Of a stretch of DNA of 26,516 nt, positions 1 to 26,516 are shown one piece after another. The position numbers were made by a program, and so were the translations under genes. The notes below the pieces were generated by a model. That model made no database searches. It was not told the DNA's origin and worked only from the letters and a program-made list of their open reading frames with translations. The DNA lies in IMG/VR virus record IMGVR_UViG_3300022074_000316, positions 1-26,516 of that record; one strand, 5' to 3'. This DNA is from a virus. Positions within the stretch are counted from its first letter, which is position 1. The number at the start of each line of letters is the position of its first letter.

Positions 1-182
1 ATACTAGGATGTATTCAGGTAAAGCTAAAACAATCACTGACGGCACATCAGAAGCAGAAGTGTTTAATATTATAGGTCAACTAAGATCTTTAGAAAGAAT
101 CAAAGCTAGTGGAGAACTAGAAAACAAAACAGAAAAGAAAGAACAAATAACAAATGACCTTGGAGCAAAACCCAAAGTTTAA
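1..182 (+). CDS. 3' end of an unknown phage gene (partial)
   Basis: An open frame enters from the left edge and ends at TAA 180-182. It contains an ATG at 9-11, which would give a 57-residue protein, but no Shine-Dalgarno stands before it and the frame stays open upstream, so this is more likely the C-terminus of a longer gene. The visible part has a short helical stretch around SEAEVFNIIGQLRSLERIKA and ends in a Lys/Glu-rich tail. It overlaps the next gene by 29 nt, as is common here. I do not recognise the family. From its place beside the virion genes it may be a structural or morphogenesis protein, but that is a guess from position only. Confidence 0.5.
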   Translation, partial: TRMYSGKAKTITDGTSEAEVFNIIGQLRSLERIKASGELENKTEKKEQITNDLGAKPKV

Positions 183-822
183 TTTTGTATTTTTAGGACA
201 ATCTATTTTAAGATATGAAGTTCCTTTAGATATATTTTCAGCAATAAATTCTTTGTATGAAAAAAATAGATCTACTTTGGACCCAGCTAATAAACAATTA
301 GTAGGTAAAATAGAAAATGAACATTCTTTGTTTTATGGTGGTAAGGATGAATCTAAAATGAAGAACCACAATAGACTGACTCAAGATGTTTTAAAATATT
401 TTATGGACATGTTTAGACATTATTTAAATTGGAATAAGATAAGAGAATATGAAACTCATTTAAATTCTATATGGGTTAATGAAATGAAAGAACATGAATA
501 TAATCCAGTTCATATTCATAGAGGCACATTGTTTACAGGTTTATCTAGTGTTATGGTTTTAAGTTTACCGTCTACTTACGGTAAAGAATATTCAAATGAT
601 GAAGTTCCACAAAACGGTAAACTACAAATACTAGGCTCTGCTAGTGGTCAGTTTGCAAAAATAGATTTTCAACCAAGTTTAAAAGTAAGAGATTTTTTTA
701 TTTTTCCGTATGATATGAGACACTGTGTTTATCCTTTTAATAGTACAAATGAAACTAGAAGAACATTAGCTGCAAACTGTGATGTGCAGTTTGATCCAAT
801 AAAAAACAGAGGTGTATCATGA
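154..822 (+). CDS. putative 2OG-Fe(II) dioxygenase 1 of 4
   Basis: A 222-residue protein of the kind annotated in marine phages as 2OG-Fe(II) oxygenase. Such enzymes use 2-oxoglutarate and O2 to hydroxylate or otherwise oxidise a substrate; the substrate here is unknown. Visible signature: NPVHIHRG (H120, H122) followed by a hydrophobic beta strand, then FFIFPYDMRHCVYPF with the distal metal histidine H190, then the ETRRTLAAN strand whose R202/R203 is placed to bind 2-oxoglutarate. The proximal motif is HxH rather than canonical HxD, as in its neighbour at 1400. The ATG at 154 has no obvious Shine-Dalgarno, and the start overlaps the upstream frame. It overlaps the next oxygenase by 4 nt (ATGA). 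Fold assignment is fairly sure; the reaction is not known. Confidence 0.7.
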   Translation: MTLEQNPKFNFVFLGQSILRYEVPLDIFSAINSLYEKNRSTLDPANKQLVGKIENEHSLFYGGKDESKMKNHNRLTQDVLKYFMDMFRHYLNWNKIREYETHLNSIWVNEMKEHEYNPVHIHRGTLFTGLSSVMVLSLPSTYGKEYSNDEVPQNGKLQILGSASGQFAKIDFQPSLKVRDFFIFPYDMRHCVYPFNSTNETRRTLAANCDVQFDPIKNRGVS

Positions 823-1403
823 TAATTACAGAACCACGTTGGAAATCCTATTGTGTAACAACAAATAATCCATTGTTTTCACCAAAACAATGTCAGATGA
901 TTATTGAAGCTGGAAGAGCTCAACCAAAACAAGATGCAAGTGTTGGTTTGGCTAATAAAGAAGGAGGTATAGTAGATACTAAAACAAGAACTTCACATAT
1001 TAGTTGGATACCTTTTTCTAAAACACCAGAGATGTACAAAGACATAGAAAAGACTATGAAAACTACTAACGGCAATCATTTTGGTTTTGATGGTATGCAA
1101 ATTACAGAACTAGCTCAGTATACAGAATATCCATCTGGAGGTTTTTATGATTGGCACATGGACTCAGATGTCAACTTTGTACATGAACCCCCTGTTAGAA
1201 AAATATCTATGACTTGTTTATTATCACATGAGTCTGAGTTTGAAGGTGGAGAATTACAAATAGAAAAAGAAGAAAATAAAGTAATATTAAAACAAGGACA
1301 AGCTGTATTCTTTGCATCTTTTATTAAACACAGAGTAGCTCCTGTAACACGTGGTGTTAGAAAATCTTTAGTAATGTGGTTTGGAGGTCCACCATTAAGA
1401 TGA
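819..1403 (+). CDS. 2OG-Fe(II) dioxygenase, prolyl/PKHD hydroxylase type (2 of 4)
   Basis: A 194-residue protein with a complete P4Hc-type active site: DWHMDSD supplies HxD (H113, D115), FIKHRVAPV supplies the distal histidine H171, and GVRKSLVMW supplies the 2-oxoglutarate-binding R181. The stretch FEGGELQI is the conserved core strand before the distal histidine in this superfamily. The length matches single-domain PKHD/piracy-type hydroxylases. Known relatives hydroxylate proline or lysine side chains or small molecules; the substrate cannot be read from sequence. Start ATG 819 overlaps the previous stop (ATGA) and its own stop overlaps the next gene's ATG, so translation is probably coupled. 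This is the most canonical of the four oxygenases. Confidence 0.85.
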   Translation: MIITEPRWKSYCVTTNNPLFSPKQCQMIIEAGRAQPKQDASVGLANKEGGIVDTKTRTSHISWIPFSKTPEMYKDIEKTMKTTNGNHFGFDGMQITELAQYTEYPSGGFYDWHMDSDVNFVHEPPVRKISMTCLLSHESEFEGGELQIEKEENKVILKQGQAVFFASFIKHRVAPVTRGVRKSLVMWFGGPPLR

Positions 1404-1984
1404 TTAAAGAACAATTTTTTCCAACAACAATATACGCTAAAGATGTAGAACTAGACAATGATCTTTTTACAAGAGAAGTTGTTAGATGGTCTAATGAAGA
1501 TAAAGGTATACAAAGAACTAACATGAACGGTTGGCATAGTCATACCGACATGCATAAAATACCAGTGTTCAAACCTTTAGTAGATGAATTATTTAAAATG
1601 CAGTTTGAAGTATTTAATGAAGAATATTTAGATAGAGAACCTATTATTGGAAATATGTGGGCTAATATAAATCCACCAGGTGGATACAACAGACCACACA
1701 TACACCCTAATAGTCATTTTAGTGGTGTGTATTATATTAAAGCAACAAAAGATTCTGGTGACATAGTTTTTAACGACCCTAGATCTACATCACACATGGC
1801 TATGCCTGCTAGAAAAAAAGGTGAACCACCAAAACATTTGTGGAGAGAAGTTAGAGTTAACCCTATGGTTGGTAGAATTGTAATGTTTCCTGCATGGCTT
1901 TGGCATTGTGTTGATCCAAATAATACTAATGATATAAGAATATCTGTATCATTTAATTTTATACAGAAAGGATTTAATGTTTAA
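1400..1984 (+). CDS. putative 2OG-Fe(II) oxygenase, TIGR02466-like (3 of 4)
   Basis: I take the ATG at 1400 as start (194 residues) rather than the GTG at 1376, because it makes an ATGA overlap with the previous stop, has GGAGGT upstream at 1383-1388 (inside the previous gene), and begins like other members of this family (short N-terminus, then FFPTTIY). Signatures: NPPGGYNRPHIHPNSHFSGVYY (H100, H102), GRIVMFPAWLWHCVDPN (distal H169), then NDIRISVSFNF (R180). This N/PPG-H-H-SGVYY to FP-H to R-S-FN pattern matches the TIGR02466 putative 2OG-Fe(II) oxygenases found in cyanophages and marine bacteria. The substrate is unknown. Its stop lies 8 nt inside the next oxygenase gene. Confidence 0.8.
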   Translation: MIKEQFFPTTIYAKDVELDNDLFTREVVRWSNEDKGIQRTNMNGWHSHTDMHKIPVFKPLVDELFKMQFEVFNEEYLDREPIIGNMWANINPPGGYNRPHIHPNSHFSGVYYIKATKDSGDIVFNDPRSTSHMAMPARKKGEPPKHLWREVRVNPMVGRIVMFPAWLWHCVDPNNTNDIRISVSFNFIQKGFNV

Positions 1985-2618
1985 ATATCAAGTAATAAAA
2001 AATGCAGTATCATTTGAGTTAGCTAATTTTATATTTAATTATTTTTTACTTAAACGTGATGCGGTAAAATTTATGTACGACAATAACCTTGTTTACGATA
2101 CAGGAATGTTAGGAACTTGGTCAGATCAGCAAGTACCTAATACCTACTCACATTATGCAGATATGGTAATGGAGACTTTAATGATGAAAGTATTACCAAG
2201 AATGGAAAAAGAAACAGGGTTGAAACTATTACCTACGTATTCTTACGCTAGAATATATAAAAAAGGCGACATATTAAAAAGACACAAAGATAGACCTTCA
2301 TGCGAAATATCTACTACAGTTAATCTAGGTGGAGATCCATGGCCTATATTTATCGACGGTACGGGGTCTAATAACGTCATAGACGAGTATAAAAACATAC
2401 ATAAGCCCGATGCACCTAAAGGCACTAAAGTCTTGCTTGATGTAGGCGATATGCTAGTATATAGTGGATGTGAATTAGAGCATTGGAGAGAACCTTTTGA
2501 AGGAGATGTCTGTGGACAAGTATTCCTTCATTATAACCATGTAAATGGTCCTTTTGCTGATAAGAATAGGTTCGACAAAAGGCCGATGTTAGGTATTCCA
2601 CCAATACGGAATATATAA
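1977..2618 (+). CDS. 2OG-Fe(II) oxygenase-like protein (4 of 4)
   Basis: A 213-residue protein with a double-stranded beta-helix oxygenase signature: TYSYARIYKKGDILKRHKDRPS gives HxD (H103, D105), ISTTVNLGGDPWPI follows as a core strand, and GDMLVYSGCELEHWREPF gives the distal histidine H169. The position about 12 residues after H169, where an Arg or Lys usually binds 2-oxoglutarate, reads GQVFLHYN (Q181); R171 is the nearest alternative. The family occurs in marine phages, often with unknown substrate. The start ATG 1977 has AAGG at 1968-1971 and overlaps the previous gene by 8 nt. Part of the gene (about 2320-2440) has higher GC than the surrounding sequence. Confidence 0.75.
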   Translation: MFKYQVIKNAVSFELANFIFNYFLLKRDAVKFMYDNNLVYDTGMLGTWSDQQVPNTYSHYADMVMETLMMKVLPRMEKETGLKLLPTYSYARIYKKGDILKRHKDRPSCEISTTVNLGGDPWPIFIDGTGSNNVIDEYKNIHKPDAPKGTKVLLDVGDMLVYSGCELEHWREPFEGDVCGQVFLHYNHVNGPFADKNRFDKRPMLGIPPIRNI

Positions 2619-2629
2619 TATGAGGTTAT

Positions 2630-4807
2630 ATGCTACAAAAAATAGGTTTTCAGCCTGGAATAAATAAACAAGTTACAGCCACGGGAGCAGAGCAACAGTG
2701 GATAGATTGTGATAATGTTAGATTTAGATATGGTACACCTGAAAAGATAGGTGGCTGGAAACAATTAGGTGATGATAAATTAACTGGTGCAGGTAGAGGT
2801 CTTCATCACTTTGTAAATAGTTTAGCTAGAAAGTATGCAATTATTGGAACAAACAGAATTTTATACGCATACTCAGGTGGTGTGTTTTATGACATACATC
2901 CAATCAAATCTACAAACACTCTTACAAGTGCATTCACCACGACTAACGGATCATCAACTGTTACAATAACTTTTGGTAGTGATCACGGTATATCTGCACA
3001 AGATATAATTTTATTAGATAATTTTTCTACTATAACTAATTCTGATTTTGCATCTGCAAATTTTGATAACAAAAAATTTATGGTAACAACTGTACCATCT
3101 TCAACAACTATTACTATTACAATGGCATCAAACGAATCAGGATCTGGTGCAACAACATCAGGTGGTATTAGAGTACAACACTACTACCCTGTAGGACCCG
3201 CTGTACAAGCACAAGGTTTTGGTTGGTCACTTGGATCATGGGGTGGAGAAGTAGCTGGTGAACCTACTACAACATTAACTAATGGTATTAATAGTTCTGT
3301 TACAACAGGAATTATATTAGGAGATGTATCACAGTTTCCAGACTCAGGTACAAACTTTATAAAAATAAACAGTGAGGAAATATCTTATACAGGTATAACA
3401 AGTAATGAACTTACTGGTGTTACAAGAGGTGTTCGAGGAACAACAGCAGCATCACATAATGGTGGCGATGCAGTTACTAGCACAACAAACTTTGTAGCAT
3501 GGGGTGAGGCAGCATCTGGAGACTTAGTATTAGAACCTGGTATGTGGTCACTAGATAATTTTGGTGATAAAGCTATTTGTTTAATTCACGACAGTGCTGT
3601 ATTCGAATGGAACTCTGCAGCAACAAATGCAACAGATAATAGAGCAACAATTATAACTGGTGCACCAACAGCGTCACGTCACATGTTAGTATCTACTCCT
3701 GATAGACACTTAGTATTTTTTGGAACAGAAACAACTATAGGAACACCTACAACACAAGATGATATGTTTGTTAGATTCTCAGACCAAGAGGATATAAATA
3801 CTTATACACCTACAGCAACCAATACAGCGGGCACACAAAGACTGGCCGATGGATCACAAATTAGAGGAGCCATCAGAGGTCGTGATGCAATTTATGTTTG
3901 GACTGATACAGCATTATTTACTCAACGTTTTGTTGGTCAACCGTTTACCTTTGCGTTCGCACAAGTTGGAACTAACTGTGGACTCGTTGGACAGAATGCA
4001 TGTGTAGAGGTCGATGGTTCTGCATACTGGATGTCAGAAAATGGTTTTTTTAGATATGCTGGTAAATTAGAATCACTACCATGTTTAGTAGAAGATTTTG
4101 TATATGATGATATAAATTTAGAATCTGGTAATCAAATGGTGTCTGCTGGATTAAACAATCTTTTTGGTGAAGTCATATGGTTTTATCCAACTTCCTCATC
4201 ATCTGTTGTAAACAGAATGGTTGCATATAACTATTTTGACTCTTCACCACAAAGACCTGTTTGGACAAATGGAACATTAGCTAGAACAATGTGGGAGGAC
4301 TCTGCAGTATTTGGTAGTCCTCATGCAACAGAATATAGTGCAGGGGTAGATACATCTTTTGATGTTGTAGGAAACACGGAAGGTTCTACAATATACTATC
4401 AACACGAAACAGGAACAGATCAAGTTCAAGGTGGTGCAACAACTGCAATTGTTGCAAGTATTGAATCAGGAGACTTTGATATTACACAAAGAATAGTAGG
4501 TAATCAAATGACTGGAATAGCTGATACAAGAGGTGATGGTGAATTTATAATGAAGATTAGGAGATTTATACCAGACTTTATATCTCAAACAGGAGCAACT
4601 AGAATCACTTTAAATTTAAGAAACTTTCCAAATGACTCACAAAGTGGTTCATCATTAGGCCCATTTGACATAACATCCAGCACAAAAAAAGTAGATACAA
4701 GAGCTCGTGCACGTGCTATAGCTCTTAAAATATCTAATACATCTTCTAATCAAAGTTGGAAGTTGGGAACATTTAGATTAGATATACAACCAGACGGGAG
4801 ACGATAA
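2630..4807 (+). CDS. P22 gp10-like tail / packaged-DNA stabilisation protein
   Basis: A 725-residue beta-rich protein. The N-terminus (QWIDCDNVRFRYGTPEKIGGW), the propeller-like repeats in the middle (RGRDAIYVWTDTALF, NACVEVDGSAYWMSENGFFRY) and the C-terminal strand pattern ending WKLGTFRLDIQPDGRR resemble the phage stabilisation family represented by P22 gp10, which sits between portal and tail needle and helps keep DNA packaged. Two modules appear inserted near the N-terminus: residues about 97-183 (Thr/Ser-rich) and about 211-285. The second contains the EEISYTG and GVTRGVRGTTAASHNGG pattern seen in many phage tail proteins. GAGG at 2622-2625 precedes the ATG with short spacing. The next gene starts inside its stop (TAATG). 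Assignment is by pattern, not alignment. Confidence 0.55.
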   Translation: MLQKIGFQPGINKQVTATGAEQQWIDCDNVRFRYGTPEKIGGWKQLGDDKLTGAGRGLHHFVNSLARKYAIIGTNRILYAYSGGVFYDIHPIKSTNTLTSAFTTTNGSSTVTITFGSDHGISAQDIILLDNFSTITNSDFASANFDNKKFMVTTVPSSTTITITMASNESGSGATTSGGIRVQHYYPVGPAVQAQGFGWSLGSWGGEVAGEPTTTLTNGINSSVTTGIILGDVSQFPDSGTNFIKINSEEISYTGITSNELTGVTRGVRGTTAASHNGGDAVTSTTNFVAWGEAASGDLVLEPGMWSLDNFGDKAICLIHDSAVFEWNSAATNATDNRATIITGAPTASRHMLVSTPDRHLVFFGTETTIGTPTTQDDMFVRFSDQEDINTYTPTATNTAGTQRLADGSQIRGAIRGRDAIYVWTDTALFTQRFVGQPFTFAFAQVGTNCGLVGQNACVEVDGSAYWMSENGFFRYAGKLESLPCLVEDFVYDDINLESGNQMVSAGLNNLFGEVIWFYPTSSSSVVNRMVAYNYFDSSPQRPVWTNGTLARTMWEDSAVFGSPHATEYSAGVDTSFDVVGNTEGSTIYYQHETGTDQVQGGATTAIVASIESGDFDITQRIVGNQMTGIADTRGDGEFIMKIRRFIPDFISQTGATRITLNLRNFPNDSQSGSSLGPFDITSSTKKVDTRARARAIALKISNTSSNQSWKLGTFRLDIQPDGRR

Positions 4808-5550
4808 TGTCAGTAATGGATATTTATGGAATAAATCCAAACGTGGGTCCAGGTGGAATAGATGCATCTTTACCTGATTTTGATTTATCAATACCATCAG
4901 ATATTCCAGGTATGACACGTCCAGCAATTAATTTTAGAGACGCTCCAGTTAATTTTATGATGAGACAAAATAATCCTAGAGTGTTTGATCCTATGGTTAA
5001 TATTAAAAATTTTGCTCAGAATCTACCTACTAATTTTTCAACAGGTCTTAGTAAAACTTTTGATATAGGAAAAACAGTTGGCACTGGAATAGTATCTGCG
5101 TTGACAGGTTTACCTGGACTATCTACAGCATTAGGTTTATTTAATGAAACTCCAGAACAAAAAGCATTAAGAGAATTTTATGAAGCAACAACAGGTTTAA
5201 CAAGCACTGGTCAAATAGCATCTGGTATCATGCAAGGATATAATCCAGTATCTGGTTTTGGTCCTCAAGGTTTAACTTCAGCAATAGATCAAAGAATAGG
5301 AACTATTAAAAACACTTTAAAAAATAAAAAATCTGCAATTCTTGAAGCAAGACTTAAAGAGTTAGAAGCAATAAAAGCGGCAGAGGCAAAAGCTAGAATG
5401 GATGCTTTTGAAAAATCTGGTAGAAGAGCAGAAGTAAAAGATCTTCAATCTAGAATTGATAGAGGTGATTTTGATGGTGGTAATAAAGACGATGCACCAG
5501 GTGGAGCAGCATCAAATCAAGATGCACAAAGAGGGGGACAGTATGGCTAA
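4807..5550 (+). CDS. putative virion protein, unknown
   Basis: A 247-residue protein that begins in the stop codon of the gp10-like gene (TAATG). The N-terminal part is rich in Pro, Gly and Asn (MSVMDIYGINPNVGPGGID). A Gly/Leu-rich hydrophobic stretch (TGIVSALTGLPGLSTALGLF, residues about 95-115) could interact with membrane. Residues about 165-215 form a charged helix (ILEARLKELEAIKAAEAKAR), and the tail is Gly/Asp/Gln-rich. I do not recognise a named family. Its place directly after the gp10-like gene and its composition suggest a minor structural or ejected protein, comparable in position to the P22 gp14/gp7 region; this is an inference from order only. Confidence 0.6.
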   Translation: MSVMDIYGINPNVGPGGIDASLPDFDLSIPSDIPGMTRPAINFRDAPVNFMMRQNNPRVFDPMVNIKNFAQNLPTNFSTGLSKTFDIGKTVGTGIVSALTGLPGLSTALGLFNETPEQKALREFYEATTGLTSTGQIASGIMQGYNPVSGFGPQGLTSAIDQRIGTIKNTLKNKKSAILEARLKELEAIKAAEAKARMDAFEKSGRRAEVKDLQSRIDRGDFDGGNKDDAPGGAASNQDAQRGGQYG

Positions 5551-5707
5551 GATAGTACAAGTATTAACAAGACCAGCAGAACAATATGATTTACCTACAG
5601 CAGAAGCTCAGGTAAGAGATCTTGATGCAATTGTAGAAAAATTAAATACAACATTCCAAGAAGAATTAAAACAAGAGGTAGAAGCATTTAACTTTTTTTT
5701 ACAATAA
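5543..5707 (+). CDS. small virion-module protein (54 aa)
   Basis: I choose the ATG at 5543 (54 residues) over earlier in-frame starts because GAGGGGGA at 5531-5538 is a strong Shine-Dalgarno 4 nt upstream. The protein begins MAKIVQVLTRPAEQYDLPTA, followed by a predicted amphipathic helix (VRDLDAIVEKLNTTFQEELKQE) and ends FNFFLQ. The gene overlaps the previous one by 8 nt, and its stop overlaps the next ATG (TAATG). The last codons run over eight T's and form a T TTT TTA heptamer in the reading frame (see the separate entry). Function unknown; the size and context fit a small structural or assembly protein. Confidence 0.65.
   Translation: MAKIVQVLTRPAEQYDLPTAEAQVRDLDAIVEKLNTTFQEELKQEVEAFNFFLQ
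5693..5701 (+). other. possible -1 frameshift site (U UUU UUA)
   Basis: The zero frame of the 54-residue gene reads TTT TTT TTA CAA TAA, which contains the heptamer T|TTT|TTA. This matches the X XXY YYZ rule and is the same heptamer used by HIV-1 gag-pol. A -1 slip would continue ACA ATA ATG, in frame with the gene starting at 5707, giving a fusion of about 169 residues. No clear downstream stem or pseudoknot was found by eye, so it may be chance in an AT-rich genome or a site of polymerase slippage. Confidence 0.35.
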
Positions 5708-6048
5708 TGGCTAATAGTTTTATAAATAAAAAAGCAGATTTAACGACAACAGATCTTACTACACTGTATACAGTGCCTAGTTTTAAAACGGCTGTTGTTA
5801 AATCATTAATAGTATCAGAGGATGCTGGATCAGGAAGTACAATAACTATAACTTTAGTAAATGCTAGTGGTACTATATTTAATTTATTTAAAGATAAAGC
5901 CATAGCATCTAAAGCAACCACAGAACTTTTATCTCAACCTCTTGTAATGGAAGAGAGTGAGATATTAAAAGTACAAGCTGCTGACGCGAACGAGCTGCAC
6001 GTCATAGCTTCTATATTAGAAATACAGCCAAGAGAGGTAGTAGCATAG
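5707..6048 (+). CDS. small beta-rich virion protein
   Basis: A 113-residue protein with alternating beta-strand pattern: LTTLYTVPSFKTAVVKSLIVSEDAG, STITITLVNASGTIFNLF, then LLSQPLVMEESEILKVQAADANELHVIASILEI. The layout looks like a small beta-sandwich that could be a decoration, tail-fibre-base or tail-associated protein; small proteins of this style are common in marine phage virion modules, but I cannot name the family. Start ATG 5707 lies in the previous stop codon (TAATG), with no Shine-Dalgarno of its own, so it depends on translational coupling or on frameshifting. It ends in TAG, overlapping by one base the GTG start of the following small gene. The 3' end has a GC-richer patch near 5981-6005. 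Confidence 0.6.
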   Translation: MANSFINKKADLTTTDLTTLYTVPSFKTAVVKSLIVSEDAGSGSTITITLVNASGTIFNLFKDKAIASKATTELLSQPLVMEESEILKVQAADANELHVIASILEIQPREVVA

Positions 6049-6227
6049 TGAAAGACATACCAATAATAGAACCAAAAGAGATTATAACAACAATAACCAA
6101 TATGAAAACAGGTGAGGTATATAAGGACGATAATGAATGGAAAGCTAAAAATATACCAGAATCTGACATAAGAAAAGATGTCAGGGTCATCATGCCGAGC
6201 CTTGATTTATTTGGAGAAACGAAATAA
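6048..6227 (+). CDS. small conserved phage protein, GTG start (59 aa)
   Basis: A 59-residue frame begins with GTG at 6048, sharing one base with the previous TAG, and ends at TAA 6225-6227. It fills the otherwise empty interval before the next gene. The preceding gene ends with GAGAGG at 6032-6037, which can serve as Shine-Dalgarno about 10 nt upstream. The protein begins KDIPIIEPKEIITTITNMK, contains GEVYKDDNEWKAKNIP, and ends with VRVIMPSLDLFGETK. I have an impression, not a verified match, of similar C-terminal MPSLDLFG endings in other marine phages. The function is unknown; the position within the virion module suggests a structural or assembly role. Confidence 0.6.
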   Translation: MKDIPIIEPKEIITTITNMKTGEVYKDDNEWKAKNIPESDIRKDVRVIMPSLDLFGETK

Positions 6228-6238
6228 GATAGCAAACT

Positions 6239-7177
6239 ATGGCAATTTCAAGATCACAGATGGAAAGACAACTTAGAAACATGGGTGGAATCATGAGTTT
6301 AGAAGAACCCAGACAAGGATACTTTTTAGGTAAGATTGTAAGAAAAGCTAAAAAAGCTGTAAAGAAAGTTGTTAAGAGTCCTGTTGGTAAAGCTGCAATA
6401 TTAGGAGCCTTAACTTTTGGTATACCAGGAACACAGTTTGGTGGACTTGCTGGTGGCAAAGGTTTAACAGGATTAAAGGGAAATTTATTTGGAAAAACAC
6501 TTTCTATGGGAGGAAATTTAGGAAGAGGAACTGGACTTCTATCTAAAACTCCAGGTTTTTTTGGTAAATTAGGTTTAACAAAAGGTGGTGGTGCTATGGG
6601 TTTAACAGGTCTTGGTAAGATTGCAGGTATTACAGGTCTATCGGGATTAGCTGGATTGATGGCTGCTGGTGAACAAGACGAAGAAGATGAAATAGATTTT
6701 AGCCAATTAGATAGAGGCGAAGGGTTAAATATTTTAGATATTGTTGCACGTGCAAGAAAAAATGATCCTGAGTTTAGATTTTTACCTGGTGCGGAATTTA
6801 CAGGAACTTATGCAGAAGGTGGTGAAGTAGATAAAAGTAAAATGATAAAAGACATGTTAGATAGAGGTGCTGACGATGATCTTATTAAATCTATAACAAA
6901 GGCGTCTCAAGAAGAAATAGACTCTGTTAAAAATAATCAAGCTGAAGGTAAGGCTGAGGGTGGACTCATGAACCTTGGAGGCATGGAGATGGATCTTAGA
7001 GGTGGTGGATTTGTACCCATGGGTGCTAAAGAAAAGGCCGATGACGTACCAGCTAGATTATCTAAAAATGAATTTGTAATGACCGCTGATGCTGTAAGAG
7101 CAGCAGGTGGAGGAAGTGTTGATAAAGGCGCAGATAAGATGTATAACCTTATGAAAGATTTGGAGAGTAGAGTATAA
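6239..7177 (+). CDS. putative virion protein with C-terminal NEFVMTADAV motif
   Basis: A 312-residue protein. Residues about 31-60 are strongly basic (KIVRKAKKAVKKVVKSPVGK); about 65-145 are a long Gly/Leu-rich, low-charge region with repeated GLxGL units that could be membrane-active; then an acidic patch (EQDEEDEIDF). The C-terminal block, about 267-312, reads DDVPARLSKNEFVMTADAVRAAGGG, followed by a GADKMYNLMKDLE helix. This LSxNEFV(M/F)TADAV motif recurs in structural proteins of many marine phages, to my recollection, though its role is unknown. The start has only a weak upstream signal. Its stop overlaps the next ATG. Likely a minor capsid, tail or ejected protein. Confidence 0.6.
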   Translation: MAISRSQMERQLRNMGGIMSLEEPRQGYFLGKIVRKAKKAVKKVVKSPVGKAAILGALTFGIPGTQFGGLAGGKGLTGLKGNLFGKTLSMGGNLGRGTGLLSKTPGFFGKLGLTKGGGAMGLTGLGKIAGITGLSGLAGLMAAGEQDEEDEIDFSQLDRGEGLNILDIVARARKNDPEFRFLPGAEFTGTYAEGGEVDKSKMIKDMLDRGADDDLIKSITKASQEEIDSVKNNQAEGKAEGGLMNLGGMEMDLRGGGFVPMGAKEKADDVPARLSKNEFVMTADAVRAAGGGSVDKGADKMYNLMKDLESRV

Positions 7178-8061
7178 TGGCAATAACAGAAACACGTAAT
7201 TTACCCGCACAGTTTATAGAAGATCTTGGTAAAGATTATGCAAAGCAGTTAACGGCTACAACTGCAATACCAGTAGATACTTCTAAGTTTGCACCAACAG
7301 TTGCGGCGCAAGATGCATTACAAACACAAGCTGCAACATTAGCAGGAACTGGTGTTGGATCTTTTCAACCATTTATTACAGCAGCACAACAAGCAGCAGC
7401 AGATGCAGGCACAACCATAGGTGGTATATCTAGTTTAACAGGAGCACCTACGGCAGCACAAACAGCAGCATTTACATCACCATTTCAACAACAAGTTATT
7501 GATACAACACTCGCAGAATTTGATAGACAAAAAGCTATTAACGAACAGAACATTAGAGATCAACAAGCACAACTAGGTGTGTTAGGCGCAGGTAGATCAG
7601 GTGTACAATTATCTGAGTTTCAAACACAATCAGGAAGAGACAGAGCTGCATTAGAAGCACAGTTAAGACAGCAAGGGTTTCAACAAGCACAAGCAGCTAG
7701 ACAACAAGACATTCAAAATAGATTTGGTTTAGCTCAAGCACAATCAGGTCTAGGACAGTTTCAAACAGGGTTAGCACAACAAGTTCCAGCATTACAAAGA
7801 GCAGATGTTTCAACACTTGGTCAAGTAGGTGCAGCGCAACAAGCACAAAGACAAGCGGTGCTAGATGCACAAAGACAAGGAGCAAGAACCGCGGCCTATG
7901 AACCATTAGAGAGATTAGGATTCTTTGGTCAAGGTGTAACTGGATTGATGGGTGGTTATCCTGCACAGTATCAATTCACACAAACACCACCAGCATCACC
8001 ACTACAAACTGCATTAGGTTTAGGTACAGGACTAGCAGGAATATTCGGAGCATTAAAATAA
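7177..8061 (+). CDS. Gln/Ala-rich putative DNA-ejection protein
   Basis: A 294-residue protein, very rich in Gln and Ala, with a long predicted helical centre: FDRQKAINEQNIRDQQAQL, then GVLGAGRSGVQLSE, then repeated Q-x-x-x-A heptad-like helices (RAALEAQLRQQGFQQAQAAR). The pattern helix, then small GxxGxGRxG linker, then helix is common in predicted internal or ejected proteins of podovirus-type phages, where Ala/Gln-rich proteins leave the capsid with DNA. The C-terminus (LQTALGLGTGLAGIFGALK) is hydrophobic and Gly-rich and could insert into a membrane. ATG 7177 lies in the previous stop (TAATG). The family name is not certain. Confidence 0.55.
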   Translation: MAITETRNLPAQFIEDLGKDYAKQLTATTAIPVDTSKFAPTVAAQDALQTQAATLAGTGVGSFQPFITAAQQAAADAGTTIGGISSLTGAPTAAQTAAFTSPFQQQVIDTTLAEFDRQKAINEQNIRDQQAQLGVLGAGRSGVQLSEFQTQSGRDRAALEAQLRQQGFQQAQAARQQDIQNRFGLAQAQSGLGQFQTGLAQQVPALQRADVSTLGQVGAAQQAQRQAVLDAQRQGARTAAYEPLERLGFFGQGVTGLMGGYPAQYQFTQTPPASPLQTALGLGTGLAGIFGALK

Positions 8062-8062
8062 A

Positions 8063-9394
8063 ATGATAAACCGTATTTTTAAAAGACCTATGTTTAGAAT
8101 GGGAGGTCGAAGTGATGATGGTATTATGTCATTGAGACCTGGGTTTCAAGAAGGTGGTTTTGGAAGTCAAACAGCACAAAGATTTGGTTATAATTTAGCA
8201 AGAGGAGCTGATTTTTTAAAAAGAAAATTACCAACAGCAACTGGTGTGGTTACAAATTTATTTAGAGGCACGGGTCAACCACTAGCTGGAACTATTGGTC
8301 CAACTGCAACTACAGGCATTGGAACTCAAATTGCAGCGTCCGCTGCCCCTGTTTTAGCTGTAGCAGCGTTGGCCGATGAAAACTATCCTGTTTATCCAAA
8401 AGGACATCCAAATGAGGGTGAAAGAATGTCTTTAGAAGATGCACAAGACACTTTAGAAAAATCTGGTGGTGCTATTAACATAGCAACAGAAAAAGGTACA
8501 CAAGCTGGAGGTGCAGGGGATTTATCGGGAGAAGCAGCTATGTTTGATCTAGGTTTACCAAAAGAATCTGGTGGACTAAAAGATGAATTTGGTAATTTAA
8601 ACTACCCAACTAAACGTAATTTTGATTCACCACAAGCAATTGAAGTATCTAAACAAATTGGTTTATTACCAGAGGATCCTGATGATAATGGAAATAATGA
8701 CGATAATGGTAATAAAGGTTCTAAGTTTGATAAACAAGCAGATTTAAAAACTATCTATGAAGATTTACTTCCAATGATGAAAGAAACTTTAGATGATCCA
8801 GATGATAAGAGGAGACAATTATATACACAACTAGCTCAGTTTGGAGCTAACTTACTTGCTCAACCTGGTGGAGATTTAGTTGGTGCCGTAGGAAAAGCAG
8901 CAGCTAAACCAATCGAAGGTGTTGGTAAAGTATTAGCAAGAGATGCTGACATTGATAGAGAGGCTAAAATACTTGCACTAAAAACTGCAATCGATAGAAC
9001 AACTCCAGGTCAAACAGGTAAACTTGTGCAAGATTTAAGAGCCTTAAACTTCTCTGATGATGAAATTATGAAATATTTAGAAGCAAGCAAACCTGGTGCG
9101 GGGCAGAGAATTGCTGTTAAAGCAGGGGATATTGATAATTTAAAAGAAGATTTAACTAATGATTTTAAAATAAAAAGAAATGCAGGGGCAGCAGCCAGAA
9201 CAATGTATGAATCTATTTTAGAAGGAGTGGATGAAAGACAATACTCTGAACTTCCTAAAAGTAAAGGTGATAGAGAAGATGGAAAATATTATGTATCACC
9301 AGATGGCAAAGTAGGAAGATACGATGCTGAAAAAGGTACTTTAATAAAACCAGGAGAAAAAGGTTTTACAGGTTCAAAAAAGAAAAAGTCATAG
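8063..9394 (+). CDS. putative virion/ejection protein with Asp-Asn-Gly repeat
   Basis: A 443-residue protein. The N-terminus (FKRPMFRMGGRSDDGIMSLRPGF) is a motif I associate with marine phage structural proteins, here followed by a Gly/Ala-rich stretch (AASAAPVLAVAALA, about 91-104). Residues about 204-218 hold a short duplication of the unit DDNGN, whose D-x-D-x-N-G spacing resembles calcium-binding loops. The middle third is helical and the C-terminus is basic (GEKGFTGSKKKKS). It sits between the Gln-rich protein and the giant 1473-residue protein, the position of ejection proteins in P22-like gene order. The start ATG lies 1 nt after the previous stop. The function is inferred from context only. 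Confidence 0.55.
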   Translation: MINRIFKRPMFRMGGRSDDGIMSLRPGFQEGGFGSQTAQRFGYNLARGADFLKRKLPTATGVVTNLFRGTGQPLAGTIGPTATTGIGTQIAASAAPVLAVAALADENYPVYPKGHPNEGERMSLEDAQDTLEKSGGAINIATEKGTQAGGAGDLSGEAAMFDLGLPKESGGLKDEFGNLNYPTKRNFDSPQAIEVSKQIGLLPEDPDDNGNNDDNGNKGSKFDKQADLKTIYEDLLPMMKETLDDPDDKRRQLYTQLAQFGANLLAQPGGDLVGAVGKAAAKPIEGVGKVLARDADIDREAKILALKTAIDRTTPGQTGKLVQDLRALNFSDDEIMKYLEASKPGAGQRIAVKAGDIDNLKEDLTNDFKIKRNAGAAARTMYESILEGVDERQYSELPKSKGDREDGKYYVSPDGKVGRYDAEKGTLIKPGEKGFTGSKKKKS

Positions 9395-9402
9395 GAGGTT
9401 AG

Positions 9403-12400
9403 ATGCCTTTTCAATTACAAGACGAATTACCAGGAGGATCTAAAACAGCTGAAGATGAAGACGTTGGTTTAGTAACCTCTGCTTTGGCTGGAGTTTACAC
9501 AGGTCTATGGAATATACCTAAAGGATTTTTTTCTTTAGGTGCAGAGTTAATGGATCTAGGTTTTGGCACAGAATCAGCAGCATCTGTTGAAAAATTTTTT
9601 GATGATCTTAATCCTTTTGATGATGAAGCAGAGGCAAGACTTTCTGGAAAATTAACACAAGCGATTGCACAGATAGCACCATTAGGTATTTATGGTTTTG
9701 CTAAAGGTGCACAGATGGGTAGCAAAGTAGCAAGAGATTTAGCAAGAAAAGCTGTGGTTGCCAGACGTACTGGTAAATCTTTTGGTATGTTAAATTTTGG
9801 TAGAAAGATTGCAAAAACAGGTATGGGTGTTGCAGGGGCAGGAGCAGCTGAAGCCATTGTAGCCGATGAGGATATTGGAACATTAGCTGACATGTTACAA
9901 GGAACTTCTTTAGAAGGTGCAGCTGTAACCATGATGGATAGAGAAACAAGAGAGGGAAGATCAGAAGCATATAGAAGGTTAATGAATAGAGTTAAATTTG
10001 GTACAGAAGGTGCTTTGTTTAATTTAGGTTTAATAGGTGCTGGTAAAGGAATTAAAAAATTAAGAACCCCAAGTGTAGAACCTTTATCTAGATATAGTGA
10101 TAATCCACTAGTAAAAGAATTACAAAGAACTGTTCTTTATGGTGCTAAACCCGAAGGTGTTGGTAATAAAGCTATCTTTGAAGCGGGTAGATTAGCACAA
10201 GATGAAGTAGCAGCTGTTGTTAGAAGCACAACTGAGATAGGTCAGGATTTAACAAAAGCGATTAATAAACTAATGCCTGCTGTTGAAAAAAATTATTTAC
10301 AACAGACAGGTAGAGCAATGGATAAAGAAGGTGCAAAAAAAGCATCGGATGCTTTTCAAAAAAGCATTTTAGATGATGTTAAAAAATTAGTTACATTAAA
10401 ACCAACAGATAATACTTTAACAGATGCAGCAAAAGAAAATGCTAAAAAAGTTTTAGGTGAAAGAAGCAAACTTGCAAGATTAGCTGATAGACAATTAATT
10501 AAAAAGTTAGAATTAGATGTAGATCAATTATTAAAAAAAGAACAAACATTAAAAAATGAAATTGCAACACAACCAGGAGGGATAGCTTCTAAAGAACAAG
10601 AATCAAGTTTAAAATCAATAAGCACCAAAATAGTAAACAATACAAAAAAACTTAATGATTCAAATAAAGCAGTTCAATCAATAAAAGAATTTGATAGACA
10701 AGGTGGTGGTATATTTACTGAGTCTAGTTATAATTTTAAAGGTAATACTGTTTATAAAAAAATAGAAGAAGCTGTTAAAAAAGCTGGTGGTAAAATGCAA
10801 GAAGGTCAACAGTTAGGTAGAGGGGACGGTATTGGAGATGTAATATTTAATGTAAGAAGTGGTATTGATAATATGAGTGCTAGGCTTCTTAACAGAAATA
10901 TGCCTGAAGAAATAGCTAATATATTAAATGATCAGATTGGTACGTATATGACCACTAGTTATAGACTGCATTTGAATATGGGATTATTGGCTAAACATAA
11001 ACCAACAGGTCAGGATTTAATTAAAGCACAAAAATCTAGATTTGAACAACTTGTAAAAAATCCAGAAAATATAAATAGAACAAGAGAAAGTTTAGACATT
11101 CAAGCAAAAAAAGATGTAGCTCGTTTTGTTAAAAATAAAGGTTTGGAACAAATACCATCAGATAAATTAAAAGCTAAAAATGGTGATTTAAAACAATATG
11201 TTAGCCCTGTTACTAAAGCAGAAATAGAAAATATTAGATTAGATTCAAAGATTTTAAAACCTAAAGAATTAGAAGAATGGCAAAGAATAGTTGCAGGAGA
11301 AATAACAGATCCCAGATATAATTTTTATGACACTGTATTAAAACAAGCAAGATTAAATGCAAATGCTAAATATTTAAATAATGTCTATGACATGTTATCA
11401 AAAGGAAAAAACAAACAAATCTTTACTCAAGATGATATGATTCAAAGATTTGGTGAAAAGGCTGTATTAAATGAAAAGATAAATCCTAATTTATTTAGAA
11501 GAGTACAAGAGGGTGTAGATGAAATTTCAGGCATGTCACCTTTTGAAGGACTATATTTAAGAGCACCAGTCTATGACGCTGTATTTGATGTTAGTAATAA
11601 TTTATTTAAAGGTGATGGAATTGTAGGACAATTTTATCAGTATGGTATTCTTGCACCTAAAGGTGTTGCACAGATATCAAAAACTATTTTAAGTTTATTA
11701 ACTCACGCAAGAAACTTTGTAAGTGCTAGTGCGTTTGCTATGGCAAACGGTATTATATTACCTGGAAAACAATATACAACCTTGTTTGCAGATGCTGGAT
11801 TAACAAAAGATAGTCAAAGAAGTTTAATTGGTATAGCAAAAGATTTAACAGCAAAAAGAGTGGTTGGTGGAATACCCGCAAATGAGGTAAGAGAAATATC
11901 TGAATTATTATCTAAATATGGTGTTACGGGAACGCAAGTAGAAGCAAATGTTATGAAACAAAACGTTGGTAATGTTATTAATAACACTGATCAAGCAGCT
12001 GCTGAAACTCTTGGAGCCACATTGTCTCCCGATAAATTTGGAAAGGTATTAAGAAAATCTAGAGAGATATATGGAAAATTAGAGGATGCTTATATTGCAG
12101 AAGATGATTTTTGGAAGGTTCTAACATGGGGAGTAGAAAGAGCTAGACACAAAGGAGCGTTAGAATCGTATGGTGTTAATGCAAATAACTTTAATAAAGT
12201 TTTAGCTGGAGATGCGGAAACTTTAGCTACTATAACAAAAGATGGTAAAAATTATGGTAAACAGGTTCAAAAGTTTTTACAAAAATCATTAACTAGAAAT
12301 TATGATCCTAATGCTAAACAATTTTTAGGACCATATAATGAACTATTTGCAGAAGTTGCAGCTAACATTACTAGAAATAATGTGCCTAACTATGCGTACA

Positions 12401-13824
12401 TAGGTAGATTGGGTAGAGCCCTAAGACTTTCTCCTTTTGGTAATTTTATAGCTTTTCCAATAGAAGTTATTAGAACAGGAAATAATGTTTTAGAACAATC
12501 TATTAAAGAAATAAAAAGTGGCATACCAGAGGTAGCTGCTATTGGTTATAAAAGATTGTTTGGTTTTGGTTTTACAACAACGGTTATTCCAACTGGAGTG
12601 ACTGCAGGACTTAAAGCTAAAAATGATGTTACAAATGAAGAAATGGATGCACTTAGACGATTTGTTCCACCATGGTCTAGAAACTCCACACTATTTCCAG
12701 TGGGTCGAGATAAAGACGGTTATCTAAAATATGTGGATTATAGCTATGCAAACGCGTATGATATTTTACTTAGACCATTTAATGCAGTTGCAAATGAATT
12801 AGCAAAAGGAGATGGTACTGAAGACTCATTAATGAAAGCTTTAGGTAATGGAATTACAGAGGCAACTATAGATTTAACAAAACCATTTACATCAGAATCT
12901 ATTTTTACAGAACGTTTTGTAGATTCCACATTAAGACTAGGCATTGGTAAAAGCGGTAGAAGAATTTGGTCTGAATCAGATGATAATTTTGTTAAAATTG
13001 CAAAAGGAGTTAAACATATTGCAGAAGCTTTTGAACCAGGATCACTTGCACAACTTCAAAGAATATCAGATTCTGTTACTGGTAAAACAGATACTTATGG
13101 TCGATCGTTTAATTTTTCAGATGAGATAAAAAGTTTAACTGGATTTAGAGTTCAAAAGGTAGATCCTGAAAGAGGTATGATATACAAAAGCACTAACTTT
13201 GGAAAAAATTTAAAAGGTGCAGAAAATTTATTTACAGCTCCATTATTAAAAGGTGGTAGAGTTAGCCCAGAAAAAATATTAAATACGTATAAATATTCAG
13301 AACAAAGAAGGTTTGAAGTATTAAAAGAAATGTATCAAGACATTGAAGCTGCAAGAACATTAGGAATGTCTAACAACCAAATAAAAGCAAAAGTAAAAAG
13401 AAGAGGTATTAGTGAAAAAGTATTTAAAGATTTAATGAGAGGACAATATAATCCTAAAAAACCAAGTGATTTTTTTACAAGCAGGATAGCACAAATAAAT
13501 AATAATTTAAATATTGAAACTAATGAGGATGTGCCTAATCCATATATAGAAGCTCGACCTTTTCTTAACGAAATTAGAAGACAAAATATTAGAGTTGATT
13601 TATTAACAGGAGAATTAAACATACCAGACTTTGATGAACCAGAAGAAACTATTGATCCATTAGGAACAATACAAACACCCCCCGTAAATACTGTGCCAAT
13701 AAGTCCGCAAGTAACAGGCGCTACCAATCAAAATGTTGGCTTGAGTTTGCCACCTAATTTTGCTAGTTTATCAACAGCAGACAAACTAAAAACTTTAAAT
13801 GATTTAGGAATAAGGATTGGGTAA
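9403..13824 (+). CDS. giant putative internal virion / ejection protein (1473 aa)
   Basis: The largest gene of the window. AGGAGG at 9393-9398, overlapping the previous stop, gives a strong Shine-Dalgarno 4 nt before the ATG. The protein is mostly helical, with several hydrophobic or Gly/Ala-rich segments (residues about 85-115, 135-155, 200-215; later ARNFVSASAFAMANGIILPG and LFGFGFTTTVIPTGVTAGL) and a Lys-rich coiled-coil region around 330-430. A conserved-looking block, LSPFGNFIAFPIEVIRTGNN, lies in the last third; the C-terminus is Pro/Thr-rich. Length and position, last in the virion module and just before lysis, match the large internal virion proteins of podoviruses (T7 gp16, P22 gp16) that enter the host envelope with DNA. 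I see no HExxH or lysozyme-type motif. Enzymatic activity, if any, is not evident. Confidence 0.55.
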   Translation: MPFQLQDELPGGSKTAEDEDVGLVTSALAGVYTGLWNIPKGFFSLGAELMDLGFGTESAASVEKFFDDLNPFDDEAEARLSGKLTQAIAQIAPLGIYGFAKGAQMGSKVARDLARKAVVARRTGKSFGMLNFGRKIAKTGMGVAGAGAAEAIVADEDIGTLADMLQGTSLEGAAVTMMDRETREGRSEAYRRLMNRVKFGTEGALFNLGLIGAGKGIKKLRTPSVEPLSRYSDNPLVKELQRTVLYGAKPEGVGNKAIFEAGRLAQDEVAAVVRSTTEIGQDLTKAINKLMPAVEKNYLQQTGRAMDKEGAKKASDAFQKSILDDVKKLVTLKPTDNTLTDAAKENAKKVLGERSKLARLADRQLIKKLELDVDQLLKKEQTLKNEIATQPGGIASKEQESSLKSISTKIVNNTKKLNDSNKAVQSIKEFDRQGGGIFTESSYNFKGNTVYKKIEEAVKKAGGKMQEGQQLGRGDGIGDVIFNVRSGIDNMSARLLNRNMPEEIANILNDQIGTYMTTSYRLHLNMGLLAKHKPTGQDLIKAQKSRFEQLVKNPENINRTRESLDIQAKKDVARFVKNKGLEQIPSDKLKAKNGDLKQYVSPVTKAEIENIRLDSKILKPKELEEWQRIVAGEITDPRYNFYDTVLKQARLNANAKYLNNVYDMLSKGKNKQIFTQDDMIQRFGEKAVLNEKINPNLFRRVQEGVDEISGMSPFEGLYLRAPVYDAVFDVSNNLFKGDGIVGQFYQYGILAPKGVAQISKTILSLLTHARNFVSASAFAMANGIILPGKQYTTLFADAGLTKDSQRSLIGIAKDLTAKRVVGGIPANEVREISELLSKYGVTGTQVEANVMKQNVGNVINNTDQAAAETLGATLSPDKFGKVLRKSREIYGKLEDAYIAEDDFWKVLTWGVERARHKGALESYGVNANNFNKVLAGDAETLATITKDGKNYGKQVQKFLQKSLTRNYDPNAKQFLGPYNELFAEVAANITRNNVPNYAYIGRLGRALRLSPFGNFIAFPIEVIRTGNNVLEQSIKEIKSGIPEVAAIGYKRLFGFGFTTTVIPTGVTAGLKAKNDVTNEEMDALRRFVPPWSRNSTLFPVGRDKDGYLKYVDYSYANAYDILLRPFNAVANELAKGDGTEDSLMKALGNGITEATIDLTKPFTSESIFTERFVDSTLRLGIGKSGRRIWSESDDNFVKIAKGVKHIAEAFEPGSLAQLQRISDSVTGKTDTYGRSFNFSDEIKSLTGFRVQKVDPERGMIYKSTNFGKNLKGAENLFTAPLLKGGRVSPEKILNTYKYSEQRRFEVLKEMYQDIEAARTLGMSNNQIKAKVKRRGISEKVFKDLMRGQYNPKKPSDFFTSRIAQINNNLNIETNEDVPNPYIEARPFLNEIRRQNIRVDLLTGELNIPDFDEPEETIDPLGTIQTPPVNTVPISPQVTGATNQNVGLSLPPNFASLSTADKLKTLNDLGIRIG

Positions 13825-13826
13825 TC

Positions 13827-14045
13827 ATGGCAATAGACCCTAAAACAACAAGAGAACATATCGTAGCCTTATATGGATACATAACAGGCGTGAGAAAAGA
13901 CATTTCGCAGATTAAAAATAATCACTTAAAACATATACACGAAGATGTCGAGAAATTGGGCGGTAAGATAGACAAGATCTATTGGGTTCTCTTAGCAGCA
14001 GCGGGATCTGCTGTGCTCTTTGCACTAGGTATATTATTTAATTGA
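13827..14045 (+). CDS. holin-like XhlA-type protein
   Basis: A 72-residue protein with a helical, charged N-terminal part (VRKDISQIKNNHLKHIHEDVEKLGGKI) and one C-terminal membrane segment (IYWVLLAAAGSAVLFALGILF, residues about 51-71). This is the layout of haemolysin XhlA/holin-like proteins that accumulate in the inner membrane and let endolysin reach the peptidoglycan. The gene sits directly before the endolysin with a one-base overlap (TGATG), which supports a lysis role. Only one transmembrane segment is present, so it resembles single-span holins. An anchoring protein without pore function is the alternative. Confidence 0.65.
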   Translation: MAIDPKTTREHIVALYGYITGVRKDISQIKNNHLKHIHEDVEKLGGKIDKIYWVLLAAAGSAVLFALGILFN

Positions 14046-14521
14046 TGAAACTTTCACGAAACTTTTCTCTTGCAGAGTTAATCAAATCAGATACAGCCAT
14101 TAGGCATGGTATAGATAATAACCCTAACGCAGACCAGATAGAAAAATTAAAATTACTTTGTGAAAATATTTTACAACCAGTGCGTGACCACTTCGGCAGA
14201 GTAACGGTGACCAGCTGTTTTCGGTCCCCTGAGCTGTGCGTAAAAATTAATTCGTCGATCAATAGCCAACATACCCGTGCGGAGGCGGTCGACTTCGAAT
14301 GTATGGGTACAAGCAACGCTGAAGTCTTTGACTGGATTAAACAAAACCTAGATTGGGATCAAATGATACTTGAGTTCTACACTCCTGGTGAACCAAATTC
14401 GGGGTGGGTCCACTGTAGCTGGGTTTCTGAGAATCCACGTAAACAATTATTAAGAGCTTACCGAGAAGATGGTAAAACTAGATACAAACCTATTATTGGT
14501 AACGCTGTAGACTTGGACTAA
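14045..14521 (+). CDS. M15-family peptidase endolysin
   Basis: A 158-residue peptidase of the M15 (VanY / D-Ala-D-Ala carboxypeptidase-like) family that would cut peptide crosslinks of peptidoglycan. The zinc site is visible: SQHTRAEAVDFE gives H76 and D83, and GWVHCSW gives H123; DQMILEF supplies the catalytic E110. The usual Gly in SxHxxGxAxD is Ala here. FSLAELIKSDTAIRHGIDN at the N-terminus matches phage M15 endolysins. I use ATG 14045 rather than the TTG at 14042 because it gives the TGATG overlap with the holin gene. There is no signal peptide, consistent with holin-dependent release. The gene has a GC-rich patch at about 14170-14330. Its stop overlaps the stop of the opposing helicase gene. 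Confidence 0.85.
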   Translation: MKLSRNFSLAELIKSDTAIRHGIDNNPNADQIEKLKLLCENILQPVRDHFGRVTVTSCFRSPELCVKINSSINSQHTRAEAVDFECMGTSNAEVFDWIKQNLDWDQMILEFYTPGEPNSGWVHCSWVSENPRKQLLRAYREDGKTRYKPIIGNAVDLD

Positions 14522-14527
14522 ATCCAA
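14513..14527. other. small inverted repeat over two convergent stops
   Basis: TTGGA (14513-14517) and TCCAA (14523-14527) form a perfect 5-bp inverted repeat whose loop, CTAAA, contains the endolysin TAA and, on the other strand, the helicase TAG. It is too weak and lacks a T-tract to be called a terminator with confidence, but it is the only structured element at this convergent junction, where no intergenic space exists. Confidence 0.35.
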
Positions 14528-15948
14528 TCTCGTAATTCTTCACCCATAACTTCAGATGCAATATTAATTTTTTTACGTAAAGACTTAACTATCTTTTCAT
14601 CAACAGTATCTTCTGCAATTAAATCTATATAGGTTACATTTTTCTTTTGTCCGATACGGTGTGCTCTATCTTCTGATTGCAGTCTTTTCTCTAAATCATA
14701 ACCATTAGAATAATAGATAACAGTATTTGCTTCTGTTAGTGTGATACCATAACCACCAGTAGAAGGTGTACCTATCAAAAATCTACACTCATTATCGTTT
14801 TGAAATCTACGTATGTTATCTTGTCTTTCATCTTGTGGTGTTAACCCATAATAATCGACCACGGATCTTGGACCATATTTTTTTTCAATAGCATCTTTTA
14901 TATCCTGCACATCTCTTTGCCAATATGCCCATATAATAGCTTTGTTTTCTGTTTCTTCTAATACATCTATAAGCTCATCTAGTCTGTTATTTTTTATAGT
15001 TTGCACGGTGCCATCGTCAGCAACAAAATGACCACAGGTTATTTGTTGTAATCGCATCAACTGTGTTAACACAGTAACTGTAGAAGTAACCTTACCATTT
15101 AAGTTTGCAATAGCCGTCTTTCTCATTTGTTCGTATAAATTTTCTTGTTCTTTAGTTAGAGCCACGTGTCGTTTCATGTATATTTTTTCAGGCAAATCTA
15201 GACAATCTTCTTTTAATACTCTGTAAGAAAAGCCTTTTAACCTATCCGATAGTTCACCTAAGTTTTGAAACTTATGCACAGTTTGTATTGATCTACCTCT
15301 TACGTGTATTGTTTTCATAATGGCATATCTATTTCTAAACGCATACCAAGAATTAAAGTTTAAGAGCCAAGGATCAAGGAACTCGCACTGTGTGTATAAA
15401 TCCAAAGGATTTTTAGTTACAGGCGAACCTGTTAAGATTCGCCTATATTTAGCCATAGGAGCGAGAGCTAAAACGTTCTTAGTTCTTTTTGCTGATGGAT
15501 TTTTTATTGTAGTAGATTCATCTAAAGCCATCAAAGTTCTATGTGATCTTAAAAATTTTTCTGCAAACTTAACACCTTTGCTTGTAGACAACGCTTCTAC
15601 ATTCATTATAAAAATATGTAGGTCAGTGCCCAAATCAAATAAATTATTTAATTTAGTTTCTTGTTTTTTAGTTATGTTTGGTTGCCACAAGGTTGTAACG
15701 TTTTCTATATGATTAGGTAGATGTGTTGGTAGTTCTTGTTCATGCCATGTTTTTACAACACCTTTAGGCGCTATAATTAAAGCACCGTTTATTTTACCTT
15801 GATCATAAAGCATGGCCATATTATCTATTAATACTTTTGTTTTACCCGTACCCATTTCCATAAAATATCCATAGGTTTCTTTGTTCCACGACTTTTCTAA
15901 AGCAGTCAACTGATGCTTGTATGGCTTTAACTTAAATTTATAATCCAT
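14518..15948 (-). CDS. SNF2-type superfamily 2 DNA helicase/translocase
   Basis: A 476-residue ATPase, the only leftward gene in the window. Motifs in order: Q-region YKHQLTALEK; Walker A MGTGKT (32-37); ALIIAPKGVVKTWHEQ (motif Ia); DEST in LMALDESTTIKNP (motif II, D143/E144); ILTGSPVTKNP (motif III); a helicase C-domain with AIIWAYWQRDVQDI; IGTPSTGGYGITLTEA (motif V); QSEDRAHRIGQ (motif VI, characteristic of SNF2). Such proteins move along duplex DNA and may help replication, recombination or removal of bound proteins. It is transcribed from a minus-strand promoter at 15969-15997 with a leader of about 14 nt and only a weak GAAAGA site. Its 3' end shares bases with the endolysin stop. Family certain, biological role inferred. 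Confidence 0.9.
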   Translation of the reverse strand: MDYKFKLKPYKHQLTALEKSWNKETYGYFMEMGTGKTKVLIDNMAMLYDQGKINGALIIAPKGVVKTWHEQELPTHLPNHIENVTTLWQPNITKKQETKLNNLFDLGTDLHIFIMNVEALSTSKGVKFAEKFLRSHRTLMALDESTTIKNPSAKRTKNVLALAPMAKYRRILTGSPVTKNPLDLYTQCEFLDPWLLNFNSWYAFRNRYAIMKTIHVRGRSIQTVHKFQNLGELSDRLKGFSYRVLKEDCLDLPEKIYMKRHVALTKEQENLYEQMRKTAIANLNGKVTSTVTVLTQLMRLQQITCGHFVADDGTVQTIKNNRLDELIDVLEETENKAIIWAYWQRDVQDIKDAIEKKYGPRSVVDYYGLTPQDERQDNIRRFQNDNECRFLIGTPSTGGYGITLTEANTVIYYSNGYDLEKRLQSEDRAHRIGQKKNVTYIDLIAEDTVDEKIVKSLRKKINIASEVMGEELRDWI

Positions 15949-15960
15949 AATATCTTTCTA

Positions 15961-15990
15961 TTGACATTAATATAAAGGATGTTATATGAT
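15961..15990 (+). promoter_or_regulatory. rightward sigma70-type promoter for the replication module
   Basis: Consensus -35 TTGACA at 15961-15966, an 18-bp spacer, then -10 TATGAT at 15985-15990 (5 of 6). TATATG at 15983-15988 with a 16-bp spacer is an alternative -10. The predicted start of transcription (about 15997) coincides with an ATG. It lies in one of the few spacers and precedes a long unidirectional gene set. It overlaps the leftward promoter almost completely. Confidence 0.7.
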
Positions 15991-15997
15991 TTGTCAA
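15969..15997 (-). promoter_or_regulatory. leftward sigma70-type promoter for the SNF2 helicase
   Basis: On the minus strand, -35 TTGACA corresponds to 15997-15992, followed by a 17-bp spacer and -10 TATATT at 15974-15969 (5 of 6). Transcription would start near 15962, 14 nt before the helicase ATG. Same -35, spacer length and -10 as the promoter at 25861-25889. It occupies the same bases as the rightward promoter, so polymerase binding to one should exclude the other. Confidence 0.7.
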
Positions 15998-16392
15998 TGT
16001 CAGAAAGTAATAAATATGAAATGGTAAAGAATAATTATACGTCTACAGTATATGTTATTCAAGAAATATCAGGAAGCAAAGCAGGTGCTCCTAAAATTAA
16101 TATTATAGGTGCATCTCAATATGGACAATTTAAATTTTTGTTACCAGAGTTTTCACAAATGATATTTTCACCAGGCCCTTTAGTTTTTAAACTAAGACAA
16201 GGTTTAAAAAATTATAAGCCAAGAGATTATTTACTACTTACAGGCGATCCCGCTATCATAGGTGTTGCATGTTCTATTGTGTCTGATATTACTAATGGTA
16301 AATTTAAATTGCTTAAATGGGATAAACAAGAAAGAAAATATTATCCTATTGAAATTAATCTATACGAGAAAGGAGAACTAGATGAGCATTAA
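15997..16392 (+). CDS. conserved phage protein of unknown function, possibly leaderless
   Basis: I choose ATG 15997 (131 residues, MSESNKYEMVKNN) because the ATG at 15979 lies upstream of the predicted -10 box and could not be on the transcript. The promoter's predicted start base is the A of this ATG, so the mRNA may be leaderless; the next Met at 16021 also lacks a Shine-Dalgarno. The protein is a compact alpha/beta domain (STVYVIQEISG, KINIIGASQYGQFKFLLP, RDYLLLTGDPAIIGVACSIVSD). GDPAIIGVACSI suggests a small-molecule or nucleic-acid binding turn, but I know no family. As first gene of the replication operon, beside the helicase promoter, it could act early or as a regulator; that is speculation. 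Confidence 0.6.
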   Translation: MSESNKYEMVKNNYTSTVYVIQEISGSKAGAPKINIIGASQYGQFKFLLPEFSQMIFSPGPLVFKLRQGLKNYKPRDYLLLTGDPAIIGVACSIVSDITNGKFKLLKWDKQERKYYPIEINLYEKGELDEH

Positions 16393-16954
16393 ACAACAAA
16401 TAAAAATGCCTGACTTTGAGGCAGATCAACAAGATGCAATGAAGAAAACGGATAATATTCAGTCTCTTGCAGACCAAGTTGAACAATTAGAAAAGTTTAT
16501 TCAATCTATTGAAGATAGGGAGAATGAAATAAAAGAACTTAAAAAATCTAGAGATAGAATATCGGGTGACATCATACCAACTATGATGTCAGAGATGGGT
16601 CTCTCAGAATTAAAACTTCAAGATGGATCACATCTTAAAGTTGCCACTTCTTATAAAGCTCACATTAGTGAAGCTAATAAAGAAATGGCTTTTAACTGGC
16701 TTCGTGACAATGGACTAGGTGATATTATTAAGAACGAGATCTTGGTAGCATTTGGTCGTAACGAGGATAACAAGGCAGCGTCTTACGCTGAACTTGCGAA
16801 GAGTCAAGGGTTTCAACCGACACAAAAGATGAAGGTTGAGCCCATGACTCTGAAAGCGCTAGTCCGTGAGCGTTTAGAGGCGGGTAAAGAAATGCCAACG
16901 GAAATTTTCGGTGTATACACTGAGAATAAAACAACAATAAAAAGGAACAAGTAA
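16382..16954 (+). CDS. conserved coiled-coil phage protein, replication module
   Basis: A 190-residue soluble protein. AGGAG at 16371-16375 gives a good Shine-Dalgarno; it overlaps the preceding gene by 11 nt. Residues about 26-60 form a charged coiled coil (LADQVEQLEKFIQSIEDRENEIKELKK). After this come a beta pair (LKLQDGSHLKVATSYKAHIS), FNWLRDNGLGDIIKNE, and a C-terminal conserved-looking block, EPMTLKALVRERLEAGKEMP followed by FGVYTENKTTIKR. I recall similar proteins beside replication genes of podovirus-like phages, but their function is not established. Position before the putative ssDNA-binding protein suggests a replication accessory role. The second half (about 16700-16910) is GC-richer than the surroundings. 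Confidence 0.6.
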   Translation: MSIKQQIKMPDFEADQQDAMKKTDNIQSLADQVEQLEKFIQSIEDRENEIKELKKSRDRISGDIIPTMMSEMGLSELKLQDGSHLKVATSYKAHISEANKEMAFNWLRDNGLGDIIKNEILVAFGRNEDNKAASYAELAKSQGFQPTQKMKVEPMTLKALVRERLEAGKEMPTEIFGVYTENKTTIKRNK

Positions 16955-16955
16955 C

Positions 16956-17705
16956 ATGAACCAAGTAGCAACGAAAAAAGAAGGAGCATTAGCAACTAAT
17001 TTGTTTGAAGCTGATGCAAACCAAGGGGCTCAAAATATTTCGCAAGAAGATCTTGCGTTACCTTTCTTAAAAATTTTGGGTCAACTATCTCCAGAGGTAA
17101 ACAAGAGAGATGGTAAATATGTAGAAGGTGCTGAACCTGGCAAGATAATTAATACTGTTACAAACGAATTGTTTGATAGTATTAATGTAATACCTTGTCA
17201 CTACAAAAGACAGTACATCGAATGGCAAGACAGGGGTACCAGCACTGGTGCACCAGTAGCTATTCATGAAGCAGGGAGTGATATAATTAATCAAACCAAA
17301 AGAGATGCTTCATACAAAGATAGATTACCAAACGGTAATTATCTTGATAATACTGCAAATCATTTTGTATTGGTATTAGGTAAAAGCCCAAGCACAGCAT
17401 TAATATCTATGAAATCTACTCAATTAAAAATTAGTAGAAAATGGAATTCAATGATGATGGGTATTAAAATGCAGGGTAAAAATGGATTATTTACTCCGCC
17501 TACATACAGCCACATTTACAATCTAAAAACTGTACAAATGTCAAATGACAAAGGTACATGGTTTGGTTGGGATGTGAGCAAAGTTGGTCCCGTAGCTTCT
17601 AAAGGAGACTACGAAATGGCTAAAGGCTTTGCAACAAGTGTAGGCAAAGGAGAAGTCCAAGCTAAACACGGCTCAGAAGAAAACGAGTCTAAACAACCAT
17701 ACTAG
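16956..17705 (+). CDS. putative phage ssDNA-binding protein
   Basis: A 249-residue protein, preceded by AAAGGA at 16940-16945. It contains the conserved-looking segment LPFLKILGQLSPEV (about 35-48), VIPCHYKRQYIEW, and beta-rich stretches (HFVLVLGKSPSTALISMKS; YSHIYNLKTVQMSN; TWFGWDVSKVGPV). Proteins with this pattern in marine phages are sometimes annotated as ssDNA-binding proteins, which fits the place directly before primase, helicase and polymerase. The C-terminus is short, acidic and ends with an aromatic (EENESKQPY), reminiscent of the partner-binding tails of ssDNA-binding proteins such as T7 gp2.5, but the resemblance is weak. An ERF/RecT-like annealing protein is another possibility. 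Confidence 0.45.
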   Translation: MNQVATKKEGALATNLFEADANQGAQNISQEDLALPFLKILGQLSPEVNKRDGKYVEGAEPGKIINTVTNELFDSINVIPCHYKRQYIEWQDRGTSTGAPVAIHEAGSDIINQTKRDASYKDRLPNGNYLDNTANHFVLVLGKSPSTALISMKSTQLKISRKWNSMMMGIKMQGKNGLFTPPTYSHIYNLKTVQMSNDKGTWFGWDVSKVGPVASKGDYEMAKGFATSVGKGEVQAKHGSEENESKQPY

Positions 17706-17757
17706 AATCCTAGGTAGTGGGCGTCGAAGCTAGCGTGGAAACGCCCACGTATATTTT
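17702..17757 (+). promoter_or_regulatory. GC-rich hairpin before the primase gene
   Basis: GTGGGCGT (17717-17724) and ACGCCCAC (17741-17748) form a perfect 8-bp stem with a 16-nt loop; with a bulged G49 it can extend by UA/UA. The stem is followed by TATATTTTTAT, so it could be an intrinsic terminator that reduces downstream expression. The primase ATG at 17759 has no Shine-Dalgarno, so it could instead control translation. CTAG occurs three times (17702, 17710 and in the loop at 17730), allowing a short CUAG-CUAG loop contact. It is far more GC-rich than the neighbouring DNA. Confidence 0.6.
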
Positions 17758-17758
17758 T

Positions 17759-19255
17759 ATGGTTGAACAATTTAAAAAAATATTTTTAGGATTAGATCGT
17801 GCTCACGGTGTCACTAAAGTAGGCGAATCAAACGGTAACGGAAAAAAAGTAAAAGGAGTATCTTTTATTAAGAGAGAACCAGTTACAGATGATCTATGGA
17901 AAAAACATTTAGACGGCACAGATAGTTTAGGTGTCATACCTATTAACGATGACAACAATTGTAAGTGGGGATGTATAGATATAGATTCATACGCAGGGTT
18001 TGATCACAAACAATTAATAGATAAAATAGATAAATTAAATTTACCACTAATAGTATTTAGATCTAAGTCTGGTGGTGCACATGTATTTTTATTTACAGAA
18101 GATTATGTATCTGCAAAATCTATGCAAGATAAGTTAATGCAGATAAAAGCTGTATTGGGATATGGTGGTTCAGAAGTTTTTCCAAAACAAACGGAATTAA
18201 AATCGAAAGATGATACAGGAAATTTTTTAAACTTACCATATTTTTCTGGTAACAAAACAACAAGATACGCATTTAAAAAAGATGGGGCAGGTGCTACACT
18301 AGATGATTTTTTTTCATTGTATGAAAATACAAAAGTAAAAGATGTTGATAGTATAAAAGTAGAAAGACCTAAATCAGAATATAGTGATGGACCACCATGT
18401 ATTGAAACACTAGCTATGAATAAAATAGGTGAAGGTGGTAGGAACAATGCATTGTTTCATTATGGTGTGTATGCAAAACAAAAATGGCCAGGTGAATGGA
18501 AATCAAAATTAATTTTATTTAATGCAACTGCAATGGAAAGACCATTATCTGATTCAGAGGTACAGATAGTTGTTACACAGCACGACAAAAAAGAATGGGG
18601 CTATAAATGTAAAGATGAACCTATGTGTAGTATGTGTGATAAAACATTATGTCGGACTAGAAAATACGGTATCGGCCAGGAAATATTGTTTCCTGGGCTA
18701 ACCGACCTCCAGGTAATAGACTTGGAGGATCCTTACTACTATCTCAATGTAGACGGAGAAAGATTATACTTAGAGAATGTAAAATACTTGAGACAGCAAA
18801 GTTTATTTCAGGAGGCATGTATGAAACAATTAAGAAACAGACCACCAACATTAAAAGAAAAAGATTGGGTGACCATAACAAATTTATTATTAAATAGCGC
18901 AGAAGTCACAGAACCTGCGGAAGGATTAAGAACAGAAGATCAATTACAAAATCATTTAGAAGAGTTTTGTTTAAACAGGCAGGTATCAACAGATAAAAAT
19001 GATTTAAAAAAAGGTGGTGTATGGACATCAGAAGGCTATCATCATTTTGTATTTGATAGATTCTATCACCAGTTTTTAATGCGTAGAAGATGGGATCTAG
19101 GTTATTCAAGAACAGCACAATTGCTAAAAGAAAAATGTGATTGTGAAAATAAAAGAATTGGAAAAGAAAGATTATCTATATTTGTAGTTAAAGAGTTTGA
19201 TAAAAAAACAGATGATTACAAACCTAAAAAATTAAAAGAGGAGTCACCATACTAA
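17759..19255 (+). CDS. archaeo-eukaryotic-type primase (TOTE-like primase domain)
   Basis: I start at ATG 17759 (498 residues), since the upstream GTG at 17717 lies inside the hairpin. The AEP catalytic core is visible: KWGCIDID (D74 and D76, metal ligands), FRSKSGGAHVFLF (S102-H108, nucleotide binding), then SEVFPKQTELKS and NFLNLPYFSGNKTTRY, the pattern of the TOTE conflict-system primase domain. Residues 211-232 (GPPCIETL, GEGGRNNALF) resemble the C-terminal primase helical domain, followed by a Cys cluster C284, C290, C293, C298, probably zinc-binding, and a C-terminal region of unknown role. It would make primers for the family A polymerase. It ends TAATG into the SF1 helicase gene. No helicase domain is fused, unlike many phage primases. 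Confidence 0.8.
   Translation: MVEQFKKIFLGLDRAHGVTKVGESNGNGKKVKGVSFIKREPVTDDLWKKHLDGTDSLGVIPINDDNNCKWGCIDIDSYAGFDHKQLIDKIDKLNLPLIVFRSKSGGAHVFLFTEDYVSAKSMQDKLMQIKAVLGYGGSEVFPKQTELKSKDDTGNFLNLPYFSGNKTTRYAFKKDGAGATLDDFFSLYENTKVKDVDSIKVERPKSEYSDGPPCIETLAMNKIGEGGRNNALFHYGVYAKQKWPGEWKSKLILFNATAMERPLSDSEVQIVVTQHDKKEWGYKCKDEPMCSMCDKTLCRTRKYGIGQEILFPGLTDLQVIDLEDPYYYLNVDGERLYLENVKYLRQQSLFQEACMKQLRNRPPTLKEKDWVTITNLLLNSAEVTEPAEGLRTEDQLQNHLEEFCLNRQVSTDKNDLKKGGVWTSEGYHHFVFDRFYHQFLMRRRWDLGYSRTAQLLKEKCDCENKRIGKERLSIFVVKEFDKKTDDYKPKKLKEESPY
18676..18728 (+). repeat. two adjacent perfect or near-perfect hairpins inside the primase gene
   Basis: CCAGGAAA (18676-18683) and TTTCCTGG (18689-18696) form an 8-bp stem with a 5-nt loop. 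Immediately after, CCTCCAGG (18706-18713) pairs with CTTGGAGG (18721-18728) over 8 bp with one G-U and a 7-nt loop. They lie in a GC-richer patch just after the Cys cluster codons. They may be an mRNA element or chance. Confidence 0.45.
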
Positions 19256-20742
19256 TGAAAACAATTGTATTAGGACCACCAGGCACAGGTAAAACAACTA
19301 CGTTGTTAAACAAAGTAGATGACTATTTAAAACAAACAGATCCTGATAAAGTTGGTTACTTTGCTTTTACACAGAAAGCTGCGTACGAAGCAAGAGACAG
19401 AGCTATAAAAAAATTTAATCTTACAGAAGACGACTTACCATACTTTAGAACATTACACTCACTAGCATTTAGAAAACTTGGTGTAAAAAAAGAAGACGTA
19501 ATGCAGCGCAGGCATTATGTTGATCTTGGAAATAAACTAGGTTTTCCTGTAAACTACGCAAAGTTTGAAGACGATCATAATGGTATCTTTACATCTGACA
19601 GTGAATACTTACGAATAATTAATCTCGCAAAGTTACGAAATATTACACCAGAACAACAGTTTGATTTAGCAGAACATAATAGTGATCTTGAAAGAGATAA
19701 ACTAACTATCATTGCAAACGAAATAGAACGATACAAAAAAGAATACAATCTAATAGATTTTAACGACATGATATTACATTTTATCAAATCAGATAAGTCA
19801 CCGAAGTTTGATGTAGTATTTATAGATGAAGCACAAGATCTATCGTTAATGCAGTGGGATATGGCAAAAAGTATTTGGAATAAAACAACAGATTCTTTTA
19901 TTGCAGGTGATGATGATCAGGCAATATTTAGGTGGGCAGGTGCAGATGTAGATTCTTTTATTGCACAGAAAGGTTTGATGGTGCCACTTACACAATCACA
20001 CAGAATACCAGCAGCTGTGCATAACGTTGCTATGAATATAATAAACAAAGTTAGAAACAGAATAGATAAAACTTGGAAACCAAAAACACATCAAGGAGCT
20101 TTGTCTAGGTATGATGACTTTGAACAATTAGATATGTCTTCAGGTGAATGGTTAGTTATGGCTAGAACTAAATACATGTTAAACGAATTAGAAGAAACAT
20201 TATATAGAAACGGTTTGTATTATAGAAATAAATTTAAGAAAACTAAAGAACAAGAATTACACTATGCTGCACAAGACTGGGAGAACTTACGTAAAGGTCA
20301 ACCTATAGCATACAAACAAATAGAAAGAATTTACGGATACATGAAAGATAATACAGATAAGAAAAAACTAAAAGGTATGTTGAAGGATTCTTCTTACGAT
20401 ATAGATACACTTAAACAATCTTATGGTTTGAAAACAGATAAACCTTGGTTTGAGGCATTTGATGATGCACCAAGTCGAGATGTAAGCTATCTAAGAAAGA
20501 TGAGAAAGAATGGAGAAAAACTGAACGAAGATCCACGAATAACTTTGTCAACCATACATGGTGCAAAGGGTGGTGAATCACAGAACGTTGTATTATTAAC
20601 TGATCTCAGTGAAAACACAATGAAGGCATACGAAAAAAACCCAGATGATGAGAATAGATTGTTCTACGTTGGTGCAACAAGGACCAAGGAACATCTACAT
20701 ATCATATCACCAAAACAAGAATACAAAGGATACAGTATATGA
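19255..20742 (+). CDS. UvrD/Rep-like superfamily 1 DNA helicase
   Basis: A 495-residue SF1A helicase. Motifs: Walker A GPPGTGKT (7-14); FAFTQKAAYEARDR (motif Ia); FRTLHSLAFRKLG; DEAQD (191-195, motif II); GDDDQAIFRWAGAD (218-231, motif III); LTQSHRIP (motif IV); LSTIHGAKGGES (motif V); LFYVGATRTKEHL (motif VI). This is shorter than bacterial UvrD (about 720 residues), with reduced 1B/2B insertions. It would unwind DNA 3'-5', probably at phage replication forks, as no DnaB- or gp4-type helicase is in the window. The ATG 19255 lies in the primase stop; its own stop overlaps the DUF3310 start (ATGA). Confidence 0.93.
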   Translation: MKTIVLGPPGTGKTTTLLNKVDDYLKQTDPDKVGYFAFTQKAAYEARDRAIKKFNLTEDDLPYFRTLHSLAFRKLGVKKEDVMQRRHYVDLGNKLGFPVNYAKFEDDHNGIFTSDSEYLRIINLAKLRNITPEQQFDLAEHNSDLERDKLTIIANEIERYKKEYNLIDFNDMILHFIKSDKSPKFDVVFIDEAQDLSLMQWDMAKSIWNKTTDSFIAGDDDQAIFRWAGADVDSFIAQKGLMVPLTQSHRIPAAVHNVAMNIINKVRNRIDKTWKPKTHQGALSRYDDFEQLDMSSGEWLVMARTKYMLNELEETLYRNGLYYRNKFKKTKEQELHYAAQDWENLRKGQPIAYKQIERIYGYMKDNTDKKKLKGMLKDSSYDIDTLKQSYGLKTDKPWFEAFDDAPSRDVSYLRKMRKNGEKLNEDPRITLSTIHGAKGGESQNVVLLTDLSENTMKAYEKNPDDENRLFYVGATRTKEHLHIISPKQEYKGYSI

Positions 20743-20978
20743 CAAACAAAGATATGTTCAAAGGAACAACATACTCTTCATTAGAAGAGCAGGTAGGTGG
20801 CAAACATTATAAAAATTTTCGCATACAGCCAGCAGAGTTTATTAACGAAAATAAACTTTTATTCGCAGAAGGCAACGCTATAAAATATATTTGCAGGCAC
20901 TCTGTAAAAGGAGGGCAACAAGATATTGAAAAAGCAATACATTATTTAAAGATGATATTAGAGAGGGACTACTCATGA
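20739..20978 (+). CDS. DUF3310 protein
   Basis: A 79-residue protein with the complete DUF3310 pattern: VGGKHYKNFRIQPAEFI, then LFAEGNAIKYICRH, then KGGQQDIEKAIHYLKMIL. This short helical domain is very widespread in phages, sometimes fused to or near nucleotide-metabolism enzymes, and its biochemical role is not established; it is sometimes called a nucleotide kinase without firm evidence. It is coupled by ATGA overlaps to both the SF1 helicase and the following putative nuclease, so it probably acts together with the replication genes. Confidence 0.9.
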   Translation: MTNKDMFKGTTYSSLEEQVGGKHYKNFRIQPAEFINENKLLFAEGNAIKYICRHSVKGGQQDIEKAIHYLKMILERDYS

Positions 20979-21472
20979 GTTGGGAAGAATATAGAAAACA
21001 AGCAAAGATATCAGAAGAAAAATTTGCAAAAAATTTAATTGATCCAATATGGGCAAATGATTATGAAAACATGAAAGAGCATTGGGATGTCAAAGGAGTG
21101 TTTAAAAACAAAACTTATAAATTTGATGTCAAAGGAATGAAAAAGAAAAATCGATGGGACAATAATTTTCAGGATGATATTGCGTGGGTTGAAGGAACAA
21201 ATGTTAGAGGTGAACCTGGTTGGGTAAAAGGCAAAGCTAATTATATTGTTTTTGAAAGAAACAAGTATTGGTTGATAGTTGATAGACAAGAGTTATTAAA
21301 TCATGTAGTAAATAAATTAAAGGAGAAAGGTTATGAAAAAGGAAAAGGTATTTATCAAGTTTATCAACGAGATGGTAGACAAGATAAAATAACAATGGTT
21401 CCTTATGAAGATATTGAAAAACTAACCAACATAGAAAAGGTTGATAAAGATGATACTAAAACCAATATTTAA
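20975..21472 (+). CDS. putative PD-(D/E)XK-type phage nuclease
   Basis: A 165-residue basic protein. An N-terminal helix with EEKFAKN (E14/E15) precedes HWDVKGVFKNKTYKFDVKGMKKKNR, where D38 and D51-V-K53 fit the D-(x)n-DxK core of PD-(D/E)XK nucleases. WVEGTNVRGEPGWVKGKANYIVFER followed by YWLIVDRQELL looks like the later core strands and helix. The place between DUF3310 and DNA polymerase suggests an endonuclease or junction resolvase for phage recombination, in the way T7 uses gp3, but the specificity is unknown. The fold assignment is by motif only. It overlaps the polymerase frame by 23 nt. Confidence 0.5.
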   Translation: MSWEEYRKQAKISEEKFAKNLIDPIWANDYENMKEHWDVKGVFKNKTYKFDVKGMKKKNRWDNNFQDDIAWVEGTNVRGEPGWVKGKANYIVFERNKYWLIVDRQELLNHVVNKLKEKGYEKGKGIYQVYQRDGRQDKITMVPYEDIEKLTNIEKVDKDDTKTNI

Positions 21473-23297
21473 ACCACAAACAGAATGGGTGCCACCAGAA
21501 TCTTTTCCTGACTTATCTAAGTATGATGAGATATCAATAGACTTAGAAACAAAAGACCCTGATCTTAAAACAATGGGATCTGGTTCTATTACAGGTAGAT
21601 CTAAAATAGTTGGTATAGCTTTAGCTGTAAAAGATTGGTCTGGATACTATCCAATAGCACACGAAGGTGGTGGTAATTTAGATAAGAAAAAAGTTATGGA
21701 TTACTTTAGAACTATTCTAAACTACCCCTCTACAAAGATATTTCACAACGCTATGTATGACGTATGTTTTATACGTGCTGCAGGCCTTAAAATTAATGGA
21801 ACCATCGTAGATACTATGATTGCTGGCTCTCTCGTGGACGAGAATCGCTTTCGTTACGATTTAGGCTCCATGGGTAGGGATTACCTCGGAAGAGGCAAAA
21901 ACGAGGCTATATTGAACGAAACAGCAGCTATTTGGGGTGTAGATGCTAAGTCAGAGATGTATAAATTACCTGCTATATATGTGGGTGAGTATGCTGAGAG
22001 AGATGCAGAGATGACTCTTGAATTATGGCAACAAATGAAACAAGAGATACAGCACCAAGATATAGAATCTATTTTTGATTTAGAGACTGAACTTTTTCCT
22101 TGCCTCGTCGATATGCGTTTCTTAGGAGTTCGAGTAGATGTTGAAGCAGCGAATCAATTAAAACAGAAACTATTAGCAGAAGAAAAAGAATGCTTACAAA
22201 AAGTAAAAAAAGAAACATCAATAGATATCCAAATATGGGCTGCTCGATCGATTGCGAAAGTTTTTGAAAAATTAAACCTACCTTTTGACCGAACTGAAAA
22301 AACAAACTCTCCATCATTTACTAAAAACTTTTTAAAGAATCATCCTCATCCAATAGTTAAACATATTGCTAGAGCTCGTGAAATAAACAAAGCTCATACT
22401 ACGTTCATTGATACCATATTAAAACATGAACATAAAGGAAGAATACATGCTGAGATAAATCAGCTTAGATCCGATCAGGGTGGTACAGTAACAGGTAGAT
22501 TCAGTTACAATAACCCAAACCTACAGCAAATACCAGCACGTAACAAGGAACTTGGACCACTGATTAGATCTTTATTTATACCAGAACAAGGTTGTAAATG
22601 GGGTGTATTTGATTACTCACAACAAGAACCAAGACTTGTTGTGCACTACGCAGCATTACAGAATCTCTATGGAGTAGGCGACGTATTGGATGCATATCAA
22701 GATACTGATGTGGACTTTCACCAGATTGTTGCTGAAATGGCAGAGATACCAAGAGAACAAGCTAAGACTATAAACCTTGGATTATTTTATGGTATGGGTA
22801 AAAATAAATTACAGGCAGAACTTGGGGTTAGTAAAGAGAAAGCGGAGAGTTTATTTAAACAGTATCACTCACGTGTACCATTCGTAAAACAATTAATGGA
22901 CAATGTTATGCAACGTGCACAGGGTAGAGGTAAGATAAGAACTTTGTTAGGTAGACTATGTAGATTTCATCTATGGGAACCAAACCAGTTTGGTATACAT
23001 AAACCCTTGACACACGATGCAGCACTCTCGGAACATGGACCAGGGATTAGAAGAGCTTTTACTTACAAAGCTTTGAATAGATTAATACAAGGTTCAGCAG
23101 CAGACATGACAAAAAAAGCAATGATAGAACTACATAAGGAGGGTATTACACCACATATACAAGTGCATGATGAGCTTGATATATCTGTAGACAACAATGC
23201 TGATAAGATAAAAGAGATAATGGAATCAGCAGTAGATTTAGAAGTTCCCAATAAGGTAGACTATGAATCTGGGCCTAATTGGGGTACAATAAAATGA
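21450..23297 (+). CDS. polA: family A DNA polymerase with 3'-5' exonuclease (Leu762 type)
   Basis: Start ATG 21450 (615 residues) has AAGG 9 nt upstream and is preferred to the TTG at 21441. The proofreading exonuclease is intact: SIDLETKDP (D31, E33), FHNAMYDV (D104), YAERDAEM (Y181, D185). Polymerase motifs: A VFDYSQQEPR (D388), B REQAKTINLGLFYG (R435, K439, L443, Y447), C QVHDELDIS (H573-D574-E575). The 5'-3' exonuclease domain of bacterial Pol I is absent. The residue equivalent to E. coli F762 is Leu. This would be the phage replicase. At 615 residues it is shorter than T7 polymerase (704), and I see no obvious thioredoxin-binding insertion. Confidence 0.95.
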   Translation: MILKPIFKPQTEWVPPESFPDLSKYDEISIDLETKDPDLKTMGSGSITGRSKIVGIALAVKDWSGYYPIAHEGGGNLDKKKVMDYFRTILNYPSTKIFHNAMYDVCFIRAAGLKINGTIVDTMIAGSLVDENRFRYDLGSMGRDYLGRGKNEAILNETAAIWGVDAKSEMYKLPAIYVGEYAERDAEMTLELWQQMKQEIQHQDIESIFDLETELFPCLVDMRFLGVRVDVEAANQLKQKLLAEEKECLQKVKKETSIDIQIWAARSIAKVFEKLNLPFDRTEKTNSPSFTKNFLKNHPHPIVKHIARAREINKAHTTFIDTILKHEHKGRIHAEINQLRSDQGGTVTGRFSYNNPNLQQIPARNKELGPLIRSLFIPEQGCKWGVFDYSQQEPRLVVHYAALQNLYGVGDVLDAYQDTDVDFHQIVAEMAEIPREQAKTINLGLFYGMGKNKLQAELGVSKEKAESLFKQYHSRVPFVKQLMDNVMQRAQGRGKIRTLLGRLCRFHLWEPNQFGIHKPLTHDAALSEHGPGIRRAFTYKALNRLIQGSAADMTKKAMIELHKEGITPHIQVHDELDISVDNNADKIKEIMESAVDLEVPNKVDYESGPNWGTIK

Positions 23298-23306
23298 GGT
23301 TAAATT

Positions 23307-23957
23307 ATGGCTTACTTAAATGCAAACATACCACCAATCTATGCTCAAATAAGGAGAGAATATTTATATGATTGTAAAAAACATCATGGAGAAGTTGAAG
23401 ACTGTATTGTCTTTGGTCTTAGCTGTATTACAGGTCGCGCTATCTTATGGCATGCTATTATGGAAAACGGTGCAGTCTATTATCGTCTCCCAATTACGGC
23501 TTTTATTCAACGTGATTATGAACCCTCAACTGTTCCCATTAAAAGACTTGATGAACTGGAGCTTTGGAATTCTTTTAGTTATTATCCTGCTGTTAATTGT
23601 TGGGATATTTTAAGTGATCAACACGGAAAATATATAGGTAAAGATAAAAAATGGCACGAAGGTAAATATTTATTTACCGTTGACTTTGCACACCCAGAGT
23701 CTAATATACTTGACACGGAACATTCCGAGATACCGCACGAACACAAGTGCGCTCACATAATTGCATTAGACGATGGCAATTTTGCAGCACAACCAAACAA
23801 TAGATGCATATGGGACCTACCTTCTTTTACAGTGAAGGATAATATTCCTGATTGGAAGGTACAAACAAATGAATGGAATGTAGAAGATACAGGTCAATGG
23901 AAAACAGAAGACACTGATAAATTCTTTTACGAAATAGAGGAGAAGAAAAATGATTAA
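23307..23957 (+). CDS. unknown conserved-looking phage protein after polA
   Basis: A 216-residue soluble protein with a GAGG site at 23296-23299 before its ATG. It is rich in aromatic residues, His and Cys: CKKHHGEVEDC (23-33), FGLSCITGRAILWHAIMENG, WNSFSYYPAVNCWDIL, then a beta region (KYLFTVDFAHPE, KCAHIIALDDGNFAAQPNNRCIWDLPSF). The C-terminus is acidic and Trp-rich (NEWNVEDTGQWKTEDT). I do not recognise a family. The scattered His and Cys might bind metal, but no standard finger is present. The last 8 nt overlap the microprotein gene. Its place after the polymerase suggests replication or takeover of the host, without firm support. Confidence 0.55.
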   Translation: MAYLNANIPPIYAQIRREYLYDCKKHHGEVEDCIVFGLSCITGRAILWHAIMENGAVYYRLPITAFIQRDYEPSTVPIKRLDELELWNSFSYYPAVNCWDILSDQHGKYIGKDKKWHEGKYLFTVDFAHPESNILDTEHSEIPHEHKCAHIIALDDGNFAAQPNNRCIWDLPSFTVKDNIPDWKVQTNEWNVEDTGQWKTEDTDKFFYEIEEKKND

Positions 23958-24039
23958 AAAAATTAAAGCTAAGATAAAAAGCTGGATAGATTGGTATGTA
24001 AGTTGGCTTTTTAGTTGGCAAGATAAAAACAAAAAATGA
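23950..24039 (+). CDS. 29-residue cationic Trp-rich microprotein
   Basis: A very short frame with a strong Shine-Dalgarno (AGAGGAG, 23936-23942) 7 nt before its ATG. It overlaps the previous gene by 8 nt and the next by 4 (ATGA), so it behaves like a real coupled gene. The product has a Lys-rich N-terminus (K3, K4, K6, K8, K10), then a centre SWIDWYVSWLFSW with Trp at 12, 15, 19 and 23, i.e. on one face of a helix, and a KNKK tail. Eight Lys against two Asp give a net charge near +6. This layout suggests a membrane-surface amphipathic helix. Function unknown: lysis accessory, host membrane modulator and assembly partner for the following membrane proteins are all possible. Confidence 0.6.
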   Translation: MIKKIKAKIKSWIDWYVSWLFSWQDKNKK

Positions 24040-24458
24040 GTAAAAACACATTAAATATATCAGAAGAAGCAGCCGTTCAAATGCCAATGAAGACGGTTGC
24101 CTCTCTGATTATAATCGTCGCCCTCGGCACCATGGGCTATTTTCAGATTGTTGAGAGGTTAAACATAGCTGACACTAGATTACAATTAATGGAAAAAGAT
24201 TTAGAGGAGAATACAGAATTTAGAATTAAATGGCCACGGGGCCAACTTGGATCGTTGCCCGCCGATTCTGAGCAATACATGATGCTGGAGGATCTTTATA
24301 AGACTACGGATAAGTTAAATGCACATATAGAATCTATGGCATTAAACAAAGTTAATATAGAATTTTTAGCAAAACAAATGGATAAAGTTTTAGAAGATAT
24401 TGAAAAATTAAAAGACGCTAACAGAGAAATGAAATATACAAATGGCAGCCAAAACTAA
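24036..24458 (+). CDS. membrane-anchored coiled-coil phage protein
   Basis: A 140-residue protein with one N-terminal membrane segment (MKTVASLIIIVALGTMGYFQIV, residues about 18-39), followed by a helical region (LNIADTRLQLMEKDLEEN), a conserved-looking block FRIKWPRGQLGSLPADSEQYM (about 62-82), and a C-terminal coiled coil (IEFLAKQMDKVLEDIEKLKDANREM). I recall the KWPRG-LGSLPAD block from proteins of other marine phages, without known function. The layout resembles i-spanins, inner-membrane anchored with periplasmic coiled coil, but no outer-membrane lipoprotein partner is visible. The block and the start are GC-rich patches, including a small hairpin at 24231-24244. Coupled to the microprotein by ATGA. 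Confidence 0.6.
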   Translation: MSKNTLNISEEAAVQMPMKTVASLIIIVALGTMGYFQIVERLNIADTRLQLMEKDLEENTEFRIKWPRGQLGSLPADSEQYMMLEDLYKTTDKLNAHIESMALNKVNIEFLAKQMDKVLEDIEKLKDANREMKYTNGSQN

Positions 24459-24765
24459 AAATAAATTATCAAGATTTGAATGGATAAAAAAGAACATAGT
24501 AATTGTTCCTGTTGTAGCTGCAATACTAGCTGGAACATTTACATCAGTTAGATATGTATTAAGTTTAACCGATACCATAGAGGCCAATAAAAGAACCATT
24601 GTTAATTTACAAAGAGACGTAACAGTAGCTGAAGATAAGTTAACAGAAGTTGCTACAAGATTATCTGCAGCTGAAGCAACGTGGGATATGGCAGAAAATT
24701 TATATAGACAATTAGCAGACCAGGTAAGAGAACATGCGTACGATATTAAAGATCTTAATCGTTAG
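24442..24765 (+). CDS. second membrane-anchored coiled-coil protein
   Basis: A 107-residue protein with a basic N-terminus (AAKTKNKLSRFEWIKKN), one membrane segment (IVIVPVVAAILAGTFTSVRYVL, about 19-40) and a long helical tail (IEANKRTIVNLQRDVTVAEDKL, then MAENLYRQLADQVREHAYDI). The positive charges before the membrane segment predict N-in topology with the coiled coil in the periplasm. It overlaps the preceding gene by 17 nt and the following secreted protein by 32 nt. Having two proteins of the same design side by side suggests a hetero-oligomer, perhaps a membrane scaffold or a lysis/exclusion complex. No family is recognised. Confidence 0.55.
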   Translation: MAAKTKNKLSRFEWIKKNIVIVPVVAAILAGTFTSVRYVLSLTDTIEANKRTIVNLQRDVTVAEDKLTEVATRLSAAEATWDMAENLYRQLADQVREHAYDIKDLNR

Positions 24766-25228
24766 TTTTTTGTTGTGTACAACAGCTGAAGCTCGTAATG
24801 AATATTTAAATGATGGCACAAACTCATGTGATCAAGGTAGTTGGGAAGCATATACAGAAGTAAGACAAAACGAATATAAGACAGGATCTAGTGCAGAATC
24901 ACAGAATCAAGTTATTGGTTTGAGATGGCGAAAATCTATTGGACCTGTATGTGATGAAGAGTTTGCAAAAGAACAAAGATTAAAACAAAAATTAAAAACA
25001 CAATTAGAACTCGTTAAAGAATGTAAAAGAGTGCCTAGAATAAAACCTGTTCCTGTTGAGTTTGCTGAATTAATTAATATGTGTATGAAGTTAGGGGTTA
25101 TATCTTCTGCTTCTTTTGATGGTAGAGATTTTGATCCAAAGATAAGCTATTGGACAGAATTAAAAGAGAAATACATGAAAGAAAACCCTGATATTATTAC
25201 ACTAGATAACTATGAGGATAAAAAATGA
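24734..25228 (+). CDS. secreted phage protein with signal peptide
   Basis: A 164-residue protein. The N-terminus MRTILKILIVSFLLCTTAEA is a typical Sec signal peptide with an AEA|R signal peptidase I site after residue 20; the Cys at 15 is not in a lipobox. The mature part has GTNSCDQGSWEAYTEVRQNEY, IGLRWRKSIGPVCDEEFAKEQ, a helical basic stretch with KECKRVP, then ELINMCMKLGVISS. The Cys residues could form disulfides in the periplasm. Phage-encoded exported proteins outside the lysis set often alter the host envelope or block superinfection, but there is no direct evidence here. The start lies within the previous gene; the end overlaps the next by 4 nt. Confidence 0.6.
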   Translation: MRTILKILIVSFLLCTTAEARNEYLNDGTNSCDQGSWEAYTEVRQNEYKTGSSAESQNQVIGLRWRKSIGPVCDEEFAKEQRLKQKLKTQLELVKECKRVPRIKPVPVEFAELINMCMKLGVISSASFDGRDFDPKISYWTELKEKYMKENPDIITLDNYEDKK

Positions 25229-25434
25229 TAGAGACTGTAGTGGCCCTGCTGATGTTTTGGGACGGAGAGATCAAGGAACACCGTATCCAGGAAAACATGG
25301 CTGCGTGCCTTCGCGCCCGACGTGTAGCAGAGAGGGACTTTAATCCAAACATATCTTACAAATGTATACGTAGTGAAGCAGAAACAGAAATCTACATGGG
25401 TGAAAAAAGTATTAAGAAACTTCATCTTAAATGA
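25225..25434 (+). CDS. small conserved phage protein (69 aa)
   Basis: A 69-residue protein with a Shine-Dalgarno GAGG at 25214-25217, 7 nt before ATG, coupled by ATGA to the secreted-protein gene. It starts with a short hydrophobic stretch and a WDG turn (ETVVALLMFWDGEIKEHRIQE), then AACLRARRVAERD, then SYKCIRSEAETEIYMGEK. I have seen this pattern in other marine phages as an unnamed protein. The hydrophobic start may be a buried beta strand rather than a signal. The two Cys (28 and 47) are suited to a disulfide or metal site. The first two thirds of the gene are markedly GC-rich. A protein of similar opening lies at 26269. Confidence 0.6.
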   Translation: MIETVVALLMFWDGEIKEHRIQENMAACLRARRVAERDFNPNISYKCIRSEAETEIYMGEKSIKKLHLK

Positions 25435-25550
25435 ACAAACTCAATAAAAAAAGAAACCCAGTAGCAAAGCAGCTTAGACATTTTAAGAGAAAAGTGATAA
25501 AGAATAAAAAGATATATGACAGAAAAAAAATCAATAAAAATTCACACTGA
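25431..25550 (+). CDS. basic 39-residue phage protein, DUF7230-like
   Basis: A frame from ATG 25431 (ATGA overlap with the previous stop) to TGA at 25548-25550. The product is extremely basic: MNKLNKKRNPVAKQLRHFKR, then VIKNKKIYDRKK. The KxRNPVAKxLRxF start is the pattern I associate with DUF7230-type small phage and bacterial proteins. It shares 35 nt with the zinc-ribbon gene in another frame. No clear Shine-Dalgarno, so it probably relies on coupling. It would be expected to bind nucleic acid because of its charge; the role is unknown. Confidence 0.6.
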   Translation: MNKLNKKRNPVAKQLRHFKRKVIKNKKIYDRKKINKNSH

Positions 25551-25749
25551 AATAGTTAATGGTGTATGCCCAACATGCGAAGAGTATACAATGTTGGTAA
25601 GCCTAACTAGAGAATACTTTAGATGCATTACATGCGGTGCAGATCTTGAACAACATGTAAATGGATGCATAAGTTACATACCAAGATTAGAAAAAACAAC
25701 ACTACAATCTGTAGTTGACGGATACTTTAACAATGGCAAAGAAAAGTAG
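25516..25749 (+). CDS. zinc-ribbon phage protein
   Basis: A 77-residue protein with two CxxC pairs: VCPTCEEY (C18, C21) and FRCITCGADLEQ (C37, C40), giving a classic zinc ribbon. The remainder, HVNGCISYIPRLEK and LQSVVDGYFNN, looks like a beta hairpin and a helix. Small zinc ribbons of this type in phages may bind nucleic acid or a host transcription protein; no target can be read from the sequence. It overlaps the basic 39-residue gene at its start and the next small gene by 17 nt at its end, a density typical of conserved accessory clusters. Confidence 0.75.
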   Translation: MTEKKSIKIHTEIVNGVCPTCEEYTMLVSLTREYFRCITCGADLEQHVNGCISYIPRLEKTTLQSVVDGYFNNGKEK

Positions 25750-25864
25750 ATTTGGCGTAAATACATATATAGAAAGATCAAAACCTAAGATTGGTAGACA
25801 TAAAAAACGTATGAACAAATCTGAAAAACGTAGCTATAAAAAATACCGAGGACAAGGTCGTTGA
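25733..25864 (+). CDS. basic 43-residue conserved phage protein
   Basis: ATG 25733 to TGA 25862-25864; 43 residues, below common length cut-offs. The product begins MAKKSRFGVNTYIERSKPK, followed by GRHKKRMNKSEKRSYKKYRG and QGR. GRHKKRxNKxEKRxxKxYRGQGR is a pattern I remember from cyanophage and other marine phage small proteins. It is highly positively charged, so nucleic-acid binding is likely. No Shine-Dalgarno is evident. Its final bases are shared with the -35 box of the promoter at 25861, so transcription of the downstream genes begins immediately after this gene. Confidence 0.65.
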   Translation: MAKKSRFGVNTYIERSKPKIGRHKKRMNKSEKRSYKKYRGQGR

Positions 25865-25889
25865 CAAACGTCAAATAATATCCTATATT
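25861..25889 (+). promoter_or_regulatory. strong sigma70-type promoter
   Basis: TTGACA at 25861-25866, a 17-bp spacer, TATATT at 25884-25889 (5 of 6). Same boxes and spacing as the helicase promoter on the other strand at 15997-15969. The -35 is part of an inverted repeat TTGAC-AAAC-GTCAA (25861-25874), a possible operator. Predicted transcription start is about 25895, the first G of GGUG. Confidence 0.75.
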
Positions 25890-25893
25890 ATAT

Positions 25894-25925
25894 TGGTGCT
25901 GGGCATCACCATTAATAACTGCCCA
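25894..25925 (+). promoter_or_regulatory. predicted 5'-terminal H-type RNA pseudoknot
   Basis: Stem 1 is TGGTG (25894-25898) with CACCA (25907-25911). Its loop contains TGGGC (25900-25904), which pairs with GCCCA (25921-25925) as stem 2. The linkers are 1, 2 and 9 nt, and the 9-nt linker is AU-rich, as in compact H-type pseudoknots. The fold would begin at or one base before the predicted transcription start and end 8 nt before AGGAG (25934-25938), the ribosome site of the gene at 25945. It may protect the mRNA end, bind a ligand or regulate translation. No class recognised. Confidence 0.55.
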
Positions 25926-25944
25926 CAACATACAGGAGAAACAA

Positions 25945-26100
25945 ATGGATAAAATGTTAGAAAAATCAAATGTTCTAGCTCAACTATTAACTATATCAGA
26001 TACAAAACTTTTTCTTCAAGAAAAAGAAATTAAGTTGAGAGAAAAATTAGAAAAGTTAAATGATAAGATAGAAGATGAAAGAAAAAATAATAACACTTAA
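25945..26100 (+). CDS. 51-residue coiled-coil microprotein
   Basis: ATG 25945 with AGGAG at 25934-25938 (6-nt spacing), ending at TAA 26098-26100. It is the first gene of the transcript from the promoter at 25861 and lies just behind the predicted pseudoknot. The product begins MDKMLEKSNVLAQLLTISDT, followed by a charged helix (EKEIKLREKLEKLNDKIEDER) with heptad-like Leu/Ile spacing, so it probably dimerises. Family unknown. It overlaps the next gene by 26 nt in a different frame. A strong promoter, a structured leader and a good ribosome site suggest high or controlled expression. Confidence 0.7.
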   Translation: MDKMLEKSNVLAQLLTISDTKLFLQEKEIKLREKLEKLNDKIEDERKNNNT

Positions 26101-26260
26101 ACCAAAAGGCATATCACAGAAACAATGGTCTAATCTATTATTAGAATTAAATCTTGTAAAAAAAGCGTGGAGACCGTATGGTGTTGATATACAAATAAAT
26201 GCACCTGGTTTAAAAAATATTTTAAAGTGGGGTACAAAATCTTACGATGCAAAAGAGTAA
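26075..26260 (+). CDS. small conserved-looking phage protein (61 aa)
   Basis: A 61-residue basic protein: MKEKIITLKPKGISQKQWSN, LLLELNLVKKAWRPYGVDIQ, then APGLKNILKWGTKSYDA. The KGISQKQWSNLLLELN helix and the PYGVDIQINAPGLKNI strand-turn pattern look like a compact folded domain, and I recall similar unnamed proteins in marine phages. The start lies inside the preceding microprotein gene, with GATAGAAG as a weak ribosome site. The stop is followed 8 nt later by the next ATG. Function unknown. Confidence 0.6.
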   Translation: MKEKIITLKPKGISQKQWSNLLLELNLVKKAWRPYGVDIQINAPGLKNILKWGTKSYDAKE

Positions 26261-26268
26261 AGGGGTTT

Positions 26269-26487
26269 ATGGCAAAGACGCTGATAATATTAGTTTTATT
26301 ATTCGACGGAACTCTCGTTCAAGAAAGATACGAACTAACAAGAGAGATGCCAATACACGAGTGTCTGATGTATGGCGACGATCATAGAGAAGCTATTGCG
26401 GAATATAAAGAATTTAAAGATGCACTTAAAAATGGATGGTATTTAAAAGATGGGCGTGGAACTGTTCAAGGCCATATGTGTGAGTAG
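26269..26487 (+). CDS. small phage protein with hydrophobic N-terminus (72 aa)
   Basis: I choose ATG 26269, preceded by AAGGGG (26260-26265), over an upstream GTG at 26227 that would overlap the previous gene. The product begins MAKTLIILVLLFDGTLVQER, then LTREMPIHECLMYGDD, HREAIAEYKEFKDALK and ends near GRGTVQGHMCE. The opening, hydrophobic run then F-D-G, recalls the protein at 25225 (hydrophobic run then W-D-G), and both carry a later CL pair, so they may be distant paralogues. The hydrophobic part is too short to be a sure membrane anchor. Function unknown. Confidence 0.6.
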   Translation: MAKTLIILVLLFDGTLVQERYELTREMPIHECLMYGDDHREAIAEYKEFKDALKNGWYLKDGRGTVQGHMCE

Positions 26488-26497
26488 TCTACTACTC
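26482..26497. other. inverted repeat at the end of the last gene
   Basis: GAGTAGTCTACTACTC is a near-complete palindrome (GAGTAG, loop TCTA, CTACTC) covering the last gene's TAG stop. The following bases are only partly T-rich, so it is not a clear terminator; it could be an operator for genes beyond the window edge. Confidence 0.35.
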
Positions 26498-26516
26498 TTA
26501 CCTGCTGTACTTTTAC

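Follow-up and report, generated by a model that had tools for sequence, protein, structure and literature searches.

A probable 5'-terminal pseudoknot in the early mRNA leader of phages related to pelagiphages

Does the short DNA between a strong phage promoter and its first gene encode an RNA that folds at the very 5' end of the message, and if so, what might such a fold do? The locus lies near the end of the window, by which we mean the whole stretch of DNA analysed (26,516 nucleotides of IMG/VR record IMGVR_UViG_3300022074_000316), a linear 26.5-kb piece of DNA from an uncultured phage that is kin to the pelagiphages. The kinship shows in the DNA polymerase, with 62% identity to the HTVC027P enzyme and 53% to the HTVC023P one, and in the replication genes, which match those of HTVC027P in kind and order. 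The gene array runs on the plus strand apart from a helicase gene (phrog_62; window 14518-15948, minus strand). A small protein encoded upstream of the leader turns up in 41 records of annotated phages, and 36 of these are phages of Pelagibacter, an ocean bacterium. The nearest relatives of the window's phage group are the HTVC023P-type pelagiphages. This type ranks with the most abundant viruses known from the ocean, and in one of its members the early genes are all without known function (PMC12753301).

The original prediction placed a promoter, TTGACA-17-TATATT, within 25861-25944, and every one of its elements is found there (Table 1). With 11 of the 12 consensus bases it outscores every other promoter match in the 2.6-kb end region; the eight others reach 9/12 each, and the total number of matches is not above chance. 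The sequence TATCCTATATT is common in promoters of window-related phages. The stop codon, TGA, of the 43-aa basic ORF falls within the -35 box; this basic gene is conserved and flags the equivalent site in all relatives. A dyad over the -10 box is conserved too, yet broken in L003 and L007 (TAGATT), and is possibly an operator or just promoter sequence. Counting from the -10 box, stem 1 has its first G at the sixth base in both the window and a diverged relative, L200, from which we infer that the helix would occupy the first nucleotides of the transcript.

Table 1. Positions of the leader, its promoter and the neighbouring genes (window coordinates unless a contig is named)
Feature	Coordinates	Strand	Remarks
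Basic ORF, 43 aa (MAKKSRFGVNTYIERSKPKIGRHKKRMNKSEKRSYKKYRGQGR)	25733..25864	+	ORF list gives an upstream TTG start
-35 box TTGACA	25861..25866	+	present in 10/10 type A contigs and in L200
7-bp dyad ATAATAT-CCT-ATATTAT	25875..25891	+	spans the -10 box
-10 box TATATT	25884..25889	+	17-nt spacer from the -35 box
Stem 1, 5' strand UGGUG	25894..25898	+	U25894 possibly outside the transcript
Predicted transcription start (GG)	25895	+	placed by distance to the -10 box
Loop 1, 1 nt, C	25899	+	crosses stem 2; C in L200 too
Stem 2, 5' strand UGGGCA	25900..25905	+	
Stem 1, 3' strand CACCA	25907..25911	+	
Loop 3 (UUAAUAAC)	25912..25919	+	crosses stem 1; UAAUAAC retained in L200
Stem 2, 3' strand UGCCCA	25920..25925	+	
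Shine-Dalgarno AGGAG	25934..25938	+	6 nt before ATG 25945; unpaired
Microprotein, 51 aa, coiled-coil-like	25945..26100	+	real gene: homologues to ~45% identity
Conserved protein, 61 aa (MKEKIITLKPKGISQKQW...)	26075..26260	+	overlaps the microprotein gene
ORF, 86 aa	26227..26487	+	next in the operon
Alpha-CTD-domain protein, ~156 aa	L002:825-1292, L087:1275-1745, L089:1023-1493	+	first gene after the promoter

Downstream of the promoter, TGGTG/CACCA and TGGGC/GCCCA interlock as an H-type pseudoknot 8 nt before AGGAG, exactly where the original prediction had it. The predicted linkers of 1, 2 and 9 nt need amending: the interlock stands, and an extra pair, A25905-U25920, extends stem 2 to 6 bp, so that the loops are better given as 1, 1 and 8 nt, beside a stem 1 of 4-5 bp. 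The two helices comprise 11 pairs, all standard (Watson-Crick or GU) in every variant. Among the 13 Watson-Crick H-type pseudoknots of 5+5 bp found on both strands of the window, the leader knot alone (two registers of one knot) has at least six G+C pairs, and a dinucleotide-shuffled window yields 0.017 knots with at least seven G+C pairs per strand, or about one in 60 windows. Shuffling the leader itself produces any such pseudoknot in 0.33% of cases and one as GC-rich in 0.01% (about 1 in 10,000). Knots of the leader's geometry arise in 17 of 20,000 shuffled copies of the window leader and in 27 of 20,000 for L200, and the pseudoknot energy is reached in none of 1000 shuffles of either. Nested folding of the leader is unremarkable (z = 0.22). 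The pseudoknot exceeds what chance would give for its composition.

Nine further IMG/VR contigs, some of them near-duplicates of one another, match the 19 nt of stem 1 and loop exactly, and a 32-nt core is identical across these ten type A contigs (window included), in flanking DNA that is often 59-90% identical. Conservation sets in at TTGACA and ends at AGGAGAAA; in the aligned block from CGTTGACAA to CAGGAGAAA variation is confined to three columns of the spacer, one base of the -10 box and two transitions past stem 2. This block is 94-100% identical, far above much of the 600-bp flanks, and in L002 the downstream flank is unrelated. Spacer and -10 dyad are conserved nearly as well as the knot. 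With stems that never vary, the type A contigs have no covariation and cannot test the pairing. The loops are invariant too, and such extreme conservation of loops and stems would also suit a binding site. L001 and L008 share an identical leader while their upstream DNA is 60% identical, so recombination at the leader site is evident.

A test of the pairing comes from divergence. A covariance model of the leader recovered at least one diverged member, at L200 2121-2175 (E = 0.29 by itself), where the order is basic gene with its stop in the -35 box, TTGACA, 17-nt spacer, TATACT, leader, 102-aa gene, microprotein gene and 61-aa gene; this shared genomic place makes the L200 leader an orthologue of the window leader. 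Its stem 1 reads GGUUC/GAACC, against UGGUG/CACCA in the window. In a junction-anchored alignment three of the five stem 1 pairs are altered on both sides and all 11 pairs stand (100% paired), whereas sliding controls, with one strand displaced by 1-3 columns, give 27-50% paired and at most one double change. Anchored at the 5' end, the same stem 1 difference amounts to one double substitution and the insertion, on both strands, of a single base pair. Pair shuffles on the two sequences, a weak control with n = 2, gave 57/500. Stem 2 differs by one C-G pair that has become U-G, with pairing kept and no double change. The original prediction had looked to a covariance-model search for covarying pairs in stem 2, and this expectation is borne out weakly, because the double changes lie in stem 1 and stem 2 shows a single-sided compatible change. 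Given that stem letters have changed in L200 and pairing has been kept, the knot is probably a real RNA structure; the compensatory change supports one in a single comparison of two sequence types, so the stem 1 covariation may reflect one evolutionary episode.

The same comparison bears on two readings that do without an RNA fold. According to one of these, the block acts as DNA, as an operator or a conserved piece of promoter, and a regulator binds its interlocked inverted repeats (+1 to +31) together with the -10 dyad. The near-equal conservation of spacer and dyad suits such a site, as do the 20 bp that separate the stem 2 half-sites and the flanking recombination that could spread the block. 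In L200, however, the letters of stem 1 are altered on both strands, and the C to T change on one side of stem 2, which leaves a G-U pair in RNA, breaks the DNA palindrome and not the RNA helix, which favours RNA; moreover, the largest relative (39.7 kb) has the full stem 2 palindrome only once. We regard a DNA operator as improbable. The other reading holds that a promoter block has recently spread, that its inverted repeats are accidental and that RNA function is absent. Ten identical cores and the signs of recombination in L001/L008 are what it would expect, but it leaves unexplained why a diverged leader pairs perfectly and why the knot is so improbable by composition, and we consider it very doubtful.

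What, then, does the leader precede? The original prediction had it control a 51-residue microprotein and the genes after it. The microprotein is indeed the first gene in the window, but control specific to it is too narrow a claim, given L002 and L200. Three kinds of first gene follow the knot: in the window and most relatives it is the microprotein gene, in L002 a gene for an RNA polymerase alpha-CTD-domain protein (PF03118, E = 1.3e-19; solved alpha-CTDs 1e-12) and in L200 one for a 102-aa protein. In the latter two contigs the microprotein gene comes later in the operon. The alpha-CTD proteins of L002 and L087 have no match in PHROG families, and the phage alpha-CTD protein is a candidate for transcription takeover. 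Between L002 and L087 the alpha-CTD gene is 88% identical in DNA; L002 has the knot, and L087 and L089, which share ATACAGGAGAAAACTAATG with it, have a short plain leader and no knot. The microprotein gene accompanies the knot in all knot contigs, even in those with another first gene. L040, L087 and L089 have the microprotein and no knot, so the two need not go together. In L040 a ParB-like gene (phrog_12305; 3714-4532, plus strand) is inserted at the leader site, and a GGGGCC-UUCG-GGCCCC hairpin (4609-4624) lies just before the microprotein ribosome site, where the pseudoknot otherwise stands.

The 61-aa gene was found at 75 loci, 31 of them with the knot (loci are redundant). In many related contigs the TTGACA...TATCCTATATT promoter runs almost leaderless into this gene, which suggests leaderless mRNAs; among the promoters in L012-L091, for example, those at L024:3632 and L047:3632 have the -10 box a few bases from the ATG of the 61-aa gene. 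Across 77 distinct leaders that follow such promoters in the relatives examined, a Watson-Crick knot of this size appears only in type A variants. Its varied downstream genes and its absence from close relatives make the knot look like a general 5' add-on and not a metabolite sensor.

Wider searches bear on how far the leader extends. DNA similarity searches in annotated phages (900-bp, 84-bp and 95-bp queries) gave no relevant match. Eight cultured pelagiphage and related records have no knot leader downstream of their promoters and no convincing match to the model, and a promoter-plus-SD pattern returned other leaders of the phage group, none with the window knot. The pattern TCCTANATTATATTGG found 106 stretches, and among the matches listed those beyond the known set were unrelated sequence. 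A stem-preserving, free-loop pattern gave, beyond the known set, only GC-rich chance matches in viral contigs and, among the matches listed, the same in genome contigs; a stem-free pattern gave two chance matches, both coding, and weak model matches (E 0.02-0.1) had no knot of their own. A literature search found no paper naming both pelagiphages and pseudoknots. The leader is probably a new structured RNA, specific to this family of phages, which are related to pelagiphages.

Leaders unrelated to this family were also seen. On the minus strand of L153 (IMGVR_UViG_3300028399_000005), near 8338-8353 and 7669-7684, two leaders beginning CCTATATTATATTGGTGG carry long GC-rich 5'-terminal inverted repeats (GGTGGTG...CACCACC and GGTGGGT...ACCCGCC) around a CCCC/GGGG hairpin. 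In L204 (5644-5724) and L213, a promoter of the same type precedes a 5' hairpin, AGTCAC-GCCAGTTGG-GTGACT, before AGGAG; it is not homologous to the window leader.

The proposal of an unrecognised riboswitch is not supported. The AGGAG ribosome site is where it was predicted to be and is free, its bases being 0.79-0.92 unpaired even without the knot, and it lies 8 nt past the knot in the window and about 14 nt past it in L200, so sequestration is not the mechanism. No intrinsic terminator was found after the leader, which leaves neither of the two expression platforms, terminator or sequestered Shine-Dalgarno, and Rfam, at gathering and permissive thresholds, returned no known aptamer family or other match for the window and L200 leaders. 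A new and very small class of metabolite riboswitch would account for the aptamer-like pattern of a conserved core (loops and stem 2) with a covarying outer helix, and for an alternative S2-extended nested hairpin of similar energy in both sequence types. A rough energy estimate of Dirks-Pierce type, in which the pseudoknot penalty is harsh, gives the knot -9.0 to -10.8 kcal/mol and the hairpin -9.1 kcal/mol in the window, and -8.0 and -7.9 kcal/mol, respectively, in L200. Loops of 1 nt, though, leave scant room for a pocket, the distance to the free ribosome site is variable, and the downstream genes, of which the first varies among contigs, have no common metabolic theme; we judge this the least probable of the readings. 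The near-equal energies in both types keep a two-state switch conceivable: a signal of the infection stage, phage protein or small molecule, would pick the knot or the S2-extended hairpin in a new kind of phage 5'-terminal pseudoknot switch and so time the early operon. Such a switch is a decidedly slim prospect. A better case, although still an unlikely one, can be made for a protein-bound translational operator like that of gene 32, our second choice, in which a phage protein, perhaps the microprotein or the 61-aa protein, would nucleate on the knot and spread or block the ribosome site. The topology is that of the T2/T4 gene 32 pseudoknot, with very similar size and loop geometry, and that knot is 5'-terminal, as the window knot is predicted to be, with an unstructured ribosome site likewise downstream; every knot contig has the microprotein gene, and the loops are invariant in type A. 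Set against these are the three contigs whose microprotein gene lacks the knot, the 61-aa gene that is common without it, the absence of a recognised single-strand binding gene after the leader, and a first cistron that varies.

Of the two further roles originally offered, translational operator and 5'-end protective structure, the latter agrees best with the data. A knot predicted at the 5' end, a ribosome site that is free, varied genes and dispensability fit best with a general 5'-terminal structure that protects or insulates early phage mRNA, a role we propose tentatively. A strong sigma-70-type promoter would produce an mRNA, starting at 25895, whose first nucleotides would fold in the cell as a compact H-type pseudoknot. 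The knot would act in cis, as a module that can be present or absent between -10 box and ribosome site. It may hide the mRNA 5' end from 5'-end-dependent decay, and it may also set the transcript start apart from the unpaired Shine-Dalgarno region, such that different first genes could be placed after it. If true, a modular 5' structure before varied early genes, one of them encoding an alpha-CTD protein, would offer a simple handle on the tuning of early mRNA, and would join the gene 32 operators as a phage pseudoknot leader of a different sort.

How does such a leader compare with known systems? The preQ1-I riboswitch, a small H-type pseudoknot aptamer, resembles the window knot in size and topology, but the window has a loop 1 of 1 nt, an unsequestered ribosome site, no queuosine gene seen and no Rfam match. 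The STAXI motif (RF01728) is a pseudoknot RNA/DNA motif near mobile-element genes (PMC2864571). It occurs in tandem with frequent UUCG loops, whereas the window knot is single-copy and has no Rfam match. Closer in form are the gene 32 leaders, which share with the window a phage H-type knot of about the same size, 5'-terminal by prediction in the window, a short loop over stem 2, an AU-rich loop over stem 1 and an unstructured ribosome site downstream. The T2 gene 32 pseudoknot has stem and loop lengths of 5 bp, 1 nt, 7 bp and 7 nt. In T4 and T2 the gene 32 operator is a pseudoknot at the 5' end, about 28 nt long (36 nt in the T2 RNA studied) and followed by an initiation region that is unstructured; the phage's single-strand binding protein nucleates on this knot (PMC535899; PMC5684407). 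The window differs from it in the spacing between knot and Shine-Dalgarno, 8 nt versus tens of nt, in the stretch between knot and start codon, CAACAUACAGGAGAAACAAAUG, which has no UUAAA/UAAA repeats, and in its operon, in which the leader serves varied first genes and no single-strand binding gene is recognised; lacking that gene and the repeats, it does not belong to the gene 32 type, and no sequence relation to the T4/T2 pseudoknot was found. In E. coli, 5'-terminal stem-loops stabilise mRNA (Emory 1992 and Bricker 1999, cited in PMC3997798). The stem-loops of the ompA and papA mRNAs open the transcript, as the window knot is predicted to do, and, like it, leave the ribosome site free; there the element is a hairpin, and here it is a pseudoknot that may stabilise its message in a similar way.
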